The notes under the pieces are model-generated. The model had not been told where the DNA came from and searched no databases. It saw nothing but the letters and a program-made list of their open reading frames with translations. Positions 1 through 64,000 of a stretch of 64,000 nucleotides of DNA are shown here, piece by piece (position 1 is the first letter of the stretch; every line of letters starts with the position of its first letter). The DNA is taken from NCBI GenBank assembly GCA_017410375.1, contig JAFQQW010000066.1, positions 1 to 64,000 of the forward strand. Direction: 5' to 3'. The position numbers and the translations under genes are program-made. The stretch comes from Clostridia bacterium. GTDB taxonomy: Bacteria; Bacillota; Clostridia; RGIG6154.

Positions 1-22
1 AATTTATTACAGCCCTTTTTTA
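1..22. terminator. Right half of a hairpin terminator cut by the window edge
   Basis: The window opens with TTATTACAGCCC followed by six Ts. The complete form of this hairpin (GGGCTGTAA, short loop, TTACAGCCC, T-run) occurs at 41243-41275, and a variant occurs at 60339-60374. The left arm therefore lies outside the window. It directly abuts the 5' end of structured RNA copy 1. Whether it ends an upstream gene or belongs to the RNA leader cannot be told from here. Confidence 0.5.
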
Positions 23-188
23 GGGAATAGGAAAAAATGTTTGGAATGGACAAACTGAGCCCAAACCGCGTTGCATCGCGGTTTGGGGTTACCAGAAGGC
101 AAAGGTACGTCGAGAGGCGAAGTTTGTTCATAGCAAAAACGCATTTATCAAAAGAAAACACGCAAAATTTTGCGTGTTTTCTTCATTT
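21..188 (+). ncRNA. Structured RNA candidate, copy 1
   Basis: No convincing reading frame covers this stretch, yet most of it recurs at 38275-38435. Both copies share the 5' block TAGGGRATAGGAAAAAATG and its TTTGGAATGGAC continuation. They also share a 3' block beginning ATAGCAAAAACGCATTTATC and an identical terminator hairpin (152-183 here). The middle differs in sequence but folds alike. The outer helix pairs 48-56 with 121-129, and the inner hairpin pairs 60-70 with 77-87. The A-T pair of the outer helix here is G-C in copy 2, which is a compensatory change. The terminator points to plus-strand transcription. I do not recognise the family. It is not a TPP, c-di-GMP-I or tmRNA-like sequence. 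Confidence 0.65.
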
Positions 189-238
189 CGTGTCTTTCTC
201 GTGAGTTTGCACAAACTTTATTCGCCTTTATACTCGCG

Positions 239-273
239 TTTTTGCGATCCGGACTTTTTTTACATTCCCTTTT
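239..273 (-). repeat. 34-nt repeat downstream of the RHH gene (inverted relative to 41213-41245)
   Basis: Read on the minus strand this is AAAGGGAATGTAAAAAAA followed by GTCCGGATCGCAAAAA. It begins a few bases after the stop codon of the RHH gene. The same sequence, with one A fewer, follows the stop codon of the GH42-like gene at 41213-41245. Both copies have the same orientation relative to the upstream gene. Function is unknown: it may be a 3' UTR element or the scar of a recombination event. Confidence 0.7.
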
Positions 274-275
274 TG

Positions 276-476
276 TTATTTTCTTGCAGGTTTTACGTTC
301 TTATCCGATTGAATGTCACCGGTGATTTCTCCGTTTTCCTGTTCAAATTTCTTTATACTCTCCCGAATCAAGACAAGCACATGGCTGTTAACCGAACGTC
401 CTTCGTAATCCGCCACATACCCGATTTTTTTGAGCATTTCCTCTTCAATCCGGATAGATACACTTTTTATAGCCAT
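276..476 (-). CDS. Ribbon-helix-helix (Arc/CopG-like) DNA-binding protein
   Basis: A 66-residue protein. Residues 3-9 (IKSVSIR) look like the DNA-contacting beta strand. Residues 10-22 and about 28-45 look like the two helices of an Arc-type RHH fold, followed by a polar, probably disordered tail. The start is ATG with GGGGTG five bases upstream. It is divergent from a 53-residue zinc-ribbon protein, and the shared intergenic region has two AT-rich palindromes suited to RHH dimers, so autoregulation is likely (inference). Similar RHH proteins act as antitoxins or plasmid/phage repressors. No toxin-like partner is recognisable apart from the small divergent gene. Confidence 0.75.
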   Translation of the reverse strand: MAIKSVSIRIEEEMLKKIGYVADYEGRSVNSHVLVLIRESIKKFEQENGEITGDIQSDKNVKPARK

Positions 477-490
477 ACTTTCACCCCAAT

Positions 491-562
491 ATAAATATAT
501 TATATATTTATATTATGCCCGTTTTGTGTTATAATGTTTAATATAGATATACAATATATCTA
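491..562. promoter_or_regulatory. Divergent promoter region with two palindromes
   Basis: 491-511 is a perfect 21-bp palindrome (ATAAATATAT, T, ATATATTTAT). 544-562 is a second one (TAGATATA, CAA, TATATCTA). A TATAAT -10 box for the rightward gene is at 530-535, between them. The arrangement fits an autoregulated RHH repressor. Binding is inferred only. Confidence 0.5.
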
Positions 563-585
563 AATAATTTGAACGAGGTGATTAT

Positions 586-747
586 ATGGCTGAATTTTGC
601 TTGAAATGCTGGAACGAAATAAACGACAAAAAAGACACTGTAAAAGATGTTGTTTTATCCAAGGAACCGGAGTTGTGTGAAGGGTGCGGAGAATTTAAAA
701 AAATCATTGTCAAACCAAAAAAACGTTCTTTTCCTTTTAATTGGTAA
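586..747 (+). CDS. 53-residue CxxC/CxxC mini zinc-ribbon protein
   Basis: Short gene with a good GAGGTG ribosome binding site seven bases before ATG and its own TATAAT box at 530-535. It is followed by a hairpin terminator at 762-803. The product has two cysteine pairs, C5-x2-C8 and C47-type spacing replaced by C33-x2-C36 (CLKC and CEGC), typical of a small zinc knuckle or ribbon. The C-terminus is basic. No family can be named. Divergence from the RHH gene suggests a shared regulatory module. Complete signals and cysteine pairing support a real gene despite its length. Confidence 0.7.
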   Translation: MAEFCLKCWNEINDKKDTVKDVVLSKEPELCEGCGEFKKIIVKPKKRSFPFNW

Positions 748-761
748 CATCTAAATCTTAA

Positions 762-803
762 AAAACAAGAAAACCTTCGCAATATAATTGGTTTTCTTGT
801 TTT
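762..803. terminator. Hairpin terminator after the zinc-ribbon gene
   Basis: AAAACAAGAAAACC at 762-775 pairs perfectly with GGTTTTCTTGTTTT at 790-803, and a T-rich run follows. It separates the small gene from the AraC gene. Confidence 0.85.
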
Positions 804-856
804 ATTTTTGATTATTTTTTGAAATTCAGGGCAACCTTATATCGAGGTGAACAAAT

Positions 857-1456
857 TTGCAACAGAGGGATTTTTGGGCAGAATTTGAGCAGGCGTTGCA
901 GAGAGGGAACGAAGCCCGCTTTGTACACCGATTACTTTCCAAAGAATCAGGTGAGCGGAAAAGGCGCTTTTTTCTGTTTCAGATGTATGCTGTTGCAAGC
1001 CGTGAGCTGTTTTTACTGCGCGGAAAAATCCCGCCAATGCCCGACCGCATTACACAAAAACACCTTTTATCCCTTTGCGGTATCCTACAATCTGCAAAAA
1101 AGCGCTCCGCCTCATCCGAAAGTGCGGATTTATGCGAAAAAGCACTGCATTTAATCCGCGTGCAGTACAAGGATGCTGACCTCTCTCTTACCCGTCTGGG
1201 CAAAGCGGTAGGTGCAAGTCCCTCGTACTTAAGCCGTAGTATCAAGGCTTACACGGGAAAAAACTACATGACTCTGCTTTCTGAGAAACGGTGTGCGGCG
1301 GCAAAAGAATATCTGCGCTACTCATCCATGAAAATCCGCGAAATTGCAGAGCAGGTCGGCTACAGCGACCCCCATTATTTCAGCCATTCGTTTAAGCACG
1401 TTACGGGCATCGCCCCGAATGCATACCGTAAAATGTACAAACGGGAAAAATCTTGA
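857..1456 (+). CDS. AraC-family transcriptional regulator (short N-terminus)
   Basis: A 199-residue protein whose C-terminal half (about 95-195) carries the two helix-turn-helix units of the AraC/XylS family. The second unit is visible as IREIAEQVGYSDPHYFSHSF. The N-terminal 90 residues do not resemble a cupin and are short for the family. The start is TTG at 857 with GAGGTG seven bases upstream; there is no ATG nearby. It lies about 100 bp before the Mgl-type transporter on the same strand, so it most likely controls sugar uptake. The effector is unknown. Confidence 0.88.
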   Translation: MQQRDFWAEFEQALQRGNEARFVHRLLSKESGERKRRFFLFQMYAVASRELFLLRGKIPPMPDRITQKHLLSLCGILQSAKKRSASSESADLCEKALHLIRVQYKDADLSLTRLGKAVGASPSYLSRSIKAYTGKNYMTLLSEKRCAAAKEYLRYSSMKIREIAEQVGYSDPHYFSHSFKHVTGIAPNAYRKMYKREKS

Positions 1457-1554
1457 ATTTTGGCGAAAAAACGCAAAAATTCACAGCAATCCGACAAAAA
1501 ATCCCATGTTTTTTTGCATTGGATTTTTTTATAATTTTTATAGGAGGAATCCCC

Positions 1555-2649
1555 ATGAAAAAATGTAAAACTGTCCTCTCGTTATTCCTTTGCCTTTTGC
1601 TTTGCGTAAATCTTACCGCCTGCATGGGCAACAGTGATGACTTTCACGCCTCGGTGTTTTATTACACCTTCAGCGACACCTATGTCTCGGGCGTGCGCAC
1701 CGAGCTGGACAAGGCTTTGAAAAATGCAGGCATTGCATACCAGAATTACGATGCGGCAAGCAATCAGACCACCCAGAATGAGCAGATTGACACTGCCATC
1801 AGCAAGGGTACCGATTTATTGATTGTAAACATTGTAACCTCCGGCTCAAACGATGCCACCCAAACCATTTTAGACAAGGCAAATGCCGCAAATGTGCCGG
1901 TTATTTTCTTCAACCGTGCCATTGAGGATGACAAGTCCGAAGGCATGATTCTTTCCAAGCATGAAAACATTGCCTATGTGGGCACCGATGCCCCCGAGGC
2001 AGGACATCTGCAGGGCGAAATGATCGGCAACTATGTAAAAGACCATTTTGAAGAAATGGATTTAAACGGTGACGGAGAAATCAGCTACGCCATGTTCATG
2101 GGTCAGCTGGGCAACACCGAAGCCATTTACCGTACGCATTTTGCGGTAGAGGATGCCAACAAAATTTTAACCGATGCCTCTCTTCCTAAGCTCCGCTTTT
2201 TCGACCCGTCCAACACCGACAAATATCAGGTGGACCAGGACGGCAACTGGAGTGCCACTGCCGCTAACAATTATATGACCACAAACCTTACCCAGTTTAA
2301 TGAAGAAAACAACAACATGATTGAACTGGTCATCTGCAACAATGACGGTATGGCAGAGGGGGTAATCTCCGCGCTCAATGACAAGGGCTATAACTTAGGT
2401 ACAGCCGATTCGGTAACCATCCCGGTGTTTGGGGTGGATGCTACAGATGCGGCAAAGGATTTAATCAAGGCAGGCAAAATGACCGGCACCGTAAAGCAGG
2501 ATGCCAAAGGCATGGCAGAGGGCATTTTGCACCTTGCAACCAATGTCCGCGATGAAAAAAATCTTATGGACAACACAGAGAAATTTCATATTTCCGAGCA
2601 ATACGCCAACAAAATGTATATCCCCTACACGGGCTATACCGGCGATTAA
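1555..2649 (+). CDS. mglB: Galactose/glucose-type ABC transporter substrate-binding lipoprotein
   Basis: A 364-residue periplasmic-binding-protein fold (type I, sugar). The lipobox LTAC places the lipidated cysteine at residue 23. Residues 169-177 (DLNGDGEIS) form the calcium-binding loop characteristic of the galactose/glucose-binding protein MglB, which argues for D-galactose or D-glucose over ribose. The start is ATG at 1555 with AGGAGG just upstream. The open frame continues further upstream but has no signal there. It is first in an operon with the ATPase and permease. Substrate assignment rests on the Ca loop and gene order. Confidence 0.9.
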   Translation: MKKCKTVLSLFLCLLLCVNLTACMGNSDDFHASVFYYTFSDTYVSGVRTELDKALKNAGIAYQNYDAASNQTTQNEQIDTAISKGTDLLIVNIVTSGSNDATQTILDKANAANVPVIFFNRAIEDDKSEGMILSKHENIAYVGTDAPEAGHLQGEMIGNYVKDHFEEMDLNGDGEISYAMFMGQLGNTEAIYRTHFAVEDANKILTDASLPKLRFFDPSNTDKYQVDQDGNWSATAANNYMTTNLTQFNEENNNMIELVICNNDGMAEGVISALNDKGYNLGTADSVTIPVFGVDATDAAKDLIKAGKMTGTVKQDAKGMAEGILHLATNVRDEKNLMDNTEKFHISEQYANKMYIPYTGYTGD

Positions 2650-2666
2650 TCACGAAAGGCAACACT

Positions 2667-4148
2667 ATGATTTTAGAAATGAAACACATGACCAAATCCT
2701 TTCCGGGGGTGCAGGCGCTTTGTGACGTTTCGATTGCATTAGGGCGTGGCTCTGTCCACGCCCTGATGGGAGAAAACGGCGCAGGCAAGTCCACCTTAAT
2801 GAAGTGTCTTTTTGGCATTTACACCCCCGACAAGGGTGAAATTATTTTAGATGGCGTACCCCGTAAATTCAAAAGCCCGTCGGATGCTTTGCAAAGCGGG
2901 GTTGCCATGGTACATCAGGAATTGAATCAGGCTTTAAAGCGCACCGTTATGGACAACATGTGGTTGGGACGATATCCCATGCGCGGTCCCTTTGTGGACG
3001 AAAAGAAAATGCTTGCCGACACAAGGGCGGTTTTTGAAACTCTTGGGCTTTCCTTAGACCCCCTTGCAGTCATGGGCTCGCTGTCGGTCTCCAAACGGCA
3101 GATGGCAGAAATTGCCAAGGCGGTTTCGTATAATGCTAAAGTGATTGTACTGGACGAGCCTACCTCCTCCTTAAACGAGCAGGAGGTTTCAAAGCTTTTC
3201 GAAATCATCCGCACCCTGCAGAAAAAGGGTTGCGGAATCCTCTACATTTCCCATAAAATGTCTGAAATTTTAGAGATTTCGGACACGGTAACGGTGCTTC
3301 GGGACGGCAGATTTGTCGCCACCAAACCTGCAAAGGAATTAGACCCCGACAGCTTAATCCGCATGATGGTGGGCAGATCCTTATCGGGCAGATTCCCTCA
3401 AAAAACAAACACCCCCGGTGAAACGGTGCTGGAGGTGAAAGGGCTTACTGCCCGCAACAACGTTTTAAAGGACGTTTCGTTCTCTGCCCGAAAAGGAGAA
3501 ATTTTAGGCATTTCGGGCTTGGACGGGAGCGGACGCACAGAGCTTTTGGAGAATCTGTTCGGGCTATCCGAACGCCAAAGCGGAAAAATCTGTTTTCAGC
3601 AAAGGGAAATCCGCAACCGCACCCCGCGGGAAGCTATTAAAAACGGCTTTGCGCTGGTGACCGAGGAACGGCGGGCAGGGGGCATTTTCGGGGTGCTGAG
3701 CATTCGGGAAAATACCGTGATTTCCAGTCTGAAAAAGCACAAAAAATTCGGACTTTTACAAGAAAAGTCCATGAAGCAGGACACCAAATGGGCAATTGAC
3801 ACCCTAAAAACCAAAACCGCCGGGCAATCGGCAAAAATCCGCACCCTTTCGGGAGGCAATCAGCAAAAGGTGATATTCGGCAGGTGGCTTTTAACCGAGC
3901 CTGACATTCTGCTTCTGGACGAGCCTACCCGCGGAATTGACATTGGTGCGAAATACGAAATTTACAAATTAATTATTGAGCTTGCAGAAAAAGGCAAAAC
4001 CGTTCTTCTGGTTTCGTCCGAGATGCCCGAGCTTTTGGGACTTTCGGATCGGATTTTAGTGCTTTCGGGCGGGAAAACGGCAGGCATTGCCGACACCGAA
4101 ACAGTCACCCAGGAAGAGCTTTTACGCCTTGCAGGCAAATATGTATAA
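2667..4148 (+). CDS. mglA: Galactose/sugar ABC transporter ATP-binding protein (two ABC domains)
   Basis: A 493-residue double-ABC ATPase of the MglA/RbsA type. Domain 1 has Walker A GENGAGKST near residues 36-44, an atypical signature (LSVSKRQM) and Walker B VIVLDEP. Domain 2 has the degenerate Walker A GLDGSGRTE usual for this family and a canonical LSGGNQQ signature. It powers the permease encoded next. It starts 17 bp after mglB with a modest AAAGG site. Confidence 0.93.
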   Translation: MILEMKHMTKSFPGVQALCDVSIALGRGSVHALMGENGAGKSTLMKCLFGIYTPDKGEIILDGVPRKFKSPSDALQSGVAMVHQELNQALKRTVMDNMWLGRYPMRGPFVDEKKMLADTRAVFETLGLSLDPLAVMGSLSVSKRQMAEIAKAVSYNAKVIVLDEPTSSLNEQEVSKLFEIIRTLQKKGCGILYISHKMSEILEISDTVTVLRDGRFVATKPAKELDPDSLIRMMVGRSLSGRFPQKTNTPGETVLEVKGLTARNNVLKDVSFSARKGEILGISGLDGSGRTELLENLFGLSERQSGKICFQQREIRNRTPREAIKNGFALVTEERRAGGIFGVLSIRENTVISSLKKHKKFGLLQEKSMKQDTKWAIDTLKTKTAGQSAKIRTLSGGNQQKVIFGRWLLTEPDILLLDEPTRGIDIGAKYEIYKLIIELAEKGKTVLLVSSEMPELLGLSDRILVLSGGKTAGIADTETVTQEELLRLAGKYV

Positions 4149-4168
4149 CCAAAAAAGGAGGGATTTTT

Positions 4169-5239
4169 ATGAATTTTTCGGGCGGAATCAAAGAAAAATA
4201 CCAGAATTTCAGACAAAGCTCCGCCTCTGAAAAGCAAAGATTTATAAAGGAATTTCTAATCGGCAACGCCCTTTACATCCTCTTAGTGCTTGCCATGATT
4301 TATACTTACACCCAAAACAGCAATTTTTTAAGTGTAAACTCCATTATGAATATTATCAGCCTTTCGGCGGCAAATTTACCTATTGCGTTGGGCATTGCCG
4401 GATGTATTGTGCTCACCGGCACAGACCTTTCGGCAGGACGAGTGGTCGGGCTTACCGCATGTATTTCCGCATCACTCCTGCAGGCGGTGGGATATGGGGC
4501 AAAAATGTTTCCGTCCCTTCCGGTCTTACCCATTCCCCTTGTTCTTTTACTGGTGCTGGGCGTTGGGGCGCTGATTGGCTTAATCAACGGCTTTTGTATT
4601 GCCAAATTCAAGCTGCACCCCTTTATTGTGACCCTTGCCACCCAACTGATTGTGTACGGTTTGCTTTTGATGTATATCATGTTAAACGGCAACAACGGTC
4701 AGCCTCTTTCGGGGCTGGACAGCGGATTTAAGCTGTTTGTTACCGGAAGCCTTTTGCGCATCGGCGGTGTGGCTGTGCCGAATTATGTGTGGTTCGGGCT
4801 GATTACCGTTTTGTTTATGTGGGTGGTCTGGAACAAAACGGCTTTCGGCAAAAACATGTTTGCAGTCGGCTCTAACGCAGAGGCGGCGGCAGTATCGGGG
4901 GTCAATGTAACCAAAACCATTATTCTGGTGCATGTTCTGGCAGGCGCCCTTTACGGCGTAACCGGCTTTATTGAATCCGCACGTATCGGCTCCAACACAG
5001 CTGCGACGGGGCTGAACTACGAGGCAGATGCCATCGCTGCCTGCGTCATCGGCGGTGTGTCGTTTGTGGGCGGTACGGGTAAAATCAGCGGTGTCATTAT
5101 CGGTGTGTTTTTACTGCGTATCATCTTTGTTGCGTTGAATTTTCTTGCCATTGATGCCAATTTACAGTACATCATCAAGGGTCTGATTATCCTGATTGCC
5201 TGCGCCATCGACATGCGGAAATATCTGGTGCGCAAGTAA
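4169..5239 (+). CDS. mglC: Galactose/sugar ABC transporter permease
   Basis: A 356-residue membrane protein of the BPD_transp_2 (RbsC/MglC) family. The first 35 residues are polar. Then come about eight to ten hydrophobic segments, with the conserved LTGTDLSAGRVVGL region near residue 90 and a glycine-rich GGVSFVGGTG motif near residue 304. It follows mglA by 20 bp with an AGGAGG site. It completes the MglBAC importer. Confidence 0.92.
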   Translation: MNFSGGIKEKYQNFRQSSASEKQRFIKEFLIGNALYILLVLAMIYTYTQNSNFLSVNSIMNIISLSAANLPIALGIAGCIVLTGTDLSAGRVVGLTACISASLLQAVGYGAKMFPSLPVLPIPLVLLLVLGVGALIGLINGFCIAKFKLHPFIVTLATQLIVYGLLLMYIMLNGNNGQPLSGLDSGFKLFVTGSLLRIGGVAVPNYVWFGLITVLFMWVVWNKTAFGKNMFAVGSNAEAAAVSGVNVTKTIILVHVLAGALYGVTGFIESARIGSNTAATGLNYEADAIAACVIGGVSFVGGTGKISGVIIGVFLLRIIFVALNFLAIDANLQYIIKGLIILIACAIDMRKYLVRK

Positions 5240-5255
5240 GGAGGAATGTATAAAA

Positions 5256-5390
5256 ATGTTCGGGAAATTAAAGCGCGGTATGTACAAAGCGACAGACAAA
5301 CCGATTCTGATTTTAGACCGCATTATTCTGGGCATGATTGCCTTAACGGTTTTTCTCGTTATTCTGTTTACCCATAGTAATCTATTTTAA
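5256..5390 (+). CDS. 44-residue single-span membrane peptide, last gene of the mgl operon
   Basis: ATG at 5256 is preceded by AAGGAGG eleven bases upstream. The product has a basic N-terminus (about 12 residues), one hydrophobic segment (residues 18-39) and ends right at a terminator. It sits 16 bp after mglC. It may stabilise or tune the transporter, as small membrane proteins do elsewhere, but that is only inference. I know no named family for it. Confidence 0.6.
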   Translation: MFGKLKRGMYKATDKPILILDRIILGMIALTVFLVILFTHSNLF

Positions 5391-5420
5391 AAGGTGTGTG
5401 CTAAACAGCACACACCTTTT
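5389..5420. terminator. Bidirectional terminator between mgl and znu operons
   Basis: AAAAGGTGTGTGCT, a 4-base AAAC loop, then AGCACACACCTTTT. The arms are perfectly complementary with A/T tails on both sides. It lies between convergent operons. Confidence 0.92.
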
Positions 5421-6228
5421 ACTTTCTTTTTAGCAATTTGCCTGCAACAAAACACAAGGCAAACATCAAAATATTGACTGCAACCACCGTTGCGCCTGTG
5501 GGGGTATCGTACCAGAAAGACACGGCAAGCCCGATTACAAAGCTCAAACACGCCACAACTGCCGAAAGCCACACAACGCCTTTAAACGTACGGCAAATCC
5601 GCATGGCAGAGAGTGACGGAAAGATGATTAAGCTTGAAATTAAGAGCGAGCCCATCATTTTCATGCCCAGCACAATGGTAATTGCCGTAAGGGATGCGAT
5701 GATGCCGTTATAGAGCGAGGCTTTTAAGCCGACTGCTCTGGCAAAGGTTTCGTCAAAGGTAACCGCAAAGATTTTATGATAAAAAATCACGAACAGAATC
5801 AACACGGGCAGAGAAAGGGAAACCGACAGCCACACATCCCCCGTTTCCATGGCAAGGATACTGCCGAACAGAAAATTATTGAGGTCGGTGTTCATGCCTT
5901 TGGTGAGCGACACGATGATAACGCCCAGCGCCAGAGAGCCTGAGGAAATCATGGCGATTGCCGCATCCCCTTTAATGGCACTGCTTTCGCTGAGGCGAAG
6001 CAGGAAAAACGCCGCTAAGATAACCACCGGCAATGCCACCGACAGAGGCGCTACATTCATAGCTGTAGCAATTGCCAAAGCACCAAACCCTACATGGGAA
6101 AGTCCGTCGCCAATCATGGAATACCGCTTTAACACAAGACTTACACCTAAAAGTGCGGCACAAAGGGAGACCAACAAGCCCACCAACAGCGCCCGTTGCA
6201 TAAACGCATACTGCAGCATTTCGGTCAT
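5419..6228 (-). CDS. znuB: Zinc ABC transporter permease
   Basis: A 269-residue ABC-3 family metal permease with about eight transmembrane segments. It contains the family hallmark GDGLSHVGFG near residues 40-49 and a conserved DETFARAVG cytoplasmic loop. It overlaps znuC by 4 bp (ATGA-type coupling). Zinc rather than manganese or iron is inferred from the His-rich binding protein and the Zur-like regulator in the same operon. Confidence 0.9.
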   Translation of the reverse strand: MTEMLQYAFMQRALLVGLLVSLCAALLGVSLVLKRYSMIGDGLSHVGFGALAIATAMNVAPLSVALPVVILAAFFLLRLSESSAIKGDAAIAMISSGSLALGVIIVSLTKGMNTDLNNFLFGSILAMETGDVWLSVSLSLPVLILFVIFYHKIFAVTFDETFARAVGLKASLYNGIIASLTAITIVLGMKMMGSLLISSLIIFPSLSAMRICRTFKGVVWLSAVVACLSFVIGLAVSFWYDTPTGATVVAVNILMFALCFVAGKLLKRK

Positions 6229-6929
6229 ACCCTGTCACCCCCTTTTAAGGATTGAAACGCATCGGATTGCAGATATTCTTCGGTTTTGCCGAAAAACACA
6301 CCCTGCTCTGCAAGATGCAACACGCAAGATGCCCGCTCTATGGCGTGACGGATGTCATGCGACACCATAATAACGGTGGTTCCCTTTTGATTAATCTCGG
6401 AAATCAGGCGGTACATATCCTCGCTTGCCAAGGGGTCAAGCCCCGTCACCGGCTCGTCTAAAAGCAACATATCCTTTGCGGCACAAAGGGCACGGGCAAG
6501 CAGAACTCTTTGTTGCTGACCGCCCGACAAATTGCGGTAACTTTCCTTATACAAATTGGCTATGCCGAGGCTTTCGAGTGCCGACAGGGCATGGGTTTTG
6601 TGATGCTTAGTGTAAAAAGGAAACAAGCCTGCATGATTTAAGCATCCGGTTAAAACCACCTCTAAAACGCTTGCCGGGAAATCCTTTTGGGTTTCGGTTT
6701 GCTGCGGCAGGTAGCCGATACGGGAATTTTTCTTTGTGTCTTTGTCCAGAATGATATTGCCCGAGGCAGGCTTTTTTAAGCCTAATAATGCTTTAATCAA
6801 AGTACTTTTACCTGACCCGTTTTCCCCGATAACACAAAGATAATCCCCTTTTTCCAGAGAAAAACTAAGGTCTGTCAGCACATTTTTACCCTCATAGGCA
6901 AGGGTTATATTTTCAACCTTTAACTGCAC
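6225..6929 (-). CDS. znuC: Zinc ABC transporter ATP-binding protein
   Basis: A 234-residue ABC ATPase. Walker A GENGSGKST is at residues 35-43, followed by signature LSGGQQQR and Walker B MLLLDEP, then the H-loop SHD. The stop codon is directly adjacent to the znuB start overlap, and the gene starts next to the znuA stop. It energises the ZnuB channel. Confidence 0.92.
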   Translation of the reverse strand: MQLKVENITLAYEGKNVLTDLSFSLEKGDYLCVIGENGSGKSTLIKALLGLKKPASGNIILDKDTKKNSRIGYLPQQTETQKDFPASVLEVVLTGCLNHAGLFPFYTKHHKTHALSALESLGIANLYKESYRNLSGGQQQRVLLARALCAAKDMLLLDEPVTGLDPLASEDMYRLISEINQKGTTVIMVSHDIRHAIERASCVLHLAEQGVFFGKTEEYLQSDAFQSLKGGDRV

Positions 6930-7817
6930 TTACCGTGCCTCCTTTAAATGCTCTAAATTTTGTTCCATTAACGAAAAATAGCTTGCTCCGTTTTGAAAAT
7001 CCTCCACCGAAACGTTGTGGCAGGAATGAAGCATCAGGGCTTTTGCACCCGTTGTCTCGCAAAGGATATCTGCCACCTCACGGTTGGAAAATTCGGTGTA
7101 ATACACTACAGGAATTTTATTTTGCTTGACATAGTCAATCAACTCCGCCACCGTTGCGGCACTCGGCTCGGATTCCCCTGCACAGCCCGGAAACGCCGCC
7201 CGGTAGGAAAGTCCGTAGCGCTCTGCCAGATACAGGAACGGAAAACGGTCTGCCATGACAATTTCGGTATCGGTATTTAACAGCGCATCGGCATAGGCTT
7301 CATTAAGCTTTTGCAAACGCGCAAGGCAGTCTTTTGTATTTTTTTCATAAGTTCCGCGGTTTTCGGGGTCTGCTTTACAAACCGCCTCCCCGATTGCCTT
7401 TGCAATTTCCATGGCATTAACCGGGTCAGTCCACACATGCTCGTCCGCGCCGTGGTCATGGCCTTCATGGTCCCCCTCTAAGTGCGGAACACAGTCTGTC
7501 ATGGCAACCCTTTGCATCGTCCCGTCTGTAGAGGACAGCACCTCTTCCACCCAATGCTCCGACGCACCGCCACCGTAAATAAACACATCGCAATCCTGTA
7601 TTTTTAACATATCCTTCGGGGTCGGCTCATAGCCATGTGCCTCGGCACCAAGGGGTAAAAGCATGGTCACTTCCCCAAAATCCCCCACAATTTCCTTTGC
7701 AAAGGAATAGCCCGGAAAGGACACCGCAACCACCGAAAGTCCCTCTTGCGTTTCGGTCTCACCGCAACCGCAAAGGCAAAAAATCGCAAGAAAAAGCACA
7801 CTTAGCATCCGCTTCAT
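6930..7817 (-). CDS. znuA: Zinc ABC transporter substrate-binding lipoprotein
   Basis: A 295-residue cluster A-I metal-binding protein. The signal peptide ends in LCGC, lipidated at C18. The metal site includes the His in GAEAHGYEP and the His in DEHVWTDP. An acidic His-rich loop (HLEGDHEGHDHGADEH) sits between them, typical of zinc-specific ZnuA proteins. It immediately abuts znuC and overlaps the regulator gene by 4 bp. Confidence 0.92.
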   Translation of the reverse strand: MKRMLSVLFLAIFCLCGCGETETQEGLSVVAVSFPGYSFAKEIVGDFGEVTMLLPLGAEAHGYEPTPKDMLKIQDCDVFIYGGGASEHWVEEVLSSTDGTMQRVAMTDCVPHLEGDHEGHDHGADEHVWTDPVNAMEIAKAIGEAVCKADPENRGTYEKNTKDCLARLQKLNEAYADALLNTDTEIVMADRFPFLYLAERYGLSYRAAFPGCAGESEPSAATVAELIDYVKQNKIPVVYYTEFSNREVADILCETTGAKALMLHSCHNVSVEDFQNGASYFSLMEQNLEHLKEAR

Positions 7818-8209
7818 GCCTGCACCCCCTTACACTTGTCGCAACAGCCGTAAAATACCGTTTTAAAGGGGTCAATCAAAAAATGATGCGCTTCATTGAA
7901 ATGGCGGTATACCTGCTCTAAATCTCTGCATTGAAAACGCACCAGCTCTCCGCACTTTTCGCATTGCAGAACAAATTTTTCGGTTTGGTTTACAAGCTTG
8001 TAGCAGGCACTGCCTCTGCCCTCAATACTGTATTTGCGTAAAATACCTTTCTGTGTCAGCTTTTCCAAATGCCGATACACCGTGGTGGTGCTTACTGCCA
8101 GCCTCTGCCCCTTAAAGTACGCAGAAATCTCTGCAGCGGTCACATACTGGCTTTCTCTGCCCTCTATATAATGCAATATGGCTTCGCTTTGTCTGGTTTT
8201 ATAATCCAT
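7814..8209 (-). CDS. zur: Fur-family zinc uptake regulator (Zur-like)
   Basis: A 131-residue Fur-family protein. It has an N-terminal winged helix (residues 15-75, with VSTTTVYRHLEKL as recognition region) and a C-terminal dimer/metal domain with two CxxC pairs (CEKC and CDKC) that hold structural zinc. It is first in the zur-znuACB operon. Two matching palindromes flank the promoter, so zinc-dependent autorepression is expected. Zur is inferred from context; sequence alone could also fit PerR or Fur. Confidence 0.88.
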   Translation of the reverse strand: MDYKTRQSEAILHYIEGRESQYVTAAEISAYFKGQRLAVSTTTVYRHLEKLTQKGILRKYSIEGRGSACYKLVNQTEKFVLQCEKCGELVRFQCRDLEQVYRHFNEAHHFLIDPFKTVFYGCCDKCKGVQA

Positions 8210-8226
8210 GTGTAAACAAATCCTCC

Positions 8227-8298
8227 AATTTGAAAATCGTTTTCATTTTACCACACATTTCTTTGCTTGTCAACCAATTTGAAAACGATTTTCAAATT
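8227..8298 (-). promoter_or_regulatory. zur-znu promoter flanked by two Zur/Fur boxes
   Basis: Box 1 at 8276-8298 is AATTTGAAAA-N3-TTTTCAAATT, a perfect palindrome. Box 2 at 8227-8249 is AATTTGAAAA-N3-TTTTCATTTT. Between them on the minus strand are TTGACA (8268-8273) and TAAAAT (8245-8250) with a 17-bp spacer. Box 2 overlaps the -10 region and box 1 lies just upstream of -35, an arrangement that would block polymerase. The right box may also influence the divergent exonuclease gene. Confidence 0.9.
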
Positions 8299-8317
8299 AG
8301 CGCACAGATTATTTCCC

Positions 8318-8346
8318 TTGCATTCGGCAAGGTTTTGTGGTAAAAT
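8318..8346 (+). promoter_or_regulatory. Promoter of the exonuclease / zinc-ribbon operon
   Basis: TTGCAT at 8318-8323 and TAAAAT at 8341-8346 with a 17-bp spacer, 30 bp before the first start codon. Confidence 0.65.
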
Positions 8347-8375
8347 AAAACAAAAAAGGATTTTTAGTACTGTTT

Positions 8376-9059
8376 ATGAAAACACTTTTTGAAAAGTATG
8401 ATTCCATTGTTTTTTTAGACACCGAGACCACGGGGCTGCAGTTTGAAAAGGATCAGATTATTGAACTGGCGGCAATTCTTTGCGTGCAGACCGAGGGTGG
8501 CATTAAAATCATTAAAGAGATGGACGACCTGATTCGTCTGCCCGAGGGACAGCTTCTGCCCCCCGAAATTGTAAAGCTGACTCACATCACCGACGAAATG
8601 CTTCATAATGAGGGCGTAAGCTTACAGGAAAGTGCAGAAAAATTTTCGTCTTTTCTGCAAAACGGCAAAACGTTGCTTTGTGCCTACAACGCGCAGTTTG
8701 ATTTAAACTATCTGTTCTACTTTCTGCACCGGGAAAATCTTTCCTGCTGTTTAAAGGGTGTGGAGATGTTAGATGCGCTGACCGTTTACAAGGACCGTCA
8801 CGAATATCCGCACAAGCTGGAAAATGCCATTGAGGTTTATAACCTTGGAGACGAAGTGGTGAACAGCCACCGTGCCATTGACGATACAAAGGCCCTTTTA
8901 AAGGTTATGCTTGCCATGAGCAGAGAACAAGCTGACCTTGACCGCTACATCAATCTGTTCGGCTATAATCCAAAGTATGGGGTGAGCGGTAAAAAAATAG
9001 GGTCTGTGACCTATGCACCGCAACCCTACAGACATATTAAAAAACTGTATGAATCCTAA
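8376..9059 (+). CDS. DnaQ-like 3'-5' exonuclease (DEDD family)
   Basis: A 227-residue exonuclease domain protein. Exo I is FLDTETTGL (Asp15, Glu17). Exo III is HRAIDDTKALL near residues 166-176, giving the DEDDh arrangement. It resembles the proofreading epsilon subunit, but there is no polymerase domain and no neighbouring polymerase gene, so it may act in repair or RNA processing. The C-terminal 35 residues lie outside the catalytic fold. It shares a promoter with the large zinc-ribbon protein 18 bp downstream. Confidence 0.85.
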   Translation: MKTLFEKYDSIVFLDTETTGLQFEKDQIIELAAILCVQTEGGIKIIKEMDDLIRLPEGQLLPPEIVKLTHITDEMLHNEGVSLQESAEKFSSFLQNGKTLLCAYNAQFDLNYLFYFLHRENLSCCLKGVEMLDALTVYKDRHEYPHKLENAIEVYNLGDEVVNSHRAIDDTKALLKVMLAMSREQADLDRYINLFGYNPKYGVSGKKIGSVTYAPQPYRHIKKLYES

Positions 9060-9077
9060 AAATACGGAGGCGAATTT

Positions 9078-12035
9078 ATGAACTGTAAAAAATGCAATAC
9101 ATATCTGCCCGATGATGCAGAAATCTGTACCAACTGCGGTACACCTACAGAAAATGCGGAAAAGGATGTCGAAGCCGTTGTGCCGTTAGATCCCGATGAG
9201 CTTCCTTCCGCCTTTGACGACATGATTGACGACGCTTATGAAGCGGCAACCACCGAATCGGAATATGAGGTCAACACCCCTTTGACAGAGGTGTATCAGG
9301 GCACGCCCGTATCGGAAATTCCCCGCAGTGAGCGTAAAAAAGTCAAATCTGCTGTACAGAAGCCCGAAACCGGAAAAAAGAGCAAGAAAAAAGGTCTGAT
9401 TATCGGACTTTGCATTTTACTGGCGGTAATTCTGGCACTCGGCACGGTTGTGGCTTTAAGCTATTTTAAGGTTTTGGATGTGCCTTATCTGACTGACCTA
9501 TTCCACGGCGAAGCTGAAAAGACGGAAGAAGCAACAGCAGAGGAAGCAAAAAAACCGACTGTTGCCAAAAATGCTTATGAACTGCTTGAACTGACCGACT
9601 TTCGCACAGAGCCTGCAGATATTCCGGCAGGCGAAAATGTGGATGCGCTATTTACGGTACACGTTTCCAATCCGGGAAATGCAAACCTTGACACCCTTGC
9701 TGTTTTCAGCGGCGAAATGCAGTTCTGCTTCTTAAACGATAAGGGCGAAGAGGGCGACGCGGTGGCAGGAGACAACATCTATTCCGCTTCTTTAACTTTA
9801 ACCTCCGGCATTCCGCAGGTTTCCGCGTTCCACGCACAGGTAGAAAACGTAAAAAGTCTTCCCTTTGAAGTATCCTTTAACCGCACCCTTTCGGATGACG
9901 ATTTCAGCCGTTTTGAGGCTTTGCAGGCGACCGTTTCGGCATACACAAGCTATTCCGGCGTAAAAGCACTTATTGAAAGCTCGGACGAAATTGAAAGCTA
10001 TACTGCAAATGATGAAGCGGGCATCATCACTTATAAAACCAAATACGGCATCACCTGCACATGGCAGGTCTTTGCGGATGGCAATTTAGGCACAGGCAGT
10101 CTTGCCGTACCCGTTGAAAACGGTGTGGACTACGAAACCGCCGCCAAAAACATTGCGGACATTGTGCAAAATCCCGCCCACGCAAAAACCGATGTGGCTG
10201 TGCTTCGTCCCTATGAGGACAGCGCTTTTAATCAGCCCGACTTTAAAGAAGCAGGCGAACTGCTTGCAAAGGGCACGGGCGGTAAAGCCGAACACATTTT
10301 AAACAAAGCGGTATCGGTTGAATTCATGAAAAAGCTTGACCGTTACGGCGTGCTTCTTTTAAACACCCACGGCTTTTTACTGCACGGCACTACCCCGCAC
10401 ATGGTACTGGGTGAAGGTACCGAGAATCTTAAAAATTATGCAGACGACCTGCAGGCAGAGCGTATTACCGTAACCAACGGACGGTTAACGGTTGGTCCGT
10501 CCTTCTTTAAAAAGTATTATAAGGATGGCGATTTGCAGGATTCCTTATGGTATTTGGGTATGTGTAACGGTGGTTTTGATGCCGCTCTTTGCAACACCTT
10601 ACTGGATAAGGGTGCAGAAACTGTACTGGCATTTAACGGAGATGTACCCGTTGAAGCCTGCAACAATGTTTTGTTTGAGTGTCTGGTTAATTCGGCATTG
10701 CTTTCGGGCAATACCGTTAAAGAAAGTCTTGCCGAAACAAAACGCATTTATGAAAACACAAATGCTGAGCTTTACGGCAACCCTGCATTTGTGTTCAATG
10801 CAAAGCCTGCCTCCTCTGCGGAAAAGGAAATCTGTTTGGTGCTGGACGCTTCTGCCAGCATGGAGGGTGCACCCATGGAGGAAACCCAGAATGCGGCGGC
10901 TGCCTTTGCAGAAACCGTTCTGGAAGAAGATGCCTGCATCAGCATCATTACCTATGATACAAAGTCTGCCATCATTTCAGATTTTTCGGATGATGCAGAT
11001 ATTCTCCGCTCCAGAGTGAAAAGCATTAAACCAAGGGGCGACACAAACTTAGGCGCCGGCTTGAAAAATGCTTACAAGCAGCTTAAAGACAGCAAAACCA
11101 AAAACAAGATTGTGGTGCTGATGAGCGACGGACTGATTAACGAAGGTATGTCCGAAGCAGAGGTTTTGAAGTATGCTGAAAACATGAAAAAGCAGGGCTT
11201 TACCCTTTACACCCTCGGCTTCTTCCAGAATCTTGGGGAAGAAAAAGCAACTGCACAGGCACTTTTGGAGGGCATTGCCAGCGAGAGCTGTCATTATGAA
11301 GTCCAAAAGGCAAGTGACCTCGTATACTTCTTCGGGGATATGGCTGACCAGATTAACGGTGTCCGCTTTACCTATGTACGCATAGACGCGCCGGTAACCG
11401 TTACGGTAACGCACGGAGGTGAAACCCTCTGCTCCAATCCTGAAAAGGAAAATACCCGCACAAGCTTTGGTGTGCTTTCGTATGAAGAAACCAAAGACGG
11501 CAAGCATCAGGCAAAGGTATTGCGCTTAAAGGAAAAGGATGACAAGGCCTATATTCTGGAAATGGAAGGGTCTGACAACGGCTCGTTGCATTACGTTATA
11601 AGCTTTACAGACAACAACGGTGAATATACCGATAAACGTGAGTTTGTAAACATTCCCGTGACCTATGAAACCAAAATCCGTACCGAGACCAATAAAAACG
11701 GTAAAACCGTTCTTGAACTGGACAAAAACGGTGACGGCAAAACAGATGCCACCTATGAAGCTGGCAAAAACGCCATCGGCAGAGAGGTTGACCATTCTGT
11801 TATCTTCTTGATTATAGGCGGTGTGCTGATTCTCCTCGTGGTGCTCGCGATTCTGTTTGCCATTCTGTCTGCCAGAAAAAAGAAAAAACGCAGAAAAGCT
11901 TTAATCGCAAGCATGTACGCAGACGAAAACAACTATCCGCTGGAGGAAACCAGAACCTGCCCGGTTTGCGGAGCAATTCTAACCTCGGATACCTTCTGTG
12001 CATATTGCGGAAACAAAATCAGTAATCAGGAATAA
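9078..12035 (+). CDS. Membrane protein with terminal zinc ribbons, CD-clan peptidase-like fold and VWA domain
   Basis: A 985-residue protein. Order of parts: zinc ribbon with C3, C6, C17, C20; acidic linker; transmembrane helix 106-130; a beta-rich region (about 165-290). Next comes a segment with NTHG (His431) and GMCNGG (Cys496) that looks like the His/Cys dyad of the caspase/gingipain/CHAT clan. It is followed by a von Willebrand A domain with MIDAS residues D590-x-S592-x-S594, T656 and D684. Then come an EF-hand-like DKNGDGKTD (882-890), a second transmembrane helix (908-931) and a second zinc ribbon (C961, C964, C974, C977). The predicted topology puts both ribbons inside and the rest outside. 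No named family covers the whole. The function is unknown; metal-dependent adhesion or self-processing is possible. Confidence 0.8.
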   Translation: MNCKKCNTYLPDDAEICTNCGTPTENAEKDVEAVVPLDPDELPSAFDDMIDDAYEAATTESEYEVNTPLTEVYQGTPVSEIPRSERKKVKSAVQKPETGKKSKKKGLIIGLCILLAVILALGTVVALSYFKVLDVPYLTDLFHGEAEKTEEATAEEAKKPTVAKNAYELLELTDFRTEPADIPAGENVDALFTVHVSNPGNANLDTLAVFSGEMQFCFLNDKGEEGDAVAGDNIYSASLTLTSGIPQVSAFHAQVENVKSLPFEVSFNRTLSDDDFSRFEALQATVSAYTSYSGVKALIESSDEIESYTANDEAGIITYKTKYGITCTWQVFADGNLGTGSLAVPVENGVDYETAAKNIADIVQNPAHAKTDVAVLRPYEDSAFNQPDFKEAGELLAKGTGGKAEHILNKAVSVEFMKKLDRYGVLLLNTHGFLLHGTTPHMVLGEGTENLKNYADDLQAERITVTNGRLTVGPSFFKKYYKDGDLQDSLWYLGMCNGGFDAALCNTLLDKGAETVLAFNGDVPVEACNNVLFECLVNSALLSGNTVKESLAETKRIYENTNAELYGNPAFVFNAKPASSAEKEICLVLDASASMEGAPMEETQNAAAAFAETVLEEDACISIITYDTKSAIISDFSDDADILRSRVKSIKPRGDTNLGAGLKNAYKQLKDSKTKNKIVVLMSDGLINEGMSEAEVLKYAENMKKQGFTLYTLGFFQNLGEEKATAQALLEGIASESCHYEVQKASDLVYFFGDMADQINGVRFTYVRIDAPVTVTVTHGGETLCSNPEKENTRTSFGVLSYEETKDGKHQAKVLRLKEKDDKAYILEMEGSDNGSLHYVISFTDNNGEYTDKREFVNIPVTYETKIRTETNKNGKTVLELDKNGDGKTDATYEAGKNAIGREVDHSVIFLIIGGVLILLVVLAILFAILSARKKKKRRKALIASMYADENNYPLEETRTCPVCGAILTSDTFCAYCGNKISNQE

Positions 12036-12038
12036 ACC

Positions 12039-12070
12039 AAGGACTGCAACGCTTTCGTTGCAGTCCTTTT
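12039..12070. terminator. Bidirectional terminator
   Basis: AAGGACTGCAACG, a CTTT loop, then CGTTGCAGTCCTT plus T-run. It lies between the large membrane protein gene and the convergent AraC gene. Confidence 0.92.
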
Positions 12071-12875
12071 ACATATTCTGTAGTTTTTTTTGCAGTTCCT
12101 TGGGTGAGAGACCGTAGACCTCCTTGAACTTAACCGAAAAATAATTGCTGTCGGCAAACCCGCATCGGGATGCCAGATCAATAATCTGGATTTTCGGGAG
12201 CTGCCGAAGCATCATGTCTGCCTTTTGCAGACGTAAAAGGTTTACATATTTGTTAAAGCCAAAGCCCGTTTCCTTTTTAAACATACGCGAAAAATGCTCG
12301 GGGCTTACCGAACACATTTTTGCCACCTGCCCCAGCGATACGTCCGAAGTGAAATTTTCCTGCACATAGTCTATGGCATGCTCTACATACGCATTGCCGC
12401 CGCCCTCGGTTTTGCAATCATTTTTGTTGCGGGCAAGCAGAAAAAACAGCTCCTGGGTATAACAGCATAAAATCTCCTCCGAAAATCTGTCCGGGTTGGT
12501 AAACTCCTTTTCGATTTGCCGGAACAGGCTGTTCAACCGGGCAACGATCGCAGGGTTTCTGTATAAATACATCATGGACGGAAGCGACTGCCGTACCGAA
12601 GCAGGGATATAATGCATGGGGCAGTTAATCAGCATCCGCGAATGCATAGATTCGCCATAGCGGGTCATGTGCATTACACCCTCGGGGATTAAGATAACGT
12701 CCCCCTCACGCATACGGTAAGACTTGTTATTGATAAAATAAGTACAGCTTCCCTCTGTGATAAAATACACCTCAAAATGATTGTGATAATGCAAGTGATT
12801 TCGCTTTCCACTGTTGTGGGGGTTGGCATTTATATCATGACTGAAAAAGAACTTTTCCTCAATGGGTATCAGCAT
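12069..12875 (-). CDS. AraC-family regulator with cupin sensor, next to galacturonate operon
   Basis: A 268-residue protein. Its N-terminal cupin is visible as HYHNHFEVYFITEG and MREGDVILIPEG. Its C-terminal AraC DNA-binding domain spans about 165-265, with FADSNYFSVKFKEVYGLSPKEL in the second HTH. The ATG at 12875 has an excellent AGGAGGGG site; an in-frame TTG further upstream overlaps that site and is unlikely. It is divergent from the GH4-uxaB-uxaA operon starting at 13020, so it probably senses a uronate or a related sugar (inference). Confidence 0.9.
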   Translation of the reverse strand: MLIPIEEKFFFSHDINANPHNSGKRNHLHYHNHFEVYFITEGSCTYFINNKSYRMREGDVILIPEGVMHMTRYGESMHSRMLINCPMHYIPASVRQSLPSMMYLYRNPAIVARLNSLFRQIEKEFTNPDRFSEEILCCYTQELFFLLARNKNDCKTEGGGNAYVEHAIDYVQENFTSDVSLGQVAKMCSVSPEHFSRMFKKETGFGFNKYVNLLRLQKADMMLRQLPKIQIIDLASRCGFADSNYFSVKFKEVYGLSPKELQKKLQNM

Positions 12876-13019
12876 TTTTATCCCCTCCTGTCCCAATCAT
12901 AGCATAACACATCAAAAAAATCAAGAAATTTGCGAAAATAAGCAAAAAATTTAAGGAAATCCCGATTTATTTGATGTATAATTAAATTAATCATTACTAT
13001 TATAAAGGAGATTCTTATT

Positions 13020-14435
13020 ATGAAGTATGTAGAAAAACGCGTAGAAGACATTAAGATTGCTTACATCGGCGGTGGCTCGAGAGGTTGGGCGTGGGGTTTA
13101 ATGAGTGACCTTGCAGAAGCGACCGATATCAGCGGTCATGTAGACTTATATGACATTGATTTTGATGCGGCAAAAGCAAACGAAATCATCGGTAACAAAT
13201 ACAACGATGCAGAAGGCGCAAACTCCAAGTGGAGCTACAAAGCCACAAAAACCATTGATGAAGCATTAACCGACGCAAACTTTGTTGTCATCTCCATCAT
13301 GCCCGGTACCTTTGACGAAATGGCTTCCGACGTACATACCCCTGAAAAATACAACATCTGGCAGCCTGTTGGCGACACAGTAGGCCCCGGCGGTATTGTG
13401 CGCGCAATGCGTTGCCTGCCTATGATTGAATACATCGGCGAAAAAATCAAGGAAAACTGCCCTGAGGCATGGGTTATCAACTACACAAACCCCATGACCC
13501 TTTGCATAAAGACCCTTTATCGCGTATTCCCTGAAATCAAGGCATTTGGTTGCTGCCACGAAGTATTCGGCACCCAGAGTCTGCTTGCCCAGATGGTGCA
13601 GGAAATGCTGGGTATTGAAAAGGTGGAAAGAGATGAAATCAAGGTAAACCCCGTTGCGGTAAACCATTATACCTGGCTGACCAAGGCAAGCTACAAAAAT
13701 GTGGATTTGTTCCCGCTTTACAAAAAATTCTGTGAAAAATATGCAGACATCGGTTACCATCCCAGTGATGAGCCGGTAGACAAGAACTGGATGAACAGCG
13801 TATTCGGCAACGGTGAAATGGTTAAGATGGACTTGTTCCGCCGTTATGGCTACATTGCCGCTGCCGGGGACCGTCATTTGGCTGAATTCTGCGAAGGCAA
13901 GTGGTATTTGGAAAGCCCCGAGCGCGTCAAAGAAATGCACTTCCAGCTGACCACCGTAGACTTCAGAAGAAATCAATTGCAGGAAAGATTAGACAAGAGT
14001 AATCGCTTAGTCAGCGGTGAAGAACCTGTAACGCTTCGTCAGACCGGTGAAGAGGGCGTGCATCAGATTCGTTCCCTCTTAGGTCTTTGCGAGCTGGTTA
14101 CCAACGTAAATATCCCGAACAAGGGACAGATTCCGAACCTGCCCATCGGTGCAATTGTGGAAACCAATGCGGTATTCCGCGCAAACTCGTTAGAGCCGGT
14201 GTTCGCAGGGGAGATTCCGAAGGAAATTTACACCCTTGTTACCCGTATCTGCGGCGGTCAGGAAGCATTAAACGAAGCCATTGCAGAACGTGATTTGGAT
14301 AAAATCTTTGCGGTATTTGCAAACGATCCGCTGGTAACCTGCAGCTATGCTGATGCAAAGAAGCTGTTTAAAGAAATGGTACTGAATACAAAGAAATATC
14401 TTGCAGACTATGACCTGTCTGCTCTGGAGGCGTAA
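13020..14435 (+). CDS. lplD: GH4 family glycosidase, probably alpha-galacturonidase
   Basis: A 471-residue NAD- and metal-dependent family 4 glycoside hydrolase. The Rossmann motif IAYIGGGSRGWAWGL lies near residues 13-27. NYTNPMT and the FGCCHEVFG segment carry the Asn-Pro and Cys/His residues that bind substrate and Mn. The overall sequence resembles Bacillus LplD, described as an alpha-galacturonidase. Genes for tagaturonate reductase and altronate dehydratase follow, so release of galacturonate from oligosaccharides is a consistent role. A TATAAT lies at 12977-12982 and AAAGGAG precedes the start. An alpha-glucosidase or alpha-galactosidase activity cannot be excluded. Confidence 0.82.
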   Translation: MKYVEKRVEDIKIAYIGGGSRGWAWGLMSDLAEATDISGHVDLYDIDFDAAKANEIIGNKYNDAEGANSKWSYKATKTIDEALTDANFVVISIMPGTFDEMASDVHTPEKYNIWQPVGDTVGPGGIVRAMRCLPMIEYIGEKIKENCPEAWVINYTNPMTLCIKTLYRVFPEIKAFGCCHEVFGTQSLLAQMVQEMLGIEKVERDEIKVNPVAVNHYTWLTKASYKNVDLFPLYKKFCEKYADIGYHPSDEPVDKNWMNSVFGNGEMVKMDLFRRYGYIAAAGDRHLAEFCEGKWYLESPERVKEMHFQLTTVDFRRNQLQERLDKSNRLVSGEEPVTLRQTGEEGVHQIRSLLGLCELVTNVNIPNKGQIPNLPIGAIVETNAVFRANSLEPVFAGEIPKEIYTLVTRICGGQEALNEAIAERDLDKIFAVFANDPLVTCSYADAKKLFKEMVLNTKKYLADYDLSALEA

Positions 14436-14438
14436 ATC

Positions 14439-15704
14439 ATGGAAAAAGTAATACAATTCGGCGAGGGCGGTTTTTTACGCGGCTTTGTGGACTGGATGTT
14501 CCAAATAATAAACGAAAAAACCAATTCTGATATAGAGGTTGTGGTTGTACAGCCTATTCAAAACGGCATGTGCGACCTGCTTTCGGCACAGGACTGCAAC
14601 TACACCCACATCTGCCGTGGTGCAGAGGGGGTAGACATCAAAAAAATTGATGTGATTTCCCGTTGCGTAAAGCCCTATGACGATTTTGAAGGCTATTTAA
14701 AGCTTGCGGAAAACAAGGATTTTAAATTTGTGGTTTCCAACACCACCGAAGCAGGTATTGTGTTTAATGCAAATGACAAAATCACCGACACCCCTGCAAA
14801 CAGCTTTCCCGGAAAATTAACCCAGCTTTTGAAGAAGCGTTTTGACTTAGGGTTAGAGGGCTTTATTTTCCTGCCCTGCGAGCTGATTGACAACAACGGC
14901 GATAACTTAAAGAAATGCGTTCTGCAATATGCGGATTTGTGGAAATTAGGTGACAGCTTTAAAGCATGGATTGAAAAGGACAATGTATTCTGCAACACAT
15001 TGGTAGACCGCATCAATACAGGCTTCCCCAAGGATGAAGAAATTGCTCCCGAATTACAGAATGACAAGCTTTTAAACACCTCTGAATACTTCCATTTGTG
15101 GGTAATCGAGGGCAAAAACGATTTAAACGATTTGCTTCCCTTTGACAAGTGCGGATTAAATGTCATTTTAACCGACAACCAGCAAATGTACAAAACCCGA
15201 AAGGTGCGTATTTTAAACGGCGCGCACACCTCTATGGTACCCTATGCCCTGCTTTCGGGCTTGGATACCGTAAAATCCTGCATGGAGGACGAAACCATGT
15301 CGGCACACCTGAAAAAATGTGTGTTTGACGAAATCATTCCCACGCTGGATTTGCCGAAAGAAGAGCTTTTAGACTATGCGGAAAATGTGCTGACGCGCTT
15401 TGACAATCCTTACATCAAGCACTACCTTTCCTCCATTGCATTAAACTCTGTGAGCAAATTCAAGGTGCGTGTGCTTCCGTCCCTCTTAGAATACATCAAA
15501 CGCTTTAACAAAATGCCCGAGGCTTTGCTTTTAGCCTTCGGCAAGCTGATTGAATTTTATAAAAAAGGCACCCCAAATGACGACGAAGCGGTTATGGCAT
15601 TTATGAAAGAGGCTTCTGTGCCTGAAATTCTTGCAAAGAAAGAATACTGGGGCGAGGATTTAAGCTATCTTACCAACGAGGTTTCAAAATATGTTAATTC
15701 ATAA
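14439..15704 (+). CDS. uxaB: Tagaturonate reductase (altronate oxidoreductase)
   Basis: A 421-residue member of the mannitol dehydrogenase / long-chain polyol dehydrogenase family. It has an N-terminal FGEGGFLRGF nucleotide-binding motif (residues 6-15) and the catalytic KVRILNGAHTS segment near residues 252-262. It should reduce D-tagaturonate to D-altronate with NADH. It starts 3 bp after the GH4 gene and overlaps uxaA by 14 bp, so translation is coupled. UxuB (fructuronate reductase) is the alternative; the adjacent altronate dehydratase favours UxaB. Confidence 0.88.
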   Translation: MEKVIQFGEGGFLRGFVDWMFQIINEKTNSDIEVVVVQPIQNGMCDLLSAQDCNYTHICRGAEGVDIKKIDVISRCVKPYDDFEGYLKLAENKDFKFVVSNTTEAGIVFNANDKITDTPANSFPGKLTQLLKKRFDLGLEGFIFLPCELIDNNGDNLKKCVLQYADLWKLGDSFKAWIEKDNVFCNTLVDRINTGFPKDEEIAPELQNDKLLNTSEYFHLWVIEGKNDLNDLLPFDKCGLNVILTDNQQMYKTRKVRILNGAHTSMVPYALLSGLDTVKSCMEDETMSAHLKKCVFDEIIPTLDLPKEELLDYAENVLTRFDNPYIKHYLSSIALNSVSKFKVRVLPSLLEYIKRFNKMPEALLLAFGKLIEFYKKGTPNDDEAVMAFMKEASVPEILAKKEYWGEDLSYLTNEVSKYVNS

Positions 15705-17061
15705 ACTGGACAATGTGGAAGTCAACATTAAAGACGGCCACAAATATGCAATAAAGCCTATCAAAAAAGGCGAAAATGTCATCAAATACGGGCAACCCAT
15801 CGGGCATGCCCTTTCTGACATTTCTGTGGGAGAACATGTACACACCCACAACGTTAAAACCAATCTTTCGGGCAAAATCGAGTATACCTACACCCCCGAA
15901 TTTACCCCCATGGAAAAGCCGGATTTCCCCGAAACCTTTATGGGCTATGTGCGGGAAAACGGTGAGATTGGCATCCGCAACGACATCTGGATTGTCAACA
16001 CGGTAGGCTGTGTGAACAAAACGGCAGAAAAACTTGCCAAGCTTACAGGTGCAAAAGCTTTCCTACACCCCTTTGGCTGTTCGCAGCTTGGGGATGACCA
16101 GGCAGTTACCCAAAAGGTTTTAAAGGGTTTGGTGAATCACCCCAATGCCGGTGGTGTACTGGTTTTGGGCTTGGGCTGTGAAAACAACAATTTGGATGTT
16201 TTTAAGGCGGTTTTAGGCTCCTGGAATGACAAGCGTGTAAAATTCTTAAACGCCCAGGACGAGGAAGATGAAATCGAAGCAGGCGTTAAGCTGATTGACG
16301 AATTAAAAGCGTATGCCTCCACCTTTGAAAGACAACCCGTGCCCGTTTCAAAGCTGAAAGTCGGCTTAAAATGCGGCGGCAGCGACGGTTTTTCGGGCAT
16401 TACTGCAAATCCGCTGGTGGGCAGATTCTGCGATGCCCTTTGCGCCCTTGGCGGCAGTGCGGTTTTAACCGAAGTGCCCGAGATGTTTGGTGCAGAGCAT
16501 CTTTTAATGAACCGTTGCGTGGGCGAAACGGTTTTCCAAAAAACTGTTGACCTGATTAACCGCTTTAAGGATTATTTCACCTCCCACAATCAGGTGGTTT
16601 ACGAAAATCCGTCCCCCGGTAACAAAAAGGGCGGTATCACCACTTTAGAAGAAAAGTCCTTAGGTTGTATTCAAAAGGGTGGGTTAAGCCCCGTGGTGGA
16701 CGTTTTGGATTACGGCGACAGCTTAACCAAAAACGGCTTATCTCTTTTAAACGGACCCGGAAACGACATGGTGGCAGTCACAAACCTTACCGCCTGCGGT
16801 GCACACATCATTTTGTTTACCACCGGCCGCGGAACACCGCTTGGTGCGCCCGTGCCCACCGTAAAAATCGCAACCAACAGCGTCTTAGCAACTAAAAAAG
16901 CCAACTGGATTGATTTTGATGCAAGTGCAATGCTTGACGGCAACGACCCCACGGCAGATTTGTTTAACTATGTGCTGTCTGTGGCATCGGGCGAGCAGAC
17001 CAAAAACGAAATAAACGGCTATGAAGAAATTTCCATTTTCAAGGACGGTGTAACCTTATGA
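15691..17061 (+). CDS. uxaA: Altronate dehydratase
   Basis: A 456-residue protein with an N-terminal SAF domain (residues 1-75) and the large UxaA catalytic region, including KCGGSDGFSGITANP near residues 228-242. It converts D-altronate to 2-keto-3-deoxygluconate. It is somewhat shorter than the E. coli enzyme (about 495). It overlaps uxaB by 14 bp and the next gene by 4 bp. No KDG kinase or aldolase gene is seen in this operon, so later steps must be encoded elsewhere. Confidence 0.9.
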   Translation: MLIHKLDNVEVNIKDGHKYAIKPIKKGENVIKYGQPIGHALSDISVGEHVHTHNVKTNLSGKIEYTYTPEFTPMEKPDFPETFMGYVRENGEIGIRNDIWIVNTVGCVNKTAEKLAKLTGAKAFLHPFGCSQLGDDQAVTQKVLKGLVNHPNAGGVLVLGLGCENNNLDVFKAVLGSWNDKRVKFLNAQDEEDEIEAGVKLIDELKAYASTFERQPVPVSKLKVGLKCGGSDGFSGITANPLVGRFCDALCALGGSAVLTEVPEMFGAEHLLMNRCVGETVFQKTVDLINRFKDYFTSHNQVVYENPSPGNKKGGITTLEEKSLGCIQKGGLSPVVDVLDYGDSLTKNGLSLLNGPGNDMVAVTNLTACGAHIILFTTGRGTPLGAPVPTVKIATNSVLATKKANWIDFDASAMLDGNDPTADLFNYVLSVASGEQTKNEINGYEEISIFKDGVTL

Positions 17062-18137
17062 CAAAAACCAATCCCGAAATCAACGGCTACCGCTTAACTC
17101 CCATATGGGACGGGCATATGCATCCCCACGATCCCGTGCCGATAGAGGATACCATCCGTATTTTCAAAGATGCCATGGCGCATTTCAACTATGATAAAAT
17201 TGTCATCAATGCCCTGCCCTCACACGGCTATGCAGATTCGTTCAAGGCACTTTATATTAAAACACAAATCCCGAATGTGTATGCCAATGCAGGTCTTTCC
17301 CATTACTATGATAAGCGGGACAAGGCAAGTGCGTTTCTGGCGCAGGCAGAAATTTTTTATGCCATGGGCTGTGACGGCTTTAAAATGTTAGAGGGCAAGC
17401 CCGATGACCGCAAAAGAATCGGCATCCGCGTAGATGACCCCATTTATGACAAATTTTACGGATTTATCGAAGAAAAAGGACTTCCCTGTCTGATGCATGT
17501 GGGCGACCCCTTTGAATTCTGGGACATTGACCTTATCCCCAAATGGGCTTTGGAACGGGGCTGGCTATATGACAAAAGCTATCCCTCGTTGGAAGACCTG
17601 CGGAAAGAGGTAGCCAATGTTTTGAAAAAGCACCCGAACCTGCATCTGATTCTGGCACACTTTTATTTCATGTCCCACGACTACAATCTGGCAGTAGAAT
17701 TCATGGAAAAATATCCGAATGTGTGCATTGATTTAACTCCCGGCAAGGAAATGTATGTAAATTTTGAAAAGGATTTACCGCTCTGGCGTGGCTTTTTTGA
17801 AAAGTATGCGGACCGTATTCTTTACGGGTCTGACCGCTACAACTGGGACATCCCCAAAGAAGAGCTGGAGAGCACCCGTTCTCATGCCGTAAACTTAGTT
17901 CGCTCCTTCTTAGAAAAAGAAGAATTCCACTGTACGTGGACGAACACTTTCATGCACGGCTTTGGCTTTAAGGGTGAAATTTTAGACAAAATTTACTATA
18001 AAAATGCCGAGCGGTTATACGGCAAAGCACCGCGCAAAGTAGATTTCGAGCTTTTGAAGGCGGGCTTGAAAAACTGCCTTGAAAAGGATGAATTGTCCGA
18101 GCTGGACAAACAAAATATCAAAAATATACTTGCTTAA
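17058..18137 (+). CDS. Amidohydrolase-superfamily protein in the galacturonate operon
   Basis: A 359-residue TIM-barrel protein of the amidohydrolase_2 (COG2159-like) type. The metal-binding DGHMHP motif lies at residues 19-24. Later metal or catalytic candidates are CLMHVGDP, LILAHFYFMS and LYGSDRYNW (Asp). Uronate isomerase (UxaC) belongs to the same superfamily but is usually about 470 residues and more divergent. The operon otherwise lacks an isomerase step. The gene could be a lactonase, decarboxylase or an unrecognised isomerase. ATGA overlap with uxaA shows co-translation. Confidence 0.8.
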   Translation: MTKTNPEINGYRLTPIWDGHMHPHDPVPIEDTIRIFKDAMAHFNYDKIVINALPSHGYADSFKALYIKTQIPNVYANAGLSHYYDKRDKASAFLAQAEIFYAMGCDGFKMLEGKPDDRKRIGIRVDDPIYDKFYGFIEEKGLPCLMHVGDPFEFWDIDLIPKWALERGWLYDKSYPSLEDLRKEVANVLKKHPNLHLILAHFYFMSHDYNLAVEFMEKYPNVCIDLTPGKEMYVNFEKDLPLWRGFFEKYADRILYGSDRYNWDIPKEELESTRSHAVNLVRSFLEKEEFHCTWTNTFMHGFGFKGEILDKIYYKNAERLYGKAPRKVDFELLKAGLKNCLEKDELSELDKQNIKNILA

Positions 18138-18176
18138 TTTGTATCATCATAAGTTAAAAAGTGCTATTTATATTTG

Positions 18177-18206
18177 TTGACTGCCACATGCTGTATGTGG
18201 TAAAAT
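18177..18206 (+). promoter_or_regulatory. Promoter of SLH-GH16 gene with internal palindrome
   Basis: TTGACT (18177-18182) and TAAAAT (18201-18206) are 18 bp apart. The spacer contains CCACAT-N5-ATGTGG (18184-18200), a perfect 6-bp inverted repeat placed where a repressor would block polymerase. No other copy was noticed in the window. Confidence 0.65.
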
Positions 18207-18237
18207 AAAAATGTACATAAAAGAAAGGATGAAAGCT

Positions 18238-21141
18238 ATGAAAAAAATTATAGCTCTGCTTTTGACACTTTGTCTGCTTCTCTCTATCGCACCCGTTGCA
18301 TTTGCAGAGGAAGGCGTTGAAGATTTGGGCATTTCGCCTAACCATTCGGCAGACACAGTTTTAGAAGGCGAAACAGTTATTCACTTTAAGCAAGCGGCAA
18401 GTCAGGGTACCTGGAGCGGTACCGAATCGGTAAAAAACTACGACGGCAAGACTTCCCGCTGGGCAAACGAAAAGGAAGCCGGTCTGCAATTCAGACTGAA
18501 AAACATTGACAAGGGTACATATGAAGTATATTACTACATTATTTACCATTCCACCAACGGTGCACAGTGGGATTTTACCGTTGACCACAACGGCAAAACC
18601 GACGAAACCTTTGCATACGGCAAAGGTAACGGCATTACCGAATCCTGCTGGACCTCTATCGGTATCTTTGATTTTTCGGGCGACGGCACCGAAAAAGTAA
18701 CCATGCTCAACACCTCGGGCGGAAATATCCGTGCTTCGGGCTTAAAGCTTGTGCCTACCGACAAGCCGGTGGTAAATCCTGCTATCGCAAGAAAAGCAAA
18801 GGCTGAAGCGGAAGCAGAAGCGAAGCGTCTTGAAGAAGAAGAACGCAAAGCCAACATGATTCAGGCAAATCCCTATCCCGGTTTTTCCTACGAAGGCAAC
18901 TGGAACTTTAGTTCCACCGTTCCGGGGCCCATGGTGCTTGCACCTGCATCCCTCTGGCTTGCAAACGGTCAGGAAACCGATACCTGCACCTATAAGCCGG
19001 ACATTAAATCGGTAGGTAAAGTTCGAATTGGCGTATATCTCCTTTACTGGCACGAAAATCAGGTAGCTGATGTTAAATATGAAGTGCATCTGGGCGACGG
19101 CTCTGTGCAGGAATTCCATTTAGACCCCACAACCGATATAACCAAGAGTTCCTGGGTAACTTTGGGCGAATTTGATTTTGACGGTTCGGGCAAGGAGTTT
19201 GTAAAGCTTGTTTGTGTACCGCAGGATAATGAAAAGGGAAATACCAGAGCCTCTACCGTTCGTTTTGAAATTTTGAATTCGGCAGATGATTACAAAACCA
19301 TCTGGCAAACCGTTTATGTTACCCCCGACGGCTCTGCAGACTTAGAGCGTGCAGAAGCCCTTACCAAAGATCTTGTTTCCTTTACTGACATGGAAGATCA
19401 TTGGGCAAAATATGATGTAAGTGTTATGGCAACCAAAGAACTGGTTAAAGGTGTGGCAGAGGGCGTTTTCGACCCCGAAAGCACCATTACCCGTGCAGAA
19501 TTTGTTACCATTTTAGACAGAGCCATGAGCTATGAAATGGTTGAGGGTGAATCCTTTGCGGATGTGGCACAAGACCAGTGGTATGCCCCTTACATTGCAA
19601 CCGCAAAGCAGAATGGCTTGTTAAACGGTTTGCCCGTAAGTGACGGTTTTAAGCCCGAATCTCCCATCAGCCGTGAAGATATGGCGCTCTTTACCTATAA
19701 TGCCATTAAGCAACTTGGTAAAAATGATGAATGGCTGCAGGATTTGCCCAACGATTGGGACAATTTTGAAGATACCGAAACCATTTCTTCTTACGCAACA
19801 GACGCTCTGAAATATTTAATTCAGGCAGGCATTATCAAAGGTACTTCCGATACCACCGTATCGCCTTTGGAAACCGCAACCAGAGCACAGGCGGCTGTTA
19901 TCTTAAAGCGTTTTATGGAAGGCTTTGTATGGGCAGGTCCTCCGACAGATGAAGAATGGGTATTGACCTTTAACGATGAATTTGAATACGAAGGCGTAAA
20001 CTGGGATGTATGGGAATCTGCATCCGCATCTCCCGGTCACATTCTTTCTTCCAGATGGCCTGAAAACATTGCAGTTTATGATGGTGCAATGCATCTTTTA
20101 ACCAAGAAAGAAGAAAGAGGCGGCAAGCAATGGACAACCGGTGATGCATGGGTGACCCCCAACGTATTCCGTCAGGCATACGGCTACTGGGAAGCTCGTT
20201 ATAAGTACAACGAATCAGGCGGTATAAACAACGCTTTTTGGATGGAAACCATAAAAGATGGCTATAACTTCGCATCCGATTCGGACCACCGCTTTGAAAT
20301 TGATATCAATGAAGGTCACTATCCCAACAAGATAAACCAAACCTATCATACTGCAAATGACGGTTCTCTTTCTGACCATCTTGAAGTAGCTTATGACTTA
20401 TCTGCAGACTATCATACCTACGCATTAAAGTGGGACAAAGATTTCATCTACTATTATTTTGACGGTGAGCTGACTTCCAAAAAGCCCAACATAAACGCAA
20501 TTGATGTGGTATACCCGATTTTCTCTACCGCAGTATTAAACTGGGCAGGCACACTTGGTCCTAAGGCAGACGGCTCTTCTATGGCCATTGAATATGTTCG
20601 TATTTACCAGAGAAGAGAAGATGCGGAAAACAAGGATATCACCAAAATCAACGATCCGTTGCCCAAAAAAGAGGTTGTTGTTGACCCCTTCCCGAAGGTA
20701 ACCACCGCAGAGCAGCTCCCCGATAACGAAAAATACCCCGGTGAAATCATCATCAAGCCTGAGCTTGAAGGTACCTGGAATACATCCGAGTCACTCCGTT
20801 ACCCTGACAACTCCGCATCCTATTACCCGAGCGGAGACGGTGCTACCGCCAAATACCCTCTGAAAGAACTGGAAAAAGGCAAATACCGCGTTCTGGCGTG
20901 GAGATTGCCGCACTCCATGAATGCCCGTCAGATAAACTATATGATTTGGCAGAACGGCGAGGAATCCTATTTCGGCTCTGTTGCGATCCAACCCGGCTTT
21001 GACGATGCAAAGCCCGGATGGGTTGAGGTTGTACCTGAATTTGAATACTCCGGCAACAAGGATGATTATATCCTCTACACCTGGAAACACGAAGGATTGA
21101 ACTCAAGAGCATTATGGTTCAAATTTGTTCCCATCCAATAA
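18238..21141 (+). CDS. Secreted SLH-domain GH16 beta-glucanase-like surface protein
   Basis: A 967-residue protein. A signal peptide (1-26, ending VAFA) is followed by two beta-sandwich, carbohydrate-binding-like regions (about 35-170 and 200-360) joined by a Glu/Ala-rich helix. Three S-layer homology domains follow (about 382-430, 440-490, 510-561). The GH16 catalytic domain (about 574-791) has the active-site motif EIDINE at 687-692 (ExDxxE). A C-terminal beta-sandwich domain closes the protein (about 822-967). It would be anchored to the cell wall and act on beta-1,3 or mixed-linkage glucans or galactans. Having the SLH domains in the middle rather than at an end is less usual. An in-frame ATG at 18229 is an alternative start. 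Confidence 0.9.
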   Translation: MKKIIALLLTLCLLLSIAPVAFAEEGVEDLGISPNHSADTVLEGETVIHFKQAASQGTWSGTESVKNYDGKTSRWANEKEAGLQFRLKNIDKGTYEVYYYIIYHSTNGAQWDFTVDHNGKTDETFAYGKGNGITESCWTSIGIFDFSGDGTEKVTMLNTSGGNIRASGLKLVPTDKPVVNPAIARKAKAEAEAEAKRLEEEERKANMIQANPYPGFSYEGNWNFSSTVPGPMVLAPASLWLANGQETDTCTYKPDIKSVGKVRIGVYLLYWHENQVADVKYEVHLGDGSVQEFHLDPTTDITKSSWVTLGEFDFDGSGKEFVKLVCVPQDNEKGNTRASTVRFEILNSADDYKTIWQTVYVTPDGSADLERAEALTKDLVSFTDMEDHWAKYDVSVMATKELVKGVAEGVFDPESTITRAEFVTILDRAMSYEMVEGESFADVAQDQWYAPYIATAKQNGLLNGLPVSDGFKPESPISREDMALFTYNAIKQLGKNDEWLQDLPNDWDNFEDTETISSYATDALKYLIQAGIIKGTSDTTVSPLETATRAQAAVILKRFMEGFVWAGPPTDEEWVLTFNDEFEYEGVNWDVWESASASPGHILSSRWPENIAVYDGAMHLLTKKEERGGKQWTTGDAWVTPNVFRQAYGYWEARYKYNESGGINNAFWMETIKDGYNFASDSDHRFEIDINEGHYPNKINQTYHTANDGSLSDHLEVAYDLSADYHTYALKWDKDFIYYYFDGELTSKKPNINAIDVVYPIFSTAVLNWAGTLGPKADGSSMAIEYVRIYQRREDAENKDITKINDPLPKKEVVVDPFPKVTTAEQLPDNEKYPGEIIIKPELEGTWNTSESLRYPDNSASYYPSGDGATAKYPLKELEKGKYRVLAWRLPHSMNARQINYMIWQNGEESYFGSVAIQPGFDDAKPGWVEVVPEFEYSGNKDDYILYTWKHEGLNSRALWFKFVPIQ

Positions 21142-21147
21142 AACCCA

Positions 21148-21174
21148 AAACCGGAAAGCATTGCTTTCCGGTTT
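21148..21174. terminator. Terminator after SLH-GH16 gene
   Basis: AAACCGGAAAGC, a 3-base loop, GCTTTCCGGTTT. It lies 6 bp after the stop codon. Confidence 0.85.
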
Positions 21175-21200
21175 ATGTTACAACAATAGGAGGATTACGC

Positions 21201-22397
21201 ATGCGCATTACATACGAAACACACTACCGTTCATCCCGCAAAGACGGACGACACACCGCAACCATGGCAGCATTTTTAGAGCGTCTACGTCAAACCGCTC
21301 CGTCCCTTACGGTGCCTGATAACGAAGACCCCGATACCTTTTTAAAATGGCGCGAAAGCTTAAAGCAAAAAGTCTTTGCGCTTTTAAGGCTTGACGTTTT
21401 GTTAAAGGAATGCGAGAACCAGCCTTTACCGAAGCAGTTGTCTACAGTGCAAAGGGACGGATACAGAGTAGAAAAGTGGGAATTTTATCCGGATAGCTTT
21501 TCTGCCGTTCGTTTTTTAGCACTCATCCCCGACACCGCTTCGCCGGATTCCCCCGTGCCCGGTGTTATGTGTTTTCCGGGTTCTATATTCAGCAAGGAAT
21601 TCCTGGCAGGTGAACCGCTTTTGGATAAGCCGGTTTGCCGCTTTGAGAAATATCCCGAGCGCAATCGGATGGCTTTGCATATTGTCCGGAACGGCATGGC
21701 GGTGTTTGCATTTGATCCCCTCTCCATTGCCGAATGTGCGCTTGATATTGAGGCACCTGCAAACTACGGTTCCACCGCACGCACACAGCTTTGCCACGGT
21801 TTGATCCAAAACGGTTTTTCTTATTTTGGGTTGTCTGTTGCCCAAAAGCTTTGTGCTTTGGATTTTATAAAGACCCTTCCCTTTATCGATACAAACAAGC
21901 TTGCTGTTTCCGGACATTCCTTAGGCTGTGATGATGCCATGTATATTGCACTCCTGCGGGACGAAATTAAAGCTGTTGTCTTTAATGATATGGTATGTGA
22001 CGAGCGACACCGTTATTTCTCCACAACCGAGTACGAAGAGGACAAAATGTGCAATCACATCGGCAACTGGCACGAAATACCCGGCAGCTTTCAGTATTAC
22101 ACCCGACCCGATATTCTGGCAGCTTTGGCACCGAAATATCTTGCCCTTAACGAAGGCGGTGCACAAATTTATCTGGATAAAATACAAAAAGCTTATTCGC
22201 TTTTCGGGAAAGAAGATCGCCTTTTGATCACCCATTATCCCAAATACCAAAACGCAGATACAAGAAGCAAGCAATATGAACCGCCTGCATTCGGTCTTTC
22301 CGATGCTGCATATCTCGCCTTCACAAACACCGATGCGCCCGACCATTCCTTCCGTGCAGAACCGTCTGTCAGATTATTAAACTTAGCTTTCAAATAA
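21201..22397 (+). CDS. Alpha/beta hydrolase, acetyl-xylan-esterase-like
   Basis: A 398-residue alpha/beta hydrolase. The nucleophile elbow is GHSLGCDD and a likely catalytic His lies in DAPDHSFR near the C-terminus. The long N-terminal extension before the core fold (residues 1-120) resembles large acetyl-xylan or glucuronoyl esterase-like proteins. There is no signal peptide, so it acts in the cytoplasm. ATG at 21201 follows AGGAGG. It has its own terminator at 22409-22436. The substrate is unknown. Confidence 0.75.
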   Translation: MRITYETHYRSSRKDGRHTATMAAFLERLRQTAPSLTVPDNEDPDTFLKWRESLKQKVFALLRLDVLLKECENQPLPKQLSTVQRDGYRVEKWEFYPDSFSAVRFLALIPDTASPDSPVPGVMCFPGSIFSKEFLAGEPLLDKPVCRFEKYPERNRMALHIVRNGMAVFAFDPLSIAECALDIEAPANYGSTARTQLCHGLIQNGFSYFGLSVAQKLCALDFIKTLPFIDTNKLAVSGHSLGCDDAMYIALLRDEIKAVVFNDMVCDERHRYFSTTEYEEDKMCNHIGNWHEIPGSFQYYTRPDILAALAPKYLALNEGGAQIYLDKIQKAYSLFGKEDRLLITHYPKYQNADTRSKQYEPPAFGLSDAAYLAFTNTDAPDHSFRAEPSVRLLNLAFK

Positions 22398-22408
22398 TTT
22401 TATAAATG

Positions 22409-22436
22409 AAAAGTGCATCATTTCGATGCACTTTTT
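22409..22436. terminator. Bidirectional terminator
   Basis: AAAAGTGCATC, loop ATTTC, GATGCACTTTT. It lies between two convergent genes. Confidence 0.9.
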
Positions 22437-23231
22437 CTATTTTAATTGTATAAATGTAGCAAAGATACCTCGGTCGGGACCTAAGCCCCGATGGGAATAA
22501 AAGGTGTCGCAGTTACAGCAGGTGCAAATGCCCGATTCATAAACCGTAACGCCCAAATCCGAAAGCGTTTTTTTGTTTAATCCGGGTAAATCCAGATAAA
22601 ATTTGTGATTTTGTTCAAAAATCAGGTCATTATCCGAAAATTTTGCCAAAAACTGCTCATATAAATCCTTTGACACCTCGTAACAGCACTTATGAATGCA
22701 AGGGCCAATCAAAGCAATGACATCCTTTGAACTTGTGCCGTATGTCGCCTGCATGGCAGACAATGTTTTAGCACCAAGCCGTCCCAATGTCCCACGCCAA
22801 CCGCAATGGGCATTGCCGATGGCTTTGTTTTTGGTATCAATCAATGTAACGGGCACGCAGTCTGCGGTATGGATGGCAAGCGGAAGAAGCTTTTCATTTG
22901 TAATCAGCGCATCCACATCGGTGTAATCCCTTTCTTTGAATACCCCTTTGCCTGCGTCAAAGCTGCCTGTTTTGCGGACATTTACAGAATGGGTCTGGTT
23001 TCCAAGCACCACACGTTTTGGATTCATCCCGAGTGCCTCACAAAAAAGTGTGTAGTTTTTTTGAACATTTTCCTTTGTATCTTTCGTTTTAGAGCCTAAA
23101 TTGAGCCATTTTAAATGCGCACCCTCCGACACACCGCCAAAACGGGTGGACACCGCATAGTCTATAAAATCCAGCCCCTCTATTTCGGGGAAGGTGTAAT
23201 AAATCATATTATTCTTTTCTTTTTGAATCAC
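22437..23231 (-). CDS. YfiH/YlmD-type (DUF152) purine nucleoside phosphorylase / laccase-domain protein
   Basis: A 264-residue protein of the multicopper polyphenol-oxidase-like family, now linked to purine nucleoside phosphorolysis and peptidoglycan editing. The metal site residues are visible in NQTHS, AHCGWRGT and GPCIHKCCYEV, followed by ICTCCNCDTFYSHR. I place the start at GTG 23231, six bases after GAGGTG. An ATG eight codons later is possible. A GTG three codons earlier overlaps the binding site. It is a single gene. Confidence 0.85.
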   Translation of the reverse strand: MIQKEKNNMIYYTFPEIEGLDFIDYAVSTRFGGVSEGAHLKWLNLGSKTKDTKENVQKNYTLFCEALGMNPKRVVLGNQTHSVNVRKTGSFDAGKGVFKERDYTDVDALITNEKLLPLAIHTADCVPVTLIDTKNKAIGNAHCGWRGTLGRLGAKTLSAMQATYGTSSKDVIALIGPCIHKCCYEVSKDLYEQFLAKFSDNDLIFEQNHKFYLDLPGLNKKTLSDLGVTVYESGICTCCNCDTFYSHRGLGPDRGIFATFIQLK

Positions 23232-23288
23232 TTTTTTCACCTCGCCCTTTTATTATACACACTTTTTCAAAGAATGACAACACTTTTC

Positions 23289-23317
23289 TTGCATTTTAAA
23301 AAAGGTTGTGATACAAT
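23289..23317 (+). promoter_or_regulatory. Promoter of the flavoprotein-esterase-HD-activase operon
   Basis: TTGCAT (23289-23294), 17-bp spacer, TACAAT (23312-23317). The start codon is at 23349. Confidence 0.65.
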
Positions 23318-23348
23318 AAAGAAAACTGACATTTTGGAGGGAATTTCC

Positions 23349-24530
23349 ATGCAGACCATTCAGGAAAATTTAAACACCCCCGTGGCTTTTGAAACCGATG
23401 TTTTGGTGGCAGGCGGCGGCTTTGCAGGCATTGCGGCGGCACTTTCTGCCGCACGGAACGGGGCGAAGGTACTACTGATTGAAAAAAGCTTTATGTTAGG
23501 CGGACTTGGCACTTCGGGACTGATTACCATTTATCTGCCCCTTTGTGACGGTGAAGGGCATCAGGTGTCTTTCAGCATTGCAGAAGAACTGCTTCGCGTT
23601 TCCATCAAGCATGGTGCAGAAGACAGATACCCCTCTGCATGGCTGAATGGCGGTACTTTGGAAGAAAAGATTAAAAACCGTTTCTTAGTACAGTATAACG
23701 CCCAGAGCACCGCAATTTTGTACGAACAGCTCCTGCGTGAGGCAGGCGTGGAAATCCTTTACGGCACCTCTGTTTGTGCCGTTAAAACCGAAAATCAAAA
23801 GGTAACCCATGTGATGACCGAAAACAAGTCGGGCAGACAGGCAATCAAAGTAAAATCTGTAGTAGATGCCACAGGCGATGCGGACATCTTTTGGTTTGCA
23901 AACGCAAAAACCGAAAATTTCAAACAGGGCAATATTCTAGCTGCCTGGTATTACTATGTAAAAGACGGAGAATTCGGATTACAGCAACAAGGGGCTTCGG
24001 ATGTGCCGGACAAAGAAAAAACCGCGGAAAACGCCCCTGCACAGTTGGTAAACCGACGTTTTACGGGGCTTGACGGCAAGGAGCTTTCCGAAATGGTACA
24101 GCTTTCCCATGATTTTGTGTTAAATCATGCTTTAGAGCGCGACAGAGCCATTGCAACCATGGCAACCATTCCCCAAATCCGCATGACACGCCGTTTAGAG
24201 GGTTTGTATGTGATGGACGATACCGAAATGCATAAAGAATTTTCTGATTCTGTGGGTATGTTTGCCGACTGGAGAAAGCGCGGTCCCTGCTACGAATTGC
24301 CCTTCCGTACCCTTTACGGTAAGGATTTGAAAAATGTAATCGGGGCAGGCAGATGTATTTCGGTCACCGATGCCATGTGGGACATTACCCGTGTCATTCC
24401 TGTATGCTCGGTAACCGGTGAGGCGGCAGGCTTAGCCGCTTCCATGACAGACGATTTCAGCACATTAAATGTAGCAGATTTGCAAAGTAAATTGGTAGAA
24501 AGAGGCGTAAAATTACATGAAGACTTTTAA
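23349..24530 (+). CDS. FAD-dependent oxidoreductase (FAD_oxidored family)
   Basis: A 393-residue flavoprotein. The dinucleotide motif GGGFAGIAAALSAARNGAKV lies near residues 22-41, and VVDATGDADIFWFA is a second typical motif. Members of this family often accompany carbohydrate genes and oxidise sugars or unknown substrates. ATG at 23349 follows GGAGGG; the frame stays open upstream but without a start signal. It overlaps the next gene by 14 bp. Confidence 0.83.
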   Translation: MQTIQENLNTPVAFETDVLVAGGGFAGIAAALSAARNGAKVLLIEKSFMLGGLGTSGLITIYLPLCDGEGHQVSFSIAEELLRVSIKHGAEDRYPSAWLNGGTLEEKIKNRFLVQYNAQSTAILYEQLLREAGVEILYGTSVCAVKTENQKVTHVMTENKSGRQAIKVKSVVDATGDADIFWFANAKTENFKQGNILAAWYYYVKDGEFGLQQQGASDVPDKEKTAENAPAQLVNRRFTGLDGKELSEMVQLSHDFVLNHALERDRAIATMATIPQIRMTRRLEGLYVMDDTEMHKEFSDSVGMFADWRKRGPCYELPFRTLYGKDLKNVIGAGRCISVTDAMWDITRVIPVCSVTGEAAGLAASMTDDFSTLNVADLQSKLVERGVKLHEDF

Positions 24531-25308
24531 CTTGTGGGAAACCCTCCCCGAAAAAAAGCAGGGCAACACCGTAATAGAATATTATCCTGCCAAAAATAAA
24601 GTGACCGATGCCACCGTTATTGTTTTCCCGGGTGGCGGCTATCACCATCGCGCGCCCCACGAGGGGCAGGGGTATGCAGAATTTTTGAACAATAACGGCA
24701 TGGATGCGTTTGTTTGCCAGTATGCGGTAAACCCAGAGCTTTATCCGCTTCCGCTTTTAGATGCACGCCGTGCGGTACAGTTTGTACGCAAAAATGCAGA
24801 AGAATTCGGCATTGACCCGAAAAAAATCGGGGTGATGGGCTCTTCTGCAGGCGGACACTTAGTGGCAAGCCTTTCTACTGTCTTAGATTTTTTCCCCGAA
24901 GCACTCACCGCACCCGATGAAACGGACGCTTTGGATTATATTCCTGATTTTCAGATTCTTTGCTATCCCGTTATTTCCTTACTCCCCGACTTCGGCCACA
25001 CCGGCTCGGGCGACAATCTGTTAGGCAATAACGATTTTGAAAATCCGCTTCGGAAATATCTTGCACCGCACAAGCTGGTGCATGACAAAACACCGCCCGC
25101 TTTTATCTGGCACACTATGGAGGATGGTGCGGTACCCGTGGAAAACAGTTTTCATTATGCTTCTGCGCTCCATAAAAAGGGCATTGACGGTGAAGTGCAC
25201 GTTTTCCCCTTCGGTCCGCACGGCTTAGGGCTTGCCGAAAAAATTCCGCACACCGCACAATGGAGCGGTTTGCTGATTCACTGGCTTAAAATGAAAAACT
25301 TTCTCTAA
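24517..25308 (+). CDS. Alpha/beta hydrolase, acetyl-esterase type
   Basis: A 263-residue esterase of the BD-FAE / acetyl-xylan esterase kind. The oxyanion motif is FPGGGYHHRA (near residue 32), the nucleophile is GSSAGGH (near residue 110), and the C-terminal His is in GPHGLGL. It has no signal peptide. It overlaps the flavoprotein gene by 14 bp. It probably removes acetyl groups from imported sugars or oligosaccharides (inference). Confidence 0.82.
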   Translation: MKTFNLWETLPEKKQGNTVIEYYPAKNKVTDATVIVFPGGGYHHRAPHEGQGYAEFLNNNGMDAFVCQYAVNPELYPLPLLDARRAVQFVRKNAEEFGIDPKKIGVMGSSAGGHLVASLSTVLDFFPEALTAPDETDALDYIPDFQILCYPVISLLPDFGHTGSGDNLLGNNDFENPLRKYLAPHKLVHDKTPPAFIWHTMEDGAVPVENSFHYASALHKKGIDGEVHVFPFGPHGLGLAEKIPHTAQWSGLLIHWLKMKNFL

Positions 25309-25324
25309 AGGAGATTTTTAACAA

Positions 25325-26533
25325 ATGATTAAACCCGAACTGATTAACCAGATTCATAACGCCACCGTCATTCAGCGCTGGAACGACCATATCCGTCCGT
25401 CCACCGGCTTTGCGGAAATTGACAAGCAGGCGCACAAGACCTTTTTTGCCTATGTGCTTGCCAAATGTCAGGCGGAAGAGGACGAAAATTTTAACACCTG
25501 CGCTTTGGTGGAAGGTCTGATTTTTGAATTTCTGCACCGAAGCGTTTTAACCGACATCAAGCCTCCCATTTACTATAAATTAAAAAGTAAAATGGGAAAC
25601 GGTATTGACGAGTGGGTGGCAGATGAGCTTTCCGATTGCATTGACTGCATCCCCGGAGGCTTTGCAGAGCGGTTCCGCCGTTACTACGCAGACCCCGATT
25701 ACTGCAAAGAAGAAAAGGCAATCATCCAGTATGCCCACTACCTTGCCACCAAATGGGAGTTTGACATCATTTATCCCATGAACATTGGTTTTTATAATAT
25801 CGAAACCACCCGAAAAGAGGTAAACGACGGGCTTGCCCGTTGCACCTGGTTTGAGGGCAAGAAATATTTCAGCCAGCATCCGCGTCTGACCGACTTTTTA
25901 AACCTGATCGGTCAGCTCCGTTTCCAGATGCGCTGGACCGCAACGGCACGCATTCCCCAAACCTCGGTTATGGGACACACCTTAGTGGTTGCGATTTTGT
26001 CCTATCTGTTTACGGTCGAGATGGGTGGCTGTGACCAACGAAAGGTCAACAATTTCTTCGGCGGTCTGTTTCATGACCTACCCGAAGTGTTAACCCGCGA
26101 CATTATTTCGCCTATCAAACGAGGCGTAAAGGGCATTGATAACATCTTAAAGGACATTGAAGACCAGCAGATGCAAAGTGTTGTATTTCCTTTAATGCCC
26201 GAAAAGTGGAGAGAAGAAATTTCCTACTTCACCATGGACGAATTTGACTCCAAAATCAAGCTGGACGGTAAGATTCAAGTGTCCAACTCCGACCTTTTGA
26301 ACGCGGTTTACAACAAAGACGAATTCTGCCCCATTGACGGCGAAATTATCCGCGGTTGTGACCATCTTTCGGCATATATGGAAGCCATTATGTCTGTCAA
26401 AAACGGTGTAGAGGCACAGCCTCTGTTGGTGGCACTTAAGAATTTAGCTGCCATTTACAAGGGTAAAAAAATCGGTGGTATTGCGTTTGAGCCGTATTTT
26501 AAAAAGGATATTTACTGGACCGAGGTGAAATAA
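25325..26533 (+). CDS. HD-domain metal-dependent phosphohydrolase
   Basis: A 402-residue protein with an HD domain in its centre. His218 (GHTL) and the His250-Asp251 pair (GGLFHDLPEVLTRD) mark the metal site, resembling the YfbR-like 5'-nucleotidase family. The N-terminal 200 residues also look HD-like (HKTFFAYVLAK) but lack a full motif. It starts 16 bp after the esterase and ends 2 bp before the activase gene. The substrate is unknown, probably a nucleotide. Confidence 0.8.
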   Translation: MIKPELINQIHNATVIQRWNDHIRPSTGFAEIDKQAHKTFFAYVLAKCQAEEDENFNTCALVEGLIFEFLHRSVLTDIKPPIYYKLKSKMGNGIDEWVADELSDCIDCIPGGFAERFRRYYADPDYCKEEKAIIQYAHYLATKWEFDIIYPMNIGFYNIETTRKEVNDGLARCTWFEGKKYFSQHPRLTDFLNLIGQLRFQMRWTATARIPQTSVMGHTLVVAILSYLFTVEMGGCDQRKVNNFFGGLFHDLPEVLTRDIISPIKRGVKGIDNILKDIEDQQMQSVVFPLMPEKWREEISYFTMDEFDSKIKLDGKIQVSNSDLLNAVYNKDEFCPIDGEIIRGCDHLSAYMEAIMSVKNGVEAQPLLVALKNLAAIYKGKKIGGIAFEPYFKKDIYWTEVK

Positions 26534-26535
26534 CC

Positions 26536-27432
26536 GTGCAGGGTACCATTTTCAACATTCAGAAATTTTGCATCAATGACGGACCGGGAATTCGTACCAC
26601 AGTATTTTTAAAGGGCTGTCCGCTCCGCTGTGTGTGGTGCCACAATCCCGAATCCCAAAGGGTTGCACCTGAGCTGATGTTTGACCCCCAAAAATGCATC
26701 GGCTGCGGAAAATGCTTTGCAGTTTGTCCGAAAGAAGCCCACAGCATGACAGAAACTGCACACGTTTTAGACCGTGAAAAATGCGTTGCCTGCGGCGCCT
26801 GTGCTATAAACTGTTATGCCGAAAGCTTAGAGATGGCAGGCAAAACCGCAACGGTGGACGAAATTTTAGAAGAGGTTATGAAGGATGAGGCATTTTACCA
26901 AAATTCCGGCGGCGGCATGACCTTATCGGGCGGTGAGCCTCTGGCACAACCCGAATTTTCGGTTGCCCTTTTAAAGGGGGCAAAGGAAAAAGGGTTACAT
27001 ACCGCAGTGGAAACCTGCGGATTCTCGGCAAAAGAAATTTTTAAATCTCTTGCTGAATACACTGATTTATTCTTATTTGACTGGAAAATCACCAATGATA
27101 GCCTGCACAAAGAATATACCGGTGTTTCCAATGTGAAAATTTTGGAAAATTTAGAGCTTGCAAACCAAATGGGCAAGCAGATTGTTCTGCGTTGTCCCAT
27201 CATCCCTTCCGTGAACGACACAAAAGAACATTTTGCGGGCATTGCAGATTTGGCAAACCGTTTAGAACATGTTATCGGCATTGACGTCGAGCCGTATCAT
27301 CCGTTGGGAACGGGTAAAAACGAACGGCTGGGCAAGGAAGCAAAAGCCTTTGAAATGCCGGAACCCGACACCGTAAACGGCTGGATTTCCGACATTCAAA
27401 AACTAACAGCAAAACCTGTAAAAAAAGGATAA
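26536..27432 (+). CDS. Glycyl-radical enzyme activating protein (radical SAM)
   Basis: A 298-residue activase of the PflA type. The radical-SAM cluster motif is C28-x3-C32-x2-C35 (GCPLRCVWC). Two extra 4Fe-4S clusters are held by C54/C57/C60/C64 and C83/C86/C89/C93, as in activases of non-pyruvate glycyl-radical enzymes. SGGEPL is also present. It starts with GTG 2 bp after the HD gene. No glycyl-radical enzyme lies next to it or anywhere in the window, so the partner is elsewhere or absent. Confidence 0.9.
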   Translation: MQGTIFNIQKFCINDGPGIRTTVFLKGCPLRCVWCHNPESQRVAPELMFDPQKCIGCGKCFAVCPKEAHSMTETAHVLDREKCVACGACAINCYAESLEMAGKTATVDEILEEVMKDEAFYQNSGGGMTLSGGEPLAQPEFSVALLKGAKEKGLHTAVETCGFSAKEIFKSLAEYTDLFLFDWKITNDSLHKEYTGVSNVKILENLELANQMGKQIVLRCPIIPSVNDTKEHFAGIADLANRLEHVIGIDVEPYHPLGTGKNERLGKEAKAFEMPEPDTVNGWISDIQKLTAKPVKKG

Positions 27433-27436
27433 AATT

Positions 27437-27901
27437 ATGGAATTGCTGAAACGAAAACCCACAAGATTAAAAGGATATGATTATTCTGCACCGGGTGTGT
27501 ATTTCATTACCATTTGTACAAAAGACAAAAAACATCTGTTGTCCGAAATAACCGTAGGGCAGGGGCTTGCTCCTGCCGAAAATACATTGTCTGTATACGG
27601 AAATGTTGCAAGACAACAGATTGCTCTTTTAGAAAGCCGTTATCAAACAGTTAAAATTGATAACTTTGTGGTCATGCCCAATCATATACATCTTTTGATT
27701 TCTTTGCATAATCAGACGGCAGGAGCAAGCCCCTGCCCTACAATTTCTGATGTTATTTGTTCTTTTAAATCTTTGACAACAAGGTTATGCCGAAAAAGCG
27801 GATTTAAAGATACGCATTTGTTTCAATCTTCTTTCCACGACCATATTATCCGAAGTGAAGAGGATTATCAAAAAATATGGGCATACATAGACACAAAATA
27901 A
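27437..27901 (+). CDS. REP-associated tyrosine transposase (RAYT, Y1_Tnp)
   Basis: A 154-residue HUH/Y1-type transposase. The family core YFITICTKDKKHLL is at the N-terminus, the HUH pair is H83/H85 in VVMPNHIHLL, and the likely catalytic Tyr is Y144 in EEDYQKIW. The reading frame is complete. Two GTAG-led palindromes lie within it in opposite orientation and are translated in frame (residues 40-48 and 94-102). It sits 4 bp after the activase gene, so it may have arrived in the operon recently. RAYT proteins cut and move REP palindromes. Confidence 0.9.
   Translation: MELLKRKPTRLKGYDYSAPGVYFITICTKDKKHLLSEITVGQGLAPAENTLSVYGNVARQQIALLESRYQTVKIDNFVVMPNHIHLLISLHNQTAGASPCPTISDVICSFKSLTTRLCRKSGFKDTHLFQSSFHDHIIRSEEDYQKIWAYIDTK
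27554..27578 (+). repeat. REP-like palindrome, copy 1, inside the RAYT gene
   Basis: GTAG followed by GGCAGGGGC-TT-GCTCCTGCC, an imperfect hairpin with a G-rich left arm. The leading GTAG matches the tetranucleotide that RAYT enzymes are known to recognise. It is identical to copy 2 on the other strand over 25 bp. Confidence 0.85.
27717..27741 (-). repeat. REP-like palindrome, copy 2, inverted
   Basis: Exact reverse complement of 27554-27578. The GTAG ends of both copies face outward and the hairpins face each other, as in a two-REP BIME arrangement, 138 bp apart. Confidence 0.85.
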
Positions 27902-27926
27902 AATGTCGCCATATGGCGACATTTTT
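27900..27926. terminator. Bidirectional terminator
   Basis: AAAATGTCGCCAT directly followed by ATGGCGACATTTT. It lies between the RAYT gene and the convergent SGNH gene. Confidence 0.85.
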
Positions 27927-29005
27927 TATATTAATTTTTTTACATGTTCATAAAGTGCATCTGCCCAAAGGCTACAGCCAAAATCATTAGGATGTCCGCC
28001 ATATTTTGCTTTTTGCGGACTTTCTTCACTTTCGGAAAGCACGGGACGGTTGTCAAAAAACGCGTCTGCTTTTTTGGCAAGGGTGTTTACAATATACTCG
28101 TTTACCGCATTCCACTTAACCGTGTTTTGTGCATCATAGTCAAAGGGCGGAACGGTCTGAATCAGCACCCTCACGCCGTTTTGTTGCAAAGCATCTGTGA
28201 TTTTGTCTAAATTTTGGCAAATCGCCTCGGGCGAAATGCCCTGCAGAATATCGTTTACCCCAAGGCAGAGGAAAACCCAATCGTTTTGCTTTGCCTTTTC
28301 AAGCCATGCACCACAAGACGCCGCATCTCCGCTTCTGGCAAAGCCGATGCCTAAATTCCAGTAGGCATTTTGTTTTCCGAGCTTTTCGGAAAGGAAAGCA
28401 TTCCAATGGCTGTAGGCATTTTTTGTCGTGCCGCAGCCCTGGGTAATGGAGTCACCCAAATACCCGATTTTGTTTGTTACCTTTCGCTTGCATCCGACCA
28501 TAGACGGCACGGGCATATTGACATCTCCCTCAAAGGCGTCCCCGTCCTTGCGAAAAGTAGGAACAATGATTTCGGGATGGCATGGAATTCTTTTGCCCCT
28601 AAAATCCATTTCCAAACAAAGATAGCTGCCCTCCGGAATGTGCAGTTCAAAGGGGTCGCACCAAAAAGTTTCTCCTTTTTTCACGCTCTTTCCCGGTTCC
28701 CGATGAAAGGTAAGGGGAATAAAGGTTTCCGGCTCGGTCGCCTGCTCCATGGTACAGTTTTTTACAACCCCTGCTCTTGCGGACACAATCTCCCATGCAC
28801 CGAACGCCATATTGCACTTTGAAAAACTGCCGTCGGCATAGGTAGAATCTACCGTATCACCGAAAAGCAGGACATATTCCTTTGTCGCACCGCTAAAGAT
28901 TTTATAATACACTCTGCCGGTTAAAAGCGACCCGTCGCTTTCAAAAAAGGACTGATTGGCACTGCCGGCAAGGGTGTTTGAAACATATTCCTTATAAAAA
29001 TCCAT
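27926..29005 (-). CDS. SGNH/GDSL-family esterase with N-terminal jelly-roll domain
   Basis: A 359-residue protein. The first 170 residues look like a beta-sandwich domain and the rest is an SGNH hydrolase. GDSITQG (block I, near residue 185), the GVND block and GGHPNDFG (block V His) are present. The Asp normally three residues before the block V His is replaced (KYGGH), so the triad may be incomplete or use another acid. No signal peptide. Probably a carbohydrate deacetylase. Confidence 0.82.
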   Translation of the reverse strand: MDFYKEYVSNTLAGSANQSFFESDGSLLTGRVYYKIFSGATKEYVLLFGDTVDSTYADGSFSKCNMAFGAWEIVSARAGVVKNCTMEQATEPETFIPLTFHREPGKSVKKGETFWCDPFELHIPEGSYLCLEMDFRGKRIPCHPEIIVPTFRKDGDAFEGDVNMPVPSMVGCKRKVTNKIGYLGDSITQGCGTTKNAYSHWNAFLSEKLGKQNAYWNLGIGFARSGDAASCGAWLEKAKQNDWVFLCLGVNDILQGISPEAICQNLDKITDALQQNGVRVLIQTVPPFDYDAQNTVKWNAVNEYIVNTLAKKADAFFDNRPVLSESEESPQKAKYGGHPNDFGCSLWADALYEHVKKLI

Positions 29006-29087
29006 AACGCCTTCCTCGCTCTCGTTTTATTTGACATAATCGTAACATATTTTGGTATAAAAAGCAATAAATTTTTTTAAAATTTTG

Positions 29088-29116
29088 TTTACTTTAAAAC
29101 CTAACTGTGCTATACT
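29088..29116 (+). promoter_or_regulatory. Promoter before the deleted serine-hydrolase gene
   Basis: TTTACT (29088-29093), 17-bp spacer, TATACT (29111-29116). It is intact and probably still drives the downstream esterase and cstA genes. Confidence 0.65.
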
Positions 29117-29133
29117 TTAAGCGAGGTGATTGT

Positions 29134-29347
29134 ATGCTGGAATTAGATGCCAAAAAGCTGGCTTTCAACATAGAAAAGCGCATAAAAAACGACATTGAAA
29201 GCCAAGAAATCTGCGGTGCGTCGGTTTTGGATAGACCCCGAAAACAAAATTACGGCACTTTACATGAAAAACGCCCACTACGACGGCGGTGCAGGTGCGA
29301 AAACTGCAAGAAACTTTGAAGCAGATGTTTATAATTCTATAAAATAA
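29134..29347 (+). pseudogene. Internally deleted beta-lactamase-type serine hydrolase remnant
   Basis: ATG at 29134 has a good GAGGTG site and encodes about 32 residues (MLELDAKKLAFNIEK, then KNDIESQEICGASVL) resembling the N-terminus of beta-lactamase-family serine hydrolases. From about 29232, in a different frame, the sequence reads FWIDPENKITALYM and ends with an ETVYNSIK-like tail (FEADVYNSIK) and TAA at 29347, a typical C-terminus of the same family. The catalytic middle, some 300 codons, is missing and the join is out of frame. It is therefore non-functional. The translated first frame ends in an arginine-rich nonsense tail. Confidence 0.75.
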
Positions 29348-29360
29348 AGGAGATTTTATC

Positions 29361-29987
29361 ATGATCAGAACAGAGTACAGAGACGAAAAATTTGCATTTC
29401 CCTTTGTGGCATACACCCCTGAAAAGGTAAAGGACAATTTACCGCTCATCATTCAGCTGCACGGTGTAGGCGAACGCGGAAACGGTGAAGAGGATTTAGC
29501 GCTTGTAGATGTCCACGGCTTTTCCAAGCATCTCTTAACTACCGATTACGATTGCATTGTGGTAATGCCCCAATGCCCCAAAGATACGTTCTGGGCAGCA
29601 AGAGTGGAATCCATTTTGCGCTTTGTAGAGCAGGTCAAGCAGGCGTTTAAAGCAGACGAAAACCGCGTTTATTTAACCGGCATCAGCATGGGAGGCTTCG
29701 GCACCTGGTTTACTGCTATGGCAAGCCCTAAGATGTTTGCGGCAATCGCTCCGGTCTGCGGCGGTGGCATGCCCTGGAATGCAGCCGTTCTGACCATGCC
29801 GATCTGGGCAATCCACGGCTCTGTGGACACCGTTGTAAAGCCGTCCTATTCCGAGGATATGATTGAAAAGGTGCAAACCTACAACGAAGATGTAACCTAC
29901 ACCCTTGTGGAAGGGGTGGGTCACAACGTCTGGGATTACACCTATGATGCAAAACTTATGAACTGGTTACTCAGCAAAAAGAAATAA
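29361..29987 (+). CDS. Alpha/beta hydrolase, carboxylesterase/phospholipase type
   Basis: A 208-residue esterase. HGVGERGNGEEDL contains the oxyanion region, GISMGGFG the nucleophile Ser, HGSVDTVVK the Asp, and EGVGHNVWD the His. This resembles the predicted peptidase/CE1-like esterases that act on feruloyl or acetyl groups. It lacks a signal peptide. It begins 13 bp after the remnant gene, with AAGGAG, and precedes cstA. Confidence 0.82.
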   Translation: MIRTEYRDEKFAFPFVAYTPEKVKDNLPLIIQLHGVGERGNGEEDLALVDVHGFSKHLLTTDYDCIVVMPQCPKDTFWAARVESILRFVEQVKQAFKADENRVYLTGISMGGFGTWFTAMASPKMFAAIAPVCGGGMPWNAAVLTMPIWAIHGSVDTVVKPSYSEDMIEKVQTYNEDVTYTLVEGVGHNVWDYTYDAKLMNWLLSKKK

Positions 29988-30005
29988 AGTAAAGGATGTG
30001 ATGAA

Positions 30006-31448
30006 ATGACAACCTTCTTAATTGGTCTTGCTATTTTAGGCATTGGCGGTTTTTTGTATGCCGCTCTTTGTGAGAAAATTTTTAAGCCTGATGACCGACA
30101 GACCCCTGCTATCCGCCTGCAGGACGGTGTGGATTATGTACCCATTAAAAAATGGAAGAACAGCCTGATTCAGCTTTTGAACATTGCAGGCACCGGGCCT
30201 ATTTTAGGACCGATTCAGGGCATTTTGTTCGGGCCGATTGCGTTTATCACCATTCCTATCGGCTGTATCATCGGCGGTGCATTTCACGACTATATGAGCG
30301 GTATGATTTCCCTGCGCGAGGACGGCGAGCAAATGCCGGGACTTGTTCAGAAATTTTTAGGCAAACACACCTATATCTTTTACAACATCTTTTTGTGCCT
30401 GACCTTAATTTTGGTGGGCGCGGTGTTTGTGTACACCCCCGGCGACTTGTTTATCACACAGATTTTAGGCGTGGAAAGTCTGATTACAAGCCCTGTTACC
30501 TGGGTTGTGTACGGTGTTATTTTTGCGTATTATCTGATTGCGACCTTCTTCCCCATTGACAAAATCATTGGCAGAATTTATCCTGTCTTCGGTGCAATTC
30601 TGTTAATCTCGGCAGTGGGTGTGGCAATCGGTCTGTTTGTAAAGGGCTATCCTTTAACCGATTTTGATTTTAATAATCCCATCACCCATCCGCAAAATCT
30701 GCATTTTGTACCCATCTTCTTTGTGACGGTGGCGTGTGGCATTGTATCGGGCTTTCATTCGACCCAATCGTCGATGGTTGCCCGCACCATGACCCATGAA
30801 AAAGAGGGAAAAACCACCTTCTTTTATATGATGCTGTTAGAAGGCTTTATTGCCATGATCTGGGCAGCGGCGGCTATGGGCGTGATGAATTTAGGTCTTG
30901 CAGATGCCACCACCGCACCCACAACGGTATGCGGTATTGTGGCAACCGACCTTTTAGGCAATGTGGGCGGTATCATTGCCATTATCGGCATTATTGTTCT
31001 GCCCATAACCTCGGGAGATACAGCATTGCGCTCTCTGCGGCTGATTGTGGCGGACACCATAAAGCTTGACCAGAAGAAAATCAGAAACCGACTGGCACTT
31101 TGTATTGTTATCTTTGCTTTGGTTGCCGCACTTTTGGTGTTTGCAAAACTGAATGCAGACGGATTTAATATTTTATGGCGTTATTTTGCCTGGGCAAACC
31201 AGACCTTGTCCATCTTTGCCTTTGCGCTGATTGCTGTTTACATGATTCGCCATAAAATGCCGTTTTTGCTTTCCCTTATTCCGGGCATGTTTTATATGTT
31301 TGTAATTTCAAGCTTTATTCTAAATGCAGATTACGGCTTTAATCTTTCCTGGAATGTAAGCTATGTGCTTTCGGGCATCTTAACCCTTGCCTATGGCGTT
31401 GCGGTAACGATTGCCGGCAGAATACAGGCAAAAAATCAATTACAGTGA
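30006..31448 (+). CDS. cstA: CstA-family carbon starvation / pyruvate or peptide transporter
   Basis: A 480-residue polytopic membrane protein with about twelve hydrophobic segments. It carries the CstA hallmarks AGTGPILGPIQG (near residue 61) and GCIIGGAFHDYMSGMISLR. It is shorter than E. coli CstA (about 700) but matches the compact Firmicute form. Family members import pyruvate or peptides during carbon limitation. It is followed within 8 bp by an inositol-phosphatase-family gene. Confidence 0.87.
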   Translation: MTTFLIGLAILGIGGFLYAALCEKIFKPDDRQTPAIRLQDGVDYVPIKKWKNSLIQLLNIAGTGPILGPIQGILFGPIAFITIPIGCIIGGAFHDYMSGMISLREDGEQMPGLVQKFLGKHTYIFYNIFLCLTLILVGAVFVYTPGDLFITQILGVESLITSPVTWVVYGVIFAYYLIATFFPIDKIIGRIYPVFGAILLISAVGVAIGLFVKGYPLTDFDFNNPITHPQNLHFVPIFFVTVACGIVSGFHSTQSSMVARTMTHEKEGKTTFFYMMLLEGFIAMIWAAAAMGVMNLGLADATTAPTTVCGIVATDLLGNVGGIIAIIGIIVLPITSGDTALRSLRLIVADTIKLDQKKIRNRLALCIVIFALVAALLVFAKLNADGFNILWRYFAWANQTLSIFAFALIAVYMIRHKMPFLLSLIPGMFYMFVISSFILNADYGFNLSWNVSYVLSGILTLAYGVAVTIAGRIQAKNQLQ

Positions 31449-31455
31449 GGCGGTT

Positions 31456-32220
31456 ATGTTAGAAACTTTAAAACAGATTGTTCTGGAAACCGAAGCCATT
31501 TTCTTTAACGACACCTATCGAAGAGATGTGAAAGTAAAGGGCGAATCAGATTTCGTGACCCGTGCAGACTTAGAAATCTCTTCTTTTCTGCATAATAAAC
31601 TAAAAGAAGCTTTTCCCGAAATCGGCTTTGTTTCGGAGGAAGAAAATACAAAAGTGGAGCTGGGCAGGGACTATTTTATTTTAGACCCCATTGACGGCAC
31701 CACAAACTTTATGTACCAGATTCCCCTTTGCGGTGTGTCGCTGGGACTTTTGCAAAATGGCGAAATTACCGCAGGCATTATTTATCTGCCCTATGCCAAA
31801 GAGCTTTTTTGGGCAGAAAAGGGGAAAGGGGCGTTTTTAAACGGCGAGCAGATTTTTTGTAACAGCCCCGAAAAGCTTTCCGACTGCTTAGGGTTTATAG
31901 AGCTGAATCCTTATTTTCGGGAAGATAAAGACCAGGCGTTGCGCCATGCGGAAAAAATCTTCTGCGAATGTCGGGATTTGCGTACCATCGGCTGTGCAGC
32001 GGCATCCCTTGCCTACGTTGCCTGTGGCAGAGCGGATGTATTTTTGGGTCGCTACTTAAAGCCCTGGGACTACGCAGCAGGCAAAATCATAGTGGAAGAA
32101 GCAGGCGGAAAAGTCACCGACTTAAACGGCCAGTTCCATCCCGAAATTTTAAACAGCCACATTGTTGCGACGTGTGGCAAAGCTTACAACCAATTTTTAA
32201 AAGAAATTAAAGGAGCGTAA
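31456..32220 (+). CDS. Inositol monophosphatase family protein
   Basis: A 254-residue phosphatase. Metal-binding motifs are EEENT (near residue 63), DPIDGTTNF (near residue 79) and WDYAAG (near residue 205), all of which are diagnostic. Substrates in this family include inositol phosphate, 3'-phosphoadenosine 5'-phosphate and sugar phosphates, so specificity stays open. ATG at 31456 follows GAGGCGG and lies 8 bp after cstA. It ends 2 bp before the SGNH gene, indicating an operon. Confidence 0.88.
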   Translation: MLETLKQIVLETEAIFFNDTYRRDVKVKGESDFVTRADLEISSFLHNKLKEAFPEIGFVSEEENTKVELGRDYFILDPIDGTTNFMYQIPLCGVSLGLLQNGEITAGIIYLPYAKELFWAEKGKGAFLNGEQIFCNSPEKLSDCLGFIELNPYFREDKDQALRHAEKIFCECRDLRTIGCAAASLAYVACGRADVFLGRYLKPWDYAAGKIIVEEAGGKVTDLNGQFHPEILNSHIVATCGKAYNQFLKEIKGA

Positions 32221-32221
32221 A

Positions 32222-33220
32222 ATGATGAAAACATACACACAAAATGATGCGCCTCTAAAGGTGTTTGGCATACCTTTTTTCGAAGAAAAACAAGTTTTTG
32301 AGCGCTTACCCGAGGATGTTCGGGAGCAGGTGCCTTCCTTAAAATTTTTAGGCAGACGCACACCCGGGGCGCGTATCGGATTTCGCACCGATGCGACTGA
32401 AATTACAGTAGAATTCACTTTAGAAACATTAACGCCCGATATCGGCATGGCTCTTTTTTCCTGCCAATCCATCGAGGTTTTAGTAGGAAACCGCCAAAAT
32501 CCCGAATTTTTGGGACTGGTTACACCCAAAAATTATGAAGAAAAAACCGCATCGAAAACTTTTAAATTAAGCGGAAAAATGCAGGACATTTTATTACTTT
32601 TGCCCCGTAACGAGGTTTTGTCGGAGGTAAAGGTGTCTGTACCCGATGAAGCAAAGATAGAAGCCCCCACCCCTTACAAGCACGGGCCGCTTCTGTATTA
32701 CGGCTCGTCTATTACAGAGGGCGGTTGCTGTTGCAGAATGTCGAATGCCTATAATGCACTTCTTTCCCGCTGGCTGGATGTGGACTATTACAACTTTGGT
32801 TTTTCAGGCTCGGCAAAGGGAGAACCCGAAATGGCAGACTACATCAACACCATTGACTTTTCGGCGTTTGTACTGGACTATGACCACAACGCACCCTCTG
32901 CGGAGCACTTGGAAAACACCCACTATCCTTTCTATAAAAAAATCCGTGACAAGAATCCCGACATCCCGATTATCATGATGTCCCGTCCAAATTTCGGCTA
33001 CTGGCCGGACGATGCACAGCGTCGCGATATTGTGCGGAATTCTTATGAAAAAGCAGTTGCGGAGGGCGACAAAAACGTATATTTTGCAGATGGTGAGACT
33101 TTCTTCGGCACCGAGGACAGACAAGCTTGCACCATCGACACCGTGCATCCCAACGACTTAGGCTTTTACCGCATGGCAAAAACCCTTTTGCCCATATTCC
33201 AAAAAGCTTTGGGAATATAA
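32222..33220 (+). CDS. SGNH/GDSL-family hydrolase with N-terminal jelly-roll
   Basis: A 332-residue protein. A beta-sandwich region (about 1-150) precedes an SGNH hydrolase domain starting at YYGSSITEGG (catalytic Ser in GSSITEG). DTVHPNDLGF near the C-terminus provides the Asp/His of block V. This is the GxSYxYxF-like family of predicted carbohydrate esterases. No signal peptide. It is last in the esterase-cstA-phosphatase operon. Confidence 0.82.
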   Translation: MMKTYTQNDAPLKVFGIPFFEEKQVFERLPEDVREQVPSLKFLGRRTPGARIGFRTDATEITVEFTLETLTPDIGMALFSCQSIEVLVGNRQNPEFLGLVTPKNYEEKTASKTFKLSGKMQDILLLLPRNEVLSEVKVSVPDEAKIEAPTPYKHGPLLYYGSSITEGGCCCRMSNAYNALLSRWLDVDYYNFGFSGSAKGEPEMADYINTIDFSAFVLDYDHNAPSAEHLENTHYPFYKKIRDKNPDIPIIMMSRPNFGYWPDDAQRRDIVRNSYEKAVAEGDKNVYFADGETFFGTEDRQACTIDTVHPNDLGFYRMAKTLLPIFQKALGI

Positions 33221-33238
33221 CAAAATCGGGTATAACTT

Positions 33239-33343
33239 ATGGATTTGAAATATGAAAAACAAGTCGGACAACGGCACATATATTTAGATGCGTTAAAAGC
33301 TCTGTAGCAAGCTTTAAAAACAGACTACGATACGCTCTTAAAT
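33239..33343 (+). pseudogene. Remnant of a small gene with an internal TAG stop
   Basis: ATG at 33239 opens a frame of 22 codons ending in TAG (33305-33307). Reading through, the frame continues QALKTDYDTLLNKK. The sequence at 36662 onward encodes KALQQALKTDYDTLLK followed by TAA in a matching frame, so both are probably decayed ends of one gene family. The upstream part here shows no clear ribosome binding site. It forms part of the left 80-bp direct repeat. Confidence 0.45.
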
Positions 33344-33375
33344 AAAAAAATCGCAGAAATTTCTGCGATTTTTTA
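33296..33375 (+). repeat. 80-bp direct repeat, left copy, including a terminator
   Basis: It matches 36662-36741 with few mismatches and two single-base indels. The shared part includes TTTAAAAACAGACTACGATA and the hairpin ATCGCAGAAA-TTTCTGCGAT with flanking A and T runs. The hairpin is a plausible terminator for the upstream operon. The two copies bracket the BlaI-M56 cassette. Confidence 0.85.
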
Positions 33376-33383
33376 TTTTCATC

Positions 33384-33442
33384 TTGACAAATGTAGCTAT
33401 GTCTGTTATACTACATTCGTAGCTACAAGTGTAATTACACTT
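33384..33442 (+). promoter_or_regulatory. Promoter and BlaI-type operators of the BlaI-M56 cassette
   Basis: TTGACA (33384-33389) and TATACT (33407-33412) are 17 bp apart. TACAAGTGTA at 33424-33433 fits the BlaI/CopY consensus TACAnnTGTA. AAGTGTAATTACACTT at 33427-33442 is a perfect palindrome. TGTAGCTA at 33392 and TAGCTACA at 33420 form a further inverted pair across the -10 box. Autorepression by the BlaI-like protein is expected. Confidence 0.85.
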
Positions 33443-33467
33443 ACATTCATCACAAGGAGGGTTTTAT

Positions 33468-33839
33468 ATGCCGGTAATAAAACAAACCATCACCGACTCA
33501 GAATACGCAATTATGTGCATTTTGTGGCGGACAGAAAAAAGTATGACGGTATCCGATGTTGTACAAGCCTTAGACGGAAATGACTGGACAGCCTCTACCG
33601 TTTCTACTTTTTTGCAAAGACTTTTAAAAAAAGGAATTATCGCTTGCGATAAAAAAGGAAAAACCAATCTTTACTATCCTCTGCTTAAGCAAACAGACTA
33701 TGATTTAAGTGAAACTGAAAATTTCCTAGACAAAATTTATAACGGTTCCGCCAAAAATCTGATTGCTGCACTATTTGAAAGTAAAAAACTTTCAGCAGAA
33801 GATGTGTCCGATTTAAAAAAAATGTTTGAACTGGAGTGA
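33468..33839 (+). CDS. BlaI/MecI/CopY-family transcriptional repressor
   Basis: A 123-residue winged-helix repressor. DSEYAIMCILWRTEKSMTVS opens the fold, and STVSTFLQRLLKKGII is the recognition helix region. The C-terminal helices mediate dimerisation and carry the site that M56 peptidases cut in characterised systems. AAGGAGG precedes the ATG. TACAnnTGTA-type operators lie upstream. It overlaps or abuts the M56 peptidase gene, its usual partner. No beta-lactamase gene follows, so the regulated output differs. Confidence 0.92.
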   Translation: MPVIKQTITDSEYAIMCILWRTEKSMTVSDVVQALDGNDWTASTVSTFLQRLLKKGIIACDKKGKTNLYYPLLKQTDYDLSETENFLDKIYNGSAKNLIAALFESKKLSAEDVSDLKKMFELE

Positions 33840-33844
33840 TACTT

Positions 33845-34672
33845 TTGGACACCATTTTCCAAACAGTTTTAATTTTAAGCAGCCTTGGCTTCGTTTTGAC
33901 TGCTGTTTTGCTTTGCTTAAAACCCATTACTGCAAAAAAATTTCCTGCTGGATGGCAATATTTTGTATGGCTTGCAGTTCTTTTTTTGATGCTCATTCCC
34001 GTTTACCGGCTAATTCCGGCGGAAAAGGCACAGGAATTTGCACCCGTTCCCAAAAACGAAACAGCGCAAAGCAAGCCCCAGTCTGTGGAGCCTTTACAAA
34101 CAGAAACTTTGTCTTTGCCCGATATCCCACCGACACAGACCACACAGACTGAAAACACAACACACATAACACGACTTCTACATTTTTTGCCTTATCTCTG
34201 GCTTTTAGGTGTTTTTGCATTTTTACTGTTTTTTTGTGCGACCTATTTTATTTGTCTCTTTAAAAAACGTAAAAATGCTGTAAGGGTTTCTACAAATCCT
34301 TTGTTCGAATACGCAAAGCATCAGCTTAAAATCAAACGCAACATTTCCTTGCGCATGTCACCGGATGTACGTTCCCCTATGTTAGTGGGCGTGCTGTTTC
34401 CTGTTGTTTATGTGCCTTGTCGGAATATTTCGGACGAAAGTTTACGTATGATTTTCTTACATGAACTGACGCACTATAAACGGAAAGATTTATTTTTCAA
34501 ATGGCTCTCTTTGTTTGCAAACGCGATTCATTGGTTTAATCCTTTATCCTATCTGCTTTGTGCAAATATCAGCGAGGCTTGTGAAATTGCCTGTGATATG
34601 GCAGTTACCAAAAAGATGTCCGAAGCAGAGCAAAAAGTCTACATGAAAACCATTCTTACTTTAGCAGAATAG
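33845..34672 (+). CDS. M56 (BlaR1-like) membrane metallopeptidase, truncated after the catalytic domain
   Basis: About 275 residues. N-terminal transmembrane segments (residues 7-28 and 40-58) and one near 115-140 precede the cytoplasmic gluzincin domain with HELTH at about 206-210. The protein stops at ILTLAE, where BlaR1 homologues normally continue into a last transmembrane helix and an extracellular sensor. The following gene begins with just such a sequence. The TTG at 33845 lies nine bases after GGAG; a GTG at 33836 is the alternative start. It should cleave the BlaI-like repressor on signal. Confidence 0.85.
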   Translation: MDTIFQTVLILSSLGFVLTAVLLCLKPITAKKFPAGWQYFVWLAVLFLMLIPVYRLIPAEKAQEFAPVPKNETAQSKPQSVEPLQTETLSLPDIPPTQTTQTENTTHITRLLHFLPYLWLLGVFAFLLFFCATYFICLFKKRKNAVRVSTNPLFEYAKHQLKIKRNISLRMSPDVRSPMLVGVLFPVVYVPCRNISDESLRMIFLHELTHYKRKDLFFKWLSLFANAIHWFNPLSYLLCANISEACEIACDMAVTKKMSEAEQKVYMKTILTLAE

Positions 34673-34682
34673 GAGGATTTTT

Positions 34683-35453
34683 ATGTTAGAAAAATTATAC
34701 ACAACCAAAATGAGTGCCGGTAAAATTTCTTTGCAAAAACGGTTTACTAAAATCCGTTCACACCATGGAAAAGCAACCCATGTCATTGCTTTTACAGCGG
34801 CACTTCTCTTCCTGATTACCATGCTTTTTGCCACAGTCGCCATTGCTTCCGTCGTAAACGAAAAGAAAACGTTCTTTGTCAATGGGAAAGGATATGCCAT
34901 CAAACCTATCCTGATTGAAAATCAGTTAGAAGTGCATACCGACAGCTACTACGTTCCACTGCGCGATACCTTCGAAGCTCTCGGCTATGAGGTTTACTAT
35001 GATGTAGACAAAGCAAAATACAAAAAATTTATGGGCAGTTTCACATTTCCGCAGTATGATTCGGAACCATACGTTAAAAAACTGGATGATCCGCTAGTCA
35101 CCGAAGTTTTTCAAACACCGCAGTATTATTTAAAAGACTTTGTAAAAACCGATGTCGACAAGTACATATATGGTGCCACATACAGATTCAATCAACAAAT
35201 GCCGATTATTGAAATGGTAAAAGGAACTGAAGTGTGGGCATGTCAGGTCGGCAGCACAAGATATTGCCCGTTTATTCCTGCCGGTGCAGTTGTTCTGATA
35301 AATGGAAAAGCCTATATTCCGTTGCGAGCAGTTGCACATATTGTGGGTGGACAAGACAATGTAAAATGGAACAGCGAAAAAAGAGACACATATTTTGAAG
35401 GTGTTTTAACCTTTAACGAAAAAGAAAACACTGTAACAATTAATCTTGACTAA
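34683..35453 (+). CDS. Membrane-anchored copper-amine-oxidase-N-like domain protein
   Basis: A 256-residue protein. Residues 1-32 are basic and amphipathic (MLEKLYTTKMSAGK), 33-57 form one transmembrane helix, and the rest is outside. It contains two stretches typical of the copper amine oxidase N-terminal (stalk) domain, YVPLRDTFEALGYEV and YIPLRAVAHIVGG. Its first 57 residues resemble those of the next gene (TTKMS, RFTKIRS, then a hydrophobic helix) and look like the missing tail of the M56 sensor. It starts 10 bp after the M56 gene with AGGAGG. It probably senses the cell wall or a small ligand. Confidence 0.78.
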   Translation: MLEKLYTTKMSAGKISLQKRFTKIRSHHGKATHVIAFTAALLFLITMLFATVAIASVVNEKKTFFVNGKGYAIKPILIENQLEVHTDSYYVPLRDTFEALGYEVYYDVDKAKYKKFMGSFTFPQYDSEPYVKKLDDPLVTEVFQTPQYYLKDFVKTDVDKYIYGATYRFNQQMPIIEMVKGTEVWACQVGSTRYCPFIPAGAVVLINGKAYIPLRAVAHIVGGQDNVKWNSEKRDTYFEGVLTFNEKENTVTINLD

Positions 35454-35469
35454 GGAGGAATATACGGCT

Positions 35470-36492
35470 ATGTTGGAAAATATCTACACAACAAAAATGA
35501 GCACAAACAAAAAAGCATTACAAACTCGTTTTACAAAAATTCGCTCCAAAACAGGAAAGCTTTCTAAACTGATGGCATGTACCATTTCAATTGTCCTTAT
35601 TTTCTCGGTCATATTTGCAACCGTTGTTCTGGCATCCATAGAAACAACAAAAGGTGTCCCTGCCGAAGACGAACCTATAACACTTTACAGTAAAGGAAAT
35701 CGCATTGTACTGCAGAACAAGCCTTTTGTTCAAGACAATATAGTGTATCTTCCTCTACGGGAAACTTTTGAAAAGCTTGGCTTTTTTGACATTCCCGGCA
35801 ACACCTTAGAATGGAAGGATGGCGAAATTTTTATAACCGCCGCTGAAACAGCGGGACAAGCTCCGGTATATTACAGTTTAAAAATAAACAGCGAAGAAAT
35901 TGGTATTTCACATGAAAAAAACGCTCTGGTTCGTCTCAGTCTGCTTAATCTTGAACCAAGTGGTTCTGCTTTGCTGATTGGGCAGACGACTTATGTGCCT
36001 TACGATTTTATCGAATACATGCTTAACCGTGGATTAGGGGTGCGAAACCGACAATACCTCTTTGATTTTGTAATTACGGTAAATACCCCGGAAATTTCTG
36101 CAGCATTCCTTTCCCAGAGATTTATCTTGCCATGTGACGGCGAAATTTCTGCCACCTACGGTACACGCGTACATCCCATTACCGGAGAAACCAAAACCCA
36201 CAACGGCATCGATATTATTGCCCCGGACGGCACACCTGTCGTATCCACTATCTACGGCACAGTTACAACTGTCGGCTATGATGCTGAAAAAGGCAATTAT
36301 ATTATTGTTCAAAAGGATAATGTGCAAACCGCTTATCACCACCTTAAAGAAATCCAAGTTTCAACAGGTGATACCATTCAGCGCGGTCAAATCATCGGCA
36401 CGGTTGGAAGCACCGGTACTTCTGTCGGCTCATATCTGCACTTTGAAATCCAGATAAACGGAATATATTACGACCCGGAACACGTTTTATGA
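35470..36492 (+). CDS. Membrane-anchored CuAO-like / M23 peptidase-family protein with altered active site
   Basis: A 340-residue protein. The N-terminus (MLENIYTTKMS, RFTKIRS) and transmembrane helix (about 35-57) are paralogous to the preceding gene. A CuAO-N-like stretch (YLPLRETFEKLGFF) follows, then an M23 LytM-type domain (about 215-340). HNGID supplies the HxxxD zinc ligands and AYHHL a catalytic His. The usual HxH is YLH here (SYLHFEI), so one catalytic His is lost and the enzyme may be inactive or act as a peptidoglycan binder. The start at 35470 follows AAGGAGG, which overlaps the previous stop codon. Confidence 0.8.
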   Translation: MLENIYTTKMSTNKKALQTRFTKIRSKTGKLSKLMACTISIVLIFSVIFATVVLASIETTKGVPAEDEPITLYSKGNRIVLQNKPFVQDNIVYLPLRETFEKLGFFDIPGNTLEWKDGEIFITAAETAGQAPVYYSLKINSEEIGISHEKNALVRLSLLNLEPSGSALLIGQTTYVPYDFIEYMLNRGLGVRNRQYLFDFVITVNTPEISAAFLSQRFILPCDGEISATYGTRVHPITGETKTHNGIDIIAPDGTPVVSTIYGTVTTVGYDAEKGNYIIVQKDNVQTAYHHLKEIQVSTGDTIQRGQIIGTVGSTGTSVGSYLHFEIQINGIYYDPEHVL

Positions 36493-36659
36493 CAAATTCT
36501 ACTCGTAAACCGAAATCTTTTTTGGTGTGGGTGAACGACCGCGAGAAAATCATCTCAGTCAAATCAGTCCCGGAGGAAATTGCTAAAGGATATGTCAAAC
36601 AAGAAATGAGTATAGACACTTTAATGCAATTTATATCAAGCGGATATAAAATCGGATAA
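36489..36659 (+). CDS. 56-residue cytoplasmic protein of unknown function, coupled to the M23 gene
   Basis: ATG at 36489 overlaps the TGA of the M23 gene (ATGA). The product has 56 residues, is polar and charged, and has no transmembrane segment or signal. Its sequence (start MTNSTRKPKSFLVWV, end FISSGYKIG) is predicted as a short beta strand plus helices. It matches no family I can name. The tight overlap argues for translation. It ends 2 bp before the right direct repeat. Confidence 0.55.
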   Translation: MTNSTRKPKSFLVWVNDREKIISVKSVPEEIAKGYVKQEMSIDTLMQFISSGYKIG

Positions 36660-36661
36660 GC

Positions 36662-36741
36662 AAAGCACTGCAACAGGCTTTAAAAACAGACTACGATACA
36701 CTACTTAAATAAAAAATCGCAGAAATTTCTGCGATTTTTTA
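36662..36741 (+). repeat. 80-bp direct repeat, right copy, including a terminator
   Basis: See 33296-33375. It contains the same hairpin ATCGCAGAAA-TTTCTGCGAT with a T-run (about 36713-36741), which should terminate the cassette transcript. It also encodes the in-frame end KALQQALKTDYDTLLK. Confidence 0.85.
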
Positions 36742-36763
36742 ATGCTTCTCAAATCTCTTTTTC

Positions 36764-36792
36764 TTGCTAATTTGTTGGATTTGTGTTATAAT
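36764..36792 (+). promoter_or_regulatory. Promoter of the SLH-protein gene
   Basis: TTGCTA (36764-36769), 17-bp spacer, TATAAT (36787-36792), 29 bp before the start codon. Confidence 0.7.
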
Positions 36793-36820
36793 TTAAAAAA
36801 CACATCAGGGGGTTTATAAA

Positions 36821-37795
36821 ATGAAGAAAAGCATTTTTGCTTTTGTTATCAGCATAACATTGTTGTTTGCTTCTGTCACTTTAATCCACGCCGCAGGTAC
36901 ACCAAGTACCTGGGCTGTACAGGAAATAGAAGCTGCCACAAAGGACGGCTTAATTACAGACAGCATTTCGGCAAACTATCAGGCATACATCACCCGTGCG
37001 CAGTTCTGTGAGCTGGTTTTGAAAGCCTATGAAAAGCTGAGCAACACTTCTGCTGAGATTGGAGATGTGCATTTTAATGACACCGACAATCCCGAAATAT
37101 TAAAAGCCGCAAACCTTGGTATTGTTACAGGGCATGGTGACGGCAGTTTTGCACCCGATGAAAAAATTACGAGAGAGCAGATTGCAACCATGCTTTCCCG
37201 CATGATTGGCAAGGCTGTCCCTTCAGAAAAAACGACTTTCTTTGCGCCTGTCGGCTTTTCGGATTGGGAGCTTATCAGCGATTGGGCAGTTATTCCCTTA
37301 TGCTTTTTATACGACAAAGGCATCATGCAGGGCACGGGAAAAAACTGTATAAGTCCTAAAGCTAACACCACCTGCGAACAGGCGGTTTTACTTGTATACA
37401 GAACTGTCCGAAAATACACCAACACATCGGTTTCATACGACTACGACAGAATTCTTGCCGGCGACTTTTCGCAGTTTGCAGGCAGCTATGTGAATAAAAA
37501 CGGTGTCACCTTTGTTTTAACGGAAGCCGGAGCGGATTTCGAGCCGGAAAGGGATATTGCAATTTCTTCCAAAGCAGAATATATAACCAAGAATCCTGAC
37601 GGAAGCTACAGTTGGTCTATTATTTATTATGAAGATGGCCATTCGGTGGAATCGATTGCAGTGGTTCTTTACCCAATTGGCGTTGAGGTTAATAGCATTT
37701 ACGGAGAGCGTGTACCGACAGATACCAGCACACTCCGCTTATGGGCAGGGCATGATGGGGTGCTCGACAACAATTGGGTCATGTACAAGCAATAA
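36821..37795 (+). CDS. Secreted S-layer-homology domain protein
   Basis: A 324-residue exported protein. A signal peptide (1-25, ending IHAA) is followed by three SLH domains (about 25-75, 76-130, 135-205; for example ITRAQFCELVLKAYEKL and ITREQIATMLSRMIG). A C-terminal region (about 210-324) has no recognisable catalytic motif. It is probably held at the cell wall by secondary polymers. GGGGG precedes the ATG. It is monocistronic, with a terminator at 37839-37867. Confidence 0.88.
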   Translation: MKKSIFAFVISITLLFASVTLIHAAGTPSTWAVQEIEAATKDGLITDSISANYQAYITRAQFCELVLKAYEKLSNTSAEIGDVHFNDTDNPEILKAANLGIVTGHGDGSFAPDEKITREQIATMLSRMIGKAVPSEKTTFFAPVGFSDWELISDWAVIPLCFLYDKGIMQGTGKNCISPKANTTCEQAVLLVYRTVRKYTNTSVSYDYDRILAGDFSQFAGSYVNKNGVTFVLTEAGADFEPERDIAISSKAEYITKNPDGSYSWSIIYYEDGHSVESIAVVLYPIGVEVNSIYGERVPTDTSTLRLWAGHDGVLDNNWVMYKQ

Positions 37796-37838
37796 CATAC
37801 TCTTTTTCATTTTCAATCCAAGCAAAATGATAGCAAAA

Positions 37839-37867
37839 AGCGGTGTAGCCAACATGGTTACACCGCT
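37839..37867. terminator. Bidirectional terminator
   Basis: AGCGGTGTA and TACACCGCT arms with an 11-base loop and A/T runs on both sides. It lies between convergent genes. Confidence 0.8.
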
Positions 37868-37878
37868 AAAAATTTGTT

Positions 37879-38193
37879 TTATGCTTGTTCGTCGGGGAGG
37901 GCTTCGATATAAAAGCTCACGGGTCGAAAGCCGTCGTTGCAGGAAATCATGGCGGATTTCGGATTTTTCATCCAGCCGTCATAGAAATTCTCACCGCCGT
38001 GGGCAAGGGTCATCACAAAAGGCGACATGCTTTCCCAGGCGCTGTCACAAAGCCCCTCGGGCTTCTCCCAGCCGTTTGTAATGAAAGTTTGCCCTTCCTT
38101 TAAATCGCAGGCGTGCTCGATGGGATTTTCATACTTTTCGGACAAATCGGTATACTTTGCCATGCGCATAACCGTGATGCGGCATTTTTTCAT
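37879..38193 (-). CDS. TIGR04076-family small protein
   Basis: A 104-residue protein beginning MKKCRITVMRM. It has a conserved central ACDLKEGQTF and a C-terminal SCNDGFRPVSFYIE segment, the pattern of the TIGR04076 family, whose function is unknown. The ATG at 38193 follows GGAGGTGG; the frame is open upstream but without a binding site. Three cysteines are spaced along the protein (CRI, CDL, CND). It is divergent from structured RNA copy 2. Confidence 0.75.
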   Translation of the reverse strand: MKKCRITVMRMAKYTDLSEKYENPIEHACDLKEGQTFITNGWEKPEGLCDSAWESMSPFVMTLAHGGENFYDGWMKNPKSAMISCNDGFRPVSFYIEALPDEQA

Positions 38194-38256
38194 ACCGCCA
38201 CCTCCTTTTTCTCTTGTCATTATAACACACCCACCAGAGCTTTTCAAGTATAAATT

Positions 38257-38274
38257 AAAAGTGATATCACTTTT
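38257..38274. other. Perfect 18-bp palindrome before RNA copy 2
   Basis: AAAAGTGATATCACTTTT with no loop, directly before the TAGGGG start of RNA copy 2. RNA copy 1 has a different hairpin in the same place. It may be an operator, a leader hairpin, or a terminator of an upstream transcript. Confidence 0.55.
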
Positions 38275-38435
38275 TAGGGGATAGGAAAAAATGTTTGGAA
38301 TGGACGAACAGAGCCGATGCCTTAGCATCGGGACACCCAATGCTGTATATAGATACTGCGAGGGCTCGGTTCGTTTATAGCAAAAACGCATTTATCAAAA
38401 GAAAACACGCAATGTATTGCGTGTTTTCTTCATTT
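38275..38435 (+). ncRNA. Structured RNA candidate, copy 2
   Basis: Homologous to 21-188. The 5' and 3' blocks and the terminal hairpin (38399-38430) are nearly identical, while the middle has diverged but keeps pairing. The outer helix is GGACGAAC (38302-38309) with GTTCGTTT (38369-38376), extended by GAGCC (38311-38315) with GGCTC (38363-38367). The inner hairpin is CCGATGC-CTTA-GCATCGG (38314-38331). The sequence is non-coding on the plus strand. Its terminator also serves the convergent tspO gene. Confidence 0.7.
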
Positions 38436-38449
38436 TGTATCTTTCTTTA

Positions 38450-38935
38450 TCAGTTTAAAATCCAGATGGCAAGGGTTAAGTAGCCAGCAAAGGTAACCCA
38501 GACGGCATACGGAATCTGAAGCTTTGCTGCAACGGGCGAAACAAATTTATACGCTCTGATGGTGCGGATGATAAAGAATAACAGTCCCAGAAGCCAGATA
38601 AAGGCAAACAAAAACCACCGCAGATTAAAAAACACAATACTCCACCAGAAGTTGAAAAACAGGCTTATGCCATAAAACCACAGTCCGTCTGCCGCCTTTT
38701 GCTGATTACGGTTCTGATACTTCCACACAAGCGCCGCGCTGATTCCCATCAACACATACAAAATGCCCCACACAATGGGAAACAGCCAGCCCGGCGGTGA
38801 TAATGGCGGCATTTTTATTTCGCTGTAAATGTCCATGCTGTTTCGGGTAAAAAATGCCGAAAGACCGCCAATGACCAGCGGAATCAGTATAGAAACTCCA
38901 AAAATTTTAATGTTTTGCTTTAAACTGCTTTGCAT
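38450..38935 (-). CDS. tspO: TspO/MBR-family membrane protein
   Basis: A 161-residue, five-helix membrane protein. The family motif MPPLSPPGWLFPIVWGILY lies near residues 35-53, and WWSIVFFNLRW in helix 3 is also typical. Length equals that of characterised bacterial TspO (about 160). Members bind tetrapyrroles or cholesterol-like ligands. ATG at 38935 follows AAAGGGTG. The longer open frame upstream has no start signal. Confidence 0.92.
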   Translation of the reverse strand: MQSSLKQNIKIFGVSILIPLVIGGLSAFFTRNSMDIYSEIKMPPLSPPGWLFPIVWGILYVLMGISAALVWKYQNRNQQKAADGLWFYGISLFFNFWWSIVFFNLRWFLFAFIWLLGLLFFIIRTIRAYKFVSPVAAKLQIPYAVWVTFAGYLTLAIWILN

Positions 38936-39015
38936 ACATCGCACCCTTTCTTTTTCCGGTACTTTAGTGTATGCGCCCTCTCCTTCTTTTATGCAGTTTT
39001 CTCCCTTCCTCACAA

Positions 39016-39049
39016 AAAAGTGCTATCATGATATCATGATAGCACTTTT
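39016..39049. other. Perfect 34-bp palindrome between tspO and the GH42-like gene
   Basis: The arm AAAAGTGCTATCATGAT is followed at once by its exact reverse complement ending CACTTTT. It lies in the divergent promoter region, 18 bp before the -35 box of the GH42-like gene. The outer arms resemble those of the 38257-38274 palindrome. It could be a repressor operator for a dimer of dimers. Confidence 0.75.
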
Positions 39050-39066
39050 GTACGGCGTATTTTATC

Positions 39067-39095
39067 TTTACTTTTTGAATGTTCGATGATATAAT
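39067..39095 (+). promoter_or_regulatory. Promoter of the GH42-like gene
   Basis: TTTACT (39067-39072), 17-bp spacer, TATAAT (39090-39095), 25 bp before the start codon. Confidence 0.7.
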
Positions 39096-39120
39096 AACAG
39101 CAGAAAAGGGAGGCAGGAAC

Positions 39121-41208
39121 ATGAACTACATGGAAATTGTCAAAAACGAGCCGTTGTTCTGGACGCGTATCGGCTTGGGCGCAAACCCCGATTTACGCAA
39201 CGAAAAGGGCGAGATTACCTTTGCCGTTCCAAACAGTACATTTATCAATGCGGAGTGGTCTGCATTTTTAGCAGAGCATAAAGCATTTTTGGATATTGGC
39301 TGTAAATTGCATACCACCGTTATACACAGTGGCTGGGTTGGCGAAAATGCATACGATTATTCTGCGGTGGATAAAACGTTAAAAGCCGTTTTCAGCCTTG
39401 GCGAGGACGTGCTGTATCTGCCGAGAGTTGAACTGAATCCGCCTCTAGAGTGGCTTAAAGCCAACCCTGAAGAGGTTGCTTTGGCAGAATATGCAAACCG
39501 CGACCCCGAGCATGTGAGAGAGGTGTACAAAAGCTATCGTACCGCCCATGAAATCGCAAAGATACGAAGTGGCGGTTTTAACGAGCATGGCGTATATTTG
39601 CAAAGCTTTTTTTCGGATAAATGGATGCGGGATGCCGCAGAAGTGTTAAGACGGTTTGTGCGTTATTTAGAGGATTCGCCCTACGGCAAGCGCATTGTTG
39701 GTTACCAACTGGCGTTTGGTATGTGCGGCGAGCTTTGTAACTGGGGCGCCTGGAAGTCGTCCGAGCATTGGGGCGATTTCAGCAAGCCTGCCCAAAAGGC
39801 ATTCTTAAAATTCTGTATCGAAAAATACGGAAGTTTTGATGCGACAAAACAAGTGTATGGCGAAGCGGATTTAAATCCTGAAAACATCATTCCTTCTCCG
39901 AAGCAAAGAAGCGATACAACCGATTATTTCAGACAAAACAATAAACGTTCTGTCGATTTTTCCTTGTGTCTTTCAGACAAAGTTGCGCAAAATCTTTGTG
40001 ATTTTGCATCTGTTGCAAAACAGGAAGCAGACAAGCCCATAGGTGCATTTTACGGATATCTACTTACCAAATTCCCCACCGAAACGGGGCATGTAGGCAT
40101 TGAAAAGCTGATGCATTGCGATGCAATCGATTTCCTTTCGGCTCCTAAAATTTATTATCGGTGCGGTGCAGGACAGCCGGGCGGTTCGCAGGCAACCTCC
40201 ATGTCTGTGGCGCGCAAAAAAATCTGGCTGGACGAGCTGGATAATGATACCCATATTGCAAAAAGCTATCAGGAAGAATCCAATCACCCTAAAAATTTTT
40301 CCGAAACAAAAACCATTCTCTGGCGCGAGGTAGCACGAAATCTTTCGTGGCACAACCAGAATTTCTGGTGGATGGATCTGTATGGCGGTTGGTTTACCGA
40401 CTATGCGATTATGGGCGAAATTAAAAAAATAATCGCATTTAATCGGAAAATGCGTAAACTGCCTTATGAAAGCATCAGCGAAATTTTGTTTGTAACCGAT
40501 GAAAAGGCACTGGCGTATCAGTCCCCTGACGGTGTGTTTACCGGTTGCCGTGAGGTGGGCATTTTAAACGAAATGGGTGCGGAACTAAAGCTTTGCGGTG
40601 CACCGGTTGACGAATACCGTCTTTCGGATTTAAAGGATTTGCCCCTGAAACGCTATAAAATGATTGTGTTTGCCAATGCGTTTATGATAAGCGATGAACT
40701 GCGTGCAATCATTCAAAGTATACCCGAAACCACACTCTGTGTGTGGAATTATGCGGCAGGTATCCGCAGAGGAGAACACTTTGATTATGGACATATAGAA
40801 GAGCTGACGGGTATTGCGGTAAAACCTGTGCAGGACAAAGAAGCGTATCTTTCCAACGGCTACGGTGCAAAAACTAAGTGTCCGCCTCTTGAAATCGTAG
40901 GAGATGCAGAGGCTTTGGAAACTTATCCTGACGGTAAAATCAAGGTCGCAAAGAAAAACAACCATCTGCTTACCGTAGCACCCGGCTTTTATGCAACAGA
41001 TTTTTATACCCTTGCCCAAAAGCAAGGCTGTTATATGTACACAAGTGCAGGTTGTGCGGTATTTGCAGACAAGCGGTTTGTGGGCATTTTCCCGGGCGAA
41101 AACGGGGCAACCCTTTCAGACAGTTTCCGGGGCACGGATCTCCTTACACAAAACCCGATTCCCAAAAAGCTTGAACCCAAAGGCGTATATATTATAGAAT
41201 CTAACTGA
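39121..41208 (+). CDS. GH42-like beta-galactosidase-family glycoside hydrolase
   Basis: A 695-residue protein without signal peptide. The N-terminal TIM barrel (about 1-400) carries VGYQLAFGMCGELCNWG, where the Glu fits an acid/base position, and WLDELDNDTH, near the expected nucleophile position. A flavodoxin-like beta-galactosidase trimerisation region follows (about 410-600, with MIVFANAFMISDE), then a small beta domain. The pattern fits GH42 or a related clan GH-A family. ATG at 39121 follows GGGAGG. Substrate unknown; cytoplasmic galactoside or rhamnogalacturonan fragments are plausible. Confidence 0.75.
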   Translation: MNYMEIVKNEPLFWTRIGLGANPDLRNEKGEITFAVPNSTFINAEWSAFLAEHKAFLDIGCKLHTTVIHSGWVGENAYDYSAVDKTLKAVFSLGEDVLYLPRVELNPPLEWLKANPEEVALAEYANRDPEHVREVYKSYRTAHEIAKIRSGGFNEHGVYLQSFFSDKWMRDAAEVLRRFVRYLEDSPYGKRIVGYQLAFGMCGELCNWGAWKSSEHWGDFSKPAQKAFLKFCIEKYGSFDATKQVYGEADLNPENIIPSPKQRSDTTDYFRQNNKRSVDFSLCLSDKVAQNLCDFASVAKQEADKPIGAFYGYLLTKFPTETGHVGIEKLMHCDAIDFLSAPKIYYRCGAGQPGGSQATSMSVARKKIWLDELDNDTHIAKSYQEESNHPKNFSETKTILWREVARNLSWHNQNFWWMDLYGGWFTDYAIMGEIKKIIAFNRKMRKLPYESISEILFVTDEKALAYQSPDGVFTGCREVGILNEMGAELKLCGAPVDEYRLSDLKDLPLKRYKMIVFANAFMISDELRAIIQSIPETTLCVWNYAAGIRRGEHFDYGHIEELTGIAVKPVQDKEAYLSNGYGAKTKCPPLEIVGDAEALETYPDGKIKVAKKNNHLLTVAPGFYATDFYTLAQKQGCYMYTSAGCAVFADKRFVGIFPGENGATLSDSFRGTDLLTQNPIPKKLEPKGVYIIESN

Positions 41209-41212
41209 CAAT

Positions 41213-41245
41213 AAAGGGAATGTAAAAAAGTCCGGATCGCAAAAA
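41213..41245 (+). repeat. 34-nt repeat downstream of the GH42-like gene
   Basis: AAAGGGAATGTAAAAAA followed by GTCCGGATCGCAAAAA, starting 4 bp after the stop codon. It is the partner of 239-273. Here it leads straight into the GGGGCTGTAA terminator; at the other site the structured RNA lies between repeat and terminator. Confidence 0.7.
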
Positions 41246-41275
41246 AGGGGCTGTAAATTTATTACAGCCCCTTTT
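41243..41275. terminator. Bidirectional terminator of the GGGCTGTAA family
   Basis: AAAAGGGGCTGTAA, loop ATTTA, TTACAGCCCCTTTT. Its right edge overlaps the stop codon of the convergent transporter gene. Related hairpins occur at 1-22 and 60339-60374. Confidence 0.9.
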
Positions 41276-42131
41276 AAAATGGTAAAAACAGAACCAGCAT
41301 ACCGATAAATGCGATTGCAACTGACAGAACTTCTTTTTTGGACGGCTTGTTGTCGCCAAAGAAGCAAATTAAGGTGGACACAATCATCACACCGCCCGTA
41401 ACCATGGGATACTGCACAGAAGCATCCACATGTGTAAGGGCAATCACTAAAATCAAGTTTGCCACACGGTTTGTAATTCCGCTTAACGCGCTGATACCAA
41501 GTGTCGGCAAAGTCAGCTTTGGCAGCTCTGCCTTTCTTTTGGAGAAAAGCACCACCAGACCGGCTAACACAACCGTGAAAATACAGGACCAGATGGAATA
41601 GTCGGTGGCAGATGCCTTTGCAAGCTCTGCCGAGGCAAAAATCTTAGAGAGCACTCCCGACATACCGTTCAGCACAAAAACGCCAACGTAGTAAATCGTT
41701 CCGTTCTTTTTCTCGCCCTTTTCCACCGTAACAAGGAGCGCAACACAGATGATCACAAAGCAAATCACCTTTGCTCCGGTTAAAGGCTCACCGTAAAACA
41801 GAATCCCCTGCAAAAAAGGCAATGCCATACCGCCCAGCATAGAAAACAGCGAATAGAGCGAAAGGTTGATGCTCCCTAACGCCTTAAAACTGCAAAAGGA
41901 AAAAGCAAGGCTGTTAAGCGCCGTCAAAAACGCCATCAAAAGGGTAAACCCTGTGCACCCGAGGCTTAGCTTATTGATAATAAGAAGCGCAAGCAGGCTC
42001 ATAAACGAGCTGACTGCCGAAAATCGCATGGAAACCAGAAATCCCGAGCCCTGACGTTTGCGGTAGACATCCTGAAACGCAAAACAAGCGCCAAACATAA
42101 CAACTGAAAGTATGATCAATCCGTAATACAT
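41274..42131 (-). CDS. DMT-superfamily (EamA-like) transporter
   Basis: A 285-residue, ten-helix membrane protein with two EamA-type halves (about 1-135 and 150-285). The first contains SMLGGMALPFLQGILFYGEP, the second YPMVTGGVMIVSTLICFFGDNKPSK, the equivalent position of the duplicated fold. Drug/metabolite transporters export or import small metabolites; the substrate is unknown. Its promoter (42155-42182) closely resembles that of the neighbouring dehydrogenase gene. Confidence 0.85.
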   Translation of the reverse strand: MYYGLIILSVVMFGACFAFQDVYRKRQGSGFLVSMRFSAVSSFMSLLALLIINKLSLGCTGFTLLMAFLTALNSLAFSFCSFKALGSINLSLYSLFSMLGGMALPFLQGILFYGEPLTGAKVICFVIICVALLVTVEKGEKKNGTIYYVGVFVLNGMSGVLSKIFASAELAKASATDYSIWSCIFTVVLAGLVVLFSKRKAELPKLTLPTLGISALSGITNRVANLILVIALTHVDASVQYPMVTGGVMIVSTLICFFGDNKPSKKEVLSVAIAFIGMLVLFLPF

Positions 42132-42154
42132 AAAAATTCCTCCGTTTCCTCCTC

Positions 42155-42182
42155 AGTATAGCAGGTTTTACCAAAAATTCAA
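42155..42182 (-). promoter_or_regulatory. Promoter of the DMT transporter gene
   Basis: On the minus strand TTGAAT (42177-42182), 16-bp spacer, TATACT (42155-42160) within TGCTATACTGA. The same core is found at 43484-43511. Confidence 0.6.
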
Positions 42183-42213
42183 CAGAATATTTCCCTGTCT
42201 TTCTGCAAAAAAG

Positions 42214-43452
42214 TTATTTTACCGCTTCATTAAACAGATGGACTTGCTCCTCTGTGGGCTTAAAGGCGGGATGTGTACAGCAGGGTATCGAAGGCTCGGT
42301 TCCGTCTGTACCATAAAAGGGACTTAGTCTGTCGTTTTCATACATCTTGCACCATGTTTCTTCCCGGAAATCAGGAATATCATAGGGCGTACCTCCCTCT
42401 AACACAGAGCGATGCGCCAAAATCGCAACCGAAGACATGTTGACTGCCGAATAGATGTCAAAAGGATGCTCGGGCTGTTTGCCTGCTTCAATACATTCTA
42501 AGAACATACGCGCTGTAACATAGTCACTGCCACCGTGTCCGCTGCTTTTAATCAGCTCCTCATCCTTGTCGTTCCATTGCGGATCGTAAAGGTTTTTCTC
42601 CTCCATTCCCTCGGGAAGGGTCCAGTTGTTATACTGAAGCATCACTTTTTCACCCATGCCCCGTAAGTTTTCAATCTGTCCGTCGGTGCCGCAAACCCGA
42701 TACGCGTTGCCATGTCCGCCAAATCCGGCACACCCGGTAAAGCGGAACACCGAGCCGTCATCATTTAAAGTTGTGATAATCGCCGCACGGTCACCCCCGT
42801 AACTTGCTGTAGGCACAGCTCCCTCCAAGGGTGCAAAGCAACCAAAGGCCGTTACGCGTTTAGGGGTTGCACCGGTAGCGCGCATAATGGGTCCTAAGGA
42901 GTGTGTCACATAGTAAGTTCGCGGCAGAAAGTTTCTCCAATGTTTTTCAAAATAGTTATATTCCCTTTTAAACGAGACATTCATCGGATCCCCGGGGTGA
43001 TTGTATTCGCCCTCTGCATACATGATTTTACCTAAAGTGCCACTCTTGCAGATTCGTTGTATTTCGCGGTTAAACAGCATTTGCGGATAGTTTTCCGCCA
43101 ACATATACATCGCATTGCTTTTTTCGAACGCGCGAATCAGCTCAACGCCCTCTGCCATAGTGCCGTTACTGATGCACTCGGAAAATACATGAATGCCCTT
43201 TTCCATACAACGGATGGCATAAGGGGTATGCTCATGGAAATAGTTTGCCAGCACCACCGCATCCATATCATGCTCGATAAACGAATCAAAATCCTCATAA
43301 ACTGCAGCACCTTTAAGCTCGTTTGCCGCCTTTTCCCGTCTGGACTTGTGAAAATCGCAGATTGCCACGATATCACAGTTTAACAGCATAAAATTTTTGG
43401 CAATAGCAAGACCTCTGCCTACGCCGAAAATACCAATTTTCATCCTACTCAT
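42214..43452 (-). CDS. Gfo/Idh/MocA-family oxidoreductase
   Basis: A 412-residue NAD(P)-dependent sugar dehydrogenase-like protein. The Rossmann motif GIFGVGRG is at residues 7-14 and CDIVAICDF marks the cofactor-ribose loop. The usual EKP motif is replaced by SECIS, so activity may differ from classical members. AGGAGG precedes the ATG. It is divergent from an AraC gene that probably controls it. The substrate is likely a sugar, sugar acid or inositol. Confidence 0.85.
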   Translation of the reverse strand: MSRMKIGIFGVGRGLAIAKNFMLLNCDIVAICDFHKSRREKAANELKGAAVYEDFDSFIEHDMDAVVLANYFHEHTPYAIRCMEKGIHVFSECISNGTMAEGVELIRAFEKSNAMYMLAENYPQMLFNREIQRICKSGTLGKIMYAEGEYNHPGDPMNVSFKREYNYFEKHWRNFLPRTYYVTHSLGPIMRATGATPKRVTAFGCFAPLEGAVPTASYGGDRAAIITTLNDDGSVFRFTGCAGFGGHGNAYRVCGTDGQIENLRGMGEKVMLQYNNWTLPEGMEEKNLYDPQWNDKDEELIKSSGHGGSDYVTARMFLECIEAGKQPEHPFDIYSAVNMSSVAILAHRSVLEGGTPYDIPDFREETWCKMYENDRLSPFYGTDGTEPSIPCCTHPAFKPTEEQVHLFNEAVK

Positions 43453-43483
43453 TTTTATTCCTCCTTATGGATTCTTCCCTTTC

Positions 43484-43511
43484 AGTATAGCACGTTCTGC
43501 ATCGGATTCAA
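43484..43511 (-). promoter_or_regulatory. Promoter of the Gfo/Idh/MocA gene
   Basis: On the minus strand TTGAAT (43506-43511), 16-bp spacer, TATACT (43484-43489) within TGCTATACTGA. It is near-identical in layout to the 42155-42182 promoter. Confidence 0.6.
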
Positions 43512-43552
43512 TAGAATTTTTCCATATTTTCATTAAAAATAGTTTGAAATGC

Positions 43553-43581
43553 TTGTTTTTAAGCAGAAATTACGTTATACT
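43553..43581 (+). promoter_or_regulatory. Promoter of the AraC gene at 43600
   Basis: TTGTTT (43553-43558), 17-bp spacer, TATACT (43576-43581). Confidence 0.6.
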
Positions 43582-43599
43582 GAAAACAGAGGTGATTGT

Positions 43600-44385
43600 A
43601 TGAAAGACAGAAACATCTGCAAATTTATTCCTGCCACCGCCGCGGAACAACTGAAAACCTTTTGCTATGTATTGGAATCGAACCCCAAAACCATGCAAAC
43701 AGCTTTTTCCCTCGCAAATCATCGGGCGGTACTGATGAAACAAGGCAACGGCGTATTTCACATCGACGATAAAACCGCAGAGGTTTCGGGTGGCAGTCTT
43801 TTGTTTTTGTTCCGGGACGAAACCGTTTTCGCAAAGCTTTCGGATGGAGCAGAATATCTCTATATTGATTTTGCCGGCAATCGGGCGGAGGCGCTGTTTC
43901 AGCGGTTTGGCATTCACAAAAGTTGCCGACTCTTTCCTGGCTTTGACGGACTTTTGCCCTTGTGGCAGGACAGCCTTGCCCGTGCCACCGAGCTTAGCAT
44001 AGACCTTGCCTCCGAAAGCATTCTTTTATACACCTTTTCGCGGCTGAATAGCATGCAAGCAGAAGAAAACAAACTCTTAAAGCAAATTGTGGAGCTGACC
44101 GAGACGCAATTTACCGATCCCGCGCTTTCCATTACTTCTGTGGCAAATGTGCTTTCCTACAATCCCAAGTACCTTTCCCACTTTTTCAAGGCAAGATTTA
44201 ACATCTCTTACTCGGAATATCTTCGCAATATGCGTATTAAATACGCCATCACCTTATTTGATCACGGCATTGATTCGGTGAAAAATGTGGCATATCTATC
44301 AGGGTTTTCCGATCCCCTCTATTTTTCATCGGTCTTTAAAAGAGTGGTAGGCATGTCTCCAAAGATGTATAAACAAACCAAATAA
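43600..44385 (+). CDS. AraC-family transcriptional regulator
   Basis: A 261-residue protein. The N-terminal half (1-150) is a cupin-like sensor and the C-terminal 100 residues are the AraC DNA-binding domain, with second HTH VKNVAYLSGFSDPLYFSSVF. ATG at 43600 follows GAGGTG. It is divergent from the Gfo/Idh/MocA gene, the likely target together with the DMT transporter. Effector unknown. Confidence 0.9.
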   Translation: MKDRNICKFIPATAAEQLKTFCYVLESNPKTMQTAFSLANHRAVLMKQGNGVFHIDDKTAEVSGGSLLFLFRDETVFAKLSDGAEYLYIDFAGNRAEALFQRFGIHKSCRLFPGFDGLLPLWQDSLARATELSIDLASESILLYTFSRLNSMQAEENKLLKQIVELTETQFTDPALSITSVANVLSYNPKYLSHFFKARFNISYSEYLRNMRIKYAITLFDHGIDSVKNVAYLSGFSDPLYFSSVFKRVVGMSPKMYKQTK

Positions 44386-44416
44386 AAAAGGATGTAAAAA
44401 ATTTACATCCTTTTTT
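44384..44416. terminator. Bidirectional terminator
   Basis: AAAAAAGGATGTAAA and TTTACATCCTTTTTT arms around a very short loop. It lies between the AraC gene and the convergent glycerate kinase gene. Confidence 0.88.
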
Positions 44417-45559
44417 CTATATGTGTACGTTTCGAATTACCCGGAATACCTGACAAGCTGTGTCGGCAAGATTTTGCTTTGCATTTTCTTTGTCCATTGC
44501 CGCCTCCAAGCTGCAAGGTGCTTTTAAAATGGGAAAAAACGCATCAATGCCATGCTCGTTGCAAAGGGGGGCATCCTCGGTTACACAGCCTGCAAACGCC
44601 AGCACCGGCTTTTGGTATTTTTTTGCCAGTTTTGCAATGCCCACCGGCACCTTTCCCATCACCGACTGTCCGTCCAGCCGTCCTTCACCGGTAATTACAA
44701 AATCTGCAGATTTGATTTTTTCTTCGATTCTGATTTGTTCGGTCACCACTTGGATGCCCGGCTGCATTTTGCCGTTTAAATATGCCGAAAGGGCAAAGCC
44801 CATACCGCCTGCCGCACCTGCGCCGGGCGCATTTTCATCTGCTTCGGGCAAAACCGTTTTGGTAAGAGACGCATAATTTTTCAGCCATCTATCCATTTTT
44901 TCAATCATTTCCGCCGTTGCACCCTTTTGCGGACCGTATACCGCACTGCAACCGCTTTTACCGCAAAGGGGATTGGTTACATCGCACGCCACCTGAAAGG
45001 TACATGTCTTTAAAATCTCCGGCACATGATTGGTTTCAATGCTTTGAAGGTTTTCTAACCCCTTTGCGCCATACTCTACAGACTTCCCCTCCGCGTTTAA
45101 AAACGAAAAGCCAAGTGCCTGCAGCATACCGACACCGCCATCATTGGTGGCACTGCCTCCGATTCCTAACACAAAATGTCTGCAACCGTGGTCTATTGCA
45201 TCCAGAATCATTTCTCCCACCCCGAAGGTAGTGGTATGGAGCGGATTTTTGTCCTTGTCATCAATTAAAGTGATGCCTGCTGCTGACGCCATTTCGATCA
45301 CCGCCGTTTTCGTTTGGGGAATGATGCCGTATTTGGCTTTGATTTTTTGCATCAACGGATTATGTACAGTTATTTCTGCAAAAGTACCGCCCACTGCTGA
45401 AACAATGGCATCTGTCGTGCCCTCGCCACCGTCTGCGACAGGAAATATCGCTGTTTCTGCCTCCGGAAACACGCGCTTTACACCATTTGCAACCGCATTA
45501 CCTGCCTCAACGGTAGATAGACTTCCTTTAAAAGAATCAATTGCTATAACAACACGCAT
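44417..45559 (-). CDS. Glycerate kinase (GarK/GlxK family)
   Basis: A 380-residue kinase. It begins MRVVIAIDSFKGSLS, then has VADGGEGTTDA (near residue 42) and GIGGSATNDGGVGMLQALG (near residue 122), all diagnostic. It phosphorylates D-glycerate to 2- or 3-phosphoglycerate. In other bacteria it works in galactarate/glucarate or glyoxylate breakdown. Here it follows a sugar isomerase-like gene on the same strand but behind a terminator, so it may have its own promoter. Confidence 0.92.
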   Translation of the reverse strand: MRVVIAIDSFKGSLSTVEAGNAVANGVKRVFPEAETAIFPVADGGEGTTDAIVSAVGGTFAEITVHNPLMQKIKAKYGIIPQTKTAVIEMASAAGITLIDDKDKNPLHTTTFGVGEMILDAIDHGCRHFVLGIGGSATNDGGVGMLQALGFSFLNAEGKSVEYGAKGLENLQSIETNHVPEILKTCTFQVACDVTNPLCGKSGCSAVYGPQKGATAEMIEKMDRWLKNYASLTKTVLPEADENAPGAGAAGGMGFALSAYLNGKMQPGIQVVTEQIRIEEKIKSADFVITGEGRLDGQSVMGKVPVGIAKLAKKYQKPVLAFAGCVTEDAPLCNEHGIDAFFPILKAPCSLEAAMDKENAKQNLADTACQVFRVIRNVHI

Positions 45560-45574
45560 TTTACTTGTCCTTTC

Positions 45575-45606
45575 AAAAAGGGCACGTCTTTTAAGACTGC
45601 CCTTTT
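45575..45606 (-). terminator. Terminator after the sugar isomerase-like gene
   Basis: AAAAGGGCA and TGCCCTTTT arms with an inner GTCTT/AAGAC pair. It lies 5 bp after the stop codon on the minus strand. Confidence 0.8.
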
Positions 45607-45610
45607 AATC

Positions 45611-46387
45611 TTATTCGTTATCCAGTTCCTTTAAGTAGTTAATACAACGTTCGACTTCCTGTAAGCCTGTGGGATTCAAGCCCTCGGATTCGATTACCAT
45701 CAGTACATTGTTTTGGATTGCCCACTCGCGGATTGCTTTGATGGGCGCACGGCCTTCGCCAACCGAAAAGCCTTTTACACCGTTGTGTACATCGTCAAAA
45801 TTCTTGTCTGCATCCACAGACGGAATGCCGTCCTTTAAGTGAATCACACGGATTCTTTCCTTATGCGCTTCTAAGTACGGAACCGGATCAATGCCTGCGT
45901 TAAACAGCCAGAAGGTATCAATTTCCAACTCCACATCGGTTTTTTCGATAATTTCGTCCTCTAAAACACAGCCAAAGCTGTTGGGGAAAAATTCTCTGGA
46001 ATGGTTGTGATAGCCAAGGCGCATACCGTTTTCTTCAAGCTTCGCTTTTGCAAAGTTTAAGGTATCGATAACCAGTTCCTTTTTTTCGGGAGTAGACCAG
46101 TCACAGCCCGGAACAATAGGGTTTTCACAGCCTAAAATTTTGTGTGCACGAATGGTTTCGTCAATGTTTTCGGGCTTGATGGCATCTAAGCCGATGTGTG
46201 TACCCGAGCAAACCAGACCAAAGTTGTCCAGCCAGATTTTAATCTGCTCAGGGGTATAATCAAACCAACCTGCCATTTCCACATATTTGTAGCCCATGCC
46301 AGCTACTTCCTCCAATGCTTTGCGCATGGAATCTTTAGTGATGTCTCTTAACGAATACATCTGTAAGCCATATTCTGCTTTTGCCAT
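45611..46387 (-). CDS. Sugar phosphate isomerase/epimerase (AP endonuclease 2 TIM-barrel family)
   Basis: A 258-residue xylose isomerase-like TIM barrel. YGLQMYSLRD opens the barrel. Metal ligands are suggested by LGYHNHSREF, LEIDTFWLFNAG (Asp), VIHLKDGI and VIESEG. Relatives include hydroxypyruvate isomerases and inosose dehydratases. ATG at 46387 follows AGAGG. The substrate cannot be named from sequence. Confidence 0.85.
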   Translation of the reverse strand: MAKAEYGLQMYSLRDITKDSMRKALEEVAGMGYKYVEMAGWFDYTPEQIKIWLDNFGLVCSGTHIGLDAIKPENIDETIRAHKILGCENPIVPGCDWSTPEKKELVIDTLNFAKAKLEENGMRLGYHNHSREFFPNSFGCVLEDEIIEKTDVELEIDTFWLFNAGIDPVPYLEAHKERIRVIHLKDGIPSVDADKNFDDVHNGVKGFSVGEGRAPIKAIREWAIQNNVLMVIESEGLNPTGLQEVERCINYLKELDNE

Positions 46388-46443
46388 AACCAACAACCTC
46401 TTTCCGTTATTTTTTTACATGATACCACAACCAAAATCTTATG

Positions 46444-48477
46444 TCAAGCCCTTTTTTCAGCCATGTAAAACACGATTTTTCCACCCTTTAACAAATCCTT
46501 TGTGGGAATAGAATAATCCTTGATTTCTTCACCGTTAAAGGTGATTTTTTCCACAAAATAGTGCGCGTCCGATAGGTTTAGTGCTTCAATTTCAAGGACT
46601 TTGCCGTTGGAAAGGGAAATTTTTGCGCCCTTCACCTGCGGTGCACCTAATAAAAACCGACCCTGACCACTCACCGGGAACAGACCTAAAGCCAGCCACA
46701 TAAAGCAAGAGGACAGTCCGCCCGAATCGTTGTTACCGGGAAGTCCGTTTATGCCAAGCCCAAACGAATCCTTCACCGCTGCCCTTGCAATTTCACAGAG
46801 GCGGTCGTGTCTGCCTGCCGCAATGTACGCAAAAGGTGTTTCCATATCACACTCATTATTAAAGCCCTCAAAACGGTGATGCTGTGCCGCCTCTAACTTT
46901 TCGTAGGCGTCAAATTCCACAATCTGCTCTAAAGGCTGATTGCTGTCAAATCCAAAAAAGCTGTCTAACATTTTTAAGAAAGCTTCTTTTCCGCCTGCAA
47001 GTGCCATGCGCTCTTCCATATTGGTTTGCAAACGGAACGAATAGGTGTAGCGGTCGCCCTCATAGTAACGGGAATTCTTACTCATCAAACCGTCCGCATC
47101 ATAGGCATTTTTCCAGTTTTCCGCTAAGGAAAGCAGTCTTTCCTTTAATTCCGCGTCCTCTGTGATACGTGCCACATCCAGACAGGCATCGGTGGTGTCA
47201 ATGATATGGGTATACCGTTCAAAAATGCCCTTTTCCAGGAAAATTTTAAAATCCTCCCGTTCAAGCTCGCGCTTTATGCATTCTTCCACAAGACTTCTTT
47301 CAATCAGCCCGGCATCAAAAGCATCCAGAAGTACAAAAACGCCCAGCATCTTCGCCTGCTCCTCGCAGGGGAAAATGTCCGATATCCCTAAGCTGCAGGG
47401 AATTTTGCCTAAAGTACGGCTGATATTTACAATGCCGCTTGCAATTTTTCTGCCCATTTCGGGGTACAGAAGCATAATCAGCGGTGTTACTGTTTTGTAC
47501 TGATCCCAAAGCGTTGCAAGCCCTGTCACCAACTCCCCTTTGATGCCAAGCACTTCTTCTCCGGTCATGTCCACCGGCTTTACAAGGGAATGGTAAAAAT
47601 TCGAATAGAATTTTTCTCTCATTTCCGCATCCTCTGTCTCGATTTCGATGGCAGAAAGATGCGTTTCCCATATTTTTTCGGCATTTTGTGCCGTTTGGTC
47701 AAAGGACAGACCGGTATCAGAAAGGTTTTGTAATGCCTCTGCAAAGCCGAGGGTAGAATAGGAAACCAAAACCGTTGTCTCCTGCCCTATCCCCGAAAAT
47801 ACTGCCACCATATCCGCTTCATACAAAGAAGCCGTGGCGTTTGGCACCTGTACCGCAAAGTACAGCTTCACGCCCGAGAACAGTCCCGAAAAGAAAACGG
47901 TATCGCCATCTGCATAAAAGCTGTCCTTTTCTACTTTTCCGTAAAACCGCTCTCCAAACACCTTGGAAAGTCCGTCATTGGAAAAATCCACTGCAATTTT
48001 TCCGTCTGCTTCGGGAAAGCTGTAGCGGTGATATGCTGTGGTTTGGTTTACCGTAACGGCGCACGAAATGCCGTTAAAGGTCGCTCCATACAGCCCGGGC
48101 TTGCCCCACTCCTTTTCTAAAGGGTGATAGGTATAAATATTCTCTTTTTCCCCGTAAAAAGGGGTTACAATGGCATAGTTATAATAGTAGCGTATTGCGC
48201 CTGTACCCGACTGGTGCAGATGGGAAAAGCCACGCACCTTATGTACGTCGCTCAGTTTTTGAATTGCACCGCAGGAGTTGGGATAATGGGTGCCATACCC
48301 TGTGGGATAGCCGCCGCTGTAGGGCCCCACCGAAATCCTGCCAAAGGGCAAAACCGCATGAGGAATGGTGTTTCCGCAAAGCGCCTTGATGTAAAACCAT
48401 TTGGACGCAACACCCGATTTTATGAATCGGTCGGTTTCGCCGTTTCCGTAAAACACATTTACACTTTTGCTGTTCAT
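46444..48477 (-). CDS. GH92-family alpha-mannosidase
   Basis: A 677-residue protein. The N-terminal beta-sandwich domain (about 1-240) is followed by an (alpha/alpha)6 barrel. GFNNECDMETPFAY and GNNDSGGLSSCFMWLALG are the family's substrate and calcium-binding blocks, close to the GNEDCGQMSAW pattern of well-studied members. GH92 enzymes are calcium-dependent exo-alpha-mannosidases. There is no signal peptide, unlike many Bacteroidetes members, implying cytoplasmic action on imported mannosides. ATG at 48477 follows AAGGAG; the longer upstream frame is unsupported. Confidence 0.88.
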   Translation of the reverse strand: MNSKSVNVFYGNGETDRFIKSGVASKWFYIKALCGNTIPHAVLPFGRISVGPYSGGYPTGYGTHYPNSCGAIQKLSDVHKVRGFSHLHQSGTGAIRYYYNYAIVTPFYGEKENIYTYHPLEKEWGKPGLYGATFNGISCAVTVNQTTAYHRYSFPEADGKIAVDFSNDGLSKVFGERFYGKVEKDSFYADGDTVFFSGLFSGVKLYFAVQVPNATASLYEADMVAVFSGIGQETTVLVSYSTLGFAEALQNLSDTGLSFDQTAQNAEKIWETHLSAIEIETEDAEMREKFYSNFYHSLVKPVDMTGEEVLGIKGELVTGLATLWDQYKTVTPLIMLLYPEMGRKIASGIVNISRTLGKIPCSLGISDIFPCEEQAKMLGVFVLLDAFDAGLIERSLVEECIKRELEREDFKIFLEKGIFERYTHIIDTTDACLDVARITEDAELKERLLSLAENWKNAYDADGLMSKNSRYYEGDRYTYSFRLQTNMEERMALAGGKEAFLKMLDSFFGFDSNQPLEQIVEFDAYEKLEAAQHHRFEGFNNECDMETPFAYIAAGRHDRLCEIARAAVKDSFGLGINGLPGNNDSGGLSSCFMWLALGLFPVSGQGRFLLGAPQVKGAKISLSNGKVLEIEALNLSDAHYFVEKITFNGEEIKDYSIPTKDLLKGGKIVFYMAEKRA

Positions 48478-48490
48478 GTCATTTCTCCTT

Positions 48491-49738
48491 TTATGATTTG
48501 GTATGTACGTCAATTTTATGTCCGCCAAGCTTTGCGTACACAATTTTCTGTCCCGAATACAACCCGGAATAGCCCGAGAAAATATAGCTGACCGCGCAGG
48601 CAATGCCAAACAGCAAAAGCCCCTCTGCACCAAATAGCTCTACCGCTAAAACAAGAGAGGCAATGGGACAGTTTACCATTCCGCAAAACAGCGCAATCAT
48701 ACCGATTGCCGCCCCGAAGCCCGGGTCAAGTCCGAAAACCGGTGCCACAGCACACCCGAAGGTAGAGCCGATAAATAAAGTGGGAATAATTTCTCCGCCC
48801 TTAAAACCTGCACCGATGGTGATAGCAGTAAACAGAATTTTTAAGACAAAATCCTGCACGTCAGCCTTGCCGTTTACCGCAAGCGCAATGGTTTCCATGC
48901 CTGCACCGTTATATTTTTGACTACCCACCAAAACGGTAAGCAATACCACCAGTAAGCCGCCTGCAAAGGCACGCAGATAGCGGTTTGGAATGCCTTTTTT
49001 CAAGCCCTGATGGCTGTATTTAATCGCCAGACAGAACAAAACACTTAAAAATCCGCAACAAGCCGAAAGCCCGATTACCTTTAAAATTCCACCTGCCGAT
49101 ACCGCCTCTGTCACAATCTCAAAATGCAGGGGCGAAATGCCTGCCAAGATTGACAGCATATACCCCACCGCCGCGGAAAGCAGACAAGCAAAAATACCTA
49201 CATAATTAAACATGCCTACACGGATAACCTCCAGCGCAAACACCGCCGCGGTGACAGGTGTACCGAAAAGCGCTGCAAACACACTGCTCATGCCTGCCAT
49301 GGTCATAATCCGCATATCCCGCTCTTGCAAACGAAGCACCTTTGCCATGTTATAACCAATTCCGCCGCCAATCTGCAACGCCGCCCCCTCACGTCCTGCC
49401 GAGCCGCCAAACAGATGGGTAATCACGGTGCTGACAAAAATCAGAGGCACCATAACAAGTGGCACCTTTTTATGCTTACGCACACTCTCGATTACGCGGT
49501 TGGTGTCAATAGGTCCTTCTGCTTTAAACAGGCGATACATGCCTGCAATCAGCACACCGCCCAAGGGTAAAAGCAGAATTAAAAAGCCATGGTGCAACCG
49601 AAGCTCTGTCACATAGTCTACTGCAAAGTGGAACAAAACCCCGACACTGCCGCCCACAAGCCCCACGGCAAGCGCGACAGATAGCCATAACGCAAAGGTT
49701 TTTATGTATACAACTGCATTTTTGATAAACTTTTTCAT
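48491..49738 (-). CDS. ClC-family chloride/fluoride channel or antiporter
   Basis: A 415-residue, polytopic ClC protein. The selectivity block GGSAGREGAALQIG is at residues 111-124, and LFGTPVTAAVFALE is the following conserved helix. The Pro of the classical GREGP motif is missing (GREGA), a feature also seen in fluoride/proton antiporters of this family. I saw no fluoride riboswitch upstream. It ends 13 bp before the GH92 start and is probably co-transcribed with it. Confidence 0.87.
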   Translation of the reverse strand: MKKFIKNAVVYIKTFALWLSVALAVGLVGGSVGVLFHFAVDYVTELRLHHGFLILLLPLGGVLIAGMYRLFKAEGPIDTNRVIESVRKHKKVPLVMVPLIFVSTVITHLFGGSAGREGAALQIGGGIGYNMAKVLRLQERDMRIMTMAGMSSVFAALFGTPVTAAVFALEVIRVGMFNYVGIFACLLSAAVGYMLSILAGISPLHFEIVTEAVSAGGILKVIGLSACCGFLSVLFCLAIKYSHQGLKKGIPNRYLRAFAGGLLVVLLTVLVGSQKYNGAGMETIALAVNGKADVQDFVLKILFTAITIGAGFKGGEIIPTLFIGSTFGCAVAPVFGLDPGFGAAIGMIALFCGMVNCPIASLVLAVELFGAEGLLLFGIACAVSYIFSGYSGLYSGQKIVYAKLGGHKIDVHTKS

Positions 49739-49948
49739 TTCGTCACTCTTTTCCGACGGATTTCAGCTTATTTTACCATATTTTCGATAAAAAGAAAAGA
49801 CCTTTTTATACAATCTTGCTGAACTTATATCCAAAAAAATTGAAAAAAATTAAAAATGCGAACGATTTGATACCAAATGCGGAAAATATGCTAAAGACAA
49901 ATTGTAAATTTTGCGGTATACTAAAATAAAAAACGGAGGTATTTAAGT

Positions 49949-50653
49949 ATGAGAGTTTTAGCCATTACCTGTCATCCCGATGACATGGAGCTGACCTGTT
50001 GCGGTACACTTTTAAAGTATAAAGCCCGCGGAGATGAGGTGTTTGTCTGCCACGTTGCCAACGGCAACATGGGACACATGGTGATTATGCCTGACGAATT
50101 GCGGGATATTCGCCGTAAAGAAGCGCAAAATGCCGCAGCCCTTGCAGGGTTTGAGATTGTGACCGCAGATATCGGTGACCTGACGGTAAACAGTGCCGAT
50201 ATGGAGCAGATTCGCAAAATCATCAAGGTGATTCGCGATGTAAAGCCGGACGTCATTTTAACCCATGCACCCGAGGATTACTGTTCTGACCACAGAGAGG
50301 TATCCAAAATTGTGTTCAAGGCATCCTTTGACGCGTCCTGTCCGCATTTTATGCCGGATCTGGGTGAAGCAACGGGTGTGCCTGCTGTTTTCTATTTCGA
50401 CACAGCCGCAGGGGTAAATTTTGTCCCCACCGAATATGTGGATGTGACCGATTTTATGGATTTGAAAGTAAAAATGTTAGAATGCCACGAAAGCCAGCTG
50501 GTATGGCTCAAAGACCACGACGGCATTGATGTGGTACAGAATCAGAAAATTTATGCCCTCTACCGCGGTTTGCAATGCGGTGTGAAGTATGCGGAAGGCT
50601 TTAAACCTCTCCTTGCAGACCAAAGACTTCGCACCTATCGCTTACTGCCTTAA
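49949..50653 (+). CDS. PIG-L family deacetylase (LmbE-like)
   Basis: A 234-residue zinc deacetylase. The signature HPDDMELTCCG sits at residues 9-19 and the downstream HAPEDYCSDHREV holds the third ligand. Members deacetylate N-acetylglucosamine conjugates, for example in mycothiol or bacillithiol synthesis, or other N-acetyl sugars. A TATACT box lies at 49917-49922 and GGAGG precedes the start. It is a single gene with its own terminator. Confidence 0.88.
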   Translation: MRVLAITCHPDDMELTCCGTLLKYKARGDEVFVCHVANGNMGHMVIMPDELRDIRRKEAQNAAALAGFEIVTADIGDLTVNSADMEQIRKIIKVIRDVKPDVILTHAPEDYCSDHREVSKIVFKASFDASCPHFMPDLGEATGVPAVFYFDTAAGVNFVPTEYVDVTDFMDLKVKMLECHESQLVWLKDHDGIDVVQNQKIYALYRGLQCGVKYAEGFKPLLADQRLRTYRLLP

Positions 50654-50655
50654 AT

Positions 50656-50690
50656 AAAAAGCAACAACGCTTTTGCGTTGTTGCTTTTTT
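50656..50690. terminator. Bidirectional terminator
   Basis: AAAAAGCAACAACGC, loop TTTT, GCGTTGTTGCTTTTT. It lies between PIG-L and GH28 genes. Confidence 0.93.
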
Positions 50691-50693
50691 TAT

Positions 50694-51968
50694 TTAGATT
50701 TGTTTGCCGTTGAGCATAACCGCTTCGCTGTTTTTAACAATTAAATCCTGCTCGGTGCAGGTAATCTGCACATTTTGCATTTCCACATTCTTTACATTTT
50801 CCAGGAAGATGCCATCTCCGTGGCAGAAGGGCCGTCCGGGCGACATGACCACTTCAACCCCCTCTTCAGAGCCGGTTACATCAAGGCGTACATTGCTGAT
50901 GCTGACATTGGAAACCGGAAGCTCGGGCAAGCCGTAAAGATAAATCCCTGCGCCCGATATATTTCTGCCCAAAATTCCCGAAATGCTGATGTCGGTCAGC
51001 TTCGGGGTTTTGACGGTTACGGGCTTTGCGGACCGGTCAAACAGCTCGTCCCATTGGTCTTTGCCGGCACCGCAGGGATAAAAGCAGTTCATGGTGATGC
51101 AGGCATACACATTTTCCATGGTGATGTTGCTAAACGTCAGCCCCTGCACACAGCCGCCGCGCTGTCTTCTGGTTTTTAGACGGATGCCTCTGTCGGTGTT
51201 CTGAAACACGCAGTTGCTGACCGTTACATTTTTAACACCGCCCGACATTTCGCTGCCGATAACCACGCCCCCATGACCGTGTGCCATGGTACAGTTGGTT
51301 ACAATGATATTTTCGCAAGCCTGCTGATTCTGATAATAATCGGTTTCGGTCCCCGATTTAATGGTTACGCAATCGTCGCCCACGTCAATATGGCAATCCG
51401 AAATGCGTACATTTTTACAGCTTTCGGGGTTGATGCCGTCGGTGTTGGGCGATTTATAAGGGTTGTAAATCCGCACGCCCCGCACACTTACATTTTCACA
51501 GCACATGGGATGGACGGTCCAGCAGGGGGAATTGCGGATGGTAACATCCTCAATTGCCACATCCTTACAGCCCATAAAGCTGATGGTACGCGGACGCACT
51601 AAATCGCTTTTCCCTTTGTGCCACCAGTTTTCGCCTCTGCCGTTGATGGTGCCTCTGCCCTTTACGGTTATGTTCTGACAATTCAGGGCAGAAATCAGCC
51701 CCCAGTGTCCGTTACGGGTATACCCCTCAACCTCGGTTATCATGGGAAAATCTTCATAATCCGCACTGCCTAAAAGGGTTGCGCCTGCATCCAGCTCCAA
51801 GCACATATTGCTGTAAAGGAAGATGGTGCCTGTTACATATTCACCTGCAGGAAAGTAGATGGTTCCGCCCCCTGCGTCGCGGATTTTTTTAGTTAAAAGA
51901 TTAAGGCTTGCGGTATTATTGGTTACACCGTCGCCTGTAATCTGAAAGTCCGTTACATTGTATTGCAT
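50694..51968 (-). CDS. GH28-family polygalacturonase-like enzyme
   Basis: A 424-residue right-handed beta-helix. All four GH28 blocks are visible: NTDG at 175-178 (Asp177), GDD at 197-199, GHG at 231-233 and RLK at 263-265. There is no signal peptide, so it works on imported oligogalacturonides or related pectin fragments. The ATG at 51968 has a GGGGGC site; the open frame continues upstream without support. It is last in a minus-strand cluster with AraC, SGNH esterase and metallo-hydrolase genes. Confidence 0.92.
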   Translation of the reverse strand: MQYNVTDFQITGDGVTNNTASLNLLTKKIRDAGGGTIYFPAGEYVTGTIFLYSNMCLELDAGATLLGSADYEDFPMITEVEGYTRNGHWGLISALNCQNITVKGRGTINGRGENWWHKGKSDLVRPRTISFMGCKDVAIEDVTIRNSPCWTVHPMCCENVSVRGVRIYNPYKSPNTDGINPESCKNVRISDCHIDVGDDCVTIKSGTETDYYQNQQACENIIVTNCTMAHGHGGVVIGSEMSGGVKNVTVSNCVFQNTDRGIRLKTRRQRGGCVQGLTFSNITMENVYACITMNCFYPCGAGKDQWDELFDRSAKPVTVKTPKLTDISISGILGRNISGAGIYLYGLPELPVSNVSISNVRLDVTGSEEGVEVVMSPGRPFCHGDGIFLENVKNVEMQNVQITCTEQDLIVKNSEAVMLNGKQI

Positions 51969-52046
51969 AGCTTTTGCCCCCTTTTCGTCTATTTTATCAC
52001 AAAAACAGCTTCTTTTCCTTTGAAAATTTGATTTTCTTTTCAAAAA

Positions 52047-52718
52047 TCATGAATTTTTTGATTCAAAAAGCAATTTTACGCCGATTTCACCCACCAAATC
52101 CGGGTCATGAAACAGCACGGGGATATAAGACGGCTTTCGGTATTCTGTAAGAAATGCACGGCTTTTTTCCAAATCCACACTGCTTCCCGTAACCAGATTC
52201 AGGGTAAGATTCTCCTTAGAATAACACTCGTCACCGCAAAGCACAATTTGTTTTTCGCCAAAAGAAATCAGCACCACCGACGAACCCTTACCGTGTCCGC
52301 CAATGTGGCGCACCAAAACGCCCTTTGCGATTTCCTTTTCACCGGCAAAAAGCTCTGTGCGGTTATCTTTAAGATAGCTTTCTCCCTGTTCAAATGCCTC
52401 TTTTTGAATGTGCACCGTGGCATTTTTGTAATAGTGCACCGCATCAATATGGTCGTGGTGGCTGTGGGTCAGAATAATTTCGTCAATTTCGTTCCGGGGG
52501 ACGCCAAACGCTTCCAGCACCTCCACAGGCTTTTGAAATGCAAACAGCGGAAACCCGGGCATGGTATCACAGCCCACATCGATCAGAATTTTTTTGTTTT
52601 CGGTTTCCAGCAGGAAAAAAAGCAGGCTGATGGGCTGTTTCTTTTCCTTTGCACCGCCTTCAAAAATCATGGATTCTGCAAGCTCGGTTTTGCCGTATTG
52701 CAGGGCATATAATTTCAT
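52047..52718 (-). CDS. MBL-fold metallo-hydrolase
   Basis: A 223-residue metallo-beta-lactamase fold protein. THSHHDHID (near residue 84) is the HxHxDH zinc motif, and GGHGKGSSVV and LCGDECYS supply the later His and Asp. It resembles the N-acyl homoserine lactonase-like subgroup, which opens lactone rings. It overlaps the SGNH gene by 4 bp. A lactonase or esterase role in uronate metabolism would fit the context but is unproven. Confidence 0.85.
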   Translation of the reverse strand: MKLYALQYGKTELAESMIFEGGAKEKKQPISLLFFLLETENKKILIDVGCDTMPGFPLFAFQKPVEVLEAFGVPRNEIDEIILTHSHHDHIDAVHYYKNATVHIQKEAFEQGESYLKDNRTELFAGEKEIAKGVLVRHIGGHGKGSSVVLISFGEKQIVLCGDECYSKENLTLNLVTGSSVDLEKSRAFLTEYRKPSYIPVLFHDPDLVGEIGVKLLFESKNS

Positions 52719-53350
52719 AAGTGCACCTCATTGAAAGCATCTACATTTTCCTTAAGGAAGGTAAGAAGCTTATCTGCAATGGCTTCATAGCCCTCGCTGT
52801 TAAAGTGTACGCCGTCGGTTTGCTTTTCGGGCATTTTTTCGGTAACCGCGTATACGTCAATCACCTTTAAATGATACTTTTCCGCAAGAGAAATAACCGC
52901 TTCGTTTCGCGCAAGCACACGGGCGTTGCGCTCGGGGTCTGCAAGATAAGACGACAGCACCAAAAAAACAGGCGTGTCGGGGAAAAAACTGATTAAGAAC
53001 TGCACCATTTTTTCATAATATGCCTTGTATTCGGTAGAATCCTCCAAATGCCAGCCGTGCAGACCGTTGTTAAACAGCACCGCGTCCCGACGGGCTTCCT
53101 GCTTTGCAAAAAGTGCTATCGCATCGCAAAAAAACGGATTATCAAGCCCCTTTGAGGTGCCGAACCCGTCAAATAAAATCTGCTCCTCCGAACGCAGGGT
53201 TGCCACACGTCTTGTGCCGCAGGAAATGGAGTCGCCGATATACAAAACCCGGTTGCGCTCTAAGTTTTTCGCCCGGTCAATCCACACATTGTCCCATTCA
53301 TAGCCCTCGTATTTTTCTGTTCCGTTTTCTCGTTCGTAAGTAAATTCCAT
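52715..53350 (-). CDS. SGNH/GDSL-family esterase in the pectin cluster
   Basis: A 211-residue SGNH hydrolase. YIGDSISCGT contains the nucleophile Ser, FNNGLHGWHLED the block III region, and DGVHFNSEGY the Asp-His pair. Size and context (GH28 downstream) suggest an acetylesterase acting on pectic or rhamnogalacturonan sugars. No signal peptide. It is 16 bp after the AraC gene and overlaps the metallo-hydrolase gene. Confidence 0.85.
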   Translation of the reverse strand: MEFTYERENGTEKYEGYEWDNVWIDRAKNLERNRVLYIGDSISCGTRRVATLRSEEQILFDGFGTSKGLDNPFFCDAIALFAKQEARRDAVLFNNGLHGWHLEDSTEYKAYYEKMVQFLISFFPDTPVFLVLSSYLADPERNARVLARNEAVISLAEKYHLKVIDVYAVTEKMPEKQTDGVHFNSEGYEAIADKLLTFLKENVDAFNEVHL

Positions 53351-53366
53351 TTTTAATCACCTTTCT

Positions 53367-54158
53367 TTATTTTGATAATCGCGCTTTCCGATACCCGGTG
53401 GGGGAAAGGGAAAAACGCTCTTTAAAATGCCTTTCAAAATTTGCATAATCATAAAAGCCCGACTCAAAGCAGATGTCCGTAACCGTCATATCGGAATACT
53501 CCAGCAGTTTTCTGGCATAATCATAACGGACGGTACTTAAATATTCCTTAAAATTCACACCGCATTCCTTTAAAAAAAGACTGCTCATGTAAGAGGGCGT
53601 GACCGATGCGGCAGAAGCGATATCCGAAAGCCCGATATCCTCCCGGAAATGGTTTTGGATATACAGCATAGCCTTTTGCGTTCTTGTCATATAGCCGTGC
53701 TTGTGGGTGTTGTTTATCCGGCATATCTTCCCTAAAATGCTGTTTAACAAATAAAAACTGTATGTATCATCATTTTCAGCCGAGGCAAGGTTTAACTCAT
53801 GCATCACGCCTGCAAGATAATCTGCATCTTCATCCGAAAGGTGGACGCTGTCCGAATCAAACACGGTTGAAAGCTTAAACAGCATATCGTTGTCGCAGAC
53901 CTCGCCCATAAACATTAAGGTGATGACCTGCGCGCCCTCGGTGACAACCTTGTGAAAGTTCACAGGCGTCATAAAAAACAACATGTTTTTCTCGATGTTC
54001 CGCTCCACCCCGTCTATGATATAACTTCCGCTTCCGGACAGAATCAGTTCCATCTCATAAAACTCATGCCAATGGGTGGGATAACTGCTGATAAACTTTT
54101 CCTTGACCATGATTTTTTCGTTTTTGATTTTCTGCAGCTTGGTATATCTGTCTATCAT
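53367..54158 (-). CDS. AraC-family regulator of the pectin cluster
   Basis: A 263-residue protein. Cupin sensor (HWHEFYEMELILSGSG near residue 28) and C-terminal double HTH (about 160-260, with VTDICFESGFYDYANFERHF) are clear. ATG at 54158 follows GGGGGTGA; the longer frame upstream is antisense to the aldolase gene and is rejected. It is first in the minus-strand SGNH-MBL-GH28 cluster and divergent from the aldolase gene, either of which it may control. Confidence 0.9.
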   Translation of the reverse strand: MIDRYTKLQKIKNEKIMVKEKFISSYPTHWHEFYEMELILSGSGSYIIDGVERNIEKNMLFFMTPVNFHKVVTEGAQVITLMFMGEVCDNDMLFKLSTVFDSDSVHLSDEDADYLAGVMHELNLASAENDDTYSFYLLNSILGKICRINNTHKHGYMTRTQKAMLYIQNHFREDIGLSDIASAASVTPSYMSSLFLKECGVNFKEYLSTVRYDYARKLLEYSDMTVTDICFESGFYDYANFERHFKERFSLSPTGYRKARLSK

Positions 54159-54288
54159 ATCTTCACCCCCCTTGTTCAATTTTACAGCATAATCGTAAAA
54201 AAAGCAATACTTTTCCATAAATTTGCAATGCAAGGTCAAAAAAAAGATGGTATAGTATAGCCGTACAGAAAAAAGGAGGCATCTTACA

Positions 54289-54936
54289 ATGAAACTTTTT
54301 ATTGACACAGCAAACATTGAAGAAATTAAAGAAGCAAACGAGCTTGGTGTAATCTGCGGTGTAACCACCAACCCGTCCTTAATTGCAAAAGAAGGCAGAG
54401 ATTTTAAAACGGTCATTGACGAAATCACATCTATTGTAGACGGCCCGATATCTGCTGAGGTTATCAGCACAAAGGCAGAGGGCATGGTGGAAGAAGCCGT
54501 TCCGCTGGCAAACATGCATAAAAATATTGTAATCAAAATTCCCATGACTGCAGAAGGGTTAAAAGCGGTCAAAAAGCTTAGTGCTATGGGCATTCATACA
54601 AATGTAACTTTGATTTTCTCGGCGGCACAGGCATTGCTTGCCGCCCGGGCAGGCGCAACCTATGTCAGTCCGTTTTTAGGCAGACTGGACGACATCAACG
54701 CAGACGGTCTTGGCTTGATTTCGGACATTGTGCAGATTTTTGAGGCACATGCCATTTCCACCGAAATTATTTGTGCCAGCATCCGCAGTGCAGGACATGT
54801 AACCGAAGCGGCAAAGCTTGGTGCGGACATCGCAACCGTGCCGTATAAGGTGATTTTGCAGATGCTTCAACATCCGCTTACCGATGCAGGCATCGAAAAA
54901 TTCTTAAAGGATTGGGAAGGGCATTTAAATCGATAA
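54289..54936 (+). CDS. fsa: Fructose-6-phosphate aldolase / transaldolase-like (FSA/TalC)
   Basis: A 215-residue class I aldolase of the small transaldolase type. [10 protein letters not shown] opens the barrel, CGVTTNPSL follows, and Lys83 in NIVIKIPMT is the Schiff-base residue. Length matches FSA/TalC proteins (about 215-220). It may act as a transaldolase in the pentose phosphate pathway or as an F6P aldolase; sequence alone does not decide. AAAGGAGG precedes the start. Confidence 0.9.
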
Positions 54937-54944
54937 CAATAGCC

Positions 54945-54973
54945 TTGACGGCAACACGCTTTTGTGATACAAT
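54945..54973 (+). promoter_or_regulatory. Promoter of the YgjV-like gene
   Basis: TTGACG (54945-54950), 17-bp spacer, TACAAT (54968-54973). Confidence 0.65.
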
Positions 54974-55007
54974 CAAGCAGGCGAAAAAATTTAAATGAGG
55001 TGGATGT

Positions 55008-55517
55008 ATGACGTCAATTGAAATTTTTGGGCATGCTTTGGGCATATTTGCCATGGCGTGGGGCTTTTGTACCCTACAGATTAAAGATGCAAAACGCATG
55101 ATGCTGTTTTATGTGTTCCTGTGTCTGTTTTTCGGGATTCATTATTTGTGTCTGGGGGCGTTTGTGGGCTTTTGCATGAACATGGTTGGTGTTTTGCGGA
55201 ATGCAGTATACTATTTCGGCTATAATGTAAAATGGTTACAGCATCGTGCGGTACCGATTGTGTTTACGGTCATCTGTGGTGTTTTAGGCTTTATTTTCCG
55301 GGAAAACAATACATATGCTTTTCTGATGATTGCAGGGCTCACCATCAACAGCTTCTGCTTATCCTTTAAAAACACCCAGAATATCCGAAAAAGCATCCTG
55401 GTTACCTCGCCCATGGTTTTGATTTATAACCTTTTAGTCCCCTCCTGGGGCGGTGCGATTTATGAATCCTTTGCCATACTGTCCGCTCTTATCGGCATTT
55501 TCAAAAATAAAGAGTAA
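55008..55517 (+). CDS. YgjV-family inner membrane protein
   Basis: A 169-residue membrane protein with about five or six hydrophobic segments. It resembles the Imp-YgjV family in length and in blocks such as FFGIHYLCLGAFVGFCMN, MVGVLRNAVYYFG and SWGGAIYESFAILSALIG. No biochemical function is established for the family. GAGGTGG precedes the ATG. It is single, with its own promoter and terminator. Confidence 0.8.
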   Translation: MTSIEIFGHALGIFAMAWGFCTLQIKDAKRMMLFYVFLCLFFGIHYLCLGAFVGFCMNMVGVLRNAVYYFGYNVKWLQHRAVPIVFTVICGVLGFIFRENNTYAFLMIAGLTINSFCLSFKNTQNIRKSILVTSPMVLIYNLLVPSWGGAIYESFAILSALIGIFKNKE

Positions 55518-55548
55518 ACATCTCCCTCTGATGAGGGAGATGTTTTTA
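55518..55548 (+). terminator. Terminator after the YgjV-like gene
   Basis: ACATCTCCCTC, loop TGAT, GAGGGAGATGT, T-run. It begins next to the stop codon. Confidence 0.88.
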
Positions 55549-55555
55549 TATCTAC

Positions 55556-55596
55556 AAAAAAAGACGGAATTCTTTTTAAAAGAATTCCGTCTTTTT
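55556..55596. terminator. Terminator of the lipoprotein gene at 55601
   Basis: AGACGGAATTCTTTT and AAAAGAATTCCGTCT arms, A- and T-runs outside. A long stem 4 bp from the stop codon of the minus-strand gene. Confidence 0.88.
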
Positions 55597-55600
55597 CAGA

Positions 55601-56098
55601 TTACTCTCCGGTTGTAAATACAAATGTTTCTTCTACAAATTTAGGACTCATCCAATCATCTTCATCATATACCGAAAGGGTGAATTCTATTTCCTCAACC
55701 TTTTCAATACCTAGCTCTTCAAACTCGGTATCAAAGAAAGAAATATCGCTCTTTGCTTTTTTTCCGCTTTGCACAGTTTCCGCCCAAAACGGATCACACA
55801 TGTACCCGTTTACAGAAACATTTTTCATGGTAAACATCAGATTTTTATCTGTCTTGTTTTCAAGCTCTGCTTTTAAAGTATAACCCCACAAATTGTCCTC
55901 TTCAATATCTGTGATTTTGAAAATACAATTTTCATCATCAACAAATATTTTTTCAACCATCCCTTTACTGTCCTGCGCAGGTGCTTCTTTCGGTGCAACT
56001 TTTTCTGCGCCCGTTGTACTCGAATCGACTCCGCATCCAACCAGTACAACAACCAGCATGCATGACAGAACCACTAACAACATTTTTTTGAAATTCAT
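55601..56098 (-). CDS. Lipoprotein of unknown function
   Basis: A 165-residue lipoprotein. Signal peptide with lipobox LVGC (Cys near residue 21). The mature part is acidic and beta-rich, with a small domain containing NKTDKNLMFTMKNVSVNGYM, a pattern seen in DUF4352-like immunoglobulin-fold lipoproteins. AGGAGG precedes the ATG at 56098. It is divergent from a small XRE regulator and shares two 19-bp operators with it. Confidence 0.75.
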   Translation of the reverse strand: MNFKKMLLVVLSCMLVVVLVGCGVDSSTTGAEKVAPKEAPAQDSKGMVEKIFVDDENCIFKITDIEEDNLWGYTLKAELENKTDKNLMFTMKNVSVNGYMCDPFWAETVQSGKKAKSDISFFDTEFEELGIEKVEEIEFTLSVYDEDDWMSPKFVEETFVFTTGE

Positions 56099-56116
56099 AA
56101 AGATTCCTCCTATTTT

Positions 56117-56188
56117 TGACATTTAGTGAATGTCATATTTTACATCATTATATCATATAATTTACTTGTTGACAAGTACTAAATGTCA
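56117..56188. promoter_or_regulatory. Divergent promoter region with two 19-bp operators
   Basis: Operator 1 is TGACATT-N5-AATGTCA at 56117-56135, a perfect dyad. Operator 2 is TGACAAG-N5-AATGTCA at 56170-56188, with five of seven pairs. For the leftward lipoprotein gene, TTGTCA (56170-56175) and TATAAT (56147-56152) lie 17 bp apart, so operator 2 covers its -35. The centres are 53 bp apart, about five helical turns. Confidence 0.75.
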
Positions 56189-56204
56189 AAAAGGGGATTT
56201 TTTT

Positions 56205-56444
56205 ATGTTTATAAATAAAAATGTTGACGGTTCAAATAATATATGTGGGAAAAAAATCTCCGAATTACGGAAAAGTATGCATGTATCACAAAGAATTCTG
56301 GCAGACAAATTGCAATTATCCGGTCTGGATGTGGACAAAAACGCAATTCAAAGAATCGAGTGCGGAAAAAGATTTGTAACGGATATTGAATTGTTGGCAT
56401 TCTCTAAAATATTTAATGTAAGTGTTGATGATTTATTAAAATAA
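56205..56444 (+). CDS. Small XRE-family helix-turn-helix regulator
   Basis: A 79-residue protein that is almost only a Cro/C1-type HTH (about 17-75, KKISELRKSMHVSQRILADK to VDDLLK). ATG at 56205 follows AAGGGGA. The upstream part of the open frame is the promoter region. Two dyads between it and the lipoprotein gene are its likely binding sites. It resembles repressors that control a single neighbour and themselves. Confidence 0.88.
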   Translation: MFINKNVDGSNNICGKKISELRKSMHVSQRILADKLQLSGLDVDKNAIQRIECGKRFVTDIELLAFSKIFNVSVDDLLK

Positions 56445-56458
56445 AAACTGCATAATAC

Positions 56459-56488
56459 AAAAAAAGCTCCCGTTCGGGAGCTTTTTTT
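56459..56488. terminator. Bidirectional terminator
   Basis: AAAAAAAGCTCCCG, loop TT, CGGGAGCTTTTTTT. It lies between the XRE gene and the convergent lipoprotein gene. Confidence 0.92.
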
Positions 56489-57014
56489 ATCTTTCAATTA
56501 TGTAGGCAAAGCTGTTGGAAGCAAGCACATTTTCTTCAACGGTATCAAAATACACCTGATGTCCTTCATAGGTTATGGAGTACACATACAAATCATCCAT
56601 ACCTATGCCGTGCGATTCAACCGCAAGCCCTGCAAGATCCGAAATCTCATCGGGCGTATATTCCTTGTCCTTTTCCATTCCGAACACGAAATCCGAAAGG
56701 GTTGCATTTACCGCATGGCAGATTGAATCCTCGGCAGGCTCCTGCAGGCTTAAATCATCCTGATTTACAAAGCAGAAATAGTTACCCGTTTTGGGAAAAT
56801 GAAATGCAGTCCCCAAAATCCAGGTCGCACCGTCTGACGGTCCGTACTCTTCTTTGATTTCGCTGTAGGTCTTGCCCAGAACCTCTAAAAGCTTGGGATT
56901 AAATCCGCTCTGCACTTTCGGTTCTGCTTGCTTTTCAGGCTCTTTTCCGCCACAGCCCGCAAGCAAGCATGACAGAAGCATCACCGCAACCAATAATGAA
57001 ATGATTTTTTTCAT
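56487..57014 (-). CDS. Lipoprotein of unknown function
   Basis: A 175-residue lipoprotein with lipobox LAGC (Cys near residue 21). The mature part starts with a Glu/Lys-rich linker and then has LLEVLGKTYSEIKEEYGPSD, a segment resembling small secreted domains that precede a Gly-rich loop. No catalytic motif is visible. AAAGGAG precedes the ATG at 57014. It stands alone between the XRE gene and the thiamine operon. Confidence 0.75.
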   Translation of the reverse strand: MKKIISLLVAVMLLSCLLAGCGGKEPEKQAEPKVQSGFNPKLLEVLGKTYSEIKEEYGPSDGATWILGTAFHFPKTGNYFCFVNQDDLSLQEPAEDSICHAVNATLSDFVFGMEKDKEYTPDEISDLAGLAVESHGIGMDDLYVYSITYEGHQVYFDTVEENVLASNSFAYIIER

Positions 57015-57072
57015 ATGTACCCACTCCTTTGCTTTTATTATATACCGCTTCGCAACAAAAAGCAAGAGTTTG

Positions 57073-58512
57073 TTATTCTGTCAGGTTAAACGCGTGATTT
57101 AACGGTCCCGCGCCTTGTCCTAAATCCAACATGGCAGAGAGTGCGCCCGAAACATAATCTTTGGCGCTTTGTACGGCTTCCTCCAATGAAAGTCCTTTGG
57201 CAAGACCACAGGCGATGGCACTTGATACTGTACAGCCCGTACCATGGGTGTTGGGATTGTCTATCCTTTTCCCGTAAAACCACTTAAAAATGCCGTTTGC
57301 ATACAGCAAATCATTGGCATCACAAACAAGGTGACCGCCCTTTAATAACACCGCACAGCCAAAAGCATCCCCTATACTTTTGGCTACTGTTTCCATATCG
57401 TCGGCATTTTGAATGGTAAGCCCCGACAACGCTTCCGCCTCGGGGATGTTGGGGGTTACGAGGGTTGCAAGGGGAAAAAGCATTTTTGTAAGTGCTTCCA
57501 CCGCTTCGTTTTTTATCAGAGGATTTCCGCTGGTTGCCACCATAACCGGATCGACCACAATATTTTTGGCTTTGTAGAATCGAAGCCTTTCTGCAATCAC
57601 CGCAATCAGTTCTTTGGAAGAAACCATGCCGATTTTTACCGCATCGGGGAAAATATCGGTAAACACCGCGTCCAGCTGTTGTTTTAAAAAGGCAGGAGAA
57701 GCTTCTTCAATGGCGCGCACGCCCATGGTATTTTGTGCTGTCATGGCGGTGATGGCACTCATGCCATACACACCGTTTGCAGTCATGGTTTTAAGGTCTG
57801 CCTGAATGCCTGCGCCGCCGCTTGAATCACTCCCTGCAATGGTGAGTGCCGTCCTCATTTTTCTTTTTCCAAACAGTACTTCTTCTGCTTTTTCAAAATC
57901 AGCAATATAAAAATCTGCAGTTTTTTGGAGTTGTTCCTGCTCTTGTTCATGGGAATCCAACACACCGACCGTAATAAAGCCGTCTCGCTTTGCGGTTTGC
58001 AGAGCATGCAGAGCATCCTCAACCACCGCCGTTTCCTCTTTTTCGGTTTCAAGATGCGCTTGTGCCTCACGGTAAATGTGCGGTTTTTCTTTTCCGTGCC
58101 CCACTTCGGCACAGGTGAAAATCTCTGAAAAACAGGAACGCACACCAAGCCTTTGAAGGGCAGTTTCCGCTAAAGCTTTGTCCGTGACGGTGGCAACGCA
58201 CATTTTTATGCCCCGTTTTTGCAGACACGCCAAAAAGGCTTTCACGCCTTTCTTTAACAAAACCTGTTCCTTATAAAAATCTTCAATCATTCGGGTGATG
58301 CCTGCTACAATTTCCTCTACCGAAAGAGAAACCCCGTAATTTTGCCGATAATACATGGCAGATTGCTCTAAGGTAAAGGTTTTAAAGGTTTCTTTTAAGT
58401 TTTCTTTGGGTTCTTTGCCCAAAGTACGGAGATAGTCCTCGGCAACGGTATCCCAGATACCCATGGAATCTAAAATTGTACCGTCCAGGTCGAATATTGC
58501 ACCTTTAATCAT
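57073..58512 (-). CDS. thiD: HAD phosphatase - HMP-P kinase (ThiD) fusion
   Basis: A 479-residue fusion. Residues 1-215 are a HAD-type phosphatase with FDLDGT (Asp8, Asp10), VATVTD and [14 protein letters not shown]. Residues 219-479 are a full-length ThiD kinase starting [19 protein letters not shown] and ending with the [14 protein letters not shown] anion hole. ThiD phosphorylates hydroxymethylpyrimidine (phosphate). There is no good ribosome binding site before Met219, so the domains are probably one chain. The HAD part might act on thiamine phosphate or HMP-P, which is inference. It overlaps thiE by 8 bp. Confidence 0.92.
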
Positions 58513-59149
58513 CCTTTACCACCTGCTTTGTTAAATTCTTTAGCTCGCGGGTGGCATTTTCAATGTCGGCTGCTCCAAAAATCGCGCTGATGACCGCCAC
58601 ACCGCATATTCCGCTTCCCGAAAGCTTTAAAACATTTTGTTTGCCAATACCACCAATGGCGATGACGGGAATCCTGACCGCCGCACAGATTTCTTTTAGG
58701 GTTTCAAGGCTCACGTCCTCCGCATCGGCTTTAGAGCCTGTTTGAAACACCGCGCCGACCCCTAAATAATCCGCACCTGCTTTTTCTGCCAAAATGGCCT
58801 GCTCCACTGTTTGTGCCGACACGCCCAAAATTTTGTCCTCGCCAATCAAAGCACGCACCGCCGTTGCTTCCATATCTTTTTGTCCCACATGAATGCCGTC
58901 AGCGTTTGCCTTTCGCGCAATATCAATATTGTCGTTTACCACAAAGGGAACGCCATATTTTGCACAAAGGGCTTTGATTTCCAGGGCTTCCTGCAAAAAA
59001 GTGTCCTCGTCTAATTCTTTTTCCCGAAGCTGAACAAAAGTCGCACCGCCCTTTAAGGCCTGCTCCACCTGCTCTGAAAGCGTGCTGTTTCCAAGCCATG
59101 TCCTGTCGGTCACCGCATAGAGCAGTAAATCTTTTTTATCGCACTTCAT
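58505..59149 (-). CDS. thiE: Thiamine-phosphate synthase
   Basis: A 214-residue TIM-barrel enzyme. YAVTDR, QLREKELDEDTF, VNDNIDIA and the phosphate loop VIAIGGIG are hallmarks. It joins HMP-PP and thiazole phosphate to give thiamine phosphate. It overlaps thiM by 14 bp and the ThiD fusion by 8 bp. Confidence 0.94.
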   Translation of the reverse strand: MKCDKKDLLLYAVTDRTWLGNSTLSEQVEQALKGGATFVQLREKELDEDTFLQEALEIKALCAKYGVPFVVNDNIDIARKANADGIHVGQKDMEATAVRALIGEDKILGVSAQTVEQAILAEKAGADYLGVGAVFQTGSKADAEDVSLETLKEICAAVRIPVIAIGGIGKQNVLKLSGSGICGVAVISAIFGAADIENATRELKNLTKQVVKDD

Positions 59150-59957
59150 AGCTTGCTCCTTTGTTCAATGTTTGCGCATCCATATTATAAATGGCATCAA
59201 TAATACGGTTTCGTAACGTAGAATTCCCCTCGCCCGGCAAAAGATGCGCACAGCCGATTTCGCCCGCAAGACCCATCATGCAAACCGCCGCCGCTATGGC
59301 TTTTGTTTTGTCTTGCGGATTGGCAACGGCAAACGCGGTGGCAAGTCCCGAAAGCTGACAGCCCGTGCCGGTAATGCCGCTCATTTCAGGTCTGCCGTTG
59401 CGGATAACATAACAATTTTGCGTGTCCGCAACCAAATCTATCGCGCCCGTAACCGCAATGACTGCGCCTGTTTTTTGGGAAAAATCCTTTACAAAGCGCA
59501 CCATTTCGTCTAAATTCTCCTCTGTCACCGTGTCCGCAGAATCGGCATCCACCCCTTTGGTGGTACCAAATCCTAAGGCTAAGGTTTTAATTTCCGAGAT
59601 GTTTCCGCGAATGATATCGGGGCGAATTTTTTGCATCAGCGCCAAGGCTGTTTCGGTGCGGAGCTTGCTTGCACCTGCCCCGACCGGGTCAAGCAGTACC
59701 GCATGCCCCTCTTCCTTTGCTTTTGTGCCTGCCACAAACATTCCCTCAATACTTCTTTCGTTTAAAGTTCCGATGTTGATGCAAAGACCACCGCAGATGG
59801 ATGTGATATCTTCCACATCTTTAGGCTCGTCAGACATAATCGGACTTGCACCGCACGCCAAAATCGCGTTTGCCACATCGTTTACCGTCACATAGTTTGT
59901 GATGCAATGCACAAGCGGTTTGCTCTCTCTTACTTTTTCAAGCTGGTTTCCTAACAT
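59136..59957 (-). CDS. thiM: Hydroxyethylthiazole kinase
   Basis: A 273-residue ribokinase-fold enzyme. HCITNYVTVNDVAN and ASPIMSDEP near the N-terminus, DPVGAGAS, and GTGCQLSGLATAF in the anion hole region are diagnostic. It phosphorylates the thiazole moiety in salvage. ATG at 59957 follows AGAGG; the frame extends upstream into the riboswitch terminator region without a start signal. Under TPP riboswitch control. Confidence 0.94.
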   Translation of the reverse strand: MLGNQLEKVRESKPLVHCITNYVTVNDVANAILACGASPIMSDEPKDVEDITSICGGLCINIGTLNERSIEGMFVAGTKAKEEGHAVLLDPVGAGASKLRTETALALMQKIRPDIIRGNISEIKTLALGFGTTKGVDADSADTVTEENLDEMVRFVKDFSQKTGAVIAVTGAIDLVADTQNCYVIRNGRPEMSGITGTGCQLSGLATAFAVANPQDKTKAIAAAVCMMGLAGEIGCAHLLPGEGNSTLRNRIIDAIYNMDAQTLNKGASYEVR

Positions 59958-60020
59958 TTTTTGCCTCTTTCTCCGAATTTTTCGGGTTGTATTCAATTAT
60001 CCAGCGGAAACCTTCCTTTT

Positions 60021-60061
60021 AAAAAACAAAAAGCGGAAATTATCGATTTGATAACTTCCGC
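60021..60061 (-). terminator. Riboswitch-controlled terminator before thiM
   Basis: On the minus strand GCGGAAGTTATC, loop AAATC, GATAATTTCCGC, then two T-runs. It lies directly after the TPP aptamer and should form when TPP is bound. Confidence 0.85.
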
Positions 60062-60073
60062 AAATATGCTTAT

Positions 60074-60164
60074 TTTCAGGCATCCCTACGTTGGCATTAT
60101 CCAAATCAGGTTATCGGTCGAAGGTCGCACCTTCCTCTCAGCCTGTATTACAAGCTCCCGTCTG
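60074..60164 (-). ncRNA. TPP (THI-box) riboswitch
   Basis: On the minus strand the aptamer contains GGGAGCTTG, CTGAGAGGAAGG, ACCGATAACCTGATTTGG and ATAATGCCAACGTAGGGA, the conserved THI-box blocks in order. It binds thiamine pyrophosphate and controls the thiM-thiE-thiD operon by transcription termination, given the adjacent terminator. Confidence 0.97.
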
Positions 60165-60179
60165 TTTAATTGTAAGTCT

Positions 60180-60208
60180 ATTATACTCCTTTTTTCTTAA
60201 AAATGCAA
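60180..60208 (-). promoter_or_regulatory. Promoter of the thiamine operon
   Basis: On the minus strand TTGCAT (60203-60208), 17-bp spacer, TATAAT (60180-60185), about 15 bp before the aptamer. Between here and 60338 I see only T-rich sequence without a gene or further structure. Confidence 0.75.
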
Positions 60209-60338
60209 GCCTTTTTCTGCATTTTATTTATGCATATCCCTTTGGGATGGGTTAAAGCTTACCTTTTCAACATTTTCGTTCCATACCTTTTGCTATACTC
60301 ACCTCTTATTCAGTATCCCGAATTCAGATGTAACTATG

Positions 60339-60374
60339 CAAAAAAGGCTGTAAATTTAATACAGCCTCTTTTTT
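60339..60374. terminator. Terminator after the LysR gene, GGCTGTAA family
   Basis: AGGCTGTA, 7-base loop, TACAGCCT with flanking A- and T-runs, ending TTTTTTAGG. It shares sequence with 1-22 and 41243-41275. Confidence 0.88.
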
Positions 60375-61284
60375 AGGATTTTGATACCTGCTCCGCTGAC
60401 TCTTCTAACATTTTTATAAAACACTCTGTAAGGTCTGAGCGTGTTCTGTCCGTGTGCAGGATGTAACCTATGTTATAGTACGAATCGCTTTCGAGCGGTA
60501 TGCTGATAATTTTTCCTTCGTTTAAGGTGGACGGCATAATCCCCGTGCCTACCGTATAGCTGTCGGTGGTCAGCAACACGTTCATCAGACTCGCTCTGTC
60601 GCTGATTTCTATGTGCTTCTTCACATCCGAAATTTCCATAATTTCTTCAGTAAAAAAGGAAACATTATGGTTTCCCTGTTCGTATGAAACAAACGGATAT
60701 TTAGCCAGCTCGCCATAAGTTAAAATGCTGTTGTTGCAAACCGGATGCTCTTTTCTGACAAATACATGCGGTAATGTCTTCAGTACGGAGGTAAAGTTTA
60801 ATTTTTTATTAGTCAGAATTCGTTTCATGATATCAAAATCCGTGTTTTTAATCGCAATAATTCCAATATCGCAATACCCGCTTTCCACATCATGGATGAC
60901 GTTATATGTCTTTGTTTCAATCAAAGATATTTTATAGGTATCCTCTGCAACCAAATTTAACATTTTCCCGAATATATCAGCCACAAAATCATAATGCTGT
61001 GTTGCGATATACAGCTTTTTGCATCTTTGATCTGAGTTATATTTGGCAAGTATCAAATTGTTCTGTTCAATAATCTGGGAAGCATACCTGACAAACTCCG
61101 CACCGTCACTTGTAAGGCAAACACCGTTGTTGGAGCGCTCGAAAATTTTTATGTTCAGCTCCGATTCAAGCGCTTTGACAGCGGCAGATAAGCTTGACTG
61201 TGCGATATAAAGGGTTTTGGACGCCTCGTTAAAGGACCCCATTTTTAATATTTCCAGAACATATTTGCATTGTTGTATTGTCAT
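60373..61284 (-). CDS. LysR-family transcriptional regulator
   Basis: A 303-residue LTTR. The N-terminal winged HTH (1-60) starts MTIQQCKYVLEILKMGSFNEA and includes AQSSLSAAVKALESEL. A periplasmic-binding-like effector domain spans about 90-295. It begins 6 bp after the DUF554 gene in the same direction, so the two are co-transcribed. Effector unknown. Confidence 0.9.
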   Translation of the reverse strand: MTIQQCKYVLEILKMGSFNEASKTLYIAQSSLSAAVKALESELNIKIFERSNNGVCLTSDGAEFVRYASQIIEQNNLILAKYNSDQRCKKLYIATQHYDFVADIFGKMLNLVAEDTYKISLIETKTYNVIHDVESGYCDIGIIAIKNTDFDIMKRILTNKKLNFTSVLKTLPHVFVRKEHPVCNNSILTYGELAKYPFVSYEQGNHNVSFFTEEIMEISDVKKHIEISDRASLMNVLLTTDSYTVGTGIMPSTLNEGKIISIPLESDSYYNIGYILHTDRTRSDLTECFIKMLEESAEQVSKS

Positions 61285-61290
61285 CTACAT

Positions 61291-61977
61291 CTACCTCCAT
61301 AATCTGAGTATTACATTATAAAGCAATATGATAAAAATTCCGATAAGCATATTTATATTGTTTATCTTATATTTGCTTGCGCAAATGAGATTGAAGCCGG
61401 AAAAAAACAAAATAATGTACCCCATTGCGCACAATTGTTTGATAACCATTGTATCAAAAAATGTTTTGGACAGCATTGTCAGCAAAACAATAATACCCTG
61501 CCCCAATGCCACAGGCACGGATGAAAATAAAACCTTTTTGCCGTAGCTGACACCAAACATCAAAGCAAACGGGAAATCTATAATGCTTTTTAAAATCAGC
61601 TGGCTGTTGTCGCCAACCGTTGCCAGCAGAATCGGTCCGCATATTTGCATGCCGCCAACGCCAAAAAATATTGTCGCATCCATAAAACCGGTAAAGCTGC
61701 CATTTGCAAAGCTTGACAGATTTGAAATTTTTGATTCCAACTGAATGGAATCCCCTGCTATTGTTCCGACAATCAGCGCAAAAACAATTACAAGTAAATC
61801 GTTGCTTTTTAACACCATTCCGTTCACATCAAATATGTTTTCAAAAAATCCCACCATGCTGATAATCATGATTGCAATACCAAACACCGTGAAATTTTTA
61901 AATTTTATATGTTTTCTGAAGATACCTCCAAAAAGAGAACCTGTTATGATTGTTAATGCATTTATCGCAATTCCCAC
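61291..61977 (-). CDS. DUF554-family membrane protein
   Basis: A 228-residue, six- or seven-helix membrane protein. MGIAINALTIITGSLFGG at the N-terminus, a glycine-rich GVGGMQICGPI and GVSYGKKVLFSSVPVALGQG are the recurring DUF554 (YdfK-like) blocks. Family function is unknown; a transporter role is often suggested. It forms an operon with the LysR gene downstream. Confidence 0.85.
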   Translation of the reverse strand: MGIAINALTIITGSLFGGIFRKHIKFKNFTVFGIAIMIISMVGFFENIFDVNGMVLKSNDLLVIVFALIVGTIAGDSIQLESKISNLSSFANGSFTGFMDATIFFGVGGMQICGPILLATVGDNSQLILKSIIDFPFALMFGVSYGKKVLFSSVPVALGQGIIVLLTMLSKTFFDTMVIKQLCAMGYIILFFSGFNLICASKYKINNINMLIGIFIILLYNVILRLWR

Positions 61978-62085
61978 ATCATCACCTCAATGGTATTATA
62001 ACACATCAGACAGCAAAAGTGGTAATACTAAAATTCTATCACAAAAGAACAATAAAAGCGATACCCGATAACTTCAACTGCACTA

Positions 62086-62409
62086 TAAAAAGACAGCCCG
62101 CAATGCGAGCTGTCCTTTTTGTATGCACCTCATGGATTATGCATACATTGTACCGTCAAAACAAGAAAATCCGGTGCAAGGTGACGGGCCTTGCGACATT
62201 TCTTTGTCGCTGTCTTTTGGTTAGGAAGACCGAAAAGTTGGTTAGATTTTTCGGTCAAAGAATGCCGAATTTTCATATATTTAGCACAGATAAGAAAGGT
62301 CGAGTATATTTTACAACAAAGGCTAGCAACCTCTTTGTCGCCCCTTTAGGCAAGGGGAATTTCATTACCTGAGCTATGCAAACAAGGTTTTAACCCTGGT
62401 GCAAACAAG
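62086..62409. ncRNA. Array of seven hairpins, structured RNA or non-autonomous element candidate
   Basis: This gene-free region holds consecutive inverted repeats: GACAGC/GCTGTC with T-run (62086-62120), GTATGCA/TGCATAC (62121-62146), GCAAGG/CCTTGC (62176-62194), CGACA/TGTCG (about 62194-62209). They continue with GACCGAAAA/TTTTCGGTC (62228-62256), ACAAAG/CTTTGT (62316-62338) and CCCCTT/AAGGGG (62341-62357). A TGCAAACAAG direct repeat follows (62377-62386 and 62400-62409). A plus-strand frame crosses part of it but lacks a ribosome binding site. Strand is undecided; on the minus strand it would be the 3' end of the beta-helix transcript, closing with a terminator. I cannot name the family. 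Confidence 0.5.
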
Positions 62410-62410
62410 T

Positions 62411-64000
62411 CTATGGCTGAACAATTACATTTTCAGCCTTTACGTCAGAACCATCGCTATCTAGCCAATGGGGTCTGTTTTGTCTTGTATCGGTTATTGT
62501 TAATCTTCCCAGATCAACATCGGCAGAATTTTCAATCTGAACCGCAGGCATTCCGTTCTGCACCGCATTCATGGTTATGAAATTGTTATCCATTATAATT
62601 TTGTGTGCGAACTCCAGTCGGATGCCTTTTCCGGCTGACGGTTTTATTTTGTTGTTTTCAAGTTGGATGTTCTGCTCTGCATCTCCCATTGTTTTTCCGA
62701 CCGTTATCCCGCTCAAGTAAGTACCGTTTACTTCATTACCGGAAAGTATTACATTTTCGGAAAAAGGCCCTACGCCTGCTTCGTCCTGCACTCTGATGCC
62801 TATGGTACTGCCCTTAGACAAAACCTTGTTGTTTAAAATCCGTGCATCATTTAACCGAAGAAGCATTGCGTGTCTGAAAACGGGAATCAATGTGTTGCCT
62901 GTAATTTCTGTACCCCTCGAGGTTGCCGACTGATTAATGACTCTGATATTTTCAAGGTTGTCATAATCTGATAGACCCGGAATTTCAGCATCTAACACAA
63001 CCTGATGCGTTCGCTTCGAAGCATCCGCCTCTGCCGAGATAACTTCTGCTGTCCCTAACACTTTACCGTTTTCTTTGTCCACAAACTGCAAAGTGTCCCC
63101 TTCTTGTATAGCGTAAAAATAATAAACAATTTCCGTAGATTGCAATACAAAGGTTTTGGTGTCGACCATTTCTTTAATCACCTCGTCCTTGGTGCTTACT
63201 GAAATCAAATCATCACCGCACGCCTCGATATAGGAATTTTGAATATTCACACTCCCTCGGTTGTTTTTCGCATGAATCCCGTCCGAACAGGTGGAAAGCA
63301 TCCCGGTTGTGCCGGGCTTGGGCTCAATACGAACGCTGTCAAAGCAAATATCACCAACATTATCATACACTACATACCCCATGATAAGAGAGCGATAAAG
63401 GCTTACATTTTTAAAAGTAATGTCACTGCTTTTGGTAACAAGCACAGCGCCTGCCGCAAGCTTGCCCGAATCCCCTGCCGGAGAAGGAATATTTTTGCCC
63501 ATTCCGTATGTTACAGTATCCCCGACAAAAATGCCTTCAAATTGATCCCGGTAGCTTTCGCTAAATGTAAAACGGAATGTATCAGCGTCAACTTCCTCTA
63601 TCTCAGATGCTTTAAAATGATCTAAATGTCCTCCGGTGATTCTTCTCGCTTTCGTTTCGGTGTCAAAAATCATGCCGTGCAAACCGCCACCGCCCGAAAC
63701 CTGCGTTCCTGTGCCAATCGGCGCAGCTAAATATCCATCCTCCAACAGCACATCAATACTATAGTTTTCACTATCTACTGCCAAAATCTGCCCCTGAAAA
63801 TATGTTAGCTCATTATAATCAACTTTTAAGTTTTTTAATGTAACATTTTCACAATTCTGAAGCAAAAACGGTGTGTTGCCACGGGTAAAGGTCAGTGTTG
63901 CCCCTTGTCCGTCTATGGTTGCATTTTTATACCCATCCAACACAAAATAGCTCGGAATTCCATCTTTTGTTTCTACAAAATAGTTTTTACCGGGGTCCAG
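62411..64000 (-). CDS. Right-handed beta-helix (pectate lyase superfamily) protein, N-terminus outside the window
   Basis: The frame stays open to the right edge (the first visible residues read LDPGKNYFVETKDGIPSYF), so the start is missing; 529 residues are visible. The motif IDGQGATLTF and repeated NVTLKNLKV, ITFKNVSLYRS, VNIQNSYIEACGDD and VILSGNEVNG coils show a parallel beta-helix as in polysaccharide lyases, epimerases and polygalacturonases. The CGDDLISVS segment is reminiscent of the GDD block, but the NTDG block has become SDGIHA. A plant polysaccharide or alginate-like substrate is possible. A signal peptide cannot be judged. Confidence 0.82.
   Translation of the reverse strand: MDPGKNYFVETKDGIPSYFVLDGYKNATIDGQGATLTFTRGNTPFLLQNCENVTLKNLKVDYNELTYFQGQILAVDSENYSIDVLLEDGYLAAPIGTGTQVSGGGGLHGMIFDTETKARRITGGHLDHFKASEIEEVDADTFRFTFSESYRDQFEGIFVGDTVTYGMGKNIPSPAGDSGKLAAGAVLVTKSSDITFKNVSLYRSLIMGYVVYDNVGDICFDSVRIEPKPGTTGMLSTCSDGIHAKNNRGSVNIQNSYIEACGDDLISVSTKDEVIKEMVDTKTFVLQSTEIVYYFYAIQEGDTLQFVDKENGKVLGTAEVISAEADASKRTHQVVLDAEIPGLSDYDNLENIRVINQSATSRGTEITGNTLIPVFRHAMLLRLNDARILNNKVLSKGSTIGIRVQDEAGVGPFSENVILSGNEVNGTYLSGITVGKTMGDAEQNIQLENNKIKPSAGKGIRLEFAHKIIMDNNFITMNAVQNGMPAVQIENSADVDLGRLTITDTRQNRPHWLDSDGSDVKAENVIVQP

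Follow-up and report, generated by a model that had tools for sequence, protein, structure and literature searches.

A gene for a REP-associated tyrosine transposase (RAYT) of the TnpA-REP type carries an inverted pair of GTAG hairpin REPs inside its own open reading frame in the window, by which we mean the whole 64,000-nucleotide stretch of DNA from a Clostridia bacterium that was analysed. The window gene belongs to a widespread RAYT lineage in which the REP pair lies in the coding sequence, and it is probably a dying member. We consider it rather probable that a RAYT of this kind, with its cognate inverted REP pair inside the ORF in two surface loops, constitutes a linked enzyme-substrate unit. 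The sequence-only reading from which this study started is right in kind but too narrow: it took the REPs for insertions peculiar to this gene, and most relatives of the class hold a REP pair at the same positions, with other sequences.

The RAYT gene and its surroundings

The features discussed here are collected in Table 1.

Table 1. Features of the RAYT gene and its neighbourhood (positions in the window)
Feature	Position	Strand	Basis
Upstream gene, putatively of the glycyl-radical activating enzyme type	26536..27432	+	ORF and translation; family from cysteine/ferredoxin-like motifs
RAYT gene, TnpA-REP type, 154 aa	27437..27901	+	NF047646, PF01797, 4er8 relative, alignments
REP 1 (site 1), GTAGGGCAGGGGCTTGCTCCTGCC, GTAG and hairpin, encodes VGQGLAPA (residues 40-47)	27554..27577	+	exact 24-mer
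Inter-REP segment, contains the HUH motif (MPNHIH)	27578..27717	+	
HUH motif codons H83-I84-H85 (protein MPNHIH)	27683..27691	+	H83 and H85 invariant in homologue alignment
REP 2 (site 2), identical to REP 1 on the opposite strand, codes for about residues 94-102	27718..27741	-	exact 24-mer
Codon of catalytic-type tyrosine Y150	27884..27886	+	invariant column in homologue alignment
Terminator-like hairpin and T run, immediately 3' of the RAYT stop codon	27902..27927	+	read from sequence

In the profile search the ORF matched NCBIfam REP_Tyr_transpos (NF047646) with E=4.7e-19 and 68.7 bits, which does not reach the curated cut-off of 80 bits; the C-terminus of the protein is truncated and the two REP loops are present. 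The match to Pfam Y1_Tnp (PF01797) lies above the cut-off (28.7 bits vs 23). The E. coli TnpA-REP structure 4er8 was the best relative by sequence, and the comparison of the fold with 4er8 gave TM 0.61/0.58 and an rmsd of 3.5. The Y1 domain has the HUH motif and the single catalytic tyrosine of a RAYT, and this gene is the only RAYT gene in a genome that is 96% complete. Only 4 bp separate the end of the upstream gene from the RAYT start, an intergenic space too small for a 5' flanking REP, and no GTAG hairpin REP was found within 1 kb on either side of the RAYT.

The C-terminus of the window copy (27884-27901) reads YIDTK*, and the NPxKWxxDCFY tail of close relatives is missing. At the position four residues past the tyrosine this copy has Lys, and at least 90% of the homologues in the alignment have Asn. 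In E. coli TnpA-REP an Asn about four residues past the catalytic Tyr serves as third metal ligand (N119; PMC6006769); this Asn is present across the family and lost in the window copy. Because both the metal-ligand Asn and the C-terminal tail are lost, the window copy is, judging from its sequence, probably inactive now. The inactivation seems to be recent, as suggested by its two REPs, which are still identical.

The REP pair inside the ORF

Each of the two REP copies has GTAG at its start and forms a hairpin, as had been proposed from the letters alone; the stem measures 8 bp. The reading frame stays open through both sites, with site 2 translated as TAGASPCPT and site 1 as the peptide given in Table 1, again in agreement with that proposal. 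The inverted pair in the Y1 transposase gene is real, but its exact identity covers 24 bp rather than the 25 bp first claimed, the 25th being a flanking base. In 100 shuffles of the window the expected number of matches for a pair of the 24-mer GTAGGGCAGGGGCTTGCTCCTGCC was 0, and these shuffles ruled out a chance origin of the inverted pair. The folding energy of a single isolated copy, computed as DNA, was modestly better than that of shuffled sequences (z -1.7 and -2.3), a weak result which was not used as evidence; the strength of the REP case therefore lies in repetition and comparison.

In the AlphaFold2 model of the protein (pLDDT 89.7), the residues encoded by REP 1 form the turn between strands 36-39 and 48-51, and those encoded by REP 2 form a low-confidence loop leading from the HUH strand (83-90) to helix 103-120. 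This helix comes after the HUH strand like the DNA-binding helix of TnpA-REP (alignment to 4er8; PMC8266576). Both REP-encoded segments are, in the model, surface loops able to accept extra residues.

The REP family of the genome

Pattern searches of the genome that contains the window gave 11 members of the REP family. Nine of them lie outside the RAYT gene, and all nine are intergenic. The exact 24-mer occurs six times (two copies in the RAYT, three in tandem on contig C58 and one between era and ybeY on C55), and five variant copies have other stems and the common GGGCTTGCTC centre (one on C31, two on C58 and two on C61). A twelfth pattern match, on C50, was rejected, being inside a gene and not a hairpin REP. 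The copies on C58 (L018, 1995-2400) lie in three near-identical tandem units with a REP in each. In two of the units a REP of a second stem type, GTAGGGAACGGGCTTGCTCGTTCC or a variant differing by one base, faces the first at a distance of about 9-14 bp, a REPIN-like layout.

The family has the GTAG foot, the short hairpin and the mostly intergenic repeats of the GTAG super-family of REPs, and a RAYT with associated GTAG hairpin REPs repeated in its genome is thus present. The sequence-only reading had looked for many intergenic copies as proof of a REP family; the family is real, but it is small. The usual REP copy number is above 100 per genome according to PMC2817692, and the count in the window genome is far below that figure.

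RAYT relatives carry REPs at the same two sites

A search of the family and order covered six genomes and gave one partial homologue. RAYT relatives were collected from a scan of genome contigs and from 391 genomes of the class, and 398 genomes of the phylum served as control. Among 133 full-length RAYT ORFs, a hairpin came after GTAG more often than after any other tetramer (118/320, vs 1.6% for all tetramers and 13/450 for GATG), and the GTAG hairpins clustered at model position 39 on the plus strand and 103 on the minus strand. When the hairpin criterion was relaxed to a folding energy of -6 or lower, the 133 genes gave 73 GTAG hairpins at site 1, 107 on the minus strand and 27 on the plus strand of site 2, and 5 elsewhere. 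By this relaxed criterion, 65 of the 90 class-level RAYT genes (a few duplicate loci included) had both sites occupied, 15 had site 2 only, 3 had site 1 only and 7 had none. After de-duplication, both internal REPs were present in 60 of 97 class-plus-phylum RAYT genes. In the phylum control both sites were occupied in just 2 of 20 RAYTs, and most of the others had flanking REPs.

At the class level 67 of 68 REPs at site 1 share a codon phase, and site 1 has a single orientation, with site 2 inverted relative to it; site 2 occurs in three codon phases. The tree indicated that REP sites have been gained and lost repeatedly, and the state with both sites occupied changed at least 5 times on supported branches and 19 times on the best tree. 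At site 1 some genes have arrays of in-frame REPs with short coding spacers, about nine in L239 (about 1150-1560) and three in L199 (about 1110-1260). In Bacteroidota RAYTs site 2 is often a 27-30 bp double-foot palindrome (L035, L043, L048, L055, L065, L069, L076, L088 and others), in many cases GTAGAGAC..GTCTCTAC, translated as VETxxLxVST-like peptides, and some of these RAYTs have a double-foot palindrome at site 1 too (L069).

These patterns bear on the main rival explanation, in which the REPs are passive passengers: REPs would frequently land in RAYT genes, which are close to where the enzyme acts, only insertions in two flexible loops would survive, the pair would be without a role, and the two copies would match either because the current family inserts again and again or because the inverted copies undergo gene conversion. 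The modelled surface loops agree with this explanation, as do the arrays at site 1, the three codon phases of site 2 and the repeated gain and loss, and the site 2 region has been called a peripheral, variable region of little expected impact (PMC6006769). However, if the insertions were random and tolerated, one would expect both orientations, no effect on the flanks, and decay; the explanation is opposed by the single codon phase and orientation of site 1 with an inverted site 2, by stems kept through compensatory change and by a pair that seems to replace the flanking REPs, as described below. We regard passive, tolerated insertion as unlikely, though it deserves to be taken seriously.

Matched DNA hairpins, not peptides, are conserved

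Site 1 and the reverse complement of site 2 in the same gene have an identity of 0.920 (62 non-redundant pairs), vs a mean of 0.704 when site 1 and site 2 were taken from mismatched genes, and the highest value of 10,000 permutations was 0.75. The divergence of site 1 is correlated with that of site 2 when protein divergence is given (partial r = 0.69). REP types are specific to clades: RAYT relatives with more than 75% protein identity outside the loops have a common REP type, and below 75% the type differs, at both sites together. Where the two REPs of a gene differ, 59 changes lie in the loop or foot, 18 are compensated in the stem, 11 are G-U and 11 break a pair; several of these 11 lie in flanking bases past the REP. 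This pattern of loop and compensated changes indicates that each single-strand hairpin is kept, rather than a long stem between site 1 and site 2.

A role of the hairpins in the RAYT mRNA, in which local hairpins or the long stem would control the translation or decay of the transposase message, is quite improbable. Although the two copies are able to pair over 24 bp in the transcript and a role of REPs in RNA has been proposed for other cases (PMC3733652), the differences between the copies preserve the local hairpins only, and the long-range stem was rejected as a selected feature on this ground. Moreover, GTAG stands at the 5' foot on opposite DNA strands, so that on the mRNA only site 1 has GTAG, and identical sequences are scattered between genes.

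We give next to no weight to the explanation that the two segments are ordinary protein sequence, i.e., conserved loops whose inverted DNA similarity is coincidental. The occupation of the same positions in homologues would fit it; the peptides, however, differ from gene to gene while the DNA hairpins are retained, translation passes through the REP in opposite directions at site 1 and site 2, and the identical intergenic 24-mers refute it. The homologue alignment, which had been suggested along with the REP claim as the place where conservation of the segments as ordinary protein in all relatives might appear, gave another picture: the positions are indeed shared, but the DNA hairpin is conserved there and the peptide is not.

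Members of the closest RAYT clade, from several host families, have the same REP type as the window gene. Among 54 genomes, identical 24-26 bp REPs were also observed in RAYT-bearing genomes of several families, which is consistent with a horizontal spread of RAYT-REP units.

Internal and flanking REPs

Flanking REPs are nearly absent where the gene has both internal REPs. Any flanking GTAG hairpin was found for 15 of the 60 genes with both internal REPs vs 33 of the 37 others, and REPs on both flanks for 2 of 60 vs 13 of 37 (Fisher p 3e-10 for internal vs flanking REPs, with counts that are not independent owing to kinship and partly come from one clade). The tree offered 5 supported contrasts, too few for significance, in which the flanks changed in the opposite direction in 2-3 and in the same direction in essentially none. 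Since the genes with both internal REPs are mostly without flanking REPs, the internal pair appears to stand in for the flanking one. The earlier statement that the enzyme gene is itself a two-REP unit can thus be extended to the relatives, where the internal unit largely takes the place of flanking REPs. In genes with site 2 only, a matching partner often lies just upstream, identical to the internal REP in L137, L155, L157 and L160; the inverted pair therefore seems to be kept in these genes, with its left member outside the gene.

Extragenic copies were present in 4 of 6 genomes with the matching RAYT type vs 8 of 48 others by hand count, a weak association which is suggestive only. In one genome (G215) 45 REP copies were found, and 0 of 21 inspected copies (20 regions) was clearly intragenic. 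Another genome (G128) has no REP copy outside its RAYT.

REP-bounded deletion derivatives

In two loci the HUH segment between the REP sites is gone: L058 (3115-3142) has a single double-foot palindrome, GTAGGGGCGATTCACGAATCGCTCCTAC, with the frame open, and L223 (about 1114-1143) has the double-foot palindrome GTAGGGGACGATGAAGGCATCGTCCCCTAC with the frame shifted. In four N-terminal RAYT stubs (L224, L233, L234 and L235, where L234 and L235 come from different genomes in a single genus) the similarity ends at the 3' end of REP 1. A ribosome-binding-site-like stretch and the start codon of the next gene come directly after REP 1 in L234 and L235. The breakpoints of the broken RAYT copies L228-L230 are not at a REP. 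Most genomes with deletion derivatives are fragmented assemblies, in which assembly error at REP junctions is possible, and replication or recombination is as possible an origin of the deletions as cutting by the enzyme.

The proposed linked enzyme-substrate unit

In the favoured reading, that of a linked enzyme-substrate unit, each internal REP would be a hairpin of single-stranded DNA, specific to one strand and with GTAG as its guide, and the intact enzyme may bind and cut it, by analogy with E. coli TnpA-REP, which does so with its own REPs. A REP pair inside the ORF would keep the enzyme and its substrate physically joined, and the two, being joined, could co-evolve and move between species as one unit; this linkage may be the reason why the pair is kept. 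The internal pair might also serve as a resident source from which the scattered REPs of the genome were copied, a role which is not evident everywhere because the copy number is low (11) and G128 has no extragenic copy.

More tentatively, the internal REPs could be working ends, on which the enzyme or replication acts in the gene itself. Acting so, they would replace the flanks, couple the specificity of enzyme and REP through horizontal transfer, and occasionally delete the HUH module, a self-inactivation that would leave a double-foot REP (L058, L223) or a stub ending at REP 1 (L224, L233-L235). We think this possible and would not call it probable.

The embedded pairs address the question of why the tie between RAYTs and flanking REPs persists and how the enzyme and REP specificity change together. 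The lineage provides dozens of natural enzyme-substrate pairs, each on one DNA fragment, and it is a case in which the DNA sequence of a gene, not the peptide, is kept at two loops. Synonymous recoding could separate the DNA-hairpin role from the protein role.

Comparison with known systems

The TnpA of the IS200/IS605 family (IS608, ISDra2) has the same HUH-Y1 fold and is likewise an enzyme recognising subterminal hairpins. In IS200/IS605 elements the hairpins lie at the two ends of the element, on either side of the transposase gene. Here, by contrast, one RAYT gene is present in the genome, the hairpins are internal, and no IS-like unit and no left or right end was seen. Intragenic GTAG/CGTC REPs and the Rickettsia palindromic elements (Di Nocera et al. 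2013, PMC3733652) are also palindromes translated in frame, but they are found in many unrelated genes and mostly at varied positions, whereas the REPs described here have a fixed site, orientation and partner, in the gene of the REP's own enzyme.

According to the abstract of Nunvar et al. 2010 (PMC2817692), a RAYT ORF always has an inverted pair of REPs flanking it. The classical RAYT or REPtron of E. coli and Stenotrophomonas resembles the present case in having one RAYT, two inverted cognate REPs, further copies in the genome and REP-RAYT co-evolution. The window RAYT differs from it in that the pair is internal and the two flanking REPs are missing from the 1 kb on either side.

The closest known system is the TnpA-REP subclass 2.4 of Quentin et al. 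2018 (PMC6006769), which corresponds to group 4 of the RAYTs in Bertels et al. 2017. In-frame REPs have already been reported in RAYT genes of this subclass (PMC6006769). The internal REPs of that subclass are additional to the flanking ones and lie generally between HUH and Y, and its authors suggested that double-foot REPs might come from the central deletion of an inverted dimer (PMC6006769). The homologues of the window gene show the motifs NHIH, IWQ and YIDTNP (NH[IFV]H, WQ and YIxNNP in the subclass), an in-frame REP between HUH and Y, i.e., site 2, and both long canonical and double-foot REPs; the window gene itself has FQ and YIDTK instead of WQ and YIxNNP. The relatives thus fit subclass 2.4 by their motifs and by the REP between HUH and Y, and site 2 is therefore already known. 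In open-licence papers, including the main text of PMC6006769, we found no description of a fixed pre-HUH site, a matched pair, flank replacement or REP-bounded RAYT deletions. Unlike what is described for subclass 2.4, the genes analysed here have a second fixed site before the HUH motif (loop 40-47), their two REPs form a matched inverted pair, and this internal pair stands mostly in place of the flanking REPs rather than in addition to them.
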